A stretch of 64,000 bases of DNA from Chrysochromulina parva. Its lineage: Eukaryota > Haptophyta > Prymnesiales > Chrysochromulinaceae. Below, one piece after another: positions 1 through 64,000 of this stretch. Below the pieces are notes generated by a model. The model searched no databases. It was not told where the DNA came from and saw nothing but the letters and a program-made list of their open reading frames with translations. Where the stretch lies: positions 1-64,000 of the forward strand of contig PJAB01000002.1 of assembly GCA_002887195.1 (NCBI GenBank), given 5' to 3'. Positions within the stretch are counted from its first letter, which is position 1; each line of letters opens with the position of its first letter. The position numbers and the translations under genes were made by a program.

Positions 1-1
1 C

Positions 2-1252
2 AACGCGAAGAGCATCGGCGCGAGCGCGGCGGCCAAGTACCGCGAGCTCGAGAAGACGTCAAACATCGGGCCCGTGGTCTTCGACAAGGGGCCAGCCAAG
101 CCCAAGGACTACGTGACGCCGATCGACCTGGGCGGCCGGCCGACGGTCGCGCCGCCGACGCAGGCCAAGGCGAACACGGTCATCCGCGATGAGAAAACCG
201 CGGCGCAGGCGGAGAAGGACGCGTTGGTGGAGAAAGAGCGTCTAGCTGCCCTTGCGGCACGTACTAAGGACGGGAAGACGGCCGCGACGACGCCGGTTGT
301 GCCCGTCAAGATATCCACGGAGCCCGCGGGCTCTACCGCGGCCGAGAAGGCGGCGGCCGAGAAGGCGGCGGCCGAGAAGGCGGCGGCCGAGAAGGCGGCG
401 GCCGAGAAGGCGGCGGCCGAGAAGGCGGCGGCGGCGGACGAGAAGGCAGCAGCCGAGAAGGCGGCGGCGGCCGAGAAAGCGGCGGAGGCCGAGAAGGTGG
501 CGGTTGCTCACAGGGCGGCAGCAGCTATTGCGGCGGCAGAGAAGGAGGCGGCCGAAAAGGCAGCAGTAGCGATTGCGGCGGCCGAGGCGGCGGCCGAGGC
601 CGAGGTTGCCGCGGCCGAGAAGGCGGCGGCGGCCGAGAAGGCGGCGGCGGCCGAGACGGCGGCGGCGGCGACTGCGGCGGCGGCCGAGGCGGAGGCGGCA
701 GTGATCCCGCCTGCTGAGACGCCTGCGGTGGAGACACGAGTACCTGAGCCCGTTGCGCCAGCGCCGCCACCTCCAGCGCCGCCGCTGGCAGCGCCTCCGC
801 CACTGGATCCGACGCCGGCCTTGCCCAAGACGGCGTCCTCGTATACAGACGGGGACTACTCGCCGAAGGGTGAGATCCTGCACAGCGGCGTTTGCGGCAA
901 GGCAGGCGGTGGGCTGCTCGCGAATAAGTTCACGAACCGCTTCGTCGTGATCCACCGTATCGAGGGCGTTTCGTACATGTCCGTCTATGATGCGAGCTGC
1001 GCCACAGCCACGAGCGGTGGAGAATTCACCGAGCTCAAGGGCTCACGGCTGCTCCTGGATGAGCGAGCCTCCGTCACGACGGAAGGGCCCAAGTTCATCG
1101 TGCGCGCGCGGGATGAGAAGACTTCGGTGGCTCAGGAGACTATCACCCAGAGCTACACCTCTGTTGAGATCTCAATCCCGTTCAAGGCAGCCACGGATGA
1201 GGAGGCAGCACAGTGGGCTGCCGCGGTGCAGCAAGCCATCAGTGGCCAGTAG
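2..1252 (+). CDS. PH-like domain protein with Ala/Lys/Glu repeat region (5' end missing)
   Basis: The frame is open to the left edge of the window, so the true start lies outside; 416 codons are visible. The N-terminal part is charged. The middle (bases about 340-700) is low complexity, built from a repeated 15-bp unit encoding Ala-Glu-Lys-Ala-Ala, probably a long helix. A Pro-rich linker follows. The last 125 or so residues look like a pleckstrin-homology fold: beta-strand-rich, starting near GEILHSG, and closing with an amphipathic helix containing the conserved Trp ([14 protein letters not shown]). PH domains bind phosphoinositides or proteins, so membrane or cytoskeletal association is plausible. 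The visible start ([13 protein letters not shown] followed by VVFDKG) faintly resembles the repeats of the large protein at 34792-39090, but this is weak. The PH assignment rests on pattern only. Confidence 0.65.
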
Positions 1253-1793
1253 GCGCGTAAAGAACGACAAAGCTTTGCGGAAGGGATGGGTGAAGGGAAA
1301 TACGGCCCCCGCAGAGGTCGCGCCACGCACCGACTACGTAACGTTCGAACGTCGAGCCGCGGTGCGCGGATGCTGCTTGCTGACTGCTCTTATCACTTTG
1401 GTGCGTGACAACGTGTGCGTTTACCTGAGCGTCGTCCAGTGCCCGGCAGAGGGGCGTGGGAAAGTGAGTAGGATTTGTCACATTAACGCGCCGCGTTAGC
1501 GCGCGCGGTCGCGCGCGACGAGACGCCGCCGGCGGCCTGCGCCGCCGCCGCGGGCCCCCCGGCCGCGCCCGCTCCGCCCGGCCCGCGGGAGCTACCCGGG
1601 GGGAGTCGGGACGGGAAAGTCGCGCCATCTGGATACGTCGCTGAGACCCATTGCACCCGACCGAAGGTGGGACCCATAACGTATCGATTCGCCTACCCAT
1701 TTTGGCGGCGAATGCCCATAGACAGACAGGTCTGAGGTTAGACACACCTCACGCACGGAGTGGATGCGTCACACATCCCTGCGTGGACCTTCT
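1253..1793. other. Intergenic region with GC-rich palindromic tract
   Basis: No convincing gene. The region separates two convergent genes. It holds a perfect 7-1-7 palindrome at 1484-1498 (TAACGCG C CGCGTTA) followed by a CpG-rich tract to about 1610. Confidence 0.6.
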
Positions 1794-2636
1794 TCACGGG
1801 CCGCTGGAATCAGCTTGGCGCCTGGATTGAAGCTGCCGTCTCGCATCATTGTGGATCGCATCGATCTCGGCCACTTGACTTCGGATGTTGGCGACCGCCA
1901 CCTTGCGGATCGCGGCTCGGTACGCTCGCTTCTCCTCGCGTGACGCATCTTCCGATGGCGGTACGAGCAGCACGGCTGCTTGCGTGCTCGACGCGCCGCC
2001 GTTGGCGCAGCCGCTGGCGGCACCGCCGCCCTCGTCTTGCCACTCGGCTTGCCACTCGGCTTGACGTACCCCCATGCGCGTCCACATTTCGTCTAGCGCC
2101 GCTGCAGCGCTTGTCGCCTCAGCATCCGGTTGCACAGCCAAGGCGGCCAGCCGCTCTGCCTCCGCCATCAAGTCCTTGGACACCGGTGTGCCCATTGGCT
2201 CTTCGAACGCCCAGCTGTCCATGGTTGCTGCGTGTACGGGCATACCCATGCTGATGGTGGCGACAACGACGCCGTCTCCACCGCCGACGCTGCCATCGCT
2301 GCTGCTGCTACTGCCGCCGCCGCCGCCACCGATGCCACCGCATGCGGTCGTCACGGCAGGCAGTTGCCACGAAGTCGTCTTCAGGATCGTGTTCACGTAA
2401 AAGGTCCGCCCACTGATGGGATCTATGCGGCTCTCCCAGTTTGCAGGTAGCTGCGGCTGCGGCTGCGGCTCCGAGGAAGGCGGCCTGCCGATGCCTCCGC
2501 ATGCGGTCGTCACGGTAGGCAGTTGCCACGAGGTCGTCTTCAGGATCGTGTTCACGTAAAAGGTCCGCCCACTAACGGGATCTATGCGGCTCTCCCAGTT
2601 TGCAAGCTGCGGCTGCGGCTCGTGCGGCTCCGCCAT
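1794..2636 (-). CDS. Protein with two tandem WW domains
   Basis: 280 residues from the ATG at 2634-2636; the frame stays open further upstream but the WW-containing part begins here. Two almost identical WW domains lie at about residues 11-40 and 64-93, with signature Trp pairs at 14/37 and 67/90 and the conserved Gly-Arg-x-Phe-Tyr-Val-Asn core. WW domains bind Pro-rich ligands. The domains arose by a 159-bp tandem duplication (bases about 2392-2600) that includes the Gln-Pro linker. After a Gly/Ser-rich linker, the C-terminal half is Ala-rich and helical with a basic stretch (SREEKRAYRAAIRKVAVANI), perhaps a coiled coil. Divergent from the F-box gene, with 109 bp between start codons. No catalytic domain is visible, so an adaptor role is the simplest inference. 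Confidence 0.8.
   Translation of the reverse strand: MAEPHEPQPQLANWESRIDPVSGRTFYVNTILKTTSWQLPTVTTACGGIGRPPSSEPQPQPQLPANWESRIDPISGRTFYVNTILKTTSWQLPAVTTACGGIGGGGGGSSSSSDGSVGGGDGVVVATISMGMPVHAATMDSWAFEEPMGTPVSKDLMAEAERLAALAVQPDAEATSAAAALDEMWTRMGVRQAEWQAEWQDEGGGAASGCANGGASSTQAAVLLVPPSEDASREEKRAYRAAIRKVAVANIRSQVAEIDAIHNDARRQLQSRRQADSSGP
2392..2600. repeat. 159-bp tandem duplication encoding the WW domains
   Basis: The segment starting TTCACGTAAAAGGTCCGCCC at 2392 recurs at 2551 with few changes. The period is 53 codons, so reading frame is kept. The upstream flank (GCAGTTGCCACGA) is also duplicated. Confidence 0.85.
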
Positions 2637-2745
2637 TATCGCGCTCGCTTTCGAGTTTTTTGTGGAACTCAACGCAACACACCCCCGCCAGTGGGGTTCC
2701 ACCCGAGCCGAGGGTTGACTCGAGTGAAAGTTTAGTCCATAGCAG
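2637..2745. promoter_or_regulatory. Bidirectional promoter between WW and F-box genes
   Basis: Only 109 bp separate the two divergent ATGs, so the start regions must overlap. No TATA box is evident. Inference from layout. Confidence 0.45.
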
Positions 2746-3840
2746 ATGTCCCCAAACTTCCCCAAGTTGCGTCAAGTTGTCTACTTTTGGCGACTCATGC
2801 AGGGCCCTGCGGGGCCTGCGCATCAGGGTAGCAAACGTCAGGGTGCACGTTTCGATATCCTTCCGGACGATATCCTTTTGAGCATCCTAGACACAATTCC
2901 CGCCGTGAAGCTTGGGCAGCTCGCTTCGACTCAGCGACGTTGGCCAACACTTGTTAGTGAGGCGGCGCAGCGACGGGCGCTGAGGCAGGGCATGGCGGCC
3001 CTGCCGATTGTGCATGCGCGCACGCTGCAACCGCTGGCGCCGCCCACCGCCTGGCTGTGCGCACTAGGCTGGTGCGAGATCATTGAAGATCGCGTTGGCG
3101 TTCGGCCAGAACGTGGCTGGCGAACGGACTGGGAGCAAGCGAGCCGACGAGCGGGCACGACCGATGTCCATACCAACACGCTTTCGCAACCAGGCGCCAT
3201 CGCCCGGAAATTGTGCAAGTTCGCGTGGGCACTCGAGCTGCTCGAGCTCGCGTGGCCGCGCGAGCACGCCGAGGCGCTCCCGCTCCTGCACACATGGGCC
3301 AACGGTGCAATCGCTCGTGGCGTCCGCGAGCGTTCTTCCACGTATGCAGCGTCTACGTGGGTGCTGTGTGATGCGCTCGCGCAGCAAGCGATCCGGCAGC
3401 GATTCCAGCGCCCGGTGGGCCCGGTGTACGCCAAGCTCGCGGGCCGTGGCGGGCTCTCAACCGACGATCCAGCTTGGAACGTGTTGCTCCCCACTGCATG
3501 CACGACGGGGACAGCGGCCGACGCGGCGGTCCCCATCTCGAAGCCCGTCTGGTTCCGGACGAATGCAGTCGCGCTGGCGGCCAGCGCGCGTCAAGGCGTC
3601 GTGTGGTCCGGCCAGCCGACGGGTCATGCGGCCGGGCCCGGCATCGTCCAATTTAGGCAACGCGCCATGGCGGGCGGGGCCATTCGCTCCTTGGTGGAAG
3701 TTGGCAGCGACCGGTATGCGCTGCCACCGCTTGCATGCATCACGCTCGAGAGCGTTGACGAGCCCGGCGAGTGGAAGCTGAGCGAAGAGGATCGGGGCCC
3801 CACTCTGTGCCGGCGCTACACTGTCGTCGTTGACTGGTGA
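2746..3840 (+). CDS. F-box-like protein with C-terminal ADP-ribosyltransferase-like segment
   Basis: 364 residues. An F-box-like motif sits at about residues 35-78 (FDILPDDILLSILDTIPAVK, then a Trp-containing helix); F-boxes recruit substrates to SCF ubiquitin ligases through Skp1. The middle is helical and Trp-rich. The last 100 residues (VWFRTNAVALAASA..., then SDRYALPPLACITLES and a terminal YTVVVDW) recall the end of ART-fold domains, where a catalytic Glu usually precedes the Leu-x-Pro-Pro strand; here that position appears to be Asp. The F-box assignment is moderate and the ART resemblance weak and from pattern only. A second ATG at 2797 could be the start without touching the F-box. 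No introns are evident. Confidence 0.7.
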   Translation: MSPNFPKLRQVVYFWRLMQGPAGPAHQGSKRQGARFDILPDDILLSILDTIPAVKLGQLASTQRRWPTLVSEAAQRRALRQGMAALPIVHARTLQPLAPPTAWLCALGWCEIIEDRVGVRPERGWRTDWEQASRRAGTTDVHTNTLSQPGAIARKLCKFAWALELLELAWPREHAEALPLLHTWANGAIARGVRERSSTYAASTWVLCDALAQQAIRQRFQRPVGPVYAKLAGRGGLSTDDPAWNVLLPTACTTGTAADAAVPISKPVWFRTNAVALAASARQGVVWSGQPTGHAAGPGIVQFRQRAMAGGAIRSLVEVGSDRYALPPLACITLESVDEPGEWKLSEEDRGPTLCRRYTVVVDW

Positions 3841-4367
3841 GATGTGTGAGGCGCGTGGGCGCGGGGGATGGCGTGAGTGGATCCACCACGTCGGAGTGGC
3901 CCTGGAATTACAGCTGTAGTCCTGGCGGCACCTCTCCTGAGGGTTTAGCGGCCGGGCATGCCCTCGCTTACGACCCGGCGCTGCGCCGCGGCTGATGGCG
4001 GCTAATGTGCCTTACCGCTTACCCGCGCTCGAACGAAGAGCGTCTACCTCTACGACGGGCTCCGGTGGAAGCTGGAACGCAAATCGGAAACGGAACGCCG
4101 CCGCCGGTATCGGGCTCGCCGCGATCGCGAATTCCGTATAGCACATTGGAACTCTACGCCTCGTACTTCTACCGTACTTGCAATACCGTACACTATGATC
4201 TCGTGTGTTCGCCCTCATCCCAAGCGGCAGCGCGCCGTGCTCTCGACCCTATTCCGGTATTTCGTTTGGATTATAAATATTGCTAACTAGGTAAGCCGAG
4301 AAGCGAGTTGTAACCGCGATGCCGTGCGTTGGCCGTGCGGCTGTAGCGCCCCGCGGTGACTGGTCCG
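3841..4367. other. Convergent intergenic region
   Basis: Lies between the 3' ends of the F-box and phosphoesterase genes. No credible ORF. It contains a locally AT-rich patch near 4255-4285 that could carry 3'-end signals. Confidence 0.5.
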
Positions 4368-5567
4368 CTAAGAAAGATCCATCTGCTCCTGTATCTGTAT
4401 CGAGGAGCTGTCCTCTACCGCTCCTGCTGCCTCTTCGCCCTTGCCTCCCTGCCCCGGCACCGGCGGCTCCGGCGAGATGGCCCTGGAGATTGTATCTCGA
4501 GGTCGAGACGGGATCTCGACATCAAAGACGATCGCCTTTTGGACGGGGCGGTACTGCAGATTGCACGTCGACGCGTTCACGTACGTGGTGGTGCCGTCGG
4601 TGGAGACGCCGTACCCCTCGTGAATGTGCCCAAAGCAGTGGAATTGCGGCCGCACGCGCGTCTGCAGCTCGTCGAGCAGGTCGAGGCAGCCCGCGCGCAC
4701 GCCACTGCTCGTGAGATCGCCGTGGCCCAGCGGCGGACCGTGTGTCAGCACCACGTCGGTGTCCTGTGGGATGAGGCGCCACTTGGCACGGCAGGGCTCG
4801 CCACGCGGCAAGTTGAACGCCCAGGCGCAGAACTCAGGCTGCCACGGCGAACCCCAGATTCGAATACCCTCAACCTCGGTGTGGCTGTCTTGCAGGTACG
4901 TGCAGTTTGGGATGGCCTCGATGAGCGCGCGCACACGGGCGCACGTGCCAGCCACGTCGTCGACCTGGCCGTGCCCGAAGCGCCGTGCTGTTGACGCGTA
5001 CGAGTCGACGTCCAAGCTCAAGTCGTGGTTGCCGGCGATGATGATCTTGCGCGCGTGCGGGAGCTTGGCAAACCACTTGGCGAATGTGGCGATTTCCTCG
5101 GGGCGGCCGACGTTGGAAAAGTCGCCGCAGTGGAGCAGCACGTCGCCATCAGGAATCGTTTCGAGCGACGTAGTCGCGGCCATTGTCTTCGATTCGCACG
5201 AATGCGTGTCGCTGATGCACACGAAGCGGACGGTGCCCTCACGCTTGGGCCGAGCTCCGTCAAAGTCAGAGAGTAGCAGCTTCCTTGCGTCGCCCCGAGC
5301 CGTACGCACAATGTCCCACGCCTTCGTGGGGTCAAGCTTGAATGCGTGTGGCGCAATAGCTTTCAGCGCGCCTCCGCTGACGGTCAGTGACGGCTTTGGC
5401 GGCCGCAGGTGCTGCCACGTTGTAGGATGCGCAAAGTCACACGATCTGTTTGGGCATGCGCCACCGAAACTGCAGCACCGTTCGCCGAATTTGCCACAGG
5501 CGATCCACTGTGGTGACGGCACTTGGCCAGCACCCTGTGGAGGCGGTGCTGCCGTTGGATGATCCAT
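4368..5567 (-). CDS. Metallophosphoesterase (MPPED/UPF0046 type) with N-terminal CCCH-like zinc finger
   Basis: 399 residues. The C-terminal two thirds is a calcineurin-like phosphoesterase with all metal-site motifs in order: SDTH (Asp120, His122), GDF (149), GNHD (179-182), THGPP (275-279) and GHIH (313-316). The layout, with Trp-Gly-Ser-Pro-Trp-Gln-Pro before the THGPP block, matches the MPPED1/MPPED2 family, dinuclear-metal enzymes with cyclic-nucleotide phosphodiesterase activity in animals. Upstream, residues 24-47 hold a Cys/His cluster (C32-x5-C38-x4-C43-x3-H47) like an RNA-binding CCCH finger. A CCCH finger joined to an MPPED enzyme is unusual and suggests a nucleic-acid-linked substrate or localisation. 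Family assignment is firm; the finger is probable. Divergent from the WD40 gene. Confidence 0.88.
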   Translation of the reverse strand: MDHPTAAPPPQGAGQVPSPQWIACGKFGERCCSFGGACPNRSCDFAHPTTWQHLRPPKPSLTVSGGALKAIAPHAFKLDPTKAWDIVRTARGDARKLLLSDFDGARPKREGTVRFVCISDTHSCESKTMAATTSLETIPDGDVLLHCGDFSNVGRPEEIATFAKWFAKLPHARKIIIAGNHDLSLDVDSYASTARRFGHGQVDDVAGTCARVRALIEAIPNCTYLQDSHTEVEGIRIWGSPWQPEFCAWAFNLPRGEPCRAKWRLIPQDTDVVLTHGPPLGHGDLTSSGVRAGCLDLLDELQTRVRPQFHCFGHIHEGYGVSTDGTTTYVNASTCNLQYRPVQKAIVFDVEIPSRPRDTISRAISPEPPVPGQGGKGEEAAGAVEDSSSIQIQEQMDLS

Positions 5568-5785
5568 ACAAACGTGAGCACATAGTTTTCATGAGCAGAT
5601 CTCGCGCAGAAACGGAAACGGAATGAGATGGCAATTGTCACTCCGCTCTCCATGTCTCATTTCTTTGGTCTTGTGCAGCTAATTGTTGTCTTCACAGCTT
5701 ATTGTATTGTCTTCACAGCTGTGCTGCTTACGTGTTGTGTGTATTAACATGAACGGTTGGTCTTCACGAGAGCCACATTTCAGTG
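5568..5785. promoter_or_regulatory. Shared upstream region of phosphoesterase and WD40 genes
   Basis: 218 bp between divergent ATGs. A TATTGTCTTCACAGCT segment is repeated in tandem around 5677-5722. Confidence 0.4.
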
Positions 5786-6061
5786 ATGTCCGCTCTCGTT
5801 TCCGTGGGTGAGCTCGTCGAGGTTGAGGTCCAATTGGGTGACGACAGAGGCATCCAGTGGCAACCCGCCAAGGTCCTTCAGCTCCTCTCCTCGCAGCGTT
5901 TTCGGGTGTGCGTCAACGGTGAATTAGATTTCTTGGAAACGTTTGGGCCTGAAGATGAGGGGAAGGAATGGCGCCGCGCGCCTGCCGAGCATGCCACCCG
6001 CGTGGCAGCAGCATACGCCGAAGCTGAGGCGGCATGGTTGCGGGACGGCGCCGATAAGGAA

Positions 6062-6106
<45 letters not shown>

Positions 6107-6271
6107 GAGGAGGAGGAGGAGGAGGAGGAGGGTATTCGCAAGCACGGCGAATCCTCGGCCAAGGTACATGATTTGCTTGCCAAGGTTGCAAGGCCGCCGC
6201 CGGCCAAAAGAAGACGCCGGCAGTCTTCTGACGAGGAAGACGACGACGAGGAGGACGACGAGGAGGAGGAG

Positions 6272-6324
<53 letters not shown>

Positions 6325-9259
6325 GGAGCGTGCTGGGGCAGTCACGGCCGGCCGAGGATCGCGAGGCCGCGGCGGTGGTCGAGGCGCATCATCGTCCCAC
6401 GGGCGATCCCGTGGACGCAGTGCGTCAAAGGCCGCGGCCAAGGCCGCTGCAAAGTCAGCCGAAAGGAAGGCATATGTCCTGCCGACGCTCGCCCAAGCTG
6501 AGGCGGTCGCCAAGTGGCGACGAGTGACCATCGCGGAGGCCCTGAGCGCGCTGCCCTCGCTGCCTGACCTCATGCCGATCTTGCCCGTGTCGACGATTCC
6601 TCCGGCACCGTCACTGCCGTCCTTGCCGGCCGCGCCCACCCTCAGAGTCTGTGTGAGCACTAGCCGCGCCACCGCGCCACCGTCAGAACCTCTGAGCATC
6701 GGTGCGTACACAGCGCGTAGGGTGGCGCATGTGGCCGAGACCACGCACCTCTGCAACTGCGGCGCGTCTGTTTGGGGCGTCGCGTGGCTGCCCGAGCCTG
6801 CTGCCGGTGCGGCTGCCAGCGGCGCGGCTAGTGCTCACAACGGCGCGGCGGTGGACGGCCGTCGAGACGCGATGCTGCTCGCTGTCGGCACGTACCGGGA
6901 CGGCGCTTCACATGCGCTCACCAGTGGTGTCAATGCGATTCAATTCTGGAGGGTGCCAGCGGACACCGCCAATCTCGCCAATCTCGCCAATCCCGAGCCG
7001 AGCGCGCGGCCGTGGCTGCACGTGCTTCACAACGGCGGAGGCGTGACTGCGCTCTGCTGGTGCCCGAACGGCAATGCATGCACCGCCCAACGGCCGAGCG
7101 ACAAGAGAGACGGTACGAGCTCCGCCAGCGGCGGCACCGGCGGCGGTGTTGGCGGCAGCAGCAGCGGCGCGGGTACGACAGGATGCGCCCCGGGCGGCGG
7201 TGGCGCCGGAAACAGCAGCATCAGCACTGCGATGGTCGTCGCAGGCGCGGATGGCGCGGCCACTCCGGTCGATCGTTTGGGACTTCTCGCCGCGGCATGT
7301 GCAGACGGGCGCGTCCGTATCTTCGCCATCCCAACTCCCGCGGGCGTCCGGTCTCTTGCCTCCACCGCCGCCGCCACCTCCGCTCCCACCGCCGCCACCG
7401 CTGCCACCGCCGCCGCTTCCGCGCCGCAAATTGGGGAGGAGCCGTCGCCGCCGCCCGAGCTGTGGCTGCCTCCAGTGCTGCAGCTCGAACCGCGCGAGCT
7501 GATACTGCCGCTCACGCTGAGCTGGTGCGCCGGCTCGCCGCATTTGCTCGCGACCGGCCACAGTGATGGCACGGTCAAGGTTTGGCATCTGCTCGAGACT
7601 CCCACTCGGGCGGGTGAGAAGACACCGTGGGAGGTCTTTGGGATCAACGTGCAATCCCTTGGGCGCGTGGGCCCTCAGGCCGTGGATCCCCAGGCGCGTG
7701 GGGATCCTCAGGCCGGCCCCAACGAGGAGGATGAGGAAGGCGAGGAGGGCGAGGAGGGCGGCGACAGCGCCGACGTTGCAATTGAGGTGGATGGCGTCGC
7801 TGCGCCGTCTAACGTGCGGATAGGAAAGGCCGCCGTGGCAGCGACGGTTGGTGGCAGCGACCGCGGCGCCTCAGCCTCAACGGCCTTGCCGCTGCCACCC
7901 GGCACGCCTCTTGGGCTTCTGACGGTCCCCTTTTGCGTGCTTGGGGTCTCGACACGGTTGGGAGGCGCGCCGCACGGTGGCTTGCACCCTGCATACGCCA
8001 AAGGCAGCGCCGCCTCCACCCAGGCCATCGGGCACGCAGGGCCGGTACGCTCGGTACGCTGGGCACCCGCGCCACACGAGTATCTCGCGAGCGTGGGGCA
8101 CGACGGGCTCTTGGTGCTGTGGGATCATCGGCTGCGGGTGCCCATTGTGCGACGGCACGAAGTGGCGCCGTACATGTGGGCACTCGACTGTGCTTGGTCG
8201 GCCGTTCTCCCACTCATCTGGGTGGCCGTTGACGAGCCCGTGCTGCGCCTGCAGCCACTGCGCGATGACGTCGAGGCCGCTGTGCGACGCCGCGAGATCG
8301 CCAAGGTTCTACCATTGAGTGACGCCGCCTCGAATGCGACCGTGTGGGCTCTCGCGCTGTCTGCGCCAGGTGACCGCCTCGCCGCAGCTACGAGTGCAGG
8401 TCGGCTCGAGGTGCACTCCGAGTGCCGTCTCCGCGGGTCGAGGAAGGTGGTGGCGCAGGTGCGTGGTCACGTGCAGCTGGGATGGAGCGACGGCAAGACG
8501 GCGCCCGCTAAACCGAGGACCGTGGCGCCGAAAGCAGCGGCGGCGACGCCGGCGGCAGCAGCTTCTGGCAGTCCAGCGAACGGCACGGAGGACGAGGTGC
8601 TGTTGGCGGAGAATGACCACGAAGAGGGGGCGGCGGCCGCGGCTGCGGCGACCGCGGCTGCGGCGGCAGATACGGACGCCGCACCGCCTGCGGCCGGTCC
8701 GATACTTATGGTTGCGCTCGGCGCCGCGGCCGCGCCGCCGCCTCTCGCGCCGAATGGCACACCGGTGCCGCCTTCTGTCATATCGCTGCGTTCGTTACAA
8801 TGGAACCCGAATCCGGCGCACCACGAATGGATTGCATGCGGCGCCGCATCGGGCCTGCTCGTCCTCACGCATCTGCCGACATCGCAAAAGATTTCGTCCT
8901 CAGATGTCGGCTTCGAGGTTACGGACGATAAGCCGCTCGCTCCTGGCGCATCGAGCGCCGCATCGAGCCCCCTCGAGGACGAGGACGAGGGCGACGACGC
9001 CCCCAAAGACGAGCTGAGAGACACGGAGCCGGAGGAGCTGGGGGAGTCGGAGCCGGCGGAGCTGGGGGAGTCGGAGCCCGGAAAGGCTGTGCAGCGCGCG
9101 AAGCTGGCTCATAGCAAGGCCAAGGCGGCGTCTAGCGCCGGCGCGGCCCCGTCGGGCGCGGGCGCGGCCGGGGTGCTCTTACTCAAGCGGCCCAAGGGGC
9201 GTGCTCCCAAGGGGAAGCAGTGGGACCCAAGGCTTGGGTGGATTGATGAAGCTTTGTAA
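5786..9259 (+). CDS. WD40-repeat protein, TFIIIC subunit (GTF3C2)-like, with Tudor/Agenet-like N-terminus and acidic tracts
   Basis: 1157 residues from the ATG at 5786. Residues about 5-65 form a small beta-rich Tudor/Agenet-like unit (GELVEVEVQLGDDRGIQWQP). Two acidic tracts follow, encoded by GAC/GAG microsatellites (6063-6130 and 6236-6325), with an RG-rich basic patch between 6350 and 6470. From residue about 310 there are WD40 blades: WGVAWLPEP, VTALCWCPNG, LGLLAAACADGRVRIF, HLLATGHSDGTVKVWHLLE, HAGPVRSVRWAPAPHEYLAS, VGHDGLLVLWDHR. The divergent blades, long insertions and acidic head resemble the TFIIIC110/GTF3C2 group, which helps recruit RNA polymerase III to tRNA genes. WD40 is certain; the TFIIIC assignment is tentative, and a chromatin-associated WD40 protein is the alternative. 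Confidence 0.8.
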
Positions 9260-9809
9260 CGGAGATGAGGCTTCGGAAGGGGGTGTCGTGTCACGGCATG
9301 AGCCGGGACGGACACATGAGCCGGGACGGATCGCCTATAAAGCATTATAAGAGATACGCTCGCACACGATAAGGGTAATAACAAATAAGGCGGGTTTTCC
9401 GATACCACGTGACAGCACTCCGCGTAGGCGGACCGAGTAGACGCGCGTTTGTGAGCGTTCGACTCGCGTCGGTCCCTCGCTAAATGTTCGGTTATGATGG
9501 TATGATCGCGTCGGCGTCGATCACGGCTCACGCGGCGCCGGATTGCGCGTTGCGGTGTCTTACGCCGAGCGTCTCCTCCTTGACTCGGCAGTCGGGTGTC
9601 GCGGTGACGTGGGCGGGCTCTCGGCCCCCCCAAGCCCCATCCCTAACGACTCGCTCGACATGCCTCCCTTGACGACCGGACGTGGGGACGATCGCTGACG
9701 TGAGCCACCGCAAAAGCTCGCCATCACTACAATCTACGCGCGGCTTCACGCGCGCCCTGCCCTCGGACGCCCAGAACAGATGCGCATGCCCTCTGCCGGC
9801 CCGTGGGCT
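9260..9809. other. Convergent intergenic region with a short tandem repeat
   Basis: Lies between the 3' ends of the WD40 and EF-hand genes. ATGAGCCGGGACGGA occurs twice near 9298-9330, followed by TATAAAGCATTATAAGAG. No gene seen. Confidence 0.5.
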
Positions 9810-10862
9810 TTAAGCGCCGCTCGCCTGCGAGGCCGCGATCATGGCTGCTTCCGCCTTGTCGGTCACACCGCTCTGCGTACCATAGCCCGCCGCGTCCTGC
9901 TCCACCACGGCCTTGGCAGTCTTCTGGCACCAGGAGCCGATCACCCGGAGAGTCGTGGGCTTCACGGCGGCATCGGCATTGTTGCCGAGGCTGACCGCCA
10001 CGCACAGCTCCGGCGGCAGGTTGTCGAGCTCGATCTTCATCTCTTCCTTCCAGTCGGGCGCGGCGTCTTCGTCGGCACTCTTCTGGAGTCGTAGGCACGT
10101 GAGCGTTAGGGTCTGGAGATGCATGTTGATCTCGAAGGCGATACGGTCGCCTTCCTTGGCGCCCTTACCCGGACTGCCGAGCTTGATGCCGGGGTCCACC
10201 TTGCCCTTCTTGTACACATCGCCCGTCATCAGCTGAACCGCCACCCACGGCGCCATGCCGGGCTGATCTGCGCTCTTGCCCAGCGGGATGTCCCATTGGC
10301 CATCCTCCGTCCGCGCCTTGAAGTTGCTGCCGGCGATGCCGATGAATGCATCTCCGCCCATCTTCTCCACCTCGAGCAAGCACGTCGCCTCAGTCCACTG
10401 CTTGATGCTGAGCCACGCGCCGTCCGGCTTTTCCCCGCCGTCCTTCGGGAGGAAGGTCATCAGCGCCACACCGTACTCGTCCTTGCCTGCCGTGCCCGTG
10501 ATCGAGTTCGCATCAATGGAAAGCCCCTTGCCGAGCTTGTCAGAGCGCCAGACCATGGGCGGACCGCTGTTCTTCATGCGATCGATGATCCCTGCGAACG
10601 AGATGCCATTGGCGCCCTTGGATGTGCTGGAGCTGTTGTTGCCGATGATCGTGCAGAATTCATCGAAGTCGATCTGGTCGTCGCCGTTCGGGTCCACATC
10701 TCGAATGATCTTGAGCACCTGCTTGCGACTCGCAGTGATGCCGAGATTCTCAAAGAGCGCATAGATCTCGTTCGAATCCAGGGCCCCAGACTTGTCTGTG
10801 TCCACGTTTTCGAAGAGTGGCTTGAGCATCCCAACGAGCTCGGGGTCCATCGCGGCGCTCAT
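9810..10862 (-). CDS. EF-hand calcium-binding protein with C-terminal SPRY-like domain
   Basis: 350 residues from the ATG at 10860-10862. Two canonical EF-hand loops are complete: residues 21-32 (DTDKSGALDSNE) and 57-68 (DPNGDDQIDFDE), with acidic residues at positions 1, 3, 5 and 12, so calcium binding is expected. After a Ser/Gly linker, residues about 100-320 are beta-rich with short conserved blocks (GDRIAFEINM, LPPELCVAVSLGNN) typical of SPRY/B30.2-like sandwiches, which act as protein-recognition modules. A calcium-regulated adaptor is the likely role. No signal peptide or transmembrane segment. The gene is head to head with the METTL25-like gene, 176 bp apart. The SPRY call is by pattern and less certain than the EF-hands. 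Confidence 0.82.
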   Translation of the reverse strand: MSAAMDPELVGMLKPLFENVDTDKSGALDSNEIYALFENLGITASRKQVLKIIRDVDPNGDDQIDFDEFCTIIGNNSSSTSKGANGISFAGIIDRMKNSGPPMVWRSDKLGKGLSIDANSITGTAGKDEYGVALMTFLPKDGGEKPDGAWLSIKQWTEATCLLEVEKMGGDAFIGIAGSNFKARTEDGQWDIPLGKSADQPGMAPWVAVQLMTGDVYKKGKVDPGIKLGSPGKGAKEGDRIAFEINMHLQTLTLTCLRLQKSADEDAAPDWKEEMKIELDNLPPELCVAVSLGNNADAAVKPTTLRVIGSWCQKTAKAVVEQDAAGYGTQSGVTDKAEAAMIAASQASGA

Positions 10863-11038
10863 CCCGCTCCGCACAAGCGCTGCAAGCGTCGAGAAGCAAA
10901 AGCACAGCGACCTTGATCGAAGTAACGAAACACAAACTAGTGCAAAACTTTCACAGTTAATTATTTAACCATCCGACCTCATGTAAATACATGGACGCTG
11001 AGCCCCACAAGGGATTCGCGCGTTGTTGAGCACTACGA
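10863..11038. promoter_or_regulatory. Bidirectional promoter, EF-hand and METTL25-like genes
   Basis: 176 bp between divergent start codons; locally AT-rich around 10930-10995. Inference from layout. Confidence 0.4.
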
Positions 11039-12643
11039 ATGGAAGACACTCGTGCCGACCGGCAAGCGCCGCCAGCGGCAGGTGGTCTGCTGGAACGTGT
11101 CTTCGCGTCGCTCGAGCCCCACGCGCGCTCGATCGCGCTTCTCGAGGGTCGCGCGAACGACGACGACGGCTGGCCTTACGAACCAACGTGGGAAAGCTAC
11201 CTGTGCTCACTGCCCGAGGCTGTGCTTGCCCGGTGTGAGTGCTACGGGCTGCACTGCCTTCCAGAGGCAGAGCTACAACAGCCGCCGATGCCCGAGTCGC
11301 TGCGGCAGCTGTGCGTGTCCGTATCATCCGCCTCGATCGCGCTCGGCCGACGAGCCGCGGGCATGGGCGGCGGCAGCTGCAGCAGCTGTTGCTCTTGGCG
11401 TCAGAGTGCCGAGAAGGCGGAGCAGGTGGACGCACTCCTCGGCGCGTTCGCGGCGCGGCTCCGTGGCGGCACATCGGGCGTGAGGCGCGTGGTTGATGTG
11501 GGCTGCGGCAAGGGCCACCTCACCGCCAAGCTGCAGCGAGCGCTCGGCGTGCCCGCGCTCGGACTTGATATTGATCGTGCGCTCATCGAAACGGCGCGGA
11601 AGCTCTATCCCACGGTGGCCTTCGAGGCGCGCGACCTGGTGCACGAGGGCCTCGCGTGGCACGCGGGCGACCTCATTGTCGGTCTGCACCCTTGTGGCGC
11701 CCTCGGCGAGGCCATGATCACCGCAACCCTTCGTCCACGAGCAGATGACTCACCGAGCGCCTCTGTGAGCGCACATGGCTACGAGAATGCGGACGGTGAC
11801 GCCACTGATCGTGCGAGCTCTGTGCCGGCGCCAAGGCCAACGTCGTCGGTGCCAGAGCCGAAGCCAATGTTGTCGTCGTCGTCGTCAGCGGCGGCGGCCG
11901 CTGCACCCAACAGGCCGTTCTTATTGATGGTGCCGTGCTGCTGGCACAAGCAGCACATGGCGGTGCGCGAGCCTCTCTCGAGGGGCGCGCGTGCGGCCGG
12001 GCTGCGTCTCCCAGTCAAGGCCCTCAAGAAAGCCTCGATGGCGCTCGACTCGTCGACGAGCCTGGCAGGACGGCGCGCGCGCTCGGAGCTGCGCGAGCTG
12101 CTGCGGCATCGCGGCGTTCATGAGAACGAGCTGAGCTCGCGCAGCGAGATGGATGGTATCCAGCCGCGCAAGGCGGCGCGCGGCATCGCAGTGCTCGCGG
12201 CCGAGGCACTGCGGCTGCGCGCGATGCCGCCGCCCACAGACGCCGAATTGGCTCAAGCGACCGCCATGGCGCGCGGGCCGTTTGAGCGCCACCGGCGCCT
12301 CGGGTTGCTTGAGCCGGTCCTTGGCGAGTTGGTGGAACTCCTTTGTACGCTGGACCGCGCCCTCGCGCTGCAGGAGGCGGGGATGCGCACCTGTGTCTTC
12401 AAGGCCTTTGAGGCTGGCGCGAGCGATCGCAACCTGGCCGTCCTTGCGCAGCCGCCATGGGCAGCTGCGAGTGGCACTGCCAGTGGCAGTAGCATGGCTG
12501 CCCCGCTCGCTGCGTATGCAGCACTCCCACCTCCTAGTCACACTGCCTCTCGCCGAGAGCCTGGCTGGGAGCGGCCGACTCCAGACGGATGTACAGGGCA
12601 CCATAATGCACAGCATTATGTCTGTGTTGATCCGATTCAGTAA
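11039..12643 (+). CDS. SAM-dependent methyltransferase, METTL25/RRNAD1-like
   Basis: 534 residues. Motif I of a class I methyltransferase is at about residue 151 (VVDVGCGKGHLTAKLQ), followed by an acidic strand (LGLDIDRALIETA) that would hold the ribose of SAM. The signature GLHPCGALGEAM resembles the Gly-Leu-His-x-Cys-Gly block of the METTL25/RRNAD1 and TRM13-like group. Further on, LMVPCCWHKQ, another family block, and a C-terminal helix-strand (CVFKAFEAGASDRNLAVLA) match the end of these proteins. Substrate is unknown; RNA is likely by family. A low-complexity acidic Ser/Pro insertion sits between motif blocks (about residues 240-290). The last 40 residues look unconserved. Metal-like Cys/His residues accompany the WHK block. 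Confidence 0.8.
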   Translation: MEDTRADRQAPPAAGGLLERVFASLEPHARSIALLEGRANDDDGWPYEPTWESYLCSLPEAVLARCECYGLHCLPEAELQQPPMPESLRQLCVSVSSASIALGRRAAGMGGGSCSSCCSWRQSAEKAEQVDALLGAFAARLRGGTSGVRRVVDVGCGKGHLTAKLQRALGVPALGLDIDRALIETARKLYPTVAFEARDLVHEGLAWHAGDLIVGLHPCGALGEAMITATLRPRADDSPSASVSAHGYENADGDATDRASSVPAPRPTSSVPEPKPMLSSSSSAAAAAAPNRPFLLMVPCCWHKQHMAVREPLSRGARAAGLRLPVKALKKASMALDSSTSLAGRRARSELRELLRHRGVHENELSSRSEMDGIQPRKAARGIAVLAAEALRLRAMPPPTDAELAQATAMARGPFERHRRLGLLEPVLGELVELLCTLDRALALQEAGMRTCVFKAFEAGASDRNLAVLAQPPWAAASGTASGSSMAAPLAAYAALPPPSHTASRREPGWERPTPDGCTGHHNAQHYVCVDPIQ

Positions 12644-13103
12644 ATGTCTGTGGGTCGCCGGCAGCTCCAGCTGGTGTGAGCTTGTCGCCGGGATCGTGCC
12701 TGTGGTCCGGGACGACGCGAGGGACCCGCACGACCCGACCCCCGCGCGCGGCGTCTGCACGAACGGTCCAAACCGGGTAACCGCTGACCGGCCGAGCTAT
12801 AATACCTAAAACACGCAGCGAGCGGAGATGGCGAGAGCGGATGCGCGCCCGCCGCGACCGCGGACCCGACCGCCCGCCGGCCCCGCGCCCGTTCGAGTTC
12901 TTGACTGTTAGCCGCGCGCGCGCCGCGCGCGCCGGTGGTCCGGTGACGGAGCTCCGCTGCTGCCGCGCGGGCCCGATGGGCGCGCGTCCCGAAGACCATG
13001 TGTGTGTGTGCACCGTACTTTGTTATATACCGGTGAGCCTCTTCACCCGGTCAACTCGCGTGCTCCCGCCCACGCGCCCAGACCCGAACTTAAATGCGCT
13101 GCC
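12644..13103. other. Convergent intergenic region, GC-rich
   Basis: Lies between the 3' ends of the METTL25-like and FNR genes. A CpG-rich tract spans about 12830-12980 and a short TG run lies at 12999-13010. No gene seen. Confidence 0.5.
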
Positions 13104-14516
13104 CTAATACACCTCAACGTGCCACTGTCCGTTTTTCTTGAGGTGCTCCAGCTTCTCGTCCCAGTCGACGCCCTTGGAGGCCGCGACCTTTTGGAGCGTC
13201 TCGACGATCCCAGGCATCATGCCCTTGAGCCCGCAAAAGTAGATGTGCGCACCCTTGTCCAGTCGCTCGAAGAGCTCCTGCGCGCTCTCGGCGAGCCGGT
13301 CCTGCACGTACATCTTGCGCCCGTCGGCCGTCTCCTGCTCGCGCGAGATCGCGTACGTCACGCGGAAGTGCTTCGGATGGCGCTTCGCGATCGCCTGCCA
13401 GTCCTCGTCGTACAGGAGACCGTCGCTGGTAGGTACCCCGAGCACGAGCCACGCGAGGCCGCGGAACGCAGCCGCGGCGGGCGTCTGCTCGATGAAGAGG
13501 CGTCGCAGGAAGCCACGGTAGGGCGCGATGCCTGTGCCGGTCGCCACCATGATCAGGTCCGCCTCGGGCGTCGCCTCGGGCATCAGCATCACCTTACCTG
13601 TCGGCCCGGTGAGTGTCACCAGTTGCCCAGGCTTGGCGTCGCAGAGGTAGTTGGAGCAGACCCCCTTCTTGGCAGGGTCCTCCCTGCCTAGGTCCTTGTC
13701 CCAGTAGACGGCGCGGCGCACGCAGAGCGATACGCTCTCGCCATCCAGATCATCGCCGTATCGCGTCGACGCGATCGAGTACAGGCGCACCGTGTTTGGC
13801 TTGCCAGACTTGGGACAATTGCCCGGAGGGATCACACCAAGAGATTGGCCCTCGATGTACTTGAAGACGGCGCCCGACTTGATGTGCACGTGGCACACTT
13901 CGCCAGGTGCCTTGTCGCCCACGATGCGCTTCGCAGACACGATCGTCCCCGTGTGCGGCGCCTTGTTCTTAAAGGTGTTGAGCGGCATCGTCGATATGTC
14001 AAAGTACGGCTCAAACTCGAGGTGCGACGGCACCGCGACCGGCTCGCCCGGCGCCGCGATCAAGGCGCGCACGGCGGTTGCGGCTACAGCCACATTGGCG
14101 GGGCTCGCGAGCGCGCGCTCGATGCCCAGCGCGATAACCGGCTTGAAGAGGCTGTCGAGAATGCCTTCCTCAGATGCGATGCGAAGGCCCTGCACGTCAC
14201 CGATCATCTCTTCGTCACACTTGCTCAGCACCTTGTCGACAAACTTTGCGGCAACGCCCGCCCCTGTGCGATGGTGTGGGTACGGCGTGGTCAGAGACAG
14301 AGCGCTCGTCCGCATGCACAACAGCGGGCAGTTTGAGAGCGAATCAGAGAGGCCGTGCGCGCACTCACGTGTCGTCAGAAAGGTGCGAATGTCTGGATCG
14401 TTCATGGTCGCGACGGCGGTGCGAGCTGTACTCCTGGCCGTAGCCGCATGGGGCATGGTCGGCACGAACGCCGCCGACGCCGTCGCCGCGGCGCAGACGA
14501 GAAGGGTGGCTTGCAT
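13104..14516 (-). CDS. petH: Plastid ferredoxin-NADP(+) reductase precursor, one intron
   Basis: FNR passes electrons from photosystem I-reduced ferredoxin to NADP+. Family marks: RLYSIAST (FAD), [24 protein letters not shown] (pyridine nucleotide), [25 protein letters not shown] and a C-terminal Tyr (WHVEVY). The N-terminus is a signal peptide plus transit peptide with an ASAAFVP junction, as in complex red plastids. A 105-bp in-frame intron (14264-14368; CAC|GTGAGT ... CACAG|GGGCGG) is inferred; splicing gives 435 residues and a smooth join ([15 protein letters not shown]). Between transit peptide and FAD domain are about 100 extra helical residues ([20 protein letters not shown] onward) absent from ordinary plant FNR. 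Identification is very secure; the intron is probable. Confidence 0.96.
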
Positions 14517-15071
14517 GAGGAAGCAATCAATAGTCTACTGTACTTGTAATCAGAGGACTCCAAAATAGGTCGAGTACCGTATGAGTGTGAATGGCTGTGT
14601 GGGCTCAAGGTGTTTAGGTTCGACAGATCGAAACTCTGATCTCTGTGACTCTCGAGCGCCCTTGTCTCAGCCCCGCGCAGCGCCGACTCGCCTAGCGAGC
14701 TTGTTGCTAGAGCCAAGACTCAAGAGTTCAAGAGTTTTACATGCCCGCTGACGGAATACATTAGTCTCAGTGACCACTCCGAGTGTGGTTCTGTCGCCGT
14801 TTCCCGTCGAGCTCGCCACAGGAGACGAAAGGCTCCTAGACCACGTCTGTTCGTCTCGGCCGATGAGCCTCCTTGGAGTGCAGGCCGACTTGTTGCGTCG
14901 CAGCGCGTCGGTGGCGTGGACTGTTTCGAAGCATGTTCGCGTACGGAGGAGACGCACGCCTACAGTATCACGCCTATGACGTACGCCTAGGTGAGGAAGT
15001 CATCATCACGATCCAATGCACGCCTTGGTGAATTGCAATTGTCAAGGCCCAAGGGACTCCTGCCGACCATC
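14517..15071. other. Upstream region of FNR / downstream of rhodanese
   Basis: No gene seen in 555 bp. The part next to the FNR ATG (14520-14620) is less GC-rich and is the expected promoter. Confidence 0.45.
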
Positions 15072-15542
15072 TCACCGCTCCCACTCAAACCCAACGTTGG
15101 CCAGCGTGGCAAAGCCCTCTTGCAGCGGAACCACGCGCTCGTAGCCCATTTTCTGCAGGATTTCTGCGGCTGGGTGTACGCGGATCCCGGCACCGCAGTG
15201 GAGGTATGTGAGTTTGGACTTGTCGCCGGCTGAGGAGACGGTTTCGGAGACACCCGCGTTGCGGTCAAGGATCGCAGATCGCAGCGCAGAGAGCGGCACA
15301 AGGGTGGAGGCCTTAAGCTTGCCCATGGCAGCTTCGCCAGGCTCCCGCACATCAAACAGCTGCGCCTCGCCGCTCTCCAGCTCCTCAGCCATCGTCTCCA
15401 AGTGCGGCGGCAAACCGGGCGGCACGCGGCACACGAAGTTTCGCACGCTTGACCGCTTCAGGCCGACCATTGCGGGTGGGACCGATGAGGGACGAAGTCC
15501 GGTGCAGACGACGGCCACCAGTGATGACGCGAAGCGCAACAT
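15072..15542 (-). CDS. Single-domain rhodanese (sulfurtransferase-like)
   Basis: 156 residues from the ATG at 15540-15542. A hydrophobic N-terminus (MLRFASSLVAVVCTGL) is a signal or targeting peptide. The rhodanese domain covers about residues 47-150: FDVREPGE, LVPLSAL and the active-site loop HCGAGIR with the catalytic Cys near residue 116 in the Cys-x-x-Gly-x-Arg pattern, followed by AAEILQKMGYERV. The Cys is intact, so sulfur transfer from thiosulfate or a persulfide donor is possible. Plant plastid single-domain rhodaneses of this size are common, and a plastid or secretory location is plausible here. No intron evident. Two genes downstream of plastid FNR on the same strand, but 555 bp away, so not co-transcribed. 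Confidence 0.88.
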   Translation of the reverse strand: MLRFASSLVAVVCTGLRPSSVPPAMVGLKRSSVRNFVCRVPPGLPPHLETMAEELESGEAQLFDVREPGEAAMGKLKASTLVPLSALRSAILDRNAGVSETVSSAGDKSKLTYLHCGAGIRVHPAAEILQKMGYERVVPLQEGFATLANVGFEWER

Positions 15543-16004
15543 GAACACACTCGTTCGTGCTCCTCTCTCCGAGATCTCCGAGATCAGTTCGTTCCTGCAA
15601 GTTCGTCCTCTGTTACAGAAAGTTTCGTCGCGGTCCCCCAGCTCGTCCGAACGCTGGACTCGAGAGTATAGGCTCCCAGCGTGGCCCTAGTCCTGGCGCT
15701 GTGGTGGTTGTCAAGTCAAGTACAATAGTAAAGTCAACATAAACCAGAAAACAACAGACAACCACGATACGGAAGCCTATTGAATGTGCTCCGGAGGCCA
15801 GCAGTTGTGGAAGGGAGTGGGCGGAGATGGTAAAAGGCATACATACATACTATCGCGAAGATAGCGCATCTTGTAGATTGGTTGTCTTCAGGGGCGAACA
15901 ACGATCAACGACAAGGGCGGCAGGCGCAACAGTGAGCTAGATGCGCCGGCGGGCGGGGGAAACCATATGCATACTGTACTTGCCATATCGGGCAGAACGT
16001 CCAC
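15543..16004. other. Divergent intergenic region
   Basis: Lies between the rhodanese start and the 16005 ORF. A small hairpin-forming stretch CTATCGCGAAGATAGCG is at 15850-15866. No gene seen. Confidence 0.45.
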
Positions 16005-17576
16005 ATGCGTCCAGACGTCGTGACGTCTAAAATTGGTGACGTCGCCCGCGCGAAGCTTCGAAGCCGTCCGCGCATTGTGTCCTTCCTGGGCCCTGCCACC
16101 GGCTCCGCCGCGTTTGTCGTGCTCAGGGACCCGATACAGCTGCGCTCTCGCTTTCAGCGGCCCCACACACAAGCCTCTGCCTCTTCCGGAGTGATGGCGG
16201 CGCTGGGTTGGGATGCGCCTCGTAGACTGGCGCCAGGGGCTGCGGCCCCACCCGCTCTGCATCCGATCGCCCCTTACGCTCCGCCGGCTGTGCCACACGT
16301 CTTCACCAGGTGTGCGCCCGTGGGCGCGGAGTTGGAGCTGGACTACCTGCGCGTTCAGAGGAGATGCGCCGTCTACCGGGCTTTCCCTACTCTGGGATGG
16401 GTCGATGTGTCTGCCGTCTTCCCAGGGCATGTGGCTGCCCCCGCACTGGTTCTTCTCCACGTCCTGGGAGCGCCCATGCACCTCGACTGGGGAGCAGTGG
16501 GCGCGAGCGCCGCCCTGCGGCTGCCTGAGCTCCTCACGATGATCTCTTTGGGCGCGATGGCGCGCTTCGCTGACGCTCAGGAGGGGCTGGGCGTGCTCGG
16601 GAAGGTATACACCTCCACTCGGGCGCATCTTGACGTGCTCGAGGTCGCCCTCTCGCGCTGCCCGGACCCCTCGCCTTTCCTGCTCGACCCTCTCGAGCTG
16701 TTTATCCTGTCGCCCTTCATCTCCGCCGCCATACCGCCGGTGCTGGCTGTTGACGCCGCCCCTGCCGTGCCCGCCGTCGCCGGTCAGGCGTTCGTGCCGC
16801 CTAGGCCTCCAGTGGTCGCAGTGGCAGGCGTACCGGGACGCCCCGCGGTGGCAGCGGTACAAGCCCGTGGTAAGCGCGCAGCTTCGGAGTACGTGCCCGC
16901 CGTGCCCGCCGTGCCAGCGGTGCAAGCTCACCCTGGGAACGCGGCCATCTCCGCTGTCGTCGCCGTGCCCGCCAGACCTGCTGTGGTCGCGGTGACGGGC
17001 AGAGCGGGCGCCCCTGCCGGTGCCCCGGCTGAGTTGGAGTGGTTCTACCTGGTCAAGCTGGGCTCGAGGATGGACGAGACCTCGATCTTCCCCTTCCTCG
17101 CCTTCCTGCGCATGGGCGCCGTCGCACCAGACCGCTGCTCGCAATCGGCGCGGGCGGAGCCGAACTCGCTTATCAGGGAGGTCGCTGACTCCTTGCGTGC
17201 GGGGACGCTGGGGTACTCTAATGTGACTACGCTGGGCAACGCCGCCCTGGCAAGGCATTTCCCGGCTTTCTCCTTGGCTATGGACTTGCTCCCGGCGGCG
17301 CTGCGGTCGCCGACGCACGCTTTCAGGCTGGGCACGATGCGGTCGCACGCTTTCAGGCTGGGCACGCTAGTCTACGACACGAACGCGATCGCCAAGCACT
17401 ACTCGCTGAGCGACGACCAATGCTTCCCCGTCCTCCTCTCGACCAAAAAGGGGACAGACGCCCTCTCACTGGGTGCGCACTGGGGAGAGCCTGGGAAGTC
17501 CCTGGTGCTCGCTGCCCGATACTACCGGGCAGGCGGGCGGCTTCCAGCAGCCTTGGCAGACGCCTGGAGCGCCTGA
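16005..17576 (+). CDS. Unrecognised protein with Val-Pro-Ala repeats, possibly mobile-element derived
   Basis: 523 residues; an internal ATG at 16194 is an alternative start. I do not recognise it. The first half is hydrophobic and beta/helical (LPELLTMISLGAMARFADAQ). The middle (about residues 245-340) is rich in Ala-Val-Pro-Ala repeats. The last part contains a short direct repeat, SHAFRLGT preceded by THAFRLGT, encoded by a near-identical 30-bp pair at about 17311-17370. Codon choice is less strictly C-ending than in neighbours such as FNR. After the stop, about 50 further residues are readable in the +1 frame to 17730 (RNTYVGLSEAAVRTELPTLM), as if the 3' end were frameshifted. A gag-like or other element-derived protein is possible, but no LTR or integrase is visible. 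Confidence 0.45.
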   Translation: MRPDVVTSKIGDVARAKLRSRPRIVSFLGPATGSAAFVVLRDPIQLRSRFQRPHTQASASSGVMAALGWDAPRRLAPGAAAPPALHPIAPYAPPAVPHVFTRCAPVGAELELDYLRVQRRCAVYRAFPTLGWVDVSAVFPGHVAAPALVLLHVLGAPMHLDWGAVGASAALRLPELLTMISLGAMARFADAQEGLGVLGKVYTSTRAHLDVLEVALSRCPDPSPFLLDPLELFILSPFISAAIPPVLAVDAAPAVPAVAGQAFVPPRPPVVAVAGVPGRPAVAAVQARGKRAASEYVPAVPAVPAVQAHPGNAAISAVVAVPARPAVVAVTGRAGAPAGAPAELEWFYLVKLGSRMDETSIFPFLAFLRMGAVAPDRCSQSARAEPNSLIREVADSLRAGTLGYSNVTTLGNAALARHFPAFSLAMDLLPAALRSPTHAFRLGTMRSHAFRLGTLVYDTNAIAKHYSLSDDQCFPVLLSTKKGTDALSLGAHWGEPGKSLVLAARYYRAGGRLPAALADAWSA

Positions 17577-18188
17577 CAGGCTGGGGCGACTTCGGCGGCG
17601 GCGGTTGATCTCAGGCAGGGACGTGGGCGCTCAGGTCGGGCGCAACACGTACGTCGGGCTCAGTGAGGCTGCCGTGAGGACGGAGCTGCCCACGCTGATG
17701 GTGGCGCTGGCGCGCGGTGGAGCGGGTTAGATTGTGAAAGGCAATCAGGTGAGGGATGGGATGTGTGTCTCCGTATGTCTCTCGTGATGTATCGATAAAG
17801 ATCTCGCTATCGGAAACACTATCTTCTCGGTCGCGCTCTTCTCTCTCTCTCTCTTAGGTAGACCGCGCGGCGCGGACGACGGGGGACCGCCGGGGAGCGG
17901 GGACTGCCCCCGCCGTGCGCGCGTGCGGTGGAGAGCGACGGTCCGGTTCGACCGTTTGCTATTTTTCCGGATCGAGTTCGTTCCGCGTTTCGCAGACTTC
18001 GCACGAAGGTGGGCAACGGTCTTCACGATACCAGCACTACTCGCCTAGCCCCTAGGTCACCAGTTCCTACGCTAAAAGGCGAAGAAACCCAGCCTACAGT
18101 AAAACTACAGTCAGGCGTTCTTTTCGTCGCGCGACGCACGTCAGTTACGCCGCGGACCGTGCGGCCTGTTGCGCCCATGCCGCTGGGC
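17577..18188. other. Intergenic region with CT microsatellite
   Basis: Includes a possible frameshifted tail of the upstream ORF to 17730, a (TC)n run at 17839-17855 and a CpG-rich tract at 17865-17940. No independent gene seen. Confidence 0.45.
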
Positions 18189-19895
18189 CTAGGGCGATTT
18201 CCACTGTGCACGAGCCGGAGAGTGTTGGGGCAGGTGAATGGCAGAAGCAACTGTGGATGCGACAGCCGCGACCTCGCTGTGGGACCTACTTGGTTCGGGT
18301 GAGGCGGCGGCCATTGCGCCAGCCGCGGCCGTGAGCGCGACGACCGGTACGATGGAGAGCACCGGCACAGGCATTGCTGCGGGTAGGGAGACAGGTATAG
18401 CAGGGGTGATGGAGGCGATGCCGGCCGCCGCCGCCGCCACAACTCTGGGTGCGCAAGCTCTGGGTGCGGAAACGGCCTTTGCTGCCGCAGCAGAGGCGGC
18501 AGGAGGGGGGACGATGGAAAGGGGGACGATGGGAGAAGCCACCGAGACGGGTGCGATGGTGCCGGCTGATGTGGCGAGTGTGGTGACCCTTGCTGCGAGC
18601 GCCTGCTGCGAGAGAGGCTGCCCTGGCGACGCGCCAGCGTCCTCATGGGATTGGTTGAGCTGCGCGAGCGCCATGTTGAGCAGGCCCTTGAGCTGATCGA
18701 TCGTAGAGAAGCAGTGGCGTATGCACGAGACCGACGTGGTCAGTACGTCCGCCTTCGAGTTTCCCGGCTGCTTTTCGCGGTACAGGTCGGCGCGCGAGAC
18801 GACGATCTGCGCGAGCTCCTCAAAGAGTGCGTTGAGTCGCGAGGTGCGTCGCCGCTCAGCGACGTTATGCTTGTGCTTCTTGCTCGAGCTCCAGCGGCGA
18901 CCCCCACACTCGAATTCTTCATCCTCGTCAGGAGTTGTGCCGTCCTCTGACCGGGATTGCTTCCGCAGACTACTAGCGGGAGCAGTCGGGAGACTCGCGG
19001 GGGGATCGGCAAACTGTTGGGGCTGAAGTTGGTACTGCATTGGGTACTGGTGCTGCTGCGGCGGCGGCTGCGGCGCCATTTGGTAGTGCTGCGGCTGCGG
19101 CTGGTAGTGCTGCGGCTGCGGCAGCGGCTGGTAGATCGGCTGCTGCTGGTAATGCGGCGGCAGTTGCTGCTGATAGTATAGCTGTCCCTGCTGCGGTTGG
19201 TAGTACTGCGGTTGGTAGTACTGCGGTTGGTAGTACTGCCGTTGGTATGCTGGCATGCCGCCAATCATCGGGCCCGATGGGGCAGGGTGGGCAGACCCCG
19301 CAGAGTGCGCGACCTGCTGCGGCGAAGTTGCATGCATTACGATGGCCGTCACTGGCTGCGCTGCTGCGCTCGAGGGCTGGTGCGTTGGCGAGCCTGTGAA
19401 CGAGGGGGTGGACTGTCGCTGTGGGGACTGTTCCGAGAGGCCGTAGGTCCCCCTGTGCTGAGGGGGTGCACCGGCCGCGTGCGCGCCCGCCGAATACGCC
19501 TGTGGCGCTCCGCCGTGCGCCAACGGCTGCGGCGGGTAGACCGCAATCGACGAGTACGCCAATGGTAGTGAAGAGGTGCTGCTTGCCGTCTCAGACGCTG
19601 CTTCGCAGTAGATCATTCCCCCTTCAGCCTTCTCGGTGACCTCGGCGTCCTCCACGGAGTCCTCCACCTCCGCATCTGACGCATCTTCCACATCGGCCGC
19701 ATACCGGGCCTCATCCGCAGCGGCAGCAGCCACCTCGGTCGTCCCAGATGGGCCCGGGCCAAACGGTCCCGCTGCCGCCGGAGTGCGGGCGCCAGAAGTG
19801 CCCCCGTTGCATCCCCATTCGCCCCCATCAGCGAGGGACAGGAGGCTGTCTGTGGCGTTGCGTTCAGACTCAGCTTCTAGGGAGCGTAGCGGCAT
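18189..19895 (-). CDS. bHLH transcription factor with Tyr/Gln-rich region
   Basis: 568 residues. The basic helix-loop-helix lies at about residues 335-410: HNVAERRRTSRLNALFEELA for the basic region and helix 1, a long loop, then KADVLTTSVSCIRHCFSTID for helix 2. The His-x-x-x-Glu-x-x-x-Arg pattern is that of E-box (CANNTG) binders that prefer CACGTG-type sites. Upstream is a Tyr/Gln/Pro-rich stretch with four YYQPQ repeats, encoded by a 15-bp repeat at about 19190-19245, likely a disordered activation region. The C-terminal 140 residues are Ala/Val/Pro-rich. The N-terminal 75 residues are acidic. The loop is longer than average, so dimer specificity is unclear. A nuclear regulator is a firm call; target genes are unknown. 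Confidence 0.85.
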   Translation of the reverse strand: MPLRSLEAESERNATDSLLSLADGGEWGCNGGTSGARTPAAAGPFGPGPSGTTEVAAAAADEARYAADVEDASDAEVEDSVEDAEVTEKAEGGMIYCEAASETASSTSSLPLAYSSIAVYPPQPLAHGGAPQAYSAGAHAAGAPPQHRGTYGLSEQSPQRQSTPSFTGSPTHQPSSAAAQPVTAIVMHATSPQQVAHSAGSAHPAPSGPMIGGMPAYQRQYYQPQYYQPQYYQPQQGQLYYQQQLPPHYQQQPIYQPLPQPQHYQPQPQHYQMAPQPPPQQHQYPMQYQLQPQQFADPPASLPTAPASSLRKQSRSEDGTTPDEDEEFECGGRRWSSSKKHKHNVAERRRTSRLNALFEELAQIVVSRADLYREKQPGNSKADVLTTSVSCIRHCFSTIDQLKGLLNMALAQLNQSHEDAGASPGQPLSQQALAARVTTLATSAGTIAPVSVASPIVPLSIVPPPAASAAAAKAVSAPRACAPRVVAAAAAGIASITPAIPVSLPAAMPVPVLSIVPVVALTAAAGAMAAASPEPSRSHSEVAAVASTVASAIHLPQHSPARAQWKSP

Positions 19896-20210
19896 GGATG
19901 ACAGCTGTCTCGCTCGCCCCTAGGAGAGACGCCTGAAGACTAAGAAGGCTGACAAACGCCCTCAGCCCGCGACTGCATTGCCGATAGCGGTCCGATTTGA
20001 AGATCTCGGCGATTTCATCAGGCAAAGTGCAAAGTCACCGGATCAGGTGATCAAAGTTGTCCAAACCTCTCCATATCTCCGCTCACCTCTTCCGAGAAAA
20101 ATACATGGACTTAAGCAAGAGCAACCGAGTACAGTACAGTACTCCAGCCAGCAGGGTAGGATCACTTGCAAGCTCCGACTTCAGCACCAAAGTCACACCC
20201 TCGTCCGTGA
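19896..20210. promoter_or_regulatory. Divergent promoter region, bHLH and SGNH genes
   Basis: 315 bp between divergent ATGs, less GC-rich around 19975-20110. No defined element recognised. Confidence 0.4.
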
Positions 20211-22862
20211 ATGGCGTCCGACCACGGCGCAAGGCGGCGCCCGATGCGGCTGCTCGCCATATCGTCGCAGGCGAGCACGACGCCATGGCCGCTGCTCGTG
20301 CTGCGTGGACTCAATCGCAGCATCGCAGAGCTCACCCATGTTTCCATTGCCGACCTTGAGGCGACTGCATGCCTGCCAAAGCCGCTCCTCGCACAGCTCG
20401 GAGCATCAGCGGACGTGCTGCTCTTTGAGCTCGGGCGGAACTCGACCGCCCACTATGCATCCATCATAGCGCTTGCCGAGCGGCTACTGCGCGCGACGGC
20501 CTCGACCATGTCACGGCCGAGTGCTGCGCTGCTTCTGCACTGTGCCACGCCCGTGGCATCAGGCCTTGGCCCAGTGCAGCGGGAGCACATGGCCTTGCGC
20601 TCACTCACCCATCCGCTCTCGCTCTTTGCCCAATTCTACGGCCTACCGACCATGCTCTCATGCGGCGACCGTGGCGCTTCCGTTGGCGGCATCACCACTG
20701 CTAGCGCCTCATCTGGCATCGACGACGACGACGACGAGCTAGCGGCCATGACGCTGCGATGGCTGCGCTCGTCAAGGACTGCCGAGGCCAGGGCGGGCCC
20801 GCGCGTGGCATGGCGCATGCCTGAGCGACAGATGCTGCTCGATGGATCGGCCGAGGCGTTGGATCGGCCGTGCGTCGTCAAGAGCGACGGGCTTCGGTGT
20901 GGCGTGTGGCGCGCGGGCGCAATCGCAGCTGCCTCGTGCCCCAAGTGGCTTGCCAACGGCGGCGATGGAAGCCGCCAGGACGCGCACGATCGTGACGGGC
21001 GCATCCACCACAGGGACGCTCAGGCCCATACCGGCTGGCCGTGGCAGACGAGCGTGAGTGCATCATCAGCGGCCGCCGCCGCCGGCGCTGCACGCTCGCC
21101 CAACACGGCACTCGGTCTCTGCCAGAGGGTCCTTAGCATGCCAGCAACCACTACTACAGACGAGCAGCAAGAGTGCGCGATAGGATCGGCGGACCAGTCG
21201 GCCGCGGCCGTCGCAGCGGCGCTCAGTGGCCCAAGCGGTAGCGCACAGGCCGGCGGCGCCGGTGGCCCTGCCGGCGGCCCTGCCAGTGGCGGGTCGCTCG
21301 AGACGGCGCTCGAGGCGGCGCTCCCAAATGCGCAGACGGCGCTCGAGACGGCGCTCGCGCGCACGCGTGCGCACATGGGGCATCTTGCCGACTGGGCACG
21401 CATGCTTGCGAAGCTCGAGAGTGGACAGGAGGTGGCCATCGGCGTGCTTGGTGGCTCGATGAGCCTGCCCTCCCGCTCCAACCACACGCCCAACTGGCCC
21501 GAAGGGCTCCTAGGCTGGATGCAGCGCACGTGGCCGGCGGCGCGCCTCTCACTCCACAACGGCGCGATCGGCGCGACGGGCTCCGCCTTCTTTGCTCTGT
21601 GCTCCGAGAACCGGCTACCTGAGCGGGTGGACTTGATCATACTTGAGCACGCCCTCAACGACGCCGAGCATCAGCCCGTGGTCGACGCGGAGTCCCTTCG
21701 GAGGCGTGTGCTCGTGTACGAGCTGCTCGTGCGCCGCTTGTTGCACCGCCCCCATCGGCCTGCGCTCCTCTTCCTCAGCTGGGATCGTCTGGGCTGGTGT
21801 GCTAACTTGGAGCGCGGCCATGCACGACAGCGCATCCTCGAGGGCCCTTGGCGCGGCGTGCCCTGGCTGCACTCGCCGCAGATCGCCGTCGACGCCGTGG
21901 CGCGCTGGTATGATCTGCCCTCGCTCGCACCGCGCAATGCGCTCTGGCATCGCGACTGCGCGGATCTGCGCTTCCGAGGCACCCTGTGTGACTCATATGG
22001 TTTGTATGGGTGCGGCCACCTGAAGCCCCTCGGGGCGGCCGTCGTCACTAGGATCCTCACGAGCTTTCTCAACGAGAGCACCGCGCGTGCACGGAGCTAC
22101 TTGCGCCGGCGGCGGCAGCAGCCAAGGGACGTGGCTGCCCCATCTGGGTTGATCCCGATGCTTCTGCGGCGACGCGCGCCGCCGCCCAGCGTCAACGAGC
22201 CTAGCGCGGTCGGCAATGCCCTCGCGGCAGCGCGGCTGACGAGACCGAGTGCCCTGCCGCCGCCGCTGGTAGCGGCGATGGCGGAGCCGCGCCTCGGGAG
22301 TGGGCACGGCATCTGCCTGCGCGGCCGCACGCTCCTCAATCTGGCTTGGCGGGTGCTCAATGGCTCGTGGAGCTATGTAGAGCGGGACCCGGGCCAGCCG
22401 CTTACGGTCGATAAGCCGGGACTGCTCAGCTTGGTGGCACCGAGTGTGCTCGAGCTTGACGTGCCGCCGCCGCCCGCAGGCACGATCGCGCTCGGCTACC
22501 TGCGCTCGTACGACGAGAACATGGGCAACTTGCGCGTGGGCTGTGTCCGGGGATGCAGATGCAACGGTACCACACTCTACGGCTCGCATCGCCAACGCTC
22601 CTCCATCTTAGCAATGATGATGCTCCCCGTGCATCCACCGCAAGACCACGCGGCGAGCTGGGCCGCTGTCGACGCCACTGCGTGCACGCTCCGGCTCGAG
22701 CACGAGCCCGCCACTGGCAAACCGCAAAACTACCGCCACCGGCAGACACTCGGCGACAAGAAGTGGGGCAGTAAGTTCAAGGTGCTCGCGCTGGTTGAAC
22801 CCGCCGTGCTGCTCGATCCCGCCGATTTCAAGGAGCTTGAAAAGGGGGGGACCGGGTTGTGA
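20211..22862 (+). CDS. Large SGNH/GDSL-type hydrolase
   Basis: 883 residues. The hydrolase core spans about 395-625: block I IGVLGGSMSLPSRSN with the putative nucleophile Ser, block II Gly in HNGAIGATGS, block III LIILEHALNDAE with the oxyanion Asn, and block V GCGHLKPLG with the catalytic His. SGNH enzymes deacylate esters, in algae often of glycans or lipids. Residues about 20-150 look like a second, incomplete module of the same fold (ADVLLFELGRNSTAHYASII, then FYGLPTMLSCGD), suggesting an internal duplication. The C-terminal part (about 690-880) is beta-rich with a Cys-rich knot (CVRGCRCNG) and may bind substrate. Several Asn-x-Ser/Thr sites fit secretion, but no clean signal peptide is seen. 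Confidence 0.75.
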   Translation: MASDHGARRRPMRLLAISSQASTTPWPLLVLRGLNRSIAELTHVSIADLEATACLPKPLLAQLGASADVLLFELGRNSTAHYASIIALAERLLRATASTMSRPSAALLLHCATPVASGLGPVQREHMALRSLTHPLSLFAQFYGLPTMLSCGDRGASVGGITTASASSGIDDDDDELAAMTLRWLRSSRTAEARAGPRVAWRMPERQMLLDGSAEALDRPCVVKSDGLRCGVWRAGAIAAASCPKWLANGGDGSRQDAHDRDGRIHHRDAQAHTGWPWQTSVSASSAAAAAGAARSPNTALGLCQRVLSMPATTTTDEQQECAIGSADQSAAAVAAALSGPSGSAQAGGAGGPAGGPASGGSLETALEAALPNAQTALETALARTRAHMGHLADWARMLAKLESGQEVAIGVLGGSMSLPSRSNHTPNWPEGLLGWMQRTWPAARLSLHNGAIGATGSAFFALCSENRLPERVDLIILEHALNDAEHQPVVDAESLRRRVLVYELLVRRLLHRPHRPALLFLSWDRLGWCANLERGHARQRILEGPWRGVPWLHSPQIAVDAVARWYDLPSLAPRNALWHRDCADLRFRGTLCDSYGLYGCGHLKPLGAAVVTRILTSFLNESTARARSYLRRRRQQPRDVAAPSGLIPMLLRRRAPPPSVNEPSAVGNALAAARLTRPSALPPPLVAAMAEPRLGSGHGICLRGRTLLNLAWRVLNGSWSYVERDPGQPLTVDKPGLLSLVAPSVLELDVPPPPAGTIALGYLRSYDENMGNLRVGCVRGCRCNGTTLYGSHRQRSSILAMMMLPVHPPQDHAASWAAVDATACTLRLEHEPATGKPQNYRHRQTLGDKKWGSKFKVLALVEPAVLLDPADFKELEKGGTGL

Positions 22863-22946
22863 TAGGTGAGCGCACTCGTGCCCTTTCTCGCGATCCGCAC
22901 GTGATTCACACCAAGTCACTGTTAACGAAATTTCCTTGTGTACACG

Positions 22947-24203
22947 ATGGCTTCTGCTCGAGCGAGAACGTGCTGCGCACGTGCGATGCATACCCGCATG
23001 CCGGCTTCGCAACGCGCACTGAACGCAAACGAAGCCGTCGTCGAGCGCATCATCGCAAGCTATCTCAGGCCGGGCATCCTGAATCTGGCTCCAGGCGTGG
23101 CGCATTGGGCTCCGACGGCAGACGAGATGCCCTCGCGCATGTGGCGCCCAGAGCATAGCCGCTACGGAGCATGCCATGGTGCGCCGGTGCTCTTGACGGC
23201 GCTACGCGCGAAGCTCGCCACCGAGAACGGGCACGACATGAGCGAGCGCGAGGTGATGGTCACCAACGGCGCCAATCAGGCCTACGTCTCCACACTGCTC
23301 GCGCTGTGCGACCCTGGGGACGAGGTGGTGCTCTTCCGCCCGTACTACTTTAGCCATTTGGTGGCGATCCAGCTGCTCGGACTCGTGCCTCGCGTGCTGG
23401 CTTGCGATGACGAGGGGCTGCCAACGGTGCCCGCGCTGCGAGCTGCTCTCGAGGCGGCCAACGGCCGCGTGAAGGCGGTCACGCTGGTCAGCCCATCCAA
23501 CCCGAGCGGCGCGGTGTGCGGCATGGATCGGACGCGAGCGCTCCTCGAGACGTGCCGCGAGCATGGCGCGTGGCTCGTGGCGGACGAAGCATACGAACAC
23601 TTCATTCATGAAGGGGAGACTTACCATTCTCCGGCGGGCGCTCCGTTGCCTCTGGAGCTCACTGATGGGGTCGTGAGCCTCTTCACCTTCTCCAAGTCCT
23701 ACGGGCTCGCCGGCTGGCGCGTGGGGTACGCGAGCTACCCCACACGACTCCACGAGCCTCTGCTCAAGGTGCAGGACACTCTGCCCACGCATGCAACCTT
23801 GGTCTCGCAGGAGGTCGGTGCACATGCGCTTACGGCCCTCGGACAGCCTTGGGTAGCCAAGCAGCTCGCTAGCCTAAGCCCCGCGCGTGAGGCTCTGTGG
23901 AGGGTACTCGCGCCGCTCTATGAGGCTACTGCCGGCCCCGCAGGAGCGCCCTCGGCAACGCGTCCACGCGGCGCGTTCTACTTCCTGTTGCCGCTGCCAG
24001 AAGGTGTGGACGAGGAGGTTGCGATAGCGCGGCTGGCGCAGCGCCATGGGCTGCTGCTGCTGCCGGGCAGTGCCTTTGGCTGTCCGGGCAAGCTTCGGCT
24101 CTCGTACGGAGGGCTGGGCGATCAGGCGTCTGTCGATTTGGCGGCGGAGCGGCTCGCGAGAGGCGTACATGACCTCATCTCTCTCTCCGGTGGTCGCTCA
24201 TGA
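22947..24203 (+). CDS. PLP-dependent class I/II aminotransferase
   Basis: 418 residues from the ATG at 22947 (a second ATG 13 codons on is possible). Fold-type I marks in order: NGANQAYVSTLLAL (phosphate end), FRPYYFSH (aromatic over PLP), SPSNPSGAV with the PLP-contacting Asn, DEAYEHF with the pyridine-N Asp near residue 212, SFTK-like FTFSKSYGLAGWRVGY with the Schiff-base Lys near 248, and KLRLSYG with the carboxylate-binding Arg. It resembles the aspartate/kynurenine aminotransferase group; the amino donor is not predictable. The first 20 residues (MASARARTCCARAMHTRM) are basic and Ser/Ala-rich, perhaps a mitochondrial presequence. It follows the SGNH gene by only 84 bp on the same strand, but each presumably has its own promoter. 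Confidence 0.93.
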   Translation: MASARARTCCARAMHTRMPASQRALNANEAVVERIIASYLRPGILNLAPGVAHWAPTADEMPSRMWRPEHSRYGACHGAPVLLTALRAKLATENGHDMSEREVMVTNGANQAYVSTLLALCDPGDEVVLFRPYYFSHLVAIQLLGLVPRVLACDDEGLPTVPALRAALEAANGRVKAVTLVSPSNPSGAVCGMDRTRALLETCREHGAWLVADEAYEHFIHEGETYHSPAGAPLPLELTDGVVSLFTFSKSYGLAGWRVGYASYPTRLHEPLLKVQDTLPTHATLVSQEVGAHALTALGQPWVAKQLASLSPAREALWRVLAPLYEATAGPAGAPSATRPRGAFYFLLPLPEGVDEEVAIARLAQRHGLLLLPGSAFGCPGKLRLSYGGLGDQASVDLAAERLARGVHDLISLSGGRS

Positions 24204-24843
24204 TTCGCTACCGGGATGCTCAAGTTTCGTCAAGATGCTAAGCTGCTGTGAACACACGGTCGTTCACAACGAAAACGCGACGCAGTCAGCCAGCGCCCTC
24301 CAACGGCATTAGTATCCCCGATGGACGAAGTGCGTGACGGACGGCTCCGAGGAAGTCGATACGTGATAGTCTCGAGCGGTCTCAGAGGTTCTCGGAAGGT
24401 ATAACCTAGCTTCCTAGGTATGGTTACGGCCCTCGCGGGGGGGGCGAACAAGAACGCCTGAGACGACCTGAGAAAACGTAAGATATTGCATTGAAAAAAA
24501 GGGGACAGGCGGACCCGGGAACGCGGATCGACTGGAGGACTGGTGCGTGGTGGTCACCGGAGCATACATGCAACATGGCGCACACCACATTAACAACACA
24601 GAAGCAACTCAAAGAGGCTTTGGCAAGAGCCAAGAGGACGACGGGCATGCAGAAATAGAGAAATACAACGAAGGACAACGTATCGTAGTGGGAAAGTCCG
24701 GCTCCACTCGACGAGCGCTGCGCAGAGATTATAGCTCACTGAGGGCTGAGAAGCTCACCTCGATGTGGTTGTGCTCACAGCCCCAGCGGGGCCTATTGAG
24801 CTGAGCCAAGCCTTGGCAATTTGATGATGACCAGCGTGATCAG
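24204..24843. other. Convergent intergenic region with a copy of the PP2C 3' end
   Basis: Mostly no gene. At 24793-24841 (minus strand) lies a degenerate copy of the last 15 codons of the PP2C gene, reading ITLVIIKLPRLGSAQ then stop. Confidence 0.7.
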
Positions 24844-26086
24844 TTATTCAGCTGAGCCTAGCCATGGCAACTTGATGATGATCAGCGTGATATCATCTCG
24901 GTAGTCGCCCTCCTCAACCTTCCACATATAGCTTGCCTGCTCAGCGACGACCTCGGTCATCTCCTGCACGTCCCCGCTCTTCACGCCGTGGCAAATGTCG
25001 GCGACCTGCTGCGACGAGAGCAGCTCCCACACCCCATCGGTAGCGATTATGATCGCAAAGTCATCCTCCACAATGTCGTACTCGGTGATCTCCGGCTCGG
25101 AGATCACTCCTACCGTCGCCGCCGCATGGTCGCCTATTGAGCGTGCCATCGCGAGCCCCCGCAGGTTGTGCCAGACGCGCGCGGGCGAGCCGTTGGCGCC
25201 CGCCTGCGCCATAGACGAACGGGCACAGAGCGCCATCCATGTGAGCAACAGCGGCCGCGGCGGCAAGGGCAGAGGTAGCGGCAGTGCGCGAAGCGGCACG
25301 GTGGCGCGCGCGCGCGCGGCGGCAAGGCAGCGGCGGCAAGGCAGCGGCGGCAAGGCAGCGGCGGCAAGGCAGCGGGCGGCAGCGCACCGGCGTGATGTGA
25401 CCGCCCATGCTCAGGATGCGCTTCATCTCGCCGGGCGAGTCGGGCTTGTGGTCGCTCGTCAGGTCGACGGCTTTGAGACCGTTAGCCGACTTGCGCATCA
25501 CGATCGCTCGCGAGTCGCCCGAGTTGGCGAGCCAGCAGTGATTGTCCTTGATGAGACAAGTGACAGCGGTGGTGCCGCTCACGCTCGCGTCCATCTCATT
25601 GGCGAGATCACTGTCAACCTGGACATACGCATATTTTAGCGTGCCGCCCACATCAGACCATAGCGCCTCGCCCTGGGCTGCGAGCACTGCGGGCAGGTGC
25701 TGCAGCACAAACTCGGACACCTTCTCGCCCGCCCGCCCGTGCCCGTCGTACACGCCAAACATGCCGCAGTTCTCCAAGTCGGTGAACGGGTAGATGGCAA
25801 CGCCACGATCCTGGTTGATCTTGGCCGTCGAGCCGCCCGGCACCGGCTCGAAGCCGCCCATCGTCTTGCAGCCAACCGATGGCATCGGCGATTGCACCTC
25901 CGATGGCTGCCCACCTATGTTACCGTCGCTGCCGTACACGCTCAGCCGCCTGTTTCCTACTGGCAGGTGGCTCATCGACAGCCGGCGGTCTCGAAAGCTC
26001 TTTGCCCTGTCAGGTGAGCCCGCCGCCTGGGATCCCTCAGCGCCATCGCCAGCGCCCTGATCACCCTTGCTGCTGCTGCAGCCCAT
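24844..26086 (-). CDS. Protein phosphatase 2C, predicted N-myristoylated, one intron
   Basis: Ser/Thr phosphatase of the PPM family. The start is set at 26084-26086 because it yields MGCSSSKGD, a strong N-myristoylation and palmitoylation signal implying membrane attachment. Exon 1 is 25388-26086 and exon 2 is 24844-25203; the 184-bp intron reads CCG|GTGCGC ... GCGCAG|GCGGGC. The spliced protein has 352 residues with metal-site motifs NQDRGVAI (91-93), DGHGRAG (114-117), SGTTAVTCLI, ANSGDSRAIV, LAMARSIGD, ATDGVWELL and a terminal DDITLIII, so the enzyme should be active. The intron contains four copies of the 14-bp unit GGCAAGGCAGCGGC (plus-strand sense). A partial duplicate of the last codons lies just downstream. 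Splicing is inferred from continuity of the family motifs. Confidence 0.93.
25318..25376. repeat. 14-bp minisatellite inside the PP2C intron
   Basis: Four tandem copies of GGCAAGGCAGCGGC, bordered by a GC dinucleotide run, within the intron at 25204-25387. Confidence 0.85.
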
Positions 26087-26743
26087 GAGCCTCACGTGCG
26101 CTCTCTGACGCGCACGCGGCAGGCGTCGCAGACCCAGCCTGGCGCTTGATCGGCCGACCAAGGAGAGCTCTTCGCACCGCTCAATTCTTTTTCGGATCCT
26201 ACATGATAGAACGAACTTGGACTCGCACCTCGTCTCTCCCGAGCTCACCACACTCCGTCACAAAGCTGCCTCGTGGGCACCTCAAGTGAGGACGAGCGGA
26301 GGTTGTCGTGCACTGGAGCACTCACGAGTCAACGTGCAGTGCCCTGTCCCCGAGTTACTCCCAGCATCACGCGCTAGCTCCAGCGCGGCAGCATGTTGAG
26401 TGGCAGCACCATGGACCATGCCACCCATCCTCAACACACATCCGAGTCATCACACTCTCCTCGGAACTCGGGTCTCGCGCTGCCGCTCTCACCCAGTCCC
26501 AGAGCTCTCACCTTTCTAAACAGAGAAACCGCGGTCGGTGAACACGAAAGAAATCTACTGTAACTAGCCGCTCCTTCGCACGACCAAGGCTTGAAGCATG
26601 AAGGCAGGGGCGCGTCGGGCGAGGCAGAGTCGCAAAATATTGGACCGACTCAGTCTGGGTTCTGGCGGGCTCTGGGTCGGGCCAAGTTGAAAGGACTACC
26701 TGTCAACTTTCCGCGAGCGAGCCGACAGGACCAGGCGGCCCGC
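26087..26743. other. Upstream region of PP2C / downstream of NDUFA13
   Basis: 657 bp with no credible ORF or repeat. Presumably the PP2C promoter and the NDUFA13 3' region. Confidence 0.45.
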
Positions 26744-27466
26744 TCATCGCACGCCGAAGACCTCCATGGGCGACATGTAGCGCGTCTTGTACACGCTCGC
26801 ACCCGCCTCCCAGTTGGGCACGTCCTTCATGAGCTCCGCCTCGTTCTCAAGCATCTTGCTCTTGATGAACGCCGCCCTGCACACGCGCGTCACGCACCCA
26901 CGCGAGAGAGGAGGTGAGTGCAAAGGAAGTCAACTGAGCTCCGACGCAGCCGGGCTCCTGTGACGCCGCCGCGGCCGAGCCAAGCGACGCGCGGACGCGG
27001 ACAGCGCGCGCGCGGCGGGGCGCGGCCTGCATACTTGACGTCCGACTCAGCAGTCAGGAAGGGCAGCACGGCCATGCGAATATCCAGCTCCTCGCGGTTG
27101 AACGCCCTGCGCATCGAAGGCGAAGGTCACCCGTGAGTCAGTGGGCTGGCTGGCGCACAGGTAGCACTCGATACAAGGCAGGCGACTCAGCAGCAGCAAC
27201 AGCGCTCTAAGAAGCTGCAGCGCGCTGCCAGCCTCGAAAGCTCGGCGCGCTTGCCTGCGCTGGCGGTTGGCGGCGATAATCTGGTACATGCCATATGTGA
27301 AGGTGAGCACAAGCCCCGACATGAGCGCGACCGAAGACAGGCCGCCGGCGGGCAGGCTGCGCTGGATCTTGACAGCCGGGAAGCCACCGGGCGGAGGGCC
27401 ATCCTGCACAAAATTGCCGGGCGTCTTGGGCCCGGCTGAGGCGAAGAGCGGTCGGGTCCAGCGCAT
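26744..27466 (-). CDS. NDUFA13: Complex I subunit NDUFA13 (GRIM-19), three exons
   Basis: Reconstructed from three exons: 27255-27466, 27035-27106 and 26744-26876, giving 138 residues, the usual size. Exon 1 has the family block DGPPPGGFPAVKIQRSLPAG and a transmembrane helix (SSVALMSGLVLTFTYGMYQI). Exon 2 reads AFNREELDIRMAVLPFLTAE. Exon 3 carries MKDVPNWEAGASVYKT, close to the conserved MKDVP-W block, and ends at SPMEVFGVR. The protein sits in the membrane arm of mitochondrial complex I and is inserted by its single helix. Intron 1 (27107-27254) uses a GC donor (CGCAG|GCAAGC ... GCGCAG|GGCG); intron 2 (27007-neighbourhood to 27034, i.e. 26877-27034) is GTATGC ... TGCAG. Both joins preserve frame and family sequence, so the model is strong although not tested by transcripts. 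Confidence 0.9.
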
Positions 27467-27875
27467 GGTGGCAGACCTGCCAGGACGCACTCGCACAGGC
27501 ACTCGTCAAGTGGGAGGCGACAGTGCTGTGGAGACACTGCATTTACACGGACTTTGTTTTAACAGCCTGTTCACACTGGTCTAACTCTCAAAGAGTCAAA
27601 GACAAACTTCTAACTTGTGATGTGCACCGCGTACCCTTTGACGTTAACGGAGTGCTGAACAAATGCCTACTCTTCCGTTCGTTTCCAAAATACGACAAAT
27701 AACGGGAATGAATCGCGGTCCGGGACGTTGGAAACGTGGAAGCCCCGGCCCCCCTTCGAGGCCCGAGGGAGACACGTGGCACCAGAGTCCGCTCATAGAA
27801 GCGCCGGCCACACGAGGACACGAGAGGACACGAGAGGATACGAGAGGACAGAGCTCTGCTCCCCCGAGTGCTTGG
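27467..27875. other. Intergenic region with 10-bp tandem repeat
   Basis: Between NDUFA13 and the APC2 3' end. About four copies of ACGAGAGGAC-like units lie at 27810-27852. No gene seen. Confidence 0.5.
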
Positions 27876-30800
27876 CTAGCGCCGAATCTTGTACATGCCC
27901 GCGCTCAGCTCGAGCTTGCCGTCCTCGACGAGGCGCTGAAGGAAGCGTTGCAGCTCGGCCTCGGAGCGATCATACCCGCGGTCGCCGCCCGAGGCGGGCA
28001 CGAACATGCGCAGCATGTTATTTATGCGCGCCAACGGCAGCTCCGTCAGGTTGGTGAGCATGCCGATGACGTACTGCTCGTACACACGCATCTCCGCATC
28101 GAGCTGTGCCTCGGCCGCGCCGCCGCCGGCGCCCTCCTCCTCGTCGTCCTCGCCGCCCGGCCGCCCCTCGCCACCCTTGCCAAGGTGCGTCGGCGCCTCA
28201 TAGTTGACGTCGCCGTCGGCGGTGCGCCCCTTTTCGAGGATGAAACCACGGTTGATCCAGAGAGCCAGCCGCTTCTTAAGCGTCTGAGCGTCCACCTTGA
28301 GCTTGGCGCTGAGCGTACGCAGCGACCATTGGGGCTGCGTGCCGAAGGCATCGAGGATCGTGGCATGCAACGGCGAGCAGCGCACGTTCTTCACGGTACG
28401 GTCGGCAAAGGTCACGTCGAGCGTCACCATGCCCAGGGCAGGCTTCCAGACGAGCTTGCGAGGGGCCTTGATGTGCATGTACCTGATGAGGGGCGCCATC
28501 AGAGGGGATCAGGGACGCACTCGGGGGCCATTCGGGGAGGCAAGCAGGGGCCTGATGAGGGGCGCCATCAGAGGGGGTCAAGGACGTAATCAGGGGCCCT
28601 CGGGGAGGCAATCACGGTCCGTGAGCGTACTGCTTCTCGTAGCGCGCCATCTCGCTCACGAGCGCCGCGGGCAGCTCAAACGTCTCATTGGCGAGCGCGG
28701 GCCAGCACAGGCGCGACACGATCGTCGCATCGAGGACGCGAGCCGAGCCGTCGTCAAAGTGCTGCTGGATCGCGCGCGTGTTGCGCTTGGACTCGGCGAT
28801 GTCCTTGAGCATCACCTCGCATTGCGATAGGGCGGTCTCGCCGAAGCGCTTCTTGAGCAGCTCGAGGTTGCGCACCTGTGGATGAGGGAGGCGACATGGG
28901 AGGCACTCTTCGGCAACCCTTGGCAATCGGTGAGCGTCGGGAAGCCATCCGTGGCATGCGCACCTGTGGATGAGGGAGGCAATCAGTGGCAATCAGTGGC
29001 AATCAGTGGCAATCAGAAGCGCTTCTTGAGCGTCGGGAAGCCATCCGTGGCATGCGCACCTCGCGGTCCGTGTCGTAGTCCGAGGCGGTGAGCAGCTTGT
29101 CCGCGAGCATATTGCGGAACTCATTGACGAAGAGCGCGCGGGAGCCATAGATGTTGACGAGTCGCGAGAGCACATCGGCGTTGCGCCGGGCACTCGGGCG
29201 AGACGGGTCTGCCTGGATAGGATCGGGCTGCCACGCAAGCATCGTGGCTTCGTCCGCCTTGGCCTCCTCGGCATCGGCCGCGTCGTACAGGCTGCCGTCC
29301 GCGCCGCCATCGTCCGTGAGGAGCTCGGCTTCGCTTCCCGTATTCTCAAGCAGCTCTGAAGTCTCCGGGTCCGTGAGGGAGGTGACGATCTGCCGAATCG
29401 TATCAGGGCGCGCCTTGAGGTACGCACGCACGCGCTCGGAGACGGCCTCGAGCTTGACGCCACTCGGGTCAAGGCAACTGAGCGCCTTGATCGCGGACAC
29501 GTACCTGTGGGGACGCGGGGCGCCGTGGTGAGCACGTGCATGCACGGCACGCGTGCAGGCTCCGGCGTGGGTCGTGGACACGTACACTTGGATGATGTTG
29601 GCCGTGTCGACGCCTGGAAGGAGCAGTCGCGCCTCGATTGCCGCGGAGAGGGCCCTCACCTGTGGGGAAGAGGGCGCGCCGTGGTGAGCACATGCATGCA
29701 GTCGCGCCTCGATTGCCGCGGAGAGGGCCCTCACCGCGTCCGAGTGCTGCTGGGTGTGGCTCAGGCACTCCCTCAGGTCGAGGATCGCGGGCATCGAGTC
29801 GGGGAAGTCGACGATCAGATCGAAGAGCTCTCCGATGCGCAGCGAGCCGAGCGCCTGTCGAAGGAAGAACTACAGCCGCGAGCCACGCAAGGGTGTGAAC
29901 ACGCCAGAGTATGAACAGTGACCGCCCGCAGCAATCAGGGGCAATCACGCAAGGGTGTGAACACGCCAGAGTGTGAACAGTGACCGTCCGCAGCAATCAG
30001 GGGCAATCACGGGTCTTCCGAGGGGGCATCAAAGGGACCATCCGACGCAACCCGACGCACTCCGACGCAACTCGACGCACTCCGACGCAACTCGACGCAC
30101 TCGTCCGCGCACCTGGAGCCGCGCGAGCCAACGGCTCATCTCGGGCGTCTCTGGCGCCATCGGCGGCGCGTTGGGCATGAGCACCGCGCGCAGCCAACGC
30201 GCGACGCTTGAGTGGACCCAACTGAGGATGTGCTGCAGGTACGGCGTGTCGAAGCGCTTGGCGCACGTGCGCAGCAGCGCCGCGTGCAGCCGCCCGTGGA
30301 GCACAGTCGATAGCGTAGGCTCCACCAACGGGAGCCAGCGAAGTTGGTGCAGCTGGGCGGAGCACGCGCGCAGCGCCTCGGCGGCGGCGGCGGCGTCGAC
30401 GCCCATGTTCTCGTCCTCGTCCTCGTCCTCGCCCTCAGCGCGCTCGTCGGCGTCCCACGCAACCACCTCCTCTTCGCCCTCCTCCTCGCCCTCCTCCTCG
30501 TCGCCATGCGGAGCGCTACGCTGAGCGCCCCCCACAGCGCTCGCGGGCGGAGGGGGCTCTCGCATGTCGATCACCGAGCGGTGCCAGCAGACCGTCAGCC
30601 ACCAGGATAAGGCAGCTTGCGTGGGCGCGCGAGAGAGCACGAGCGCGTGCAGCGTCTCGAGCACCTCGTTGAACATAATCTTCCTCGGCGGAACGGCACC
30701 GACGGCGACGCGGGCGGGAGGGGCGCCGCCGGGCGCCATGCCGGGCGCCATGGACCGCCAACCGTACTCCTCGAGCACCGAGACCATCGTGAGCTGCGCG

Positions 30801-31240
30801 CCCACGTACGCGGAGAGCTCGTGCGTGGCGGCGAAGAAGGCGGCCTGGATGCGCCGCTGCACAGCGGCGGAGCTGCGCACACCCGGCGCCACAGCCGGCA
30901 GCTCGCGGTAGTGCCGCCAGAAGCGAGGCACAGCGTGGTTGAACAGCCGCTCGCGCACGCCCTCCATGAACCACGCCTTGAGCAGCCCGTACATGTTGCG
31001 ATCGACGACCAGGTCGAGGTGCGCGCGCATCGCAGGCTCCTCGGCGCAGCGCCGCACGAACGCGGGTGATGCCGTCGGGCTGGCCATAATCTCCTGCTGC
31101 GACTGCACGATCGACCGCACGATCACGGTCCAGGAGGCGGTGGTCTCGATCAGCTCGGGCGTCCACTGCTCCGGGTGCTCGCGCTGGTGCTTCTCGGCGT
31201 CGCCCCAGGGCTGGGACGGGTTGAAGACGGCAAGAGGCAT
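27876..31240 (-). CDS. APC2: Anaphase-promoting complex subunit 2 (cullin-like), six exons
   Basis: APC2 is the cullin scaffold that binds the RING subunit Apc11 in the APC/C ubiquitin ligase. Exons: 30113-31240, 29735-29854, 29586-29659, 29060-29504, 28616-28875, 27876-28482; they sum to 2634 bp, exactly 878 codons. Family blocks: LRIGELFDLIVDFPDSMPAI (exon 2), IEARLLLPGVDTANII, LDPSGVKLEAVSERVRAYL, IRQIVTSLTD, then the cullin core NIYGSRALFVNEFRNMLADK and LELLKKRFGE, and the winged-helix end IGMLTNLTELPLARINNMLR ... LVEDGKLELSAGMYKIRR, which binds Apc11/E2. An acidic insertion lies near residue 260. All five introns contain internal duplications (see findings). Its ATG is 149 bp from that of the divergent coiled-coil gene. 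Confidence 0.95.
28483..28615 (-). repeat. APC2 intron 5: two tandem units ending in CTCATCAG
   Basis: 133-bp intron (CC|GTGATTGCC ... CTCATCAG|GTACATG). It splits into 64-bp and 69-bp related halves, each containing TTGCCTCCCCGA and ending CTGATGGCGCCCCTCATCAG, a usable acceptor. Confidence 0.85.
28876..29059 (-). repeat. APC2 intron 4: two tandem intron-like units
   Basis: 184 bp made of units of 96 bp (28964-29059) and 88 bp (28876-28963). Both start GTGCGCATGCCACGGATGGC and end CCTCCCTCATCCACAG, and exon 5 itself starts GTGCGC. The first unit also carries GCTCAAGAAGCGCTTC, a 16-bp copy from within exon 5, and four repeats of CTGATTGCCA. Confidence 0.9.
29505..29585 (-). repeat. APC2 intron 3: related core and exon-start duplication
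   Basis: 81-bp intron (CAAGT|GTACGTGTCC ... CCCCACAG|GTACGTGTCC). Intron and exon 4 share their first 10 bases exactly and 14 of 16. The core GCATGCACGTGCTCACCACG matches that of intron 2 (25 of 27 over the aligned core). Confidence 0.9.
29660..29734 (-). repeat. APC2 intron 2: first 37 bp duplicate the downstream exon start
   Basis: 75-bp intron (GCG|GTGAGG ... CCCCACAG|GTGAGG). Its first 37 bases are identical to the first 37 bases of exon 3. The remaining 38 bases are a core beginning ATGCATGTGCTCACCACGGC and ending CCCCACAG. Confidence 0.9.
29855..30112 (-). repeat. APC2 intron 1, built of 20-bp and 62-bp tandem repeats
   Basis: 258-bp intron (CAG|GTGCGC ... CGACAG|GCGC). Its 5' part has three copies of a unit near GAGTGCGTCGAGTTGCGTCG. 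Its 3' part has two 62-bp copies beginning GTGATTGCCCCTGATTGCTG, differing at two positions. Confidence 0.85.
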
Positions 31241-31389
31241 CGCTTCTCTCCCGATACACTACGAGTAGGCGGCGCTGCTGCTGATCCCGCGAGGCAAACC
31301 CCACAGGCCCCAAAAAGGCGTGCGTGGGAGGCGCTTCTATCCCTTCGCCGACTTCAACTCCTGTTCATCGAAAAGAAAGCATCGACATA
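31241..31389. promoter_or_regulatory. Bidirectional promoter, APC2 and coiled-coil genes
   Basis: 149 bp between divergent ATGs. No TATA box apparent. Inference from layout. Confidence 0.4.
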
Positions 31390-32931
31390 ATGTGTCGCAC
31401 GGATCTCCTCGCGGAACGAAACTCAAACTCGATGTCAGAGGCGCCGACTGACGAGATCACCCGCCTGCAGAGCACGGTGAGGTCGCAAGCCGCGGAGCTG
31501 CGCTCGCAAGCCGCGGAGCTGCGCCGCGCCCGCATTGAGGCCACCGCCTCCGCGGCGCGACTCGAGGCGCTCGGCACGCTCATCAAGCAGCAGCAGCAAC
31601 TCGCATCCGAGTTGCAGATCCGACTTATGGGTGCCAAGCTGCCCCAGCCCGCGCTCGCGATGCCGGATCCACCGAAACCAGCCGATGTCGCATCCACCGC
31701 TTCGGCGCACCTCGATGCTGCCCAAGCCTCGCTCGCGCAATGCGTGCTCTCGCTCGCCGCAGGTGGCACATCTGACAGTCCAGCATCCGTCAGCAAGCGG
31801 CTACCACCGCCGCCGAGCGATGCGGACGCCTCGGACAGCGAGGGCGTCGACGAGGTCGACGACTTGAGCATACGCCTCGTCGCTGCGCTGCGAGCGTGCT
31901 CGTCGCTCAAGCAGATGGTGCCGCTCGCCGAGGCGGCGGCCGTGCAGCGATGTGACGAGCAGCGCGCTAGGCATCAGGCAGCTTCTGAGCGAGTGAGCCG
32001 CTCGGAGGCGGAAGCGCGCCGGCTGCTCACAGAAACCCATCAGCTGCGCGCCTCCGTGCGGTTGCTGCGCGAGCAGCTCAAGGCCGCCGCCCATTCACAC
32101 GCCACCGAGCTCACCGTGGTGCACTCGGAAATGCGGCAGCTGAGGCTCGCCCTATCGACGGCGTTGCGGCGACCGAAGCCAAACGGCCTGGTGACGAAGC
32201 CCAACGGCCTGGCGACGCCGGCGACCTCGCGGCAGCACTTGGCGTCGAGGAGCACGCCCGCGGCACAGTTGGCCGAAGACGACGACACGGGCGCCTCCGC
32301 AGCAGGCCTCGAGCAGCCCGCAGCAGCAATGAGCACCCTGGACTTCCTGGACTCGCTCGCAGACGACCAGCCGGAGGACGCTCAGGAGGACGCGACCCTC
32401 CTCGCGCCCAGGGGCCGGGGCGGCGGCGTCGGCGCGCTCGGTGGTGCCCCTGCCGGCCCTCGTGATGAGGGTGAGCTGAGCCATGCGGAGGACAAGACCG
32501 CGGACCTGGAAGCGTTCGAGAACGATCGATTACTGGGCGCCGAGCTGACGTGGCACATCGCGGACGAGGAGGGCCTGGTGGGCGCCATGTTGGGCGCTTC
32601 GGTGGGCGCTATGGTGGGCGTGGAGCACATGCAGTCGCAGGCGCAGGCGGCCGCCCTCGCCAAGGCCGTCCTCGTCATGAGGGCGGCTGTACCTCCGGTG
32701 CCAGCACCGCTGGCTCCAGCACCGACGGCGCCCTTCTCGGCCGGTCGTCGAGCAGCGAAAGCGCCGCCATGGCGCGGGCCGCCTGATGTGATGCCCACGG
32801 GTGGCTCGTGCTTGGGCTCGGACACCCGCTGTGCGGGCGACGCGATCGACGTGATCGCGTCGCGCGATCCCGCCGTCGGGGTCTCGCGCCGGCTACTGCA
32901 CGGCGCCAATCTGTGGGGCGCGTCCTCGTGA
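31390..32931 (+). CDS. Coiled-coil protein of unknown function
   Basis: 513 residues from the ATG at 31390; a codon-22 upstream extension would need a GTG start. Not recognised. Residues about 20-85 are a heptad-like coiled coil containing a tandem SQAAELR duplication, and about 165-265 form a second long helix (ERVSRSEAEARRLLTETHQL). Between them lie acidic Ser/Pro linkers. A small duplication KPNGL(V/A)T is at about 275. The last 150 residues hold a hydrophobic Gly-rich segment (GLVGAMLGASVGAMVGVEHM) that is too polar-flanked to be confidently transmembrane, then a Pro-rich tail. A scaffold or cytoskeletal role is possible. It shares a promoter region with APC2, which hints at cell-cycle-linked expression but proves nothing. 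Confidence 0.65.
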   Translation: MCRTDLLAERNSNSMSEAPTDEITRLQSTVRSQAAELRSQAAELRRARIEATASAARLEALGTLIKQQQQLASELQIRLMGAKLPQPALAMPDPPKPADVASTASAHLDAAQASLAQCVLSLAAGGTSDSPASVSKRLPPPPSDADASDSEGVDEVDDLSIRLVAALRACSSLKQMVPLAEAAAVQRCDEQRARHQAASERVSRSEAEARRLLTETHQLRASVRLLREQLKAAAHSHATELTVVHSEMRQLRLALSTALRRPKPNGLVTKPNGLATPATSRQHLASRSTPAAQLAEDDDTGASAAGLEQPAAAMSTLDFLDSLADDQPEDAQEDATLLAPRGRGGGVGALGGAPAGPRDEGELSHAEDKTADLEAFENDRLLGAELTWHIADEEGLVGAMLGASVGAMVGVEHMQSQAQAAALAKAVLVMRAAVPPVPAPLAPAPTAPFSAGRRAAKAPPWRGPPDVMPTGGSCLGSDTRCAGDAIDVIASRDPAVGVSRRLLHGANLWGASS

Positions 32932-33524
32932 GCGTCATCGTGAGCGTCATCGTGAGCGCCAAAAGGCCGGACTGAAGTGAACCCGACAACGGCGAGAAGG
33001 TCAGATAGGCGCGGATCGGATGCTGCGCCGCGCGACGGCGAGGTGTCTCAGGCCGGGAGGTCCGCAGGTCAGAAGCGCGGCGGAGGAGTGAACTGCTGAA
33101 TTTCGTTGACGACTACGCGGCCCCGCCGACGCCACCTCGGTCCTCGCGGGCCGATCGAGAACAATATATATCATGTAGCCGATAGCCGCATAGGCCGGCG
33201 GCCATAGCGCGACCGCCGAGACGGCGCGCCGGACGGTCCCTGACGACTCAAGACACAGGCCCGCCCGGAGCACCACAAATATTCGGTTAAGTACACCAAA
33301 TTGAAAATTTTATACAAGAGCTGACCGCGCGCCATCGCTCTACTTGCATACTCACGGCCTCACCCGCAGATACTGTTCGGTTCTGTTCTCTGGACACAGT
33401 ATGCCGCACGTCCCCGCGCCGCTCTCGGGCGTCGGGCACGCACAGAGTCCACACATATCGCGGCCGCCACGAACCTTGCGGGTGCCATATCGGTCCGCAA
33501 TTCCACAGCGGCGCCATCACGTAC
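32932..33524. other. Convergent intergenic region
   Basis: Three copies of the 12-bp unit CGTGAGCGTCAT lie at about 32927-32960, starting at the stop codon of the coiled-coil gene. No gene seen in the rest. Confidence 0.5.
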
Positions 33525-34282
33525 TCAGTTGATGATCCGCGAGTCGGGCGCCACGGTGAGGCCGCTGAAGGTCATCATCTCAGGGCTCTGCGACTCGTGC
33601 GGGTGGCTCGGGCCCTTGTACACCTATGCGGCATGGAGGGCGAAGGGCGGTCGGGGATGAGCGCCGAGGGGCGGGTGGGAGGAGGGGAGGAGGGGATGGG
33701 GGAGGAGTGTGGGGCGGCCCGGTTCGATCCCCTCCCGAGAGAAGAGGCCTGAACACGCACCTTGAGGTGGCGGAAGAGGTTGCGGCCGTGCGAGTTCTTC
33801 GGCAGCATGCCGACGATCGCCTTCTCGACGATGCGTTCGGGAATGCGCGCCTGCAGCTCTTCGAAAGTCTCGATCGTCATGCCGCCAGGCCGACCCGAGT
33901 GCCGCCGGTAGAACTTATCCTTCGCCTTGTTGCCCGTCACAATGACCTTCTCACAGTTGACAATGATGACGGCATCGCCCACGTCCGCGCCGTGCGTGAA
34001 GGTGGCCTTGTGCTTGCCGAGCAGGAGCTTGGCCGCCTCCGACGCCATGCGACCGAGGCGCAGCCCCTCGGCATCGATCACCACCCATTTTTTGTTGGCG
34101 ACCACCATGTCGGCCGCCTTGGGAAACCACGTCTTCTGGGCAGCGGTGGGCTCGAGCGAAGCGACGCCCTCCTCCATGGTGACGCGCGCGTCGCGTGTCT
34201 GCTGCTGCGGAACGGACGCGCACCGCGGCGCGACCAAGGGCGTCGGCGCGAACGCCAGCATCGTGTAGGCGAGAGCCAGCAT
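33525..34282 (-). CDS. rpl13: Plastid-targeted 50S ribosomal protein uL13 (L13), one intron
   Basis: Two exons, 33761-34282 and 33525-33623, joined over a 137-bp intron (AAG|GTGCGTG ... GCATAG|GTGTAC); 206 residues. Core motifs are those of bacterial-type L13: [60 protein letters not shown], and [31 protein letters not shown], the last spanning the splice join. Without splicing the conserved HP(H)xxQ tail would be lost. The N-terminus ([15 protein letters not shown]) is a signal peptide with an Ala|Phe-Ala-Pro site, then a transit peptide, matching import into a complex red plastid. Codon use is strongly biased, as expected for a ribosomal protein. A second in-frame Met at residue 8 is possible. 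Confidence 0.95.
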
Positions 34283-34791
34283 GGGAGACGGAAGGGACAG
34301 GACGTGTCGACGGAGAGCGCTGCTCGTCAGCGAGATCGCCCATTTTCCCACAGGTGCAAACCTTGACCTACTCGCCCCGACGAACAACGACAATAGTCTG
34401 CACTAATAAGCACTACTTTGAATGCCTGTCTAGGAACCTAGTAACTCTGTATCCAAGATTTTTTGTGATGAGCGCTAAAACGAATTCCGAAACGACCTCG
34501 CCAATTCGCAACGCGAAAAAGTTGTGTTGGAGAGACCAAAAGGTGCCCACTCCCGCTGCCCATGCTGCTGCTGACGCGCGGCCTGGTGGAGGCGCGATCG
34601 ATCGCTCCCGCAGGCGGCGTGCACGCACGACGCTCTGCCGAGGCCTATTCTCGCAGCAGCCGCCAGCTCTCGCGCCCCGGAGACGCTGCTCCGGCACACT
34701 GCGCCGCACGCCGAAAGCGCTACGAAGGCTCTGCGCTGACTGTGTTGCCTGCCCTGTCACCTCGCGCGCAGTAACCTAGCTTACTACAACA
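34283..34791. promoter_or_regulatory. Divergent upstream region, uL13 and giant repeat gene
   Basis: 509 bp with no credible ORF. A less GC-rich stretch at 34380-34520 is the likely shared regulatory zone. Confidence 0.4.
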
Positions 34792-37700
34792 ATGGGTCGC
34801 GCTCCGAACCGTCGTGATCTTGGCGCTGAGCCCGGCCCGTATCCCACCGTGGGCGCCGCTGGAAAGGTGCAGTCGCGCAAGCCTCCGCCGCTGCCGCACG
34901 GCAAGAAGCCTCTGCCTGAGCCTATCTATGAGACTTCCTTCAAAGTGACGGGCATCGCCCCGTCCGTTCCGGACAAGCCGACGGTGCCCCCGAAGAAGAA
35001 GTCGATTGCGGGCAAGCAGACGCCAGGCATCTCGGAGGATGTGGCTGTTGGCGTTGCCTTCCTGCCGGGCAAGAAGCAGATTGACATGTCGCACGCGCAG
35101 ACCGAGGGTCTCGTGCAGAACGGCAACCCTGGCATGCCGGCGCAGGTGCCCGTGCCCATGGACGCCGCGGGCAACTCGTCCGTCTCGCTCGCCGCGCACC
35201 AGGGTGTGCCGCTCGCGCAGATTGCCGACACGAGCAACTCGCGCAAGAAGAATGTCTTCAATGGCAACCACTCGACCGTCGACTCGGTCGTCTTCGGCTG
35301 CGACATTGATGATACCAGCCACGCTGACAAGCGCGACTTCACTGGCGCGGCGGGCAACCTGTCGTCGACCGCCGACTACCACGGCATCTTCGCCGAAAAC
35401 CAGTCCGAGTACGAGACGAAGAACAAGGCGTTCGCCATGCGCTCGGTCGCTGACACGCTCATCTTCAACCGCGACACCGACGGCATGGACGCCTTCACCG
35501 ACCCCCGTGACTTCGAGGGCGCTGCGGGCTCTCGCTCGGAGTCACAGGCACTCTCGGGCCTCTTCTCGGAGAAGGTGGACAAGGTGTCCTTCGAGGACAT
35601 CCCGCACGCCAAGTTCGCGCCCCCCGGCCTCCGCAAGGTCGACTCGATGGGCTCGCGCGCTGAGGAGATCATCTACTGCCGCAAGGAGTCGCTGGAGGAC
35701 ACCGACTACATCGAGAAGCCCTACTACCAGGGCGCCGCGGGCGAGTCGTCGGTCCAGGCGGACAAGCGCCTCGCGCGTGAGCTGCTTGCGAGCAAGGTGA
35801 AGCTGAAGTCGGGCACCTCCAAGGCCGACAAGCTCATCTTCGGCCACGACCTCGACAACTCCGAGGCGGACGACGCGTACGAGGCCATGCTCTATTCGGG
35901 AGCGGGCACGCGCTCGGACATTGGCTTCAACCCGTACGACGTGACCACGCGCACGACGTCCAAGCTCACCGACTCGCAGGTGTACGGCTTCAACTGCGTC
36001 GTGGGCACCGACATCGACGGCGACAAGGTCGACGACCCGCGCGACTTCACCAACTATGCGGGCAACTCGACCAAGTACCTCTCCGAGCGCGAGATGTCGA
36101 CCTTCGACATCACGAAGCGCGAGTCGGCCGTTGGCGCGGGCTCCTCGGTGGTCAACCCGTCCGAGGCGGATGAACTCATCTTCGGCGGCCGCAACCTCGA
36201 CAAGTCGGGCGAGGACAAGCGCGACTTCGAAGGCGCTGCCGGCCACGGCGCGCGCCTCAACCTGCGCAACCCATACGACATCACGACCAACCCGCCCAAG
36301 CGTCTGGCCAACCCGATCATCTCGAACCAGTCGATGGACGCGACGGCCGACAAGGTCATCTACAACCACGAGGTGGGCGGCAAGGACAAGATTTCGGTCC
36401 CCTACTCGGGCTCCATTGTCGACATGCGCTCCATGGAAGGCGAGTTCGCGGGCAAGCGCGGCGCGCTCCTCGACAAGAAGAGCGAGCAGGAGCGCCAGGC
36501 GGAGCGCGTGTACAAGCACCTCGTCGCTGAGAAGGGCTTCGACCTGATCCGCGGCGAGCACTCGTCCATTGTGCCCGGCCTGATCGCGCAGAACGCGTCA
36601 AAGTTCATTGGAACGGCTGGTGTTACCTCGGCCGATCTCGACTACCGCAAGGCCGAGGATCACAAGCGCGCGGCTGAGCAGATCCGCGACATGGTGCCCG
36701 ACCCGAACCAACCGCCGGGCGAGAAGGAGATCAAGCCGGCGCGCAAGGCCGAGTACGCTCGCATGCACAAGTCCACAACCGGCCAGGTCGTCTTCATGCG
36801 CAAGATCTCGGACAAGGACGACGGCCAGGGCAACATCGAGCTCGACAACTCGTTGTACGAGGGCCACGCGGGCCTCACCTCGGACAAGCTCGCCAACCTC
36901 AAGATGGCGGACATCTCTGCCGCGGAGGAGTGGGGCCTGGGCCACGTGCCCGAGGGTGTCCACATGGGTGCCGCAGGCCGCATCGGCTCGACAGCCGAGT
37001 ACGAGGCCAAGTCTCGCCGCGCGATCGTCGAGAATGCCCACGGCGACGAGGTCGCCGGCATCGACAAGGCCGCGCTCGCCTTTGACTACACGCACATTGA
37101 GGAGGATGTGGCGCAGAGGGCTATTGCCAAGGACGCGAAGCTGCGCTCGATGGGCACGGTCGCCGCGCGCGCCGCCTTCCGCCACCACTCGCAGTCCGAG
37201 CGCGTCGGCCAGGTCGTCTTCGGCCAGAAGCCAATGGCCGACCCGAGCGGCGGCTTCGGCAACGCGTGGGGCGTGGGCGAGCACGACCGCCTCACGGACG
37301 CGTCATACCTGCGCGGCACGATCACCGCGGCGAACGAGGAGCACTTCGAGACTGCGGCGGGTCTCTCGTCGCCCGATGTGTACCACGATCTGCAGCATAA
37401 GCTCGACGACAAGCCGGCTAAGCCACGCCTGCACATGATGTCCGACGTGGACGAGGTCGTCTTCGGCCACGACGTGGACATGTCGTCGCAGTACGAGCAC
37501 ATCCGCACCAAGATCACAGGTGCGGGCAAGAACTCGAAGGCCATCGTCGAGGACAAGCACTGGCGCCGCCGCGATGTGGCGCGCGCCGACAACGCGGGCA
37601 CTGTCGACGACGTCGTCTTCCACCACGATGTCGACTACACCGACAAGATGTCCTCGGCCGCCTCGCAGCACTTGTACCAGAACGCGGCGGGCGCCTCGTC

Positions 37701-39090
37701 GGCGGCCATCCTCACCAACCTGCACCTCAACGATCCGGGCTCGCGCATGCACTACCCGATCGAGTTCACCAAGCCCGGACAGCACTCGACCGGCAACGAG
37801 GAGTCCGTGGACGAAGTGGTCTTCAACCACGACATGGACCTCTCTGGCTCCGACTCGGCCGACGGCGTCGTCTTCAAGATCACGGACGAGAATCGCCACC
37901 TCGTCGAGGGCGCGTCAGGCAACAAGTCCGCGCAACTCGCGGCGCACAAGATCGAGATGCAGCGCAAGCTCAAGGTGCCCGTGTACGACCAGACCCGCGC
38001 CCAGGTCGACGAGATCTTGTACGGCAAGGACCTCGACCCGCGCACCTACACGGAGGCGGACATCGAGAAGCTGCAGCTCGGTGCGGCCGGCAAGTCTTCG
38101 GTCACCAAGGAGCTTGAGGTGCGCTCCGAGTCGAAGAAGATGGTCCCGCACGAGTACGGCTACGCGGTGAACCTCGTCTTCCCCGAGGACGAGGGCCTGC
38201 AGACCACGAAGATCTCGGAGGTGCAGGGTAACATCGACCACGACGCGTGGCAGTCGATGCAGATGTCGGCCGGCAATTCATCAGTGCACAACGCGCACCT
38301 CAAGCACCGCGAGCTCGAGTACGTGGACGGACAGAAGGGCTCTCGCAAGGCGCGCGGCTCACCCCGCGACGCCCCCGGAGCCGCCGGCAAGAAGATTGGC
38401 AAGGAGTCGGCGCTCATGCAGACCAAGAAGTCGGCGGCTGCGGCCGCCTCGGGGCCCGGCATGAAGGAGGCTCGTCCCTTCGGCAAAGCCTCGGGCCTGC
38501 GCTCGCAGTCCGATTCCGAGGGCGTTGCGTCCGTGCTAGGCTCGCCAAAGAAGCAGCCGTCGACCGCGTACGAGCTCGCGCTCGCCGAGGGCCGCGCGCT
38601 GCTGACTAACCCGTACACGCACCAGTCCGCGGTCGAGGACGGCTTCGGCGGCGGCCTGGACGGTGGCCTGGGCGGCCCCAAGCTGTATACATCCGAGTAC
38701 CGCGCGGCGACGCTCGACGACACGACAACCGGCCTCGATGGCGGCGTGGCCGCGGGCAAGATGACCAAGAGCCGCACGGGCTACACGCCGCCCAAGTACG
38801 GCGTGGGCGACGCGGCGGGCAACTACCGCAAGGAGCGCATGTTGGTGCACAAGAGCCGGCCCGAGGCGCAGTTCGGCGCGCCCCCACCCTTCGGCGTCGA
38901 CCCGGTGGTTCCGGCGGCCACCCAGGCCCGCTTCTCGATCTCATCGGCCACCATTGGCGGCAACAAGCAGGAGCGCATCATCGACTACCAGGTCCGCGAG
39001 GAGCCGCCGCGTTTGGGCGCCCCTGCCGCCAACGCTATCGTCGCCGCCGGCCAGCGCCCCCTCATCCCCGTGGGTGCGCGCAAGATCTAA
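34792..39090 (+). CDS. Large tandem-repeat protein (about 14 repeats), structural, unknown
   Basis: 1432 residues in one uninterrupted frame. I do not recognise the family. It is built of about 14 imperfect units, each with a strand such as VDEVVFGHDVD, VDDVVFHHDVD, ADKLIFGHDLD or VDEILYGKDLD, followed 15-35 residues later by a turn such as FTGAAGN, FEGAAGS, YQGAAGE, LGAAGKSS or TAAGLSS, then a helical spacer. The consensus is roughly [VA]-D-x-[VL]-[IV]-[FY]-[GN]-x-[DE]-[LVI]-[DG] ... G-A-[AG]-G-x-[SR]-[SA]. The N-terminus is Pro/Lys-rich; the C-terminal 250 residues are basic and Gly-rich. No signal peptide or transmembrane segment. Codon use is extremely C-biased, indicating high expression. 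A microtubule- or flagellum-associated structural protein is one guess, without proof. Confidence 0.85.
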   Translation: MGRAPNRRDLGAEPGPYPTVGAAGKVQSRKPPPLPHGKKPLPEPIYETSFKVTGIAPSVPDKPTVPPKKKSIAGKQTPGISEDVAVGVAFLPGKKQIDMSHAQTEGLVQNGNPGMPAQVPVPMDAAGNSSVSLAAHQGVPLAQIADTSNSRKKNVFNGNHSTVDSVVFGCDIDDTSHADKRDFTGAAGNLSSTADYHGIFAENQSEYETKNKAFAMRSVADTLIFNRDTDGMDAFTDPRDFEGAAGSRSESQALSGLFSEKVDKVSFEDIPHAKFAPPGLRKVDSMGSRAEEIIYCRKESLEDTDYIEKPYYQGAAGESSVQADKRLARELLASKVKLKSGTSKADKLIFGHDLDNSEADDAYEAMLYSGAGTRSDIGFNPYDVTTRTTSKLTDSQVYGFNCVVGTDIDGDKVDDPRDFTNYAGNSTKYLSEREMSTFDITKRESAVGAGSSVVNPSEADELIFGGRNLDKSGEDKRDFEGAAGHGARLNLRNPYDITTNPPKRLANPIISNQSMDATADKVIYNHEVGGKDKISVPYSGSIVDMRSMEGEFAGKRGALLDKKSEQERQAERVYKHLVAEKGFDLIRGEHSSIVPGLIAQNASKFIGTAGVTSADLDYRKAEDHKRAAEQIRDMVPDPNQPPGEKEIKPARKAEYARMHKSTTGQVVFMRKISDKDDGQGNIELDNSLYEGHAGLTSDKLANLKMADISAAEEWGLGHVPEGVHMGAAGRIGSTAEYEAKSRRAIVENAHGDEVAGIDKAALAFDYTHIEEDVAQRAIAKDAKLRSMGTVAARAAFRHHSQSERVGQVVFGQKPMADPSGGFGNAWGVGEHDRLTDASYLRGTITAANEEHFETAAGLSSPDVYHDLQHKLDDKPAKPRLHMMSDVDEVVFGHDVDMSSQYEHIRTKITGAGKNSKAIVEDKHWRRRDVARADNAGTVDDVVFHHDVDYTDKMSSAASQHLYQNAAGASSAAILTNLHLNDPGSRMHYPIEFTKPGQHSTGNEESVDEVVFNHDMDLSGSDSADGVVFKITDENRHLVEGASGNKSAQLAAHKIEMQRKLKVPVYDQTRAQVDEILYGKDLDPRTYTEADIEKLQLGAAGKSSVTKELEVRSESKKMVPHEYGYAVNLVFPEDEGLQTTKISEVQGNIDHDAWQSMQMSAGNSSVHNAHLKHRELEYVDGQKGSRKARGSPRDAPGAAGKKIGKESALMQTKKSAAAAASGPGMKEARPFGKASGLRSQSDSEGVASVLGSPKKQPSTAYELALAEGRALLTNPYTHQSAVEDGFGGGLDGGLGGPKLYTSEYRAATLDDTTTGLDGGVAAGKMTKSRTGYTPPKYGVGDAAGNYRKERMLVHKSRPEAQFGAPPPFGVDPVVPAATQARFSISSATIGGNKQERIIDYQVREEPPRLGAPAANAIVAAGQRPLIPVGARKI

Positions 39091-39466
39091 GCCGTGGCGC
39101 CGCTTATCGTATTGGACGGCGCGGGTGCGCCCTCGGACGCATGACGAGACGCACACGCGCTGTGCAAAGTGTGGCCAGCATGAGATGACAGAGGTGTGTC
39201 GATGGACGGCTCTCTTTGTGTCTGGGGCGCGGGTGCGTCTCGCGTCTACATGGGTGGTTGCGTGAGAGAGTTGAGATTCGTTCTTGTGTGGCTAGCGCGC
39301 GTGATGTGCATACTTAATCAGTCAGTGTGGAGTCCGTCAGTCTACAGAGTGCATCCACGACGCACGCGAGCAACCCCCTTAGCGCCCCCACCGCCCCCAT
39401 AGGAACTCAACGAGTGACTCCCCCGAGCTCATCCGAGCGCGCGACGCAGCAGTCCATTGTCCATTC
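39091..39466. other. Intergenic region
   Basis: 376 bp between same-strand genes. No gene or repeat seen. Confidence 0.45.
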
Positions 39467-40387
39467 ATGCGCGACATCACGGACACGAGCGGCTGCGCGA
39501 CCCGCGCGAGCGCCTGTATCGCGCGAGCGCACCAAAGCACGCATTCGCGTTCGCAGTGGTCGCGAGCCGGCTTCCGTGCCGCGAGGCGGTGCACAGTGGC
39601 GACGGAATTTCCCTGGGATATCGAGCAGCTTTTGCGCCGATGCACGAAGCCTGAGCCTCTGCCTATGGGCGGCAAAATCCTTCGCAATGCACTGACGGAG
39701 TCGGAACAGCGCTGCTTATACGCGCTCCTGCTTGCCATGGCCGTGCCTGACTCGGGCGAGGTCATGGGGCTGCGTTTGACCGCCCAGCCCGCGGACTTTG
39801 AGGCACTCAACCCCGATAACCGGCCGCAACCACTTTTGACGTGGGTGCACCCATATACGAGAGAGAGTAATGCGCGCGAGCGGCCGACGCGTCTCCTCGC
39901 GTGGGCTGAGCAGCTCATGCATAAGCTCGCGCCGGCGAGCCGAGCGCAAGTCGTCGATTCGATGCTGGCGCAAATGTACGCAATTGGGGGTAGCTTGCTC
40001 AAGCATCGCGATGAGGACCTGAGCTGGGGGCTCGGCGTGTCTCTGGGCTGCGCAGCCGAATTCGACTGCCTACCCGACGAGGGTGAGGCGCAGCGCATCA
40101 TCATCCGGTCGGGTGACATCCTCATCGCCGACTTCGGCCTTTTGCCACATGCTGTGCGCGTGCCAGTGTCGGCGCCGCCCAGCTGGTGGCGCAATGTGGA
40201 TCACTTTGGCAACAAGATGCGCTGCAATGTGCTCTTCCGCCAGGCTCTTACCGCGGAGCAGCAGGTAGCGCTCACCGAGCAGCGCGCTCGCGCTGTGTAC
40301 GGCATGTCGCTCGCCGAGTTACGCAAGCGCACAGGCCACGACAACGCGTACCTCGCTGTGCATCTTCGACATGCAGCCGTTGAGTAA
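39467..40387 (+). CDS. AlkB-family Fe(II)/2-oxoglutarate dioxygenase
   Basis: 306 residues. The first 45 are Arg/Ser-rich with almost no acid after residue 10 (SQWSRAGFRAARRC), a likely mitochondrial presequence. The iron site is complete: His-x-Asp in LLKHRDED at about 180-182 and the distal His in FGLLPHAVRV near 227, with the 2-oxoglutarate Arg in RCNVLFR (the Arg-x-Asn-x-x-x-Arg signature) near 251. The block IIIRSGDILIADFG matches ALKBH1-like and bacterial AlkB enzymes, which remove alkyl groups from DNA or RNA bases. Given the presequence and ALKBH1 resemblance, action on mitochondrial tRNA or DNA is a reasonable inference. No intron evident. A later start at the Met near residue 67 would truncate the domain and is unlikely. 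Confidence 0.9.
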   Translation: MRDITDTSGCATRASACIARAHQSTHSRSQWSRAGFRAARRCTVATEFPWDIEQLLRRCTKPEPLPMGGKILRNALTESEQRCLYALLLAMAVPDSGEVMGLRLTAQPADFEALNPDNRPQPLLTWVHPYTRESNARERPTRLLAWAEQLMHKLAPASRAQVVDSMLAQMYAIGGSLLKHRDEDLSWGLGVSLGCAAEFDCLPDEGEAQRIIIRSGDILIADFGLLPHAVRVPVSAPPSWWRNVDHFGNKMRCNVLFRQALTAEQQVALTEQRARAVYGMSLAELRKRTGHDNAYLAVHLRHAAVE

Positions 40388-41164
40388 GAGAAGGAGTTTT
40401 CCGGCTCTTAGGCAGCGGAAACGACATGCGTATTTTTGGCAGCACCTGAGACTTCCCAGAGTTTAAGATTCAGTCTGTTCTCGTTCACCGTCAACGATGT
40501 CCTCGACGCGTGAACAGGGGCATGGACCATGTTGGCGTAATCCTCGCTTAATCCGTCGCGTGATCCGTCGCCGGGTCCAGGCTCCAGCGCGCCACGGTTC
40601 AATACATATTCAATACTTTTTTTAGTACTTTTTAGCTCGATAGTCCGCAATGAACGCGTCTATGTGCGGAACGTGTACGTCGGTGGGTGTTGTGAGATTC
40701 TTCCTCTGAAGCGTTCTGTGTCGGAAGTTTCATGAGATCATGACCCACCCCTCTTGTGACTTGTCGCGCTGCGCTAGTACGGGCACATGTAGTATTCCTA
40801 CGCGTTCACATCGCGAGCATGAGAATGAAGCGGTTTGTGTGAACGTGTCCTTGGAGTTTGTGTGAACGTGTGCGTGGATGTGTTTTTGTGTTTTCTTGAA
40901 CGTGTGATGGTACATGATGTATGAATGTGAATGAACGCGTGGGCCTGAGATGGTGGGCTCGCAGATCACCGGTTGCTCTAACCTTAACCCGCTTAACGCT
41001 CCCCAGCGCGTATCTGAGATTTGGGCTTTCTTGTTAACAGTGAAACAGGACACAGTGAAGACCGGGAACCGAATCTAAGACACGCTCTGGGAAGCGTTAA
41101 GCGGGTAAAGATTTGGTTGCTGGTCTTCACTGTGTCCTGTTTCACTGTTAACAAAAGAGCCCAG
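40388..41164. other. Intergenic region rich in inverted repeats, upstream of Rpb9
   Basis: 777 bp without a gene. The 3' part (40983-41165) is the repeat cluster listed separately; GAACGTGTG-like runs occur at 40835-40920. Confidence 0.6.
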
Positions 41165-41166
41165 AT
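40983..41166. repeat. Cluster of inverted partial copies of a dispersed repeat
   Basis: A minus-oriented unit lies at 41021-41110. Its 3' half is repeated in plus orientation at 40983-41025 (CCGCTTAACGCTYCCCAG shared) and its 5' half in plus orientation at 41111-41166 (GGTCTTCACTGTGTCCTGTT shared). The arms are interleaved, not nested. The right copy ends at the Rpb9 ATG. Confidence 0.85.
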
Positions 41167-41789
41167 GGTAGGCGTCGTGGCGCGTGAGCTCGCGCTTGCA
41201 GCGGTTCAGCCGCCGGCGCCCGCGGCGCGCTTAAACATGGTGTTGCGCTGCCGAGGCGGCGGCGGCAACGATCGCATCCCCGGGCAGGAAGAGGTCCTCG
41301 AGTACACATCGACGGGCCGCCGCCCGCGCATCCAATACAATTCCGATCCAGGCCGTCAAACGCCCTTCTGGCTGTGCCCTGAGTGCGGCAATATGCTTTA
41401 TCCCAAGGAGAACGCTGCGACCAAGACGCTCCAGCGCGTGTGCCGCAACTGCCAGCACACAGACGCGGCCGAAAGGAACCTCGTCTTCGTTAACGACCAG
41501 CGGCCACCAAACGTCTCCGCAGAGGTGACCGCCGATGTGACGAAGGACCCGACGCTGCCGCGCACCCACCAATGCCTCTGCACCAACTGCCAGCACACCG
41601 AGGCGGTCTTCTTCCAGGCAGTCACACGCGGTGACGAGGGAATGAAGCTCATCTTCATGTGCACCAAGTGCGCGAACACATCCCCCCTGCCCCCAACCCA
41701 ACCTTCGCCCGTGGCGATGAATGGCACGCTGCTGACGCGAGTGTTCCTGACGTGTGCCCTGCAGGTGTGCGTACCGATGGGTGCAATAG
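41165..41789 (+). CDS. RPB9: RNA polymerase II subunit Rpb9, two exons
   Basis: Exon 1 is 41165-41667 and exon 2 is 41765-41789; the 97-bp intron reads ACCAA|GTGCGCG ... CCTGCAG|GTGTGCG. The spliced protein has 175 residues. Zinc ribbon 1: CPECGNMLYPKENAATK and CRNCQH; zinc ribbon 2: CTNCQHTEAVFFQA and CTKC|AYRWVQ, the last Cys pair being restored only by splicing. The linker DPTLPRT is the Rpb9 signature. Rpb9 sits at the jaw of Pol II and affects start-site choice and proofreading. The first 60 residues are a non-conserved Ala/Gly extension; a second ATG at 41237 would shorten it. The 25-base terminal exon is easily missed. The repeat cluster abuts the ATG and may be in the 5' UTR. Confidence 0.93.
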
Positions 41790-42276
41790 CGCGCGCGTTG
41801 CGACCTGACTTCACCTTGTCTAGGTGACACGCAAGGAACACTTGGCGAGCACGTCCGATCGAGCTCGCGTGCAACTGCGGACCCTCGCCCCGCGTGCTTT
41901 TCGCGTACCATGGAGTTCTCGTCACGTGTCACTCAGTTTGAACTCAGGGTATGAGGATTGTGTGGAAATCCAGATACGAATCCCTCCCCTGGACCCTCCC
42001 GTCGTCCCGTGGGCATGCTGCCCGTGGGTCATAGGAATATCACTATTATCGACTACCATGAAAGTAAGAATGGGATTTAGTTTCCGTGGGCCGGCGCGGC
42101 TCGACGTGTTCTGTAGAGTGCCGCCTTCGTTGCCTGCATTGTGTTGTGTGAGGTACATGCAAGCGAAGGGGGGTGCCTATGTGGGACTTGTCTCGCCCCC
42201 GCGGGTCGCTTTGTTCGCTTGCAGCCCGCGCGGCGGCGGAGATCCGAGCGCGCGCAGACCGACGGCAAAGCTTAAG
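41790..42276. other. Intergenic / 5' leader of chromatin-reader gene
   Basis: The frame of the downstream gene is open through here, but the translation shows no conserved domain, so I treat it as promoter and leader. Earlier ATGs in frame exist (for example near 42061). Confidence 0.4.
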
Positions 42277-45200
42277 ATGATCCCAGGGTTTCAACGCAAG
42301 GACCATGCATCAGTGCCAGACCCAGCGCCTGCGCACTGGCGCTGGAATTTTGCGTCTTTGGCCTCAGCGCCTGTGCCAGTGCCAGTGGCGGCACTTCAGC
42401 CAGCACCTGAGATGGATGCCACTGCTAGCAGGCCAACGTCAGAAGCCGCCATCGTCACCGCCGCCGCCGCCGCTGCCATAGCCCATGCCACCGTAGTCGC
42501 CGGAATCGCTCATCATTTCGCCGACCATCATCCCGCCGAGGAATCCCATGCCGGACCCCATCGCCACCGAGCCGACAGTGTTGCAGCCGCGGTCGTAGTA
42601 CCCCGGGAGCACTTGGTCGCAGCGGGGTCGGACAGCGATGAGGATGAGCTACCCCTCAACAGCAGCCGCTCGCGACCATGCATGAGCTTCTCACCGCCTG
42701 CCCAGATCGCCGCCTCGAGCGTGGATCCCAGGGCCAACGGGTCCCCTGTCCGAGCTCACGACTCCGGTTCTGATTCGGACGACGTCGAGGACGACGGCGA
42801 CATCCCGCTTAGGACGACGATCACGCCCCCGCTGGGGGTGGAGGAAGAGAAGCGCAAGCGAGCAGCAGCGGCAGCACCGGCGGTGCCACCTGCTCCCGGG
42901 CCCAATGTGTCCCCTGTCCGAGCTCACGACTCCTGTTCTGATTCGGACGACGTCGAGGACGACGGCGACATCCCGCTTAAGACGACGATCACGCCCCCGC
43001 TGGAGATGGAGGAGAAGAAGCGCAAGCGAGCAGCAGCGGCAGCACCGACGGTGCCTCCTTGGCGCAGCGGTGGCGCTGCGGCGGTGGTGGAGATGCTGCG
43101 CCAAGGGAGTCCCTCGGTGCGCGGCAAGAAGGCACGCGTGTCCTCCAGCCTGCAGCACGCCGGCGGGCTCGGCATCGGCGACGCAGCTTCGGCCTTGAAG
43201 TTGACCGCTCCAACGAAGGTAGTCGAGGAGGTCGACTGCCCCGAGCTCGGGTGCCCGGAGCTCGGGATGGGCTGGCGGTGCATCTTGAAGAAACGCACTG
43301 GCGAAAAGCACGTAGACAAGTACTACATCGGACCGGACGGCACGCAGTATAACTCGCGCGTCAAGGCTTCCCAGCGCGCCTCCGAAGATGTTGCGACCTG
43401 GGTTCAGTGTGATAAATGTGACAAGTGGCGCTCGATGCCGACGGGCTGGAAGTGCCCCGCCGTATCGAGCTCAAGGACGCTCTCCTTCGAGTGCAAGCAG
43501 CACCCGAACAGAGAGCTTGCCTCGTGCGAGGCGCCAGAGGAGGAGTTCGAAGGCGCATGGAGCTACGGCGCCGATGAGCTCGACAAGCGCGCGGCGAGTG
43601 CGCGCGCGCAAGCTGAGGCTGAGGGTCTCGTCCTTAAGCCCTCGCCGGGTGCAGCGGCTGGCGCCAGCTCGACTTCGAGTCGCTTCCTTCACGTGCAGCT
43701 GGTGCGCAGCAAGAGCGGCGAGCCGTTCCGTGCAAAGGTGCCGCTCGGCGCGAGCCTGCCCGCACAGACCCTCGGCCACTTTCCGAGTGCAGACGAGGCC
43801 GCCCTCGCGGTCGCGCGCTTCCAGCAGCTTCTCGATCCAACAGGCGTGCATGCGGCCAAGCTGGTCGGCACGACGATCGAGGTCTATTGGCCAATGGATG
43901 CGTTGTGGTATTCGGCGGTTGTGGAGCGGGTGCTGTCCGACGGCGCGGTGGACGTCAGCTACGTGTCCGACGGCATGAGCGAGGCGCTCTACCTGTGCAG
44001 CGAGTGCTGGCACCGCTCGTGCGACGCGCGCGAGGACACTAAGCAGCGGGGTGGGGCCAGTGGCAGCGGGATGGGTGCCACTAAGCAGCCCCGCTGCGGA
44101 GTCTGCGTCGGCTGCAATGCCACGAATTGCGGGAAGTGCAAGAATTGCCTTGACATGCCGGAACTCGGTGGCAGTGGCAACCTGCGGCAGGCCTGCATTG
44201 AGCGCAGGTGCGTGGAGATCTCGAGGACCAAAGCGGCCAAGGTTGTGATCGACCAGCTCAAGACTGCAGCCGACGTCCATGCGCAGGCGCTGCTCGAGGG
44301 GCTCGAGCTGCTCCGCGACAACAAGCCGAACAGCAGCAGCGGCTACCTCAACGTGTCACGCCATGGCAAGACGTCCTTCAAGGCGACCGTGAACATGCCG
44401 ATGGAGGAGGAGAAGAGTAGCGAAGGGAAGGTTGTGGGGAAGGTGAAGACGCTTGTACGGAGTGAACTGGGCAGCTTTCGAATGGCCGAACAAGCGGCGC
44501 TTCTAGCCGCGCGCTGGCGGGCCGCCAGGCTTGAGGTCGTCAGGATCGCCGCTGCGGCAGCGCTGCAGACTGTGGAGGAGCGCGAGCTGTTGCAGGCGGC
44601 GTGGGAGGAGGCGCGGGCAGCAGAGGCGCGGGCGGCAGAGGCGAGAGCAGCGAAGGCCAAGGCACGGGCGGAGGCAGAGGCGAAGGCCAAGGCGGAGGCA
44701 GAGGAGGCCAAGGCGGCAGAGGCACGGGCGGCAGAGGCAAGAGCAGCGAAGGCGGCAAAGGCGAAGGCGAAGGCGGACTCTTCCGAGCGCTCCGATAAGT
44801 TACTCGCGACACTCATTGAGTACCTCGAGAACTGCGGCGGCTCGGCGGAGATGATCGCTGGCTGGTACATCAAGACCGAACTCCGGAAGGAGGGCGCAAC
44901 TGCAGGCACCTGTGACTCGTACTTCATCACTCCGCAAGTGAGCGGGAGCGCAGCGCCGTCGTGCGCACAGCCCTCGCGCGCACAGCCCTGCAGGCCAAAA
45001 TCAAGCCTCACGCGCCGCCCCACCCTGCCCCCACCTGCGCAGGGCAAGCGCTTCCGCTCTCGCGCAGAGGTCGCGCGCTATTTCAACCTGGAAGCCGCTC
45101 CCGGTTCGACGCTGCCGCCGCCGATGCGTCGGCATGTGCCGCCGCTAGGCATCGAGAAGACCGACGTTCACAAGCCCACCTCGTCAAATGAGGACTTGGC

Positions 45201-45639
45201 GCGCTCCGTTGGGTTCTCTGCGGCGGCCGTGCAGCCCGTGCACCCGGTGCAGGGGCCGGTACAGGGGCAGGAGGGGTTGGGGGCCGCGCAGCCGGTGCAG
45301 GGGCTCTCTGCGAGGGGCGCCGTGATGGGCGCGCATCTGTTCGGACCCATGCCTCGCGCATCGGCGGTGTCCATTTCCGATCCGCCACAGCCCTCACAGG
45401 CAGACCCCATGGTCAGCGCATTCGACGGGCGCGAGGACATGGCGCGGATCCGCGAGGTGCTCACGCGGATGGGCCTCGCCATCTACGCCGACCAATTCGA
45501 GGATCAAGGGTACGACGACTTCGAGTACCTCATCAAGATGTCGGAGCAGGGCCAGCTGGCCCGGGTTGCGGACGACGTCAACATGAAGCCCGGCCACAAG
45601 GCCAAGTTCGTGCAGCGAGGCTTCCACGCACAGTGCTGA
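42277..45639 (+). CDS. Multi-domain chromatin reader: MBD-like, CW, Tudor-like, CXXC, SAM
   Basis: About 1085 residues after removal of an in-frame 105-bp intron (44938-45042; CAA|GTGAGC ... GCGCAG|GGCAAG). Domains in order: Ser/Asp-rich tail with a 168-bp duplication; MBD-like GWRCILKKRTGEKHVDKYYI at about 330-370; CW zinc finger WVQCDKCDKWRSMPTGWKCP near 373-420 (histone H3K4me reader); AP2-like beta unit (470-520); Tudor-like IEVYWPMDALWYSAVVERVL (527-570); CXXC finger CGVCVGCNATNCGKCKNC (603-648, unmethylated CpG); second AP2-like unit (687-748); Ala/Glu/Arg coiled coil; a second MBD/TAM-like end YFITPQ|GKRFRSRAEVARYF restored by splicing; C-terminal SAM domain (VLTRMGLAIYADQFEDQGYD). It likely links DNA methylation status to histone marks. 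CW and CXXC are firm; AP2-like and exact start are tentative. Confidence 0.88.
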   Translation: MIPGFQRKDHASVPDPAPAHWRWNFASLASAPVPVPVAALQPAPEMDATASRPTSEAAIVTAAAAAAIAHATVVAGIAHHFADHHPAEESHAGPHRHRADSVAAAVVVPREHLVAAGSDSDEDELPLNSSRSRPCMSFSPPAQIAASSVDPRANGSPVRAHDSGSDSDDVEDDGDIPLRTTITPPLGVEEEKRKRAAAAAPAVPPAPGPNVSPVRAHDSCSDSDDVEDDGDIPLKTTITPPLEMEEKKRKRAAAAAPTVPPWRSGGAAAVVEMLRQGSPSVRGKKARVSSSLQHAGGLGIGDAASALKLTAPTKVVEEVDCPELGCPELGMGWRCILKKRTGEKHVDKYYIGPDGTQYNSRVKASQRASEDVATWVQCDKCDKWRSMPTGWKCPAVSSSRTLSFECKQHPNRELASCEAPEEEFEGAWSYGADELDKRAASARAQAEAEGLVLKPSPGAAAGASSTSSRFLHVQLVRSKSGEPFRAKVPLGASLPAQTLGHFPSADEAALAVARFQQLLDPTGVHAAKLVGTTIEVYWPMDALWYSAVVERVLSDGAVDVSYVSDGMSEALYLCSECWHRSCDAREDTKQRGGASGSGMGATKQPRCGVCVGCNATNCGKCKNCLDMPELGGSGNLRQACIERRCVEISRTKAAKVVIDQLKTAADVHAQALLEGLELLRDNKPNSSSGYLNVSRHGKTSFKATVNMPMEEEKSSEGKVVGKVKTLVRSELGSFRMAEQAALLAARWRAARLEVVRIAAAAALQTVEERELLQAAWEEARAAEARAAEARAAKAKARAEAEAKAKAEAEEAKAAEARAAEARAAKAAKAKAKADSSERSDKLLATLIEYLENCGGSAEMIAGWYIKTELRKEGATAGTCDSYFITPQVSGSAAPSCAQPSRAQPCRPKSSLTRRPTLPPPAQGKRFRSRAEVARYFNLEAAPGSTLPPPMRRHVPPLGIEKTDVHKPTSSNEDLARSVGFSAAAVQPVHPVQGPVQGQEGLGAAQPVQGLSARGAVMGAHLFGPMPRASAVSISDPPQPSQADPMVSAFDGREDMARIREVLTRMGLAIYADQFEDQGYDDFEYLIKMSEQGQLARVADDVNMKPGHKAKFVQRGFHAQC
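42741..43062. repeat. 168-bp in-frame tandem duplication in chromatin-reader gene
   Basis: GTCCCCTGTCCGAGCTCACG at 42741 recurs at 42909. Both copies encode SPVRAHDS, an SDSDDVEDDGDIPL acidic patch and a KRKRAAAAAP nuclear-localisation-like run. Confidence 0.88.
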
Positions 45640-46072
45640 TTCTGGCGGATACATCCACACCGACACGCACCACCCGGGCAGCCGCCCTAGGTTTCGATGA
45701 TTGTGATCACTTTGCGACCGGATCGCTCGACAGTGACGAAACTGCTTCGTGGACCAAGGAGCGCGGAGCCGTCCCCCGAGACGGCGCCGTGTGGTGGGCG
45801 TGTGTGTTTGGCCCGCGGAACAACAAGTGAACGACGTGTTCCTGACCGCTTGACGTGAGAAAAACGCAACTTCGCTGAAAGACCGTACATTCAGAAAAAA
45901 CGGCGCGCTCCGTTTGGGTTTCGTAAGTTTCGTCAAAGGGATGAGCGGCGCGAGGTACGCCTATGAAGCGCCTTCATACCAAACTTCTGTAACTTCATAA
46001 CAACAGGTGCTCGGAAACGAAAGACGCTCGCCACGCTAGCAGCAGGCACAGCATTTCCGCGGAAGCGAGCCA
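45640..46072. other. Intergenic region
   Basis: 433 bp between same-strand genes. No gene or notable repeat seen. Confidence 0.45.
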
Positions 46073-48169
46073 ATGCCGGCGGAGCAGTCCGATACGCTCG
46101 CTCAGGTCGTGGCCAAGGGTGGCGACCTCGCCGCGCTGCGAGCGCTCTCCAAGTCCGAGCTGCAGCAAGCGCTCAAAGAATTGGGATACGCCAAGCTCGG
46201 GGAACGCGTGCGCCTGACGGCAGCCATTGCAGCAGCTGAGGTGCCTGCAGCATGGTCACCAGAGCCTCCGGCTGACGAGGAGGCATGCGACCGCACGATG
46301 ATCGTGCATGGGGCAGTGCAGGACATTTTTGACGACGGTGGCCTACTGAAGACGACGCTGCGTAAGGGCGACGCATCCACCAGCATGCCGCCGCTGTTCA
46401 GCAAGGTCAAGGTGCGATACATCGCGTCGCTGCTGCCAGAATGCCGCAGCTTCGAGGCGGCGGTGCGCGAGTTCGTGCTGGGCGAGCACGAGGTGCCAAA
46501 GGGCCTCGAAAAGTGCGTCGGAACAATGCGCCGCGGCGAGACGTGCGAGCTCATCTGCAGGGCCGAGTATGCCTACGGCGCCGTCGGTCGGCCTCCGGAT
46601 GTGCCGCCGGGCACGTCGATCCGTTACGAGGTGGAGCTGATCTCGATGGTGCTGCCCAAGAAGGATCGGTCCGAGTACACCGCCGCCGAAAAGATCGCGC
46701 TCGCGCAGGCGCTCAAGGCCAAGGGCACGCGCGAGTTTGGCTCTGGCCTGTGGCTCGAGGCCCAAGTGAGCTATCACGAGGCGAGTAGGCTGCTGCTGAC
46801 AGAGTACGAGGAGCTCGTGGCGGAGCCGGGAGCCGAGGCGGCGAGCCGGCAGTTGCTCGTCGCGTGCCTGCTCAACATCGCCCAGTGCGCGCTCAAGCGC
46901 GACGAGTGGTCGGCGGCTGAGCGGGCGTGCACAGAGACGCTCGAACGACTGACCGACCCGCTCGGACTCGAAAAGGAGAGCCACATCAAAGCGCTGTACC
47001 GGCGCGCCAAGGCGCGCACGGGCCGCTCCGAGTTCAGCGACGCGCGCGCGGACCTAAAGGCAGTGCTATCGCTGCAGCCGAGCTCGCGCGAGGCGCGCGA
47101 GCTGTGGGAAAGTCTCAAGGACAGGGAGCAGAGTGCGAGCAGGAGCGAGGGGAAGGTCTACGGTCTCATGACGAGCAAGCTGCTGTACCGCGAGTACAAT
47201 GTGGGGCGCCGGCGGCTCTCGACCTACCCGCGTGCGTTCTTCGAGCTGAGCATCGACGGAGTGCGCATGCCGCGTATCGTCTTTGAGCTCTTTGTAGACC
47301 GTGCGCCCAAGACGTGCGAAAACTTCCGATGCCTGTGCACAGGCGAGCGCGGCGTCTCCACGAGGGGCACGCGGCTGCACTACAAGGGGACGAAGTTCCA
47401 CCGCGCGGTGCCGACGGACGACCTGCCGCCCGAGTACATCAACGAGAGTGCGGACGGCACCGGACGCAACTTCGAGATTTGGAAGGGCTTTCTGGTGCAA
47501 GGAGGCGATATCAGCCATGGCGACGGCTCAGGCGGCGAGAGTATCTGGGGGGATCCGTTCGAGGACGAGCTGCCGCTCGACTACGTGTGCCACAGCGGCC
47601 CTGGGCTGCTCTCGATGGCCGGGAGCTTACCGATGCGCGACAAGGCCTCCGAGGAGATGATGCACGTGCCCCACCGCAACACGTCGCAATTCTTCATCAC
47701 GACCAATGCTAAGAATGCAGCGCAGGGCGGCAGTGCGATCCGTCATTTTGATGGGCACCACGTGTGCTTTGGGCGCGTCGTCGAGGGCATGTCGACAGTC
47801 AACCAGATCCACAAATGCCTCGTCGACCCGACCGCGTTCCATGCGATCGATGAGCGCCACTCGGTCGAGATAGTCGACTGCGGCCATTTGAAGTCCAAAG
47901 AGGACGCCGAGCTTGAGCGAGATGAGGCCGAGATCCAAAAGCTCCACCCTGCCTCCAGGATCCTCGACAAGAAGGAGGCTGACGAAGACGAGGCCGTCGA
48001 GGTCATCACGCGCGCGACGTGGGCGGTGCTTGGCGCGGGCGACACCGACCGAGCCGCTCCGGCCGCTCAACCGCCAGCCCCGCCGCCCAAGCTGGAGCTG
48101 CCCAAGCCCACGCCCAAAGATGACGGCGCCATCACCTCGGCCGAGATCGATGAAGATGCGGATGACTGA
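46073..48169 (+). CDS. Dual immunophilin: FKBP-TPR-cyclophilin fusion (FCBP type)
   Basis: 698 residues, no intron. A short SAM-like unit is at 20-53 (ALSKSELQQALKELGYAKLG). FKBP domain 105-192: VKVRYIAS, FVLGEHEVPKGLEKCVGTMR, EYAYGAVGRPPDVPPGTSIR; the ligand-site Trp (FKBP12 Trp59) is Leu145 here. TPR region about 200-350 (three motifs, Hsp90-type clamp possible). Cyclophilin 385-600: catalytic Arg444 (KFHR), Gln477 (VQGGD) and SQFFIT present, but cyclosporin-binding Trp121 is His558. Two insertions interrupt the cyclophilin, after FHRAVP and after LLSMAG. The acidic tail ends DEDADD. FKBP-TPR-cyclophilin order is known from Toxoplasma and relatives (FCBP). Cyclophilin isomerase activity is likely; the FKBP half may be inactive or drug-insensitive. 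Confidence 0.93.
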   Translation: MPAEQSDTLAQVVAKGGDLAALRALSKSELQQALKELGYAKLGERVRLTAAIAAAEVPAAWSPEPPADEEACDRTMIVHGAVQDIFDDGGLLKTTLRKGDASTSMPPLFSKVKVRYIASLLPECRSFEAAVREFVLGEHEVPKGLEKCVGTMRRGETCELICRAEYAYGAVGRPPDVPPGTSIRYEVELISMVLPKKDRSEYTAAEKIALAQALKAKGTREFGSGLWLEAQVSYHEASRLLLTEYEELVAEPGAEAASRQLLVACLLNIAQCALKRDEWSAAERACTETLERLTDPLGLEKESHIKALYRRAKARTGRSEFSDARADLKAVLSLQPSSREARELWESLKDREQSASRSEGKVYGLMTSKLLYREYNVGRRRLSTYPRAFFELSIDGVRMPRIVFELFVDRAPKTCENFRCLCTGERGVSTRGTRLHYKGTKFHRAVPTDDLPPEYINESADGTGRNFEIWKGFLVQGGDISHGDGSGGESIWGDPFEDELPLDYVCHSGPGLLSMAGSLPMRDKASEEMMHVPHRNTSQFFITTNAKNAAQGGSAIRHFDGHHVCFGRVVEGMSTVNQIHKCLVDPTAFHAIDERHSVEIVDCGHLKSKEDAELERDEAEIQKLHPASRILDKKEADEDEAVEVITRATWAVLGAGDTDRAAPAAQPPAPPPKLELPKPTPKDDGAITSAEIDEDADD

Positions 48170-48515
48170 AAGGAACTAAAAGAGATCTAGATAGTTCTAT
48201 AGCGTTACCTCGACTCGGACTCTATCGCGCCTCATTCGATTCGTATTTTGTAAGTGCGGTGATAAGCGCGCGCCACGTTCCGAGCAAGCGAGGTTGAGTA
48301 GTAATTATTCGTACTAGCCCGTACCGCCGACCGACGATTTCGAATCCGCGCGCGCGCGGTATTTTCCTCGGCATATTTTCCACAAGAGTCCCTACGCGGC
48401 ACAAGGCATCAGGGCCGACTGCAGTCCGCGCCCCTTGGTCATGCCGTGTCGGATTAATTGGCAATTGGTGCGGTGCATGTCCCCGGGTCACTCGAGGCGC
48501 GAGGGGTCGCGGGTG
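48170..48515. other. Convergent intergenic region
   Basis: 346 bp between the immunophilin and PAS/flavin-barrel 3' ends. No gene seen. Confidence 0.45.
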
Positions 48516-49502
48516 CTACTGATGAGTTTGAGAACTGCTCGACGTACTTGAATCTTTGGTATGAGGAGCCCATCGCTCCGGCCGACCGTAGCCCTCAATA
48601 ATCTCGTACGAGTCGACGCGGATTTGGAAGAGGCCGACGCCCTCCGACGCGAGAAAGTTGGCCATGTTCGGATTGCGCGCGAGAAAGCGAGCACTCGCCC
48701 ACGGGAGCGCGTCCACCTCAGCTTCGGCCGTTACTTCGGCCGCCTGACCGACGGCGGTGACGAGCAATCCGTCTGCGTGGTCCCGGAGGTTGCCGGTGCG
48801 GTTGTCCCAGAGCAGCGAGACGGCCGGCCGCTCGCGCATCTGCTGCGCCTTGCGCGCTCCCCCATGCGTTGCGACGACGACGAAGCGCAGGCACGGTGAG
48901 ATGGCAAAGGCCATGAGGAACGTGGCAGGTCTGAGGTCGGCCGTTGTCGTGGCGAGCACGCACTGCACCTGCGACGTCAGGACGGCATCGATGCGCCCAG
49001 CTACGTGCGCGTCCCCTCTCGCACTGGCTTCTGCGGATGGCTCGGGCTTGCGCCTGCGGGCTTCTGGCCGGCCAGCAGGCCTTGACAAGGCGACAAGGCG
49101 CTCCATGTCGGACTCGAGCTTCGCAACGCGCTCACGAAGCTTGCGGACCGTCGAGCCCATCTCAGAAGCGTCGCGCAGCATGACGATCGACCCACCACCA
49201 TCGGCCGTGCGCAGGTCATTTACTGTAAACTCAGCCGTGAACAGCGTCCCATCTGCTCGAAGAGCTGGCGCACGCCGCAGGTGTCGACGGTCGTATTGCT
49301 GCTTCACATCAAGCGGTCGTATGTGCCGGACGTGCTTGGGCATGATTAAATCGTTTAGAGACGAGCCCACCGCCTGGCTCGCGGTGATTCCAAACACCTC
49401 GCGTGCTCCACAATTCCACGACTGAACCCTTCCGTCGGGGCAAACGTGAATTATTGCGTCCGCAGCCGTCTGCACCGCGTGAAGTGCGAGCGTTGGAGAC
49501 AT
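48516..49502 (-). CDS. PAS domain fused to pyridoxamine-phosphate-oxidase-like flavin barrel
   Basis: 328 residues from the ATG at 49500-49502. Residues about 3-115 are a PAS domain: LHAVQTAADAIIHVCPDGRV, SWNCGAREVFGITASQAVG, then ALRADGTLFTAEFTVNDL and IVMLRDASE. A short coiled coil (MGSTVRKLRERVAKLESDME) and a basic linker follow. Residues about 165-310 resemble the FMN-binding split barrel of PNPOx-like proteins: VLATTTADLRPATFLMAFAI, FVVVATHGGARKAQQM, RPAVSLLWDN and a closing strand. Such barrels bind FMN, F420 or heme. The PAS pocket lacks an obvious photoactive Cys, so LOV-type light sensing is not supported. A redox or small-molecule sensor is inferred. The fusion is uncommon. Divergent from the SNARE gene (273 bp apart). 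Confidence 0.78.
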   Translation of the reverse strand: MSPTLALHAVQTAADAIIHVCPDGRVQSWNCGAREVFGITASQAVGSSLNDLIMPKHVRHIRPLDVKQQYDRRHLRRAPALRADGTLFTAEFTVNDLRTADGGGSIVMLRDASEMGSTVRKLRERVAKLESDMERLVALSRPAGRPEARRRKPEPSAEASARGDAHVAGRIDAVLTSQVQCVLATTTADLRPATFLMAFAISPCLRFVVVATHGGARKAQQMRERPAVSLLWDNRTGNLRDHADGLLVTAVGQAAEVTAEAEVDALPWASARFLARNPNMANFLASEGVGLFQIRVDSYEIIEGYGRPERWAPHTKDSSTSSSSQTHQ

Positions 49503-49775
49503 GCGGCCATCGGGAATGCAAAGTTGGCTGCTTCTCCGTAGCCAGCGCCTCGAGCAAGATCGGCGGGCGAACGACAACATGAATTTTCCATCCCAGGTCC
49601 GGGTCCGATGTGGGAAAATTCGGGTGAAGAAGTTGGTGCAGAGGTGCTACAGTACTGGAACCCCGCCGTGTGGTTTGCCGCGGCGGTGCCCACCAAAGCT
49701 GTTCGGACATCAGCGGCGGCACCAGCCATGGGACGCGGTGTAAATCCGAATATCGTAGAGCGCGACGCCAGCGGA
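49503..49775. promoter_or_regulatory. Divergent promoter region, PAS and SNARE genes
   Basis: 273 bp between divergent ATGs. An alternative SNARE start at 49728 lies within it. Confidence 0.4.
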
Positions 49776-50860
49776 ATGAAGTTCTTGTGCGTCGTGCGCT
49801 TGACAGACCGTGTGTCGGTCGCCCACTACGCTCACCATAGCACGCCCAGCGATCAAATTGAGCACAAGATCAGTCAGGTGCTGCTCGCCAACGCCGCAAC
49901 GATTCACCCACGGCTATCGGTGGCCGATAAGGAAATTGGCACGATGCACTATGAGACCGATCGGTATGCCATGTACCTCGCCGTGACAATCGCCGACTAC
50001 CCGCAGCGCATAGCCTTCAAGTGCCTCGCCGAGCTGAAGGAGCGGTGGGCGGACGCCTTTGGCGAAGTGCTGCACAAGGCGGAGCAAGGTGGGCTGAGCA
50101 AGGCCGCCAAGCCGGTGATGACCGAGCTATGCACCAAGTACGCCGACGCGGGCTCGATCGACAAGACACTCGGCCTCATCCGGGAGGTTGACAGCGTCAA
50201 GGGCATCGTGAGCGAGACCGTGCATCGCCTCCTCAACACGCACGAAAATCTCGAGGTGCTCGAGGACAGATCGGAGCAGCTCAAGGCGCAGACGCAGACT
50301 TTCCAGAAGGTCGCTCGAGAGACCAAGAACATCCAGAAAAAGAAGAACAATAAGCTGTGCCGCATCTTCTGTTGCGTGATTCTCTTCGGCATCATAGGGG
50401 CGGGATTGCCGCTGGCCATCACGGCAAGCTCACCCTCGAAGATCCTTCGCCTCTGCTGCGTGCCCTGCTACGTGCCCTGCTGCGTGCCCTGCTGCTCGGT
50501 CCGCGGAGCTGTGCTGCTCTCTCCTTACTGGACCCTCCCACCTCGTTCACACGTGTTCTCATCGTCGCTCGCAACTGGTCCTTCGCGCAGAACTGGGACA
50601 CGATCAAAGCGTTCCTCTTGTCCATGTTCCCGCCCGAGGAGCCGGGCAGCGGCGACTTTGGTAGCGGCAGTGGCGAATGGGACTGCGGAAACTGGACGAA
50701 TGGGACTGACTGGCGACTCGGCAACGTTGATCTATCGAATTATACGGGCAACTGGTCCTGCGCTCAGTATGTACGAGACAGCACTCCCGATGACGACTGG
50801 TTCGACTTTTTCGAATGGAGATTTCCGTGGTCAAGCGGGGCTACGGGGTTCGGGCGGTGA
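49776..50860 (+). CDS. Longin-domain VAMP-like SNARE with a large lumenal tail, one intron
   Basis: 305 residues after splicing exons 49776-50423 and 50591-50860. Longin domain about 1-120 (MKFLCVVRLTDRVSVAHYA, then RYAMYLAVTIADYPQRIAFK). SNARE motif about 130-190 with VDSVKGIVSETVHRLL and VLEDRSEQLKAQTQTF; aligned with VAMP7, the zero-layer Arg is replaced by Thr (LLNTHENL). Transmembrane helix about 193-215 (LCRIFCCVILFGIIGAG). The 167-bp intron has a GC donor (ACG|GCAAGC ... GCGCAG|AACTGG) and a 12-bp internal repeat (CTGCGTGCCCTG). Exon 2 adds an 89-residue tail, acidic and aromatic, with four Asn-x-Ser/Thr sites and two Cys, expected in the lumen or outside. Most VAMPs end right after the helix. 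The splice model is inferred. Confidence 0.82.
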
Positions 50861-51556
50861 CCCGCCTCCGACCCATATTCACATGGCATGTACCTACCTC
50901 TTGCCTCAGAGTCGACAGAGCCCTGGGCGCAGTTCTTCTCTGCGCGTGAGCGTGTGTCTCCAAGAAAGCTGTGTACGTGCGCGTGTAGAAATAGTGTTAA
51001 TGCAGGGGTCGACCCAACCAGGATACGCAGGAAACCAGGTCTTGGAGACCTTCCCATGAGACTTCCCGACCCTGTCTCTGTGAGAGACGAACTGTTTCAA
51101 ACCGAACTCGGTGACCTCCTCCCTGTGAGGTCTGAGTCTCTGCCGTCTGCCCGAGTCTCTGAGAGTGTGTGTAAATTAGAAACAGGACCACACAGTACAG
51201 CGGCGCTCATGCAGGCGTGTGTGTGAATTTAAAACAGGACCACTATTAGTACAGCGGCGCTCATGCAGGCGCGTCCCCGGGGGGCGCGCGCGCTGTGTGA
51301 ATTTAAAACAGGACCACACAGTACAGCGGCGCTCTGTGTGTGTGAAGATATGAGCTCCCCTACGGCTACAGACAAAGAGTGGGCAGGAGCACGGTACGTT
51401 GAGATCTGTGGTGATCTGGTGAAGTGAGGATGTTCGGACCGGACGAAACTTTCAGAAAAGCATGCCGTCATCCGTTTTTGTCAAGCAGCCTCTCCATTGC
51501 CGCCATCGCCGCCTGCATCGCCGCCCTCCTTCAAGTCAGCCATCAAGAAAGTGCAG
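50861..51556. other. Intergenic region with triplicated repeat
   Basis: 696 bp, no gene. Contains the three-copy repeat at 51167-51345. Confidence 0.55.
51167..51345. repeat. Three tandem copies of a 50-60 bp unit
   Basis: Copies begin at about 51167, 51218 and 51293, each with TGTAAATT or TGTGAATTTAAAACAGGACC, then ACAGTACAGCGGCGCTC. Copies 1 and 2 also share ATGCAGGCG. A GC-rich spacer separates copies 2 and 3. Confidence 0.85.
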
Positions 51557-53131
51557 ATGGCCACCGCCGTCACCTCTCCGCGGATCGCTGCTCAGGTCCT
51601 CTCCATCGCAGATGACTCTGATGACGCCGACGACGATGATGGCGTAGTAGCGGTCGTCGTGAATGCGCGTGTCACATCCCTCACCGATAGCGAGGCGCAG
51701 GCTCACGCCAGTCTCACCGCAATCCCAAAGGCTGATCAAGGCGCTCAGGCGACAGACGCGGGGGCCGGCGCTGATGGCCTTGGCGGCGGCAGCATCAGCA
51801 GGAGAAATAGCTTTGCTATCAGCGACGAAAACGTCACAAATTGGTTCGGGCATGGGCCAGTTGATGCTCCTATTGAGAGTGGCAGTCCGCCAGAGCCACG
51901 AACGAGCAATGGCGTGCAGGCACCCACCTGGCTCGCGAGCCTCCTATGGCAGCTGGCCCTGATCGCTGCGTCTTGGTCGCCTCTGAAGGTGTCCTCCAGG
52001 ATGATAGCAGTACGCACGCTTTGCTGTGCATGCACGTGCACGTGGGCATGTAATGGTCAATACTCTTCGTCCGGCTCGACGCCGCCCGCTACTCTCGAGG
52101 CAGTGGCGGCGCTGCCGACACAGGCGGTGGCGGCGCCGACGAAGGTTGAGGCGCTGCCGTCGAAGGCTGTGGCCGTGGCGATCGGCCCGCCCGGCGGGTC
52201 GACGATGGCGGCCGATTCGGACGGGCTCAAGAGAGCACCATCCTTTTCACGGCCCCCTCTCGTACATGCCGCTGAGGCGGCCAGGTCGGACGAGCTCAGG
52301 AGGGCGCAATCCTTTCAAAGGTCCCCGCTCATACCTGCTGATGAGGCGGCCAGGTCGGACGAGCTCAGGAGGGCGCAATCCTTTCAAAGGTCCCCGCTCG
52401 TACATGCCGCTGAGGCGGCCAGGTCGGACGGGCTCAGGAGGGCGCAATCCTTTCAAAGGTCCCCGCTCGTACCTGCTGATGAGGCGCGGCACCTGCCATC
52501 GATTCCTGGTATGAATGGGGAACGTGCTCGCAAAACCAGTATACCCGACGGCATGCCTCCGATTCTGAGCCCGGTCGGCCACGAGACAATTTCCCTGGGC
52601 TCCGACTCGATGCCAGCGAGGGATGCCAAGTCGTTGGCGAATGCGAAACCCTTCCTCCCTTCGGAGAACTCGATCTCGGAGATGACGAAACCCTTCCTCC
52701 CTTCGGAGATCTCGATCTCGGAGAACTCGATCTTGGAGATGACGCCGGCGAGTCATCGTTCGGCCACGACCTCCGACACAGACGCATATTGCTCAGCCAA
52801 CTCCAACAACACCAGCGCTAAGAACGGCGCCTGCGCCTCCACCAGCGCTCAAGACTACGCATACTACTCGGCCAACTCCAACACGCCCGAACGATTGAGA
52901 GCAGCACGTGTGCGTGCCGCAGAGCACGCAGCCGCAGCATTGGTAGCCATTGACCCAGGAGGCCGCGGAAATCTGATGCAACAGATTCAGGAGGCCGCGG
53001 AGCCAGCTGCTGTGGAAGCTTCAACAGACTCCGCCGAGGGAATGCCTCCGCCGGTCTCGGCGCTCGGCGCCGAGATCTACTTGCAATCCTACCGCGCGAT
53101 GAGCCGTGCCGAGGCCGATCTGAGGATCTAG
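51557..53131 (+). CDS. Disordered protein with four 23-residue phosphosite-like repeats
   Basis: 524 residues from the ATG at 51557. No known domain recognised. The N-terminus has an acidic run (DDSDDADDDDG). Residues about 220-312 are four 23-residue repeats with core RRAQSFQRSPL (first copy KRAPSFSRPPL), encoded by 69-bp repeats at 52219-52494. The Arg-Arg-x-x-Ser-Phe pattern fits basophilic kinases such as PKA or CaMK, and the phosphorylated form would suit 14-3-3 docking. A shorter KPFLPSE(N/I)SISE pair follows. Near the end a tandem NSN-containing Tyr/Ser stretch and an Ala-rich helix (ERLRAARVRAAEHAAAALVA) are seen. A Cys-rich hydrophobic patch around 52010-52050 may be an unspliced intron. 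A regulatory substrate or scaffold is inferred. Confidence 0.6.
   Translation: MATAVTSPRIAAQVLSIADDSDDADDDDGVVAVVVNARVTSLTDSEAQAHASLTAIPKADQGAQATDAGAGADGLGGGSISRRNSFAISDENVTNWFGHGPVDAPIESGSPPEPRTSNGVQAPTWLASLLWQLALIAASWSPLKVSSRMIAVRTLCCACTCTWACNGQYSSSGSTPPATLEAVAALPTQAVAAPTKVEALPSKAVAVAIGPPGGSTMAADSDGLKRAPSFSRPPLVHAAEAARSDELRRAQSFQRSPLIPADEAARSDELRRAQSFQRSPLVHAAEAARSDGLRRAQSFQRSPLVPADEARHLPSIPGMNGERARKTSIPDGMPPILSPVGHETISLGSDSMPARDAKSLANAKPFLPSENSISEMTKPFLPSEISISENSILEMTPASHRSATTSDTDAYCSANSNNTSAKNGACASTSAQDYAYYSANSNTPERLRAARVRAAEHAAAALVAIDPGGRGNLMQQIQEAAEPAAVEASTDSAEGMPPPVSALGAEIYLQSYRAMSRAEADLRI
52219..52494. repeat. Four 69-bp in-frame tandem repeats
   Basis: Unit begins TCGGACGAGCTCAGGAGGGC. 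Copies 2-4 differ at few positions; alternate copies share GTACATGCC versus GTACCTGCT, suggesting a 138-bp higher-order duplication. Confidence 0.9.
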
Positions 53132-53775
53132 AAATGGGCTGCTGCCGTCGAGCAGCCATCGAGATCTGCCTCGTCATCCCCATTCCCTCCTTCGGCATGG
53201 CATGAGTCGAGGGACTTGTGCGCAAGCTTCGCGTGCGATTCAGTGTGTGGACTGTGGCCGGGAGCGCGGACCGGACGACGATCGTCGTACCCTTTTGCAT
53301 GCTGCGCTTTTCGTCAGCGCAACCGTCTCACAAGACTCTCAGCGGTCGACATCACATCGCAGTGTTGTCCGTGCAGGTCCGCCTCCAACGTGCAGTGCAG
53401 TTCTGCCACGCGGCACGCGGTCGGAGATGTGGCGCCTGCGCTGGAGTTCCGCAGTTCGGATTCGGTATATTGTCGTCATTTAGGAACGGTTCCCAATTGT
53501 ATACAATTTTTGTTAATCGTGGCTCCATTAAGCACCAACCGAACTGTGCAACGCCATGCAGGCGACCCGCCGCGACCGGATACCGTGCCCGCCGGCAGGG
53601 TGCATGGCCGCCGACCGGTGCGCGCCCGGTGCGGCTTCGGGCAGGCGGCACGGCAGGGCCCCCCCAAAGCGGCTGCGAACACGTCGACGTTTTTGACCGC
53701 AGTGCGGCGGTCGGTAGCTCGGTACAGTACTACTTGTGTCGCTTTCTTCTTCCGGCTCGGCCCCCATCAGCGTCT
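53132..53775. other. Convergent intergenic region
   Basis: 644 bp. Long frames exist but have no domain features and lack codon bias. No gene supported. Confidence 0.5.
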
Positions 53776-54822
53776 TCACTCGTCGTCGCTGTCGCACAAG
53801 TCAATGGGCGCCTCGGCCTTCGGCCGCTTGCGCGCCAGCGCCTCGCGCGTCTCGCGCTCTCGGACGACAGAGGCGCGCAGTGCGTGCACCTGCTGGCCGC
53901 CGCCGTTGCCGCTCGCCGCGAGCGTTTCCGCCTTCTCCCGCAGCGTCGACGCCGCAGCCGGCGTCGCCGCGCACTCGCCGTTGCAGCACGTATCCTCACG
54001 CAGTGCCATGAAAAACGAGTCGCGGAAGAAGCACTCGAGAGAGCTCACGATGGGAGCGCCCGGCGCTTCGGTCACGTAGGACTCACCCGCGCGCCAGGTG
54101 GTTTCGGAGCTGAAGCTCGTCGCACCCGCCCCGACGGAGACGGAGAGCCCCGATTTGACCATCGTCCTGAGCGCGCAGCCACGTCGCGGGGGGGGTGAGA
54201 GGTCGCAAGTGGTGCCGTGTGTGTGGTCGCGTGTGGTCGCGTGTCGTGTGTAATCAGCAGCGTGGGACCACCGGGGAGAACCACGGCAGAGCGATGGCAC
54301 AGTGATGCACGGGCAACGCAGATAGGAGGAAGCGCACTTCTCGTCGACTCGCAGGCCCATGCGAGGGTCGGCTCTGTCCGAGGTGCTGGTCGTGTCCTGC
54401 CCAAGGACGGCGGCCATACCCTGAATGATTTTGATCTCGATCTTGCCGTGCTCCCACGAGGTGACTACTGGGCGGGAGGAGCCGCCCTCGTCGTCATCAT
54501 CGTTGACGGCAGATGCGCCCGCAAACTTGAAGCGGCGATTAACCATGTGGCCATCCTGCGACTTCGTCCAGTACTTGAAGACGACGCCGCGAGCACCGCC
54601 GCGGCTTGTCTGGCGTGCCGGGTCGAGAAAATAGCGGCCTGTTCGCTGCCCATCAATGTAGCATTCCACCAGGAAAAGCCCATCAAAGCTGGAATAGTCC
54701 ACTGCCACTTCAAACTCTTCGCCCGGCGCTGCGGTGATCACCTTGCGCCCGTCGATTGAATGCTCCTTGATGGCTTTACCGTTGATGCGCACCTCGAAGC
54801 TCCAGTCACCACGGCAAGGCAT
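53776..54822 (-). CDS. Beta-rich protein resembling DUF7918-type proteins, one intron
   Basis: 291 residues after splicing 54338-54822 to 53776-54166. The in-frame 171-bp intron reads GAGAA|GTGCGC ... GCTCAG|GACG, joining DEK|TMVKSGLSVSVG. The first 180 residues look like a beta sandwich: WSFEVRINGKAIKEHSI, VITAAPGEEFEVAVDY, LFLVECYIDGQRTGRYF, GVVFKYW, KIEIKIIQGMA. This pattern, with the strand then DG-x-x-x-G turn, recalls DUF7918-like proteins of fungi and algae, whose function is unknown. The C-terminal part has a helix and a basic, nuclear-localisation-like ARKRPKAEAP, ending with acidic SDDE. The intron carries a tandem GTGTGGTCGC repeat. The family link is by memory of the pattern and is uncertain; the gene itself is well supported by codon use and the clean splice. 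Confidence 0.65.
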   Translation of the reverse strand: MPCRGDWSFEVRINGKAIKEHSIDGRKVITAAPGEEFEVAVDYSSFDGLFLVECYIDGQRTGRYFLDPARQTSRGGARGVVFKYWTKSQDGHMVNRRFKFAGASAVNDDDDEGGSSRPVVTSWEHGKIEIKIIQGMAAVLGQDTTSTSDRADPRMGLRVDEKCASSYLRCPCITVPSLCRGSPRWSHAADYTRHATTRDHTHGTTCDLSPPPRRGCALRTMVKSGLSVSVGAGATSFSSETTWRAGESYVTEAPGAPIVSSLECFFRDSFFMALREDTCCNGECAATPAAASTLREKAETLAASGNGGGQQVHALRASVVRERETREALARKRPKAEAPIDLCDSDDE

Positions 54823-55409
54823 GGGTTTTGGGAGCTGAGTAAGTGGGTGCTGGGTAAGTGGGTGCGGTGACACTTGCGTCGGCCCGGCCTTTTTGGCGGG
54901 AGCTCCGAACGCAAGAAACCTGGATACACACAGGGGGGGAGGTGCTGGGGGTCGTCGCGTGTGTTAGAATTCACAGAATCGAGAATGTGGTGCAATGGGT
55001 CCCGATTCGCGATTGCCGAAGGATGACGACGCGCACCGATCTCAATAAACCACAAAACCACACGACACACTCAGCACACACTCACACCCACTGCGCCCCG
55101 CGGCGTGAGTCCACAAACTGACACTGATCCGCCCGACGAGCCATGAGCACGACGCGACGACGACAAACCGAAGTAGGACGAGAGAGAGCAGAGTGAGGCG
55201 ACGCCGACATGAACGTCCAAGCACTGTATGATTGTCTCAAGAGAGTCGGGCAGGTGCCGCGCCCGGAGAGACCGCGGAGCTCGCTAATAGCTCGGTGGCG
55301 GTTCACGCGACGAGGAGCCGCTACGTGGCGGAAACGACGGCAACGGCGGCGGCGGCGGTGGCGGCGGCGGCGGAGGAGGAGGAGGAGGAGGAGGAGGAGG
55401 CAGTGCCAC
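54823..55409. other. Intergenic region with tandem repeat and GGC/GAG microsatellite
   Basis: GTAAGTGGGTGC occurs twice at about 54839-54867. A (GGC)n/(GGA)n tract lies at 55344-55400 just past the stop of the TPR gene. No gene seen. Confidence 0.5.
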
Positions 55410-56702
55410 TCAGGAAGCAGAGAGCTTCGCGAGCTGCTCAGGGAGGCTTGACCTCGACGACATCATCGCCTCATTCTCGGCGATGATGCGCAGCGACGCC
55501 AGATTGTACCCCACACGCACCCCCTCGGCCTCTGGCGCCTCGAGGAGCGTCAGCAGGTGGCGCGCCGATGCGATCGTCTCCGAATGGCCGCTCCCATATC
55601 GTGCTGTGCACGCATGCAACTCCTCTCGGAGTAGCTTAGCGGCGCCTTCGAGGTCACCACGCTCCTCGAGCAAGATGCCGAGGTTGTACAGTGAGCTGAG
55701 TGTGTCCGGATGCTCGTCGCCGAGCTCCTCGCGGCAGCTCGCCAGCGCCTCCCGCAGCAATGGCTCCGCGCCCTCAAGGTCGCCTCGAGCTTTGAGGAGA
55801 GTGCCCAAGTTATTGAGCGAGGTGATCGTGCGCGGGTGGCGGTTACCCAACGTGGCACGGCGCGCGGCGAGCGCTTCGCGGTAGAGGGCCGAGGCACCCT
55901 CGAGCTCGCCCGTCTCCTGCAGCAGCGACGCCAGGTTGTTGATCGAGATCAGCGTGTCCGGGTGCATGTCGCCGAGCGCCGTCCGACGCGCAGCCAGGGC
56001 CTCTCGATACAGAGCGGCTGCTGCGTCCACGTCCCCTAGGGCCTGCATGAGGCCGCCCAGGTTGTTGATCGAGATGAGCGTGTCATTGTGCGTGTCGCCG
56101 AGCAGACGGCGGCTCGCCGCCAGCGCCTCCACGTACAGCGGCCGCGCCGCCTCGAGCTCGCCGCGCGTGTGCAGCAGCATTGCGAGCAGATACAGCGAGG
56201 CAAGCGTCATGTGGTGGTCGTCGCCGAGGGTCTTGCGCGCGCCGTCAAGCGCCTCGCGATAGAGCTTCTCGGCCTCCTCCAGCTCGCCCGCGTTCTTGTA
56301 CAACGAGCCCAGATTGGTCATGCTCACGAGCGTGTGCTGGTGCATCGGGCCAAACGTCTCCCTGCTCGCGTCCAGCGCCTCACACAGCAGCTGTCCGGCC
56401 TCCTCGAGCTCGTCCTGCGCCAGCAGGAGCATCGCCAGATTGTTGATTGAGGTGAGTGTATCCTCGTGCCGGTCGCCGAGTTTCTCGCGGCACTGCGCGA
56501 GCGCCTCACGGTACAGAACCGCCGCCGTCTCCAAGGCGTCCGCATCCATCTGCGCTGGCTGCAGCCGCACCGACTTTGGCCGCTCTGGTCGCGAGAGCGG
56601 TTGCGGCTGTGCAAAGGCTGGCATGAAATGCTGCATCGTCGCACGCATCGGCGACGCGGGCCGCGCTGTGCCCTGGTAGGACCAGGTCATCTTGATCGGC
56701 AT
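55410..56702 (-). CDS. Kinesin-light-chain-like TPR protein
   Basis: 430 residues, of which about 340 are eight tandem 42-residue TPRs of the kinesin light chain/NPHP3 class. Each has the core LYREALAxRRxxLGDxHPDT followed by LxSINNLAxLLxxxGxLEgA. The repeats form a superhelix that binds peptides or partner proteins. There is no coiled-coil N-terminus or NB-ARC domain, so it is a free-standing TPR protein and not a true kinesin light chain. The N-terminal 50 residues are basic and Pro-rich. The C-terminal 40 are unconserved (MSSRSSLPEQLAKL). Repeats 4-7 are most alike, suggesting recent expansion. No intron evident. A cytosolic adaptor is a safe description; cargo is unknown. Confidence 0.9.
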   Translation of the reverse strand: MPIKMTWSYQGTARPASPMRATMQHFMPAFAQPQPLSRPERPKSVRLQPAQMDADALETAAVLYREALAQCREKLGDRHEDTLTSINNLAMLLLAQDELEEAGQLLCEALDASRETFGPMHQHTLVSMTNLGSLYKNAGELEEAEKLYREALDGARKTLGDDHHMTLASLYLLAMLLHTRGELEAARPLYVEALAASRRLLGDTHNDTLISINNLGGLMQALGDVDAAAALYREALAARRTALGDMHPDTLISINNLASLLQETGELEGASALYREALAARRATLGNRHPRTITSLNNLGTLLKARGDLEGAEPLLREALASCREELGDEHPDTLSSLYNLGILLEERGDLEGAAKLLREELHACTARYGSGHSETIASARHLLTLLEAPEAEGVRVGYNLASLRIIAENEAMMSSRSSLPEQLAKLSAS

Positions 56703-56914
56703 TCGGAAGAGATGGCGACGATTTTCGGCCTTCGCTCGGCGACCAACATCATGTCCAAACGCAGGGAATTCAATTCGCGCGCGTCGTGACGGGCCTGTGC
56801 CGCTGCAGGTTGGTTTTGGGCTTCCTTGTTAACAGTGTGAAACAGGACACAGTGAAGACCAGCAACCGAATCTTAGTTGGTTTTTATTTTAAAGCGGTCC
56901 ACGGGGCGCGGGGC
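56703..56914. repeat. Dispersed repeat copy between TPR and LRR genes
   Basis: At 56817-56877 (minus orientation) lies a 60-bp copy of the element found upstream of Rpb9, with GTTAACAGTGTGAAACAGGA then CACAGTGAAGACCAGCAACC. It lies in the 212-bp gap. Confidence 0.85.
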
Positions 56915-58912
56915 CTATTCGGCATTCGTGGCCACCGATCTCACCTTCCAGTTTGAGATCGCAATGGCAATCGTGGGAAGCCGCGCCGCGCCGCGCCGCG
57001 GAGAGAGCAGAGAGCGCTCCGGAGAGCGCGAGGTTTGGGACCGTGGCGTAGTCCGTGGGATGAGGGCACCGTCGCGTGCGCCGATGCTGCTGCTGCTCCC
57101 AAGACCGCTGCGGCGCGCTGCGCGCAGACGGAACGCGCGCGCCGAGTGCTGCCGCCACAGGCGCAGCGCAGTGCGCGCCCACTCTCGCCTGGCGAGTGAC
57201 TCAACCACGAAGCGTCTAGCACGCTCGCTGACGCCGGGGTTGCCGTCGAGGATGATGGCCGTGCACGCGCATAGCCCCCATTGCTGCAGTACCTTTGCGA
57301 GCGCCACCGCGCCAGCCTTCCCGATCGTATTCCTGTACAGGTGCAAGCGGCGCAACTCGGGCAGCGCGCCCGGCGCCTGGCACGCAGCACTCAGCGCAAG
57401 GCAGCCATTCGTCCCGATGCGGTTGCCGCCAAGGTAGAGGGAGCGCACAGTGCGAAGCGCACCCTTGGCCACCTCGTTTGCGAGGGCCGTAGCACCATCA
57501 TCTCCCATGGAATTGCCAAACAGATTGAGCTCGGTCAGCGCGCCGAGCGCCTGCTGCCATGATCGGCTAGCGGCCGCGAGCACGGCGACGCCCTCGGCTC
57601 CGATGCGGTTGCTCCCGAGCGAGAGTGTCGTGAGCGTGCGCAGCGCGCCTTGCTCGGCGGCTCCAGCGAGCGCAGCCGCTGCCCGATTCGTGAGAGCATT
57701 GCCATCCAGACTCATCACCTGGACGCGGTTGGCCAGGCGGCCGTGACGCGAGGCGGTTGCTGCTATGCTCGTGCACAGCTGCTCGACGGCGGCATCACGT
57801 AGCCCTGCGACGCGCGGCAGTTTGAGCTCCTGCAGCCGTGGACACCAGCGGAGGGTCTCGCCGAGCAGCTTGGCCGTCACCTTATCAAGAGGCTGCGATG
57901 CATTCAATGAGAGCACGTCGAGCGCCGCGAGGAGGCAGGAGGCCTGCTTCCGGTACAGGCTGCGCACGAGCTTGACGTCGGCCTTGCGCTCAAATGTTGT
58001 CTTCTCAAGCATCGCATCGAACGTGTCCGGGTCGATGAGCGCCCAGGACGGCGCTTGGCCTTCGGACCTGTCCACGTCAAGAACGAGTTGCCACGTGGCA
58101 CACTGCGGATCGCGCCGTGGCCTGCAGAAGTGCGAGAGCGCCGCGGCAGCGCGCTCGTACGTGCACCAGCCGGACTTGTCGTATGGGCGCCTCTTGCGTG
58201 CCTTGGGCGCCGACGCCGGCATTCTCGAGAGAAGCAACACTACCGTGCCTTGGTGCCCATACCACAGGTCCATGTCCTGCCGTGCTGACTCGAAGCGCGC
58301 GTGCTCCATGGATGTGCGCTTGCCTGTCTTCGGCTCGGGCTGGTCAAGTGAGAGCCAGTCCCAGAAGACGCCCACGTCGCTGAAGCCGGGTCGACCGTCG
58401 GGCGCGGGCGCGCGGTACTTTGTGCACTCCACCTCGAGCACGGCCGCAATCGCCTTCAGCTGCTCACCCGTGGGGTCGGCATGCTCGGTACGCACCCAGC
58501 AAGCTGATACGGCGACGATGGGCACGAGGCCGTCGAAGCTGGGCGAGGTGAGCATGTTCGAGGCGTTCGCGTGGATGGCGCGCAGCGCGGGCACCGGCAT
58601 GAAAGCGAGATCGGGCAGCTCCTGCCGCCGTGGCACGACCGCGGATTCTTTTGCGACCGCGACTAGGTAAGAGGCGCGCACTAGCCGCACGGTGCCGCTC
58701 TCGAGCACGCGCCACAGCTCGGCGGTGCCCCGGTAGCGATCGACAGGCACGATGTTCGCAGCGCGTTCGTCAGAAGCGTGCTCCGCGCGGCGTGCCTCAC
58801 CCTTCCAAGACTCCCACCATACGACCGGATCGTCCGTGTTGGCTTCAGAGATGGAGGACTCCGCCTCATCGTCCACATCGTCGTCATCGTCGTCCTCATC
58901 CTTGCGCGGCAT
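56915..58912 (-). CDS. Leucine-rich-repeat protein with N-terminal Trp-rich domain
   Basis: 665 residues. After an acidic start (MPRKDEDDDDDDVDDE), residues about 50-310 form a Trp-rich domain with blocks VFWDWLSLDQPEPKTGKRTS, MDLWYGHQGTVVLLLSRMP and YDKSGWCTYERAAAALSHF. This arrangement recurs in algal proteins of unknown function and loosely recalls TIR/HET-like regions that precede repeat domains. Residues about 350-560 are five or six ribonuclease-inhibitor-type LRRs: LTTLSLGSNRIGAEGVAVLA, LTELNLFGNSMGDDGATALA, VRSLYLGGNRIGTNGCLALS, LRRLHLYRNTIGKAGAVALA. The C-terminal 90 residues are Arg/Ser-rich and disordered. A sensor- or receptor-like architecture is possible, but no nucleotide-binding domain is present and I assign no function. 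Confidence 0.8.
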   Translation of the reverse strand: MPRKDEDDDDDDVDDEAESSISEANTDDPVVWWESWKGEARRAEHASDERAANIVPVDRYRGTAELWRVLESGTVRLVRASYLVAVAKESAVVPRRQELPDLAFMPVPALRAIHANASNMLTSPSFDGLVPIVAVSACWVRTEHADPTGEQLKAIAAVLEVECTKYRAPAPDGRPGFSDVGVFWDWLSLDQPEPKTGKRTSMEHARFESARQDMDLWYGHQGTVVLLLSRMPASAPKARKRRPYDKSGWCTYERAAAALSHFCRPRRDPQCATWQLVLDVDRSEGQAPSWALIDPDTFDAMLEKTTFERKADVKLVRSLYRKQASCLLAALDVLSLNASQPLDKVTAKLLGETLRWCPRLQELKLPRVAGLRDAAVEQLCTSIAATASRHGRLANRVQVMSLDGNALTNRAAAALAGAAEQGALRTLTTLSLGSNRIGAEGVAVLAAASRSWQQALGALTELNLFGNSMGDDGATALANEVAKGALRTVRSLYLGGNRIGTNGCLALSAACQAPGALPELRRLHLYRNTIGKAGAVALAKVLQQWGLCACTAIILDGNPGVSERARRFVVESLARREWARTALRLWRQHSARAFRLRAARRSGLGSSSSIGARDGALIPRTTPRSQTSRSPERSLLSPRRGAARLPTIAIAISNWKVRSVATNAE

Positions 58913-59447
58913 GATCGCGAAGCTTCCTCCCCTTGGCGGGGCCGTTCATTCTATTCATGTACTTCATCGCTCGTCAAATCCTCGAATTCACACCAACTTC
59001 ACACCACACGTAAACAGCAGGAGCGAGATGCTGAGAAGGACCCTCGAAATGAAACACATGCGGACGGAGAGCTGAGAAAATTCACAACTCAAAGTCACAA
59101 ACACATACAACGCAAGCTCAAACGTGAAAGGCACCACCTCGTACACGTTCACACTCGCTTCATTCTCATGCTCGCAAGGTGGAACGCATACCGCGCTCAC
59201 CACGGTTCAGAGTCGCCATACTCCGGCGTCCGGTTCAACCCCGGGTCTGAACCCGTGCAACAACGCCCCACACGCACAGTAGTCGCACACGACTGCGTTC
59301 ACATCTAAGATGTACAACACAGGGGTGTCATACGAACAAATTGACGGATGGCAACCCGCGTGAAATGCCGGCCGGGACCATAGGAAGACCTTCCCCGTGG
59401 ACACGGAAAAGAGTTTCGTCAAGTCCCGAAACTTTCGCCAGGAAATA
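58913..59447. promoter_or_regulatory. Divergent upstream region, LRR and hydrolase genes
   Basis: 535 bp, no gene. Lower GC around 58970-59150. No defined element. Confidence 0.4.
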
Positions 59448-60521
59448 ATGCCGACTTTGTTGCTGCTCGCAGCTGTGGCCATGACCATGCCCGCCACGAG
59501 CCCAACTGGCGTGGCGAATCGACTGTGGCAGTGGCGTGGTTTCCAAATCCGCTACCAATGCCTCAACGAAGAAGCGACAGGGCCGGCTTGTCTGCTCGTG
59601 CACGGCCTTTTTGTAAACGCTGACCATTGGAGACGAAATCTCCCAGTGCTCGCCGATGCCGGATTTCGCGTGTACGCGATTGACCTTCTCGGATCTGGCT
59701 ACAGCAGCAAGCCTTACCCGACCTCGAGCGAGGCGCGTGCCGCCAGTGGTGAAAACGGGCGGCCGCTGGGCGCGCCTGAGCAGGTCATCGGCAGTGCAAG
59801 CGGCCAGGAGCTGCTGCCGAGGCCCGTGCCGCTCGCACATCCCGTTGAGGGCAGCGTGTACAACTTCTACACATGGGCCGAGCAGCTCGCCGACTTCACG
59901 TCGGAAGTGATCGGCGCGGAGGGCGGCGCTACCCTCGTGGCCAACTCGATCGGCACGATCAGTGCGCTGCAGGCGGCCATCGATCGGCCCGAGCTGTTCC
60001 GGGGCGTGTTCGTGGTGAATCCCAACTTTCGCGAGTTGCACGCCGCTGAGCAGCCCGGCTGGCTGCGCCCGTTGGCCATGCCCCTGATCGGTGCCGTGCA
60101 GCGCACGCTGCGCGAGCGAGGCCAGCCTCTGTTCGACCTGTTGGCCAACCCATCGACTGTGAAGACCATCCTCAAGGAACCCTACCACGACGATGCGCAA
60201 GTGACGGACGAGCTGGTCGACGTGCTCCTCGCACCGCTGCTCAGCAAGGGCGCCGCCGACGTCGTCTTCGACACGCTCTCCTATTCTGCAGGCCCTCTGC
60301 CCGAGCCTTTGCTGTCTGACGAGCGCCTTGCGGCCCCCGTGATGGTATTATTTGGAGAGGAGGACCCGTGGACGCCGCCCGCACGCGTGCGCGCCCTCGA
60401 GCGCTACCGCTCTGTCCGGGGCGTCATCGGCCTTCCGGGCGTTGGACATTGCCCGCACGACGAGGCGCCTGAGCTCGTCAACCCGCTCATCATCGACTTC
60501 GTCAGGCGGGTCGCGTCGTGA
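59448..60521 (+). CDS. Alpha/beta hydrolase, chlorophyll dephytylase (CLD1)/pheophytinase-like
   Basis: 357 residues from the ATG at 59448. A hydrophobic N-terminus (MPTLLLLAAVAMTMPATSP) suggests a signal peptide and possible plastid import, though no Phe follows the cleavage region. Family blocks: LLVHGLFVNADHWRRNLPVL (oxyanion His-Gly), AIDLLGSGYSSKPYP, nucleophile elbow VANSIGTISAL with Ser near 167, LSYSAGPLPEPLLSD, acid in EEDPWTPP near 304, and catalytic His in GVGHCPHDEAPE near 331. The YSAGPLPE and GHCPHDEAPE blocks are characteristic of plant CLD1/pheophytinase-type enzymes that remove phytol from chlorophyll or pheophytin. A 30-residue insertion lies after SSKPYP. The triad is complete. 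The exact pigment substrate cannot be fixed. Confidence 0.85.
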   Translation: MPTLLLLAAVAMTMPATSPTGVANRLWQWRGFQIRYQCLNEEATGPACLLVHGLFVNADHWRRNLPVLADAGFRVYAIDLLGSGYSSKPYPTSSEARAASGENGRPLGAPEQVIGSASGQELLPRPVPLAHPVEGSVYNFYTWAEQLADFTSEVIGAEGGATLVANSIGTISALQAAIDRPELFRGVFVVNPNFRELHAAEQPGWLRPLAMPLIGAVQRTLRERGQPLFDLLANPSTVKTILKEPYHDDAQVTDELVDVLLAPLLSKGAADVVFDTLSYSAGPLPEPLLSDERLAAPVMVLFGEEDPWTPPARVRALERYRSVRGVIGLPGVGHCPHDEAPELVNPLIIDFVRRVAS

Positions 60522-60843
60522 GTCTCGAATGATTATGAACACTGCGTGCACGCCTGTTTTTCCTGGGCGACCCGCCCTCGAGCCTCGTTACGTGAGACGT
60601 GGACACTGCCATTCGGCGTGTTTTATACTTTTACTGTAACTAACTTAGAGGCCTCCTTACACGAATGAGTATGATAACACACGGAGTGGAGTCATGTTTT
60701 ATGCGTATACAATCATACCGGCGTCGCCTGGGCTCCCGCGCCCGCCGGCATCGCGTCGGGTCTGAAGGGGCACAGCACACCGGGTGTGGAGGAGCAAGAC
60801 GAACGCAAGACTCCCGACGGCTTCGTGCGCTCTCGAGGGCCGC
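60522..60843. other. Convergent intergenic region
   Basis: 322 bp. No gene or repeat seen. Confidence 0.45.
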
Positions 60844-61501
60844 TCACTCCTCCAGGTTGATGTTCTTCCCAAATCGACCTGAGAGCACACAAAAGAGTGG
60901 CGCAAGGCAGGGCTTGTCAGCACAAGAGGCGCACCCACGCGAACGGCGCGTGACGGTGGGGACCCGCCATCGAGATGCGCACCGTAGAGTTTCCCCTTGA
61001 GGTCGGCCAAAGTCTCCCTGATGGTCAGCAGCTCTGCCTTGTGGCTGTCGATCTGCTCCTGCACCTCCGATTTCTGCTTTTCGAGCATCTCGTCCGTCGA
61101 ATCCTTGGACAACTCGAAGAAGCACTCGCCAAACAAGTACCTGCGGCAATGGTGGCAGCGGCAGAGCCTCATGATGAGACTGCTGAAGTGATAGCTCAAG
61201 GCGCGATGGCGAGACAGTCGGCCGGGGCGCACCTGACTGGCACGTCGTCGTCGGCGAGGATGATCTCGTTGGACGCATCGTCGAGGAGCTCATACTTTGA
61301 CTGTGCCGCCTTGAGCTCGTCCTCGATATCGTGCATGCGACCATTGAGCCTCCCAAACTGGTTGATGCAGTCCTGGTCCTCACGCCGGACCTCGACGTCC
61401 TTATCTTCGTTCCTGCGCGCGTGGGAAAGTCACGAGCGTGAGAACTGGTGGTGATGTGGGAGTGCGCGCGCGGGGAACCAACGTCGGTCGTACGTCGACA
61501 T
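60844..61501 (-). CDS. PFDN4: Prefoldin subunit 4, four exons
   Basis: Exons 61494-61501 (8 bp), 61233-61412, 60983-61140 and 60844-60878 (35 bp); total 381 bp, 126 residues, the family size. Prefoldin hands unfolded actin and tubulin to the CCT chaperonin. Exon 2 encodes helix 1 and the beta hairpin (REDQDCINQFGRLNGRMHDI, DDASNEIILADDDVPV); exon 3 gives FGECFFELSKDSTDEMLEKQ and helix 2 (LLTIRETLADLKGKLYG); exon 4 ends RFGKNINLEE, matching the conserved FG-x-x-INLE end. Introns: AC|GTACGA ... CGCAG|GAAC (81 bp), AG|GTGCGC ... CGCAG|GTAC (92 bp), G|GTGCGC ... CTCAG|GTCG (104 bp). The 8-bp first exon is inferred from frame and from the Met, and is the least certain part. Confidence 0.9.
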
Positions 61502-61887
61502 GGAGCTCCTCTGCTGTGAATTCACGCCTTTTATGGGGTCTTGGCGGGAGTCTTGAAAGTCTGCAGTGCTGGGCATCCCAGTCCCGCTCGCGCAGAGCTC
61601 GGTCAGTGCATCGGCCTCTCCTCGCCTCATGGCTCTCGCGCGTTAGCGTGAACAGAGGCAGTGCGGAGCGGGGAGCGGAGCGAGCATGGGCCCCGATACG
61701 GGGCAGACGAGAGTAAATTTTGCGTCGGGTAGCAAACGGGAACCGCCTCGCTAACTTCTCCTCGCTCTATAGAACATCCCATTGAGAACATCCGCACCGA
61801 AAAGAATGGCAGTGATCGAACACCTGCTCTACAAAACAGCCCCGGGGAGCACGCCATCCTCGAGACAAAACGTTGTAACTGCCTCTC
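61502..61887. other. Intergenic region
   Basis: 386 bp between prefoldin 4 and the MFS 3' end. A GCGGAGCGGGGAGCGGAGCG repeat-like stretch lies at about 61664-61685. No gene seen. Confidence 0.45.
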
Positions 61888-63357
61888 TCATGTTTCTGTT
61901 AGTCCGCGCGCGAGCACGAGCGCGCCCACCAACCCCACGAGGCCGGCAACACCGCACTCGACGCCCAAGACGCCCGGCAGGGCGTCGCCCACGAGGCCGA
62001 GTAGAAAGGGCGCGAGGATGTACGCACCGTCCCCGACCGCTCGCGGCAGCGCGAGCGCGGTCGCCTCGGAACCCTTGGGCGCAAGTTCTTGCCCGATGGC
62101 CGTGAGCGCCGGACCGAGCGCCGTGACCCCAAGTGACCAGAGGAGAATAAGGGCGCTGAATACGAGGCCCGCGTCGAATGGCGGCCCTTCCTCGAGAGCG
62201 CCAGCCACCCGCGCCTTGTTGAGCACCAGTGGCACCGCCATCAGGCCGAGCGCCGAGATGGTGGCCGCTCCCACGGCGACGCTGCGAGCGCCTTGTCGAT
62301 CAGCAAGCCAACCCCCGAGGGGTGCGCCGACAAGCCCAGTCAGCGCGGCGGCGGAGAGCAGCGAGCCAGCGGCGAGGGCGCCGCCGGGGAGGAGTGCCGC
62401 GGCGAGCAGCGGCACGCTCGTCACCTTCGCTGCGAAGCCTACCTGCAGGCCCACTTGGCAGGCCGCGAGACCTCGCCACTCATCGCGCTGAGCGAGCGTT
62501 GCCCACAACTCCGTACTGCCTTCGCCCTCGGCCTCGCCGCCCACCGGAGATGCGATGGCGCCGCTCGCGCGCGAGCGGCGCGCGAGCGGCGCGCGCGCAG
62601 GCAGCGCCGCGGTGTCGAGCGTCTCAGGCAGCAGCGCGTACAGGCCAAGGGTGACGAGAGCGGCAGCAACGACGCAGAGGAACGCGGCGCGTGGGCCATA
62701 GGCCTCGACCGCATAGCCGCCGAGCGGGGAGCCGACGGCGATGCCGAGGGCGCAGACGGCCTGCTGCGCGGCGGCCAGCTCGCCACGGTATTTGGGCGCG
62801 CGGGATGCCAGGTCGGCCAAATATCCGCGTTCGCCGCACTCCGAAACGCACCGGCCGGCCCCAAGCCCGAGCCTCGCGAGCACGAGCACCGGAAGCTCAG
62901 TAGCGAGCGCGGTGGCGAGGTCGCTCAGCGCGATGAGGCCCATTCCGGCCATCATCGCCGGCTTGCGGGCTTCGTCCGCGAAGCCTCCAGATGGGCGTGC
63001 GAGGACCAGCAGCGCAATCGCAGGCGCGCCGATGACTATCCCGTTGGCGGCATTCGAGAGCCCGAAGCTCTCCTTTGCGAACAAGGGCAGCGTGGGGATC
63101 ACGGCACCCACGCCTATGAATAGAATGAATTGTGCTAGCAGCAGCAATGCAAAAGGGACAAAGGTGTCACGCGGCAAGCCGAAGACTGCACCGCTAGCAT
63201 GGGGCACGGTGGCACGGGCTGCAGAGCGCTGAACAATCCTACATCCTATGGCAGGTGATCTGGAGGCTGTGGTCCAATGTCGTACTGCTGGCGTGGTCCT
63301 AAATGCTGCGTTGCACGTCGCGACCACTGCGAGCAGAAGAGAGACACGCACGCGCAT
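61888..63357 (-). CDS. Major facilitator superfamily transporter, possibly plastid-targeted
   Basis: 489 residues. The N-terminus is a signal peptide ending in NAAFRTTP, an Ala|Phe junction like that of complex-plastid proteins, followed by a Ser/Arg/Thr-rich stretch (HWTTASRSPAIGCR). About 12 transmembrane helices follow: TFVPFALLLLAQFILFIGVG opens helix 1, and the loop 2-3 region holds RPSGGFADEARKP in place of the usual Gly-x-x-x-Asp-Arg motif. The loop after helix 4-5 is RLGLGAGRCVSECGERGYLA. A cytosolic or stromal loop (LARRSRASGAIASPVGGEAE) splits the two six-helix halves, and the second half has GAPLGGWLADRQGAR, a clear motif A. Substrate is unknown; the family moves sugars, drugs or metabolites. 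Plastid envelope location is inferred from the leader only. Confidence 0.85.
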   Translation of the reverse strand: MRVRVSLLLAVVATCNAAFRTTPAVRHWTTASRSPAIGCRIVQRSAARATVPHASGAVFGLPRDTFVPFALLLLAQFILFIGVGAVIPTLPLFAKESFGLSNAANGIVIGAPAIALLVLARPSGGFADEARKPAMMAGMGLIALSDLATALATELPVLVLARLGLGAGRCVSECGERGYLADLASRAPKYRGELAAAQQAVCALGIAVGSPLGGYAVEAYGPRAAFLCVVAAALVTLGLYALLPETLDTAALPARAPLARRSRASGAIASPVGGEAEGEGSTELWATLAQRDEWRGLAACQVGLQVGFAAKVTSVPLLAAALLPGGALAAGSLLSAAALTGLVGAPLGGWLADRQGARSVAVGAATISALGLMAVPLVLNKARVAGALEEGPPFDAGLVFSALILLWSLGVTALGPALTAIGQELAPKGSEATALALPRAVGDGAYILAPFLLGLVGDALPGVLGVECGVAGLVGLVGALVLARGLTET

Positions 63358-63749
63358 GGCGCGCCGGTAGTCTTGTTCGGACTGTGAACAGCACGCGTCC
63401 GCTTGCGCGTCCGTTCATGTTAATGAGCCATTTCCGGCTCCGATTTAACGATTTTTGAACGAAAAATAGCCGTCTGAACTCTGATGGCAAATTAATGTGA
63501 ACAGAACGGCGGGGTGTTGGTGTTCACCACCCTCGAACCCTGCACCCACCGAGGGTTCGAGGGTCCCCTCTTCGTCGGACTTCCAACTCAGGAATTCTTG
63601 ACCTGTGAACACTTCAATGCAATAGCTCGTAAGTAGCTCGAAATTTGAGAATTGCGTCCCGTGGCACAGTGATGAATGCATGAATCGACAGAGAGAGACA
63701 CGCGGGTACAAGAACCTAAAAATGCTGATGGGGAAGTCCTTGCCGCGCA
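63358..63749. other. Intergenic region, relatively AT-rich
   Basis: 392 bp upstream of the MFS gene. GAGGGTTCGAGGGTCCCC near 63549 is a short direct repeat of ACCCTCGAACC-type sequence. No gene seen. Confidence 0.45.
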
Positions 63750-64000
63750 CTAAGCCGCGGGATCCTCTGCGGGCGGCAACCAGTCGATGCCGCTGATGTC
63801 GGAAGCGGAGCTGGCATCGGATGCCGCCGAGTTACGGCGCGCGTGTTTCGAGGGCAGCGGCGAGAGGTCGCACCAGCGCCAGTTCTGGCAGCAGTGCTCG
63901 AGGCGCGCGACCAGCTGGCCGCCGCGCCGGATGCGATACTTGCTTGCCATCGTCGCGCAGCGAGGCCGTGGCTGCGGACTCTCGAGAGGCTGCAACAGCT
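63750..64000 (-). CDS. Unrecognised Ser-rich protein, C-terminal end (5' end outside window)
   Basis: The frame is open to the right edge, so the gene may begin beyond it; an internal ATG at 63948-63950 would give a 66-residue protein. The visible part reads SKYRIRRGGQLVARLEHCCQ, then NWRWCDLSPLPSKHARRNS, a Ser/Asp stretch and a terminal WLPPAEDPAA. No family recognised. The Trp/Cys-containing beginning may be the end of a folded domain, and the tail looks disordered. Codon use is consistent with coding. Confidence 0.4.
   Translation of the reverse strand, partial: LLQPLESPQPRPRCATMASKYRIRRGGQLVARLEHCCQNWRWCDLSPLPSKHARRNSAASDASSASDISGIDWLPPAEDPAA

Follow-up and report, generated by a model that had tools for sequence, protein, structure and literature searches.

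Introns 2 and 3 of APC2 in Chrysochromulina parva belong to an introner-like family with long, variable target duplications and unspliced exonic copies

The window, a stretch of 64,000 nucleotides from Chrysochromulina parva (contig PJAB01000002.1), carries on its minus strand the gene for APC2, subunit 2 of the anaphase-promoting complex (27876..31240), with exons at 31240-30113, 29854-29735, 29659-29586, 29504-29060, 28875-28631 (3' end inferred) and 28482-27876. The junctions of exons 2-4 were tested by alignment to human APC2, and the remaining ones were placed by reading frame together with what we take to be a likeness to APC2. All features of introns 2 and 3 described here lie on the same strand. 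Intron 2 (75 bp, 29660..29734) consists of a copy of the start of exon 3, a module and an acceptor: its first 37 bp (29698..29734) repeat the exonic copy at the start of exon 3 (29623..29659) at 37 of 37 positions and are followed, with an overlap of 2 nt, by a module of 24 bp (GCATGCATGTGCTCACCACGGCGC, 29676..29699) and by a pyrimidine tract with the 3' splice site (GCCCTCTTCCCCACAG, 29660..29675). The predicted 5' splice site, GTGAGG, is provided by the intronic duplicate. Intron 3 (81 bp, 29505..29585) is composed of a decayed copy of the start of exon 4 (29570..29585, an older duplication of 29489..29504 with 14 of 16 bases identical), filler sequence, a 24-bp module (GCATGCACGTGCTCACCACGGCGC, 29520..29543) and a tract with the 3' splice site (CCCGCGTCCCCACAG, 29505..29519), and its predicted 5' splice site, GTACGT, likewise lies in the intronic duplicate. 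The initial annotation had reported both exon copies and a core common to the two introns, and each of these observations was reproduced: 29734..29698 matches 29659..29623 without a mismatch, the first 10 bases of the exon 4 copy are identical, and both introns contain GCATGCAYGTGCTCACCACGGCGC, a pyrimidine tract and CCCCACAG after a locus-specific part. The lengths of both introns are divisible by three and both are stop-free, an open reading frame (29003-29794) reading through the two; we infer that they are spliced.

Without introns 2 and 3, the protein encoded by exons 2-4 aligned to human APC2 (PDB) over residues 4 to 112 (E 4.4e-31), with no gap across either the intron 2 or the intron 3 junction, and thus the two introns interrupt a conserved domain. 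A protein search for APC2 relatives yielded 23 matches, of which 21 were aligned; these are predicted proteins, so presence and absence were read at the protein level. Both introns are present, as read-through peptides, in P0026 (25-kb contig) and P0027 (19 kb), which differ from the window sequence at residues near intron 2. P0029 contains intron 3 and lacks intron 2; P0030 also lacks intron 2 and contains intron 3 in an altered form, and P0028 (2.2 kb) has neither intron and reads on into intron 4. Both introns are absent from the more distant relatives covering the sites, so that the site of intron 2 is empty in P0028, P0029, P0030 and these distant proteins. A partly spliced transcript could account for the absences in P0028 and P0029 and hardly for those in P0030, whose sequence is genomic because its contig is 37 kb long. 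Since the human alignment is free of gaps and relatives lack one or both segments, the segments are insertions. As the cause of the absences, loss rather than gain is improbable, though possible in principle, given that the introns are missing from the distant relatives too and that the duplication can still be read. The comparison of close relatives proposed in the initial annotation thus uncovered presence (P0026, P0027) and absence (P0029, P0030) of intron 2. On these protein-level data intron 2, with its perfect repeat, is polymorphic, and intron 3, with its decayed repeat, is more widespread in the relatives compared. The suggestion, made from its perfect repeat, that intron 2 was gained very recently has to be relaxed inasmuch as the intron is not private to the window, being also found in P0026 and P0027. 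In P0030 an extra insertion lies before intron 3, its translation repeating NIIQVYVS around LMATDCHRLPLIA; this is the pattern expected from a unit of the CTGATTGCC type that had duplicated about 24 bp.

Searches of the whole assembly (45 Mb, 2,199 contigs), a check proposed in the initial annotation and here accompanied by control sequences, placed the core in a large family with flanking direct repeats at unrelated positions; the refuting outcome named there, a core confined to APC2 with the introns present in distant relatives, was looked for and was not what we found. The module consensus of about 24 bp reads GCATGCA[A/T/C]GTGCTCACCACGGCGC, followed in intron-forming copies by a pyrimidine tract and AG. 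Genome-wide, the 16-mer GTGCTCACCACGGCGC occurs in 689 exact copies (control 1), 1,872 copies at up to one mismatch (control 7) and 12,162 copies at up to three mismatches (control 1,890), and a 25-mer including the GCATGC start in 980 copies at up to one mismatch (control 0). Exact module copies are followed by CCCCACAG in 357 cases, with GT coming next in 309 of these. Copies of the main class share sequence only in their 3' part, from about GCCTTGCATGC on, and are locus-specific in their 5' part, while a minority shares a longer 5' part (102 genome-wide matches for the long start GTACGTTGATTGCC...GCATGCA).

The proposal that the 24-mer is specially conserved relative to the tract was dropped, because copies at up to three mismatches outnumber the control by about 10,000. 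Copying of the tract from its neighbourhood was likewise rejected (longest shared word 5.68 for a copy's own flanks versus 5.58 for those of others, 79 copies). None of five segments exceeded its shuffles in RNA structure, and Rfam at the gathering threshold gave no match within the window. A viral carrier was also discarded: the 16-mer occurs in 45 IMG/VR stretches, only four of which match the 24-mer within four mismatches, and a longer probe had no IMG/VR match. One IMG/VR contig of 4,554 bp (L126) contains at 4490-4554 an exact A-variant 24-mer, a tract and CACAG/GTGAG at the contig end; this copy is probably an assembly chimera or host DNA, the rest of the contig being phage-like by eye. 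Four tandem units of 76-80 bp each, all ending in CCCCACAG directly before GT, are found in L032 (C1719:1-785).

The target duplication was analysed in 100 stretches including the window (330,677 bases), in which 123 distinct copies were found at up to four mismatches, 121 of them with enough flank. The stretches derive from BLAST matches of the module, 20 stretches of 10 kb round exact 16-mers, and 20 places without and 20 with CCCCACAG behind the module; as the sample was picked by module similarity, proportions within it are not those of the genome. A local direct repeat between upstream and downstream flank reached a score of at least 13 in 82 of 121 copies versus 4 of 121 swapped pairs, and at least 20 in 59 copies versus none, the module sitting at the junction between the two repeat copies. 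With close arrays set aside there are 60 strong copies; an ungapped repeat of at least 94% identity flanks 39 of them and is perfect in 14. In these 39 clean cases the repeat has a median length of 29 bp and ranges from 17 to 49 bp, plus one of 71 bp that is a tandem unit in an array. Neither the 3-9 bp duplications typical of introners nor the fixed length typical of DNA transposons and MITEs was thus observed. The start of the downstream exon was copied (score at least 10) in 40 of 56 acceptor-bearing core copies and in 0 of 56 when exons were swapped, which puts repeats of this kind and register beyond chance. In the intron class the repeat begins at (A)GGT: a GT that belonged to the target and was duplicated serves as 5' splice site, and the module brings the 3' one.

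Grouped by their edges, the 121 copies comprise 42 at AG/GT, 6 with AG and another dinucleotide, 17 in arrays, 2 mirror-image copies, 15 with a repeat and no AG at the edge, and 39 with no repeat above threshold, 28 of which still have a pyrimidine tract and AG/GT. A generic scan for direct repeats with an AG/GT edge, the tract being ignored, was swamped by tandem repeats (21 GT/AG of 369 pairs; eight other motif pairs gave 1 to 59) and was replaced by an anchored test. With the module disregarded, this test detected a repeat at 6 of 83 AG/GT sites with a pyrimidine tract, five of the six lying in tandem units, versus 15 of 1,585 other-dinucleotide sites; at sites with the first module a repeat was detected in 11 of 12.

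Copies with a clear AG/GT register (n=45) are 62-98 bp long and fall into modulo three classes 0, 1 and 2 in 11, 15 and 19 cases. Using a codon model trained on five long ORFs of the window, we found the flanking frames to be continuous after removal of the unit in 39 of the 45, and the sense strand to win in 39 of 45. Where the length is not a multiple of three (n=34), the frame is continuous in 28 copies when the unit is removed, in 2 when it is kept, and in neither state in 4. The AG/GT class can accordingly be read as putative introns whose removal would restore the reading frame. Family membership, locus-specific repeats, the frame after removal and presence/absence among relatives agree in favour of one of the readings of the initial annotation, intron gain by an introner-like insertion with target duplication. 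Intron 2 is probably a young and intron 3 an older product of the same insertion process, and the data as a whole support ongoing intron gain in C. parva, as judged from sequence.

Copies of the module that are not introns were also found. Re-reading by eye of the 15 copies with a repeat and no AG at the edge identified seven as AG-ended introns (L015, L026, L029, L059, L069, L074+294, L089); the repeat of L069 was judged spurious, and in the other six the register had been missed by the script. The remaining eight and L070, first classed as AG/AG, constitute nine acceptor-less copies. Eight of them, against three expected, carry inserts whose length is a multiple of three, and only L039 (minus 746) departs from this, a result to be read with the fact that GC-rich DNA makes open frames common by chance. 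Five copies with AG and no GT have lengths that are, modulo three, 1 (L039+500), 0 (L074+609), 2 (L075), 1 (L084) and 0 (L097), so that together 10 of 14 are divisible by three. Acceptor-less copies terminate either at GGCGCC or within the tract, and so the AG found at the end of the intron class seems to have been selected for, not supplied by an RNA end. In L055, L061 and L066+4892 the module is antisense to the longest open frame. A recognised protein stands behind this frame in L061 (5,175 nt, EF-hand and SAM domains) and in L066, and none was found by domain search in L055 (2,601 nt). A 1,698 nt frame in L054 gave a weak Arm match, and L057, L070 and L079 contain only frames below 750 nt, partly as the sampled stretches are short.

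The frame in L066 (4162-5676, minus, 1,515 nt) matches MBD4 structures from just behind the insertion, and this gene for an MBD4-like glycosylase contains two module insertions in an exon, one sense and one antisense. At the sense site, relatives have one unit (P0049, P0051, P0052, P0053), two units (P0050) or no unit with a single copy of the target (P0054); the site is also empty in the distant P0056, P0055 not being comparable there. At the antisense site, two units are present in C. parva and P0049 and one in P0050, P0051, P0052 and P0054, the site being empty in P0053, P0055 and the distant P0056. With relatives carrying zero, one or two units, the unit therefore enters exons both ways, multiplies in tandem and varies. 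The Rickettsia palindromic elements are likewise small mobile units kept in frame within protein genes, and differ from the present unit in being bacterial, longer, palindromic and not introns. In mirror-image copies (L045 ~800-900, L057 ~4050-4130, L077 ~260-340) the duplicated segment is the upstream exon's end, which recurs behind the module; the unit brings GTACGTTGA as 5' splice site, and the duplicate provides the 3' splice site.

A second module, TGATTGCCTCCCTCATCAGGT, is unrelated to the first and has 2,346 matches in the genome at up to two mismatches (control 0). In 19 sampled sites, a repeat scoring at least 13 was found in 9, versus 1 with swapped partners, and 6 of these repeats start with the exon's first base. 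By eye, 4 of the 9 (L015, L056, L061, L066) are clear of other units or repetitive sequence, the best repeat being 25/25 in L066; L053 (twice), L046 and the window site adjoin another unit, and L065 is a purine-rich repeat. There are thus signs, on thinner evidence than for the first module, that the second shares its build of module and target duplication. Repeated units were also seen in the other APC2 introns. Intron 4 (28876-29059) contains two tandem units with 33 identical bases in common (GTGCGCATGCC...), CTGATTGCC-like repeats and CCTCATCCACAG ends, and one stretch is similar to the beginning of exon 5 (GCTCAAGAAGCGCTTC); the intron appears related to the second family and has the look of a doubled insertion. 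Intron 5 (28483-28630, 5' end inferred) starts with GTACGCTCAC, compared with GTACATGCAC in the exon, and holds two units ending in CCCCTCATCAG, which makes it a candidate for another member of the second family. Intron 1 (29855-30112) has one block in two copies (CTGATTGCTGCGG..GGTCACTGTTCA..CTCTGGCGTGTTCACACCCTTGCGTG) as well as GTGCGTCGAGTTGCGTCGGA-like repeats, in which no connection to the module was seen.

The explanation that we consider probable is that the module of about 24 bp is copied into genes at the DNA level, in either orientation and with a long target duplication, splicing being secondary; its standing overlaps with that of template switching, target-primed reverse transcription and MITE insertion, any of which could supply the copying step. 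Cuts or nicks in the two strands of the target would lie 20-50 nt from each other, fill-in of the staggered target would generate the long and variable duplication, and the module would be joined with the help of short microhomology. CTCAC in the module may act as the branch region, and unspliceable insertions would persist only when they add whole codons. The spliceosome would serve as a filter after insertion and not as the mover of the module, since antisense and unspliced copies show the same kind of repeats. At 15 5' junctions where the repeat reaches the module, at least two module bases are shared in 7, versus 14.9% (GC, random exon places), which suggests microhomology on this number of junctions. 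We identified no coding partner or enzyme for the module.

A first alternative, which we rate as a real yet minority possibility, is that the units are born in repair and involve no dedicated element: a polymerase would leave the exon at a microhomology (often AG/GT), copy part of an existing intron and return about 20-50 bp behind its start, leaving a tandem duplication with a templated insert, by template switching of the MMBIR or Pol-theta-like kind, and each new intron would become a new donor, so that families grow. The shared bases in 7 of 15 5' junctions are compatible with such an origin, as are the existence of two unlike modules of this architecture (the second more weakly), the acceptor-less copies L061 and L079, whose repeat begins at GGCGCC, the module's own end, the private features common to neighbouring copies (L036, L074, L078) and the mirror-image copies L045, L057 and L077, in which it is the end of the upstream exon that is repeated and the 3' splice site that is borrowed. 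Against it, 30 of 39 young copies have an insert beginning between -2 and +13 nt from GCATGC, even where intron length sets no limit; such a consistent start looks like a unit with ends rather than random intron pieces, an argument made weak by a sample that was chosen by the module.

Target-primed reverse transcription is unlikely. A LINE-type reverse transcriptase would prime at a nick before GT and copy the 3' end of an intron RNA or a lariat tail, resulting in exact 3' ends, ragged 5' ends and variable duplications, the last being typical of target-primed insertion. Intron-forming copies do end exactly at AG with a ragged 5' end, and the genome contains five RVT_1 places above cut-off (frames of 758 to 2,709 aa). 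However, L055, L061, L066, L070 and L079 end at GGCGC(C) or inside the tract and not at CACAG, so that the 3' end, which would be constant in a LINE or SINE, is constant in introns and variable in acceptor-less copies. Lower still we place a non-autonomous DNA transposon (MITE) like the introners of Micromonas or Aureococcus: the insert is flanked by repeats and occurs in both orientations, but direct reading of the module and of the whole insert by eye revealed no terminal inverted repeats, the ends GCATGCA...CCCCACAG or GGCGCC do not pair, and the duplication varies from 17 to 49 bp instead of being fixed at a few bases. Insertion of intron RNA into mRNA by reverse splicing, with subsequent reverse transcription and gene conversion, would fit the sense orientation and proto-splice context of the intron class and deserves next to no credence, since under this model there should be neither a target duplication nor copies that are antisense or left unspliced in exons, and all of these are present. 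Equally little speaks for plain tandem duplication of an AGGT-bearing exon piece, the other origin offered in the initial annotation: repeats of the intron class do start at (A)GGT, but every unit also carries a family module that is not in the target and is common to thousands of sites, which contradicts this origin for the present family.

Returning to the copying of a short module at the DNA level, a broader form of this explanation, which we hold to be rather doubtful, would be a general ongoing process in which breaks with strands 20-50 nt apart receive short fixed modules, of two or more unrelated kinds and in either orientation, the outcome as intron, in-frame peptide or tandem array being set only by the spliceosome and by selection. 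If true, the module would be an oligonucleotide-like template (RNA or single-stranded DNA) for a polymerase filling staggered breaks and no classical transposon.

Introners are known from aquatic protists as many similar introns at unrelated sites, with a target duplication and a splice site derived from the duplicate (Gozashti et al. 2022, PNAS, PMC9860276); in the portion of that article considered here, a Symbiodinium family takes its 5' splice site from the duplication, and a family from a Chrysochromulina MAG carries its 5' splice site and borrows the 3' one. The present family resembles them in its repeated introns, in duplicating the target and in using a splice site from the duplicate. 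It differs in that their duplications measure a few bp (4 or 8 bp in the examples, 3-9 bp for earlier families), often with terminal inverted repeats, compared with 17-49 bp, variable and with no such repeats seen here. Furthermore, their search criterion is similarity reaching near both splice sites, whereas only the 3' part is shared here. The results, discussion and TSD/TIR methods of PMC9860276 yielded no mention of the same unit in exons in both orientations. Introner elements of Amoebophrya, also a marine protist, are repeated introns with direct repeats at their boundaries, and according to the part of the report that we draw on they differ in direct repeats of 3-5 nt, inverted repeats of 8-20 nt and largely non-canonical splice sites (PMC7789003). 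Rogers and Bendich (2025, PMC11782384) reported direct repeats of 4-30 bp, averaging 11.4, at or close to the borders of all 213 introns that they examined and read them as insertion traces; their survey spans intron classes and, in its abstract, names no module, exonic copies or empty alleles, while the repeats described here reach 49 bp and are tied to one family. Tandem genomic duplication of AGGT exons as a route to new introns (PMC3443670) is alike in that a repeat from (A)GGT gives the splice site, and differs by the lack of an inserted family module. For Daphnia introns gained in double-strand break repair, in which an insert lies between short direct repeats left by a staggered break, the passages of the same review that we used describe no family module, whereas thousands of copies of one module are present here. 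In the passages of PMC9860276, PMC7789003, PMC3443670 and PMC12768974 that were covered, and in the abstract of PMC11782384, neither a single module with duplications that vary and reach 49 bp nor exonic copies of one unit in both orientations are described, and the present genome may be among the marine assemblies surveyed in PMC9860276. We regard the family as a variant of introners. What goes beyond the initial annotation are the length and variability of the duplications, well above the few bases usual in introners, signs of a like build in a second module, and unspliced exonic copies in both orientations.

The origin of new introns is a long-open question, in which age has mostly obscured the first step. 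In the present case close relatives show the same insertions in full, empty, half-decayed and multiplied form, with the duplication still readable, and the unspliced copies show insertion before splicing selects, which separates the insertion step from splicing. Moreover, an introner-like unit alters proteins directly through in-frame exonic peptides, and the mode of landing appears to decide whether a new intron or a short extra stretch of protein results. The build of the family suggests that surveys requiring similarity at both intron ends could miss families of this kind.

Two further genes of the window were noted. A single frame at 46073-48166 encodes FKBP and cyclophilin domains with a sub-threshold TPR match, corresponding to a dual immunophilin. 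A predicted methyltransferase at 11039-12640 matches metagenome proteins at 96 and 93% identity and its two named haptophyte matches, from Coccolithus braarudii and Prymnesium parvum, at 45%.
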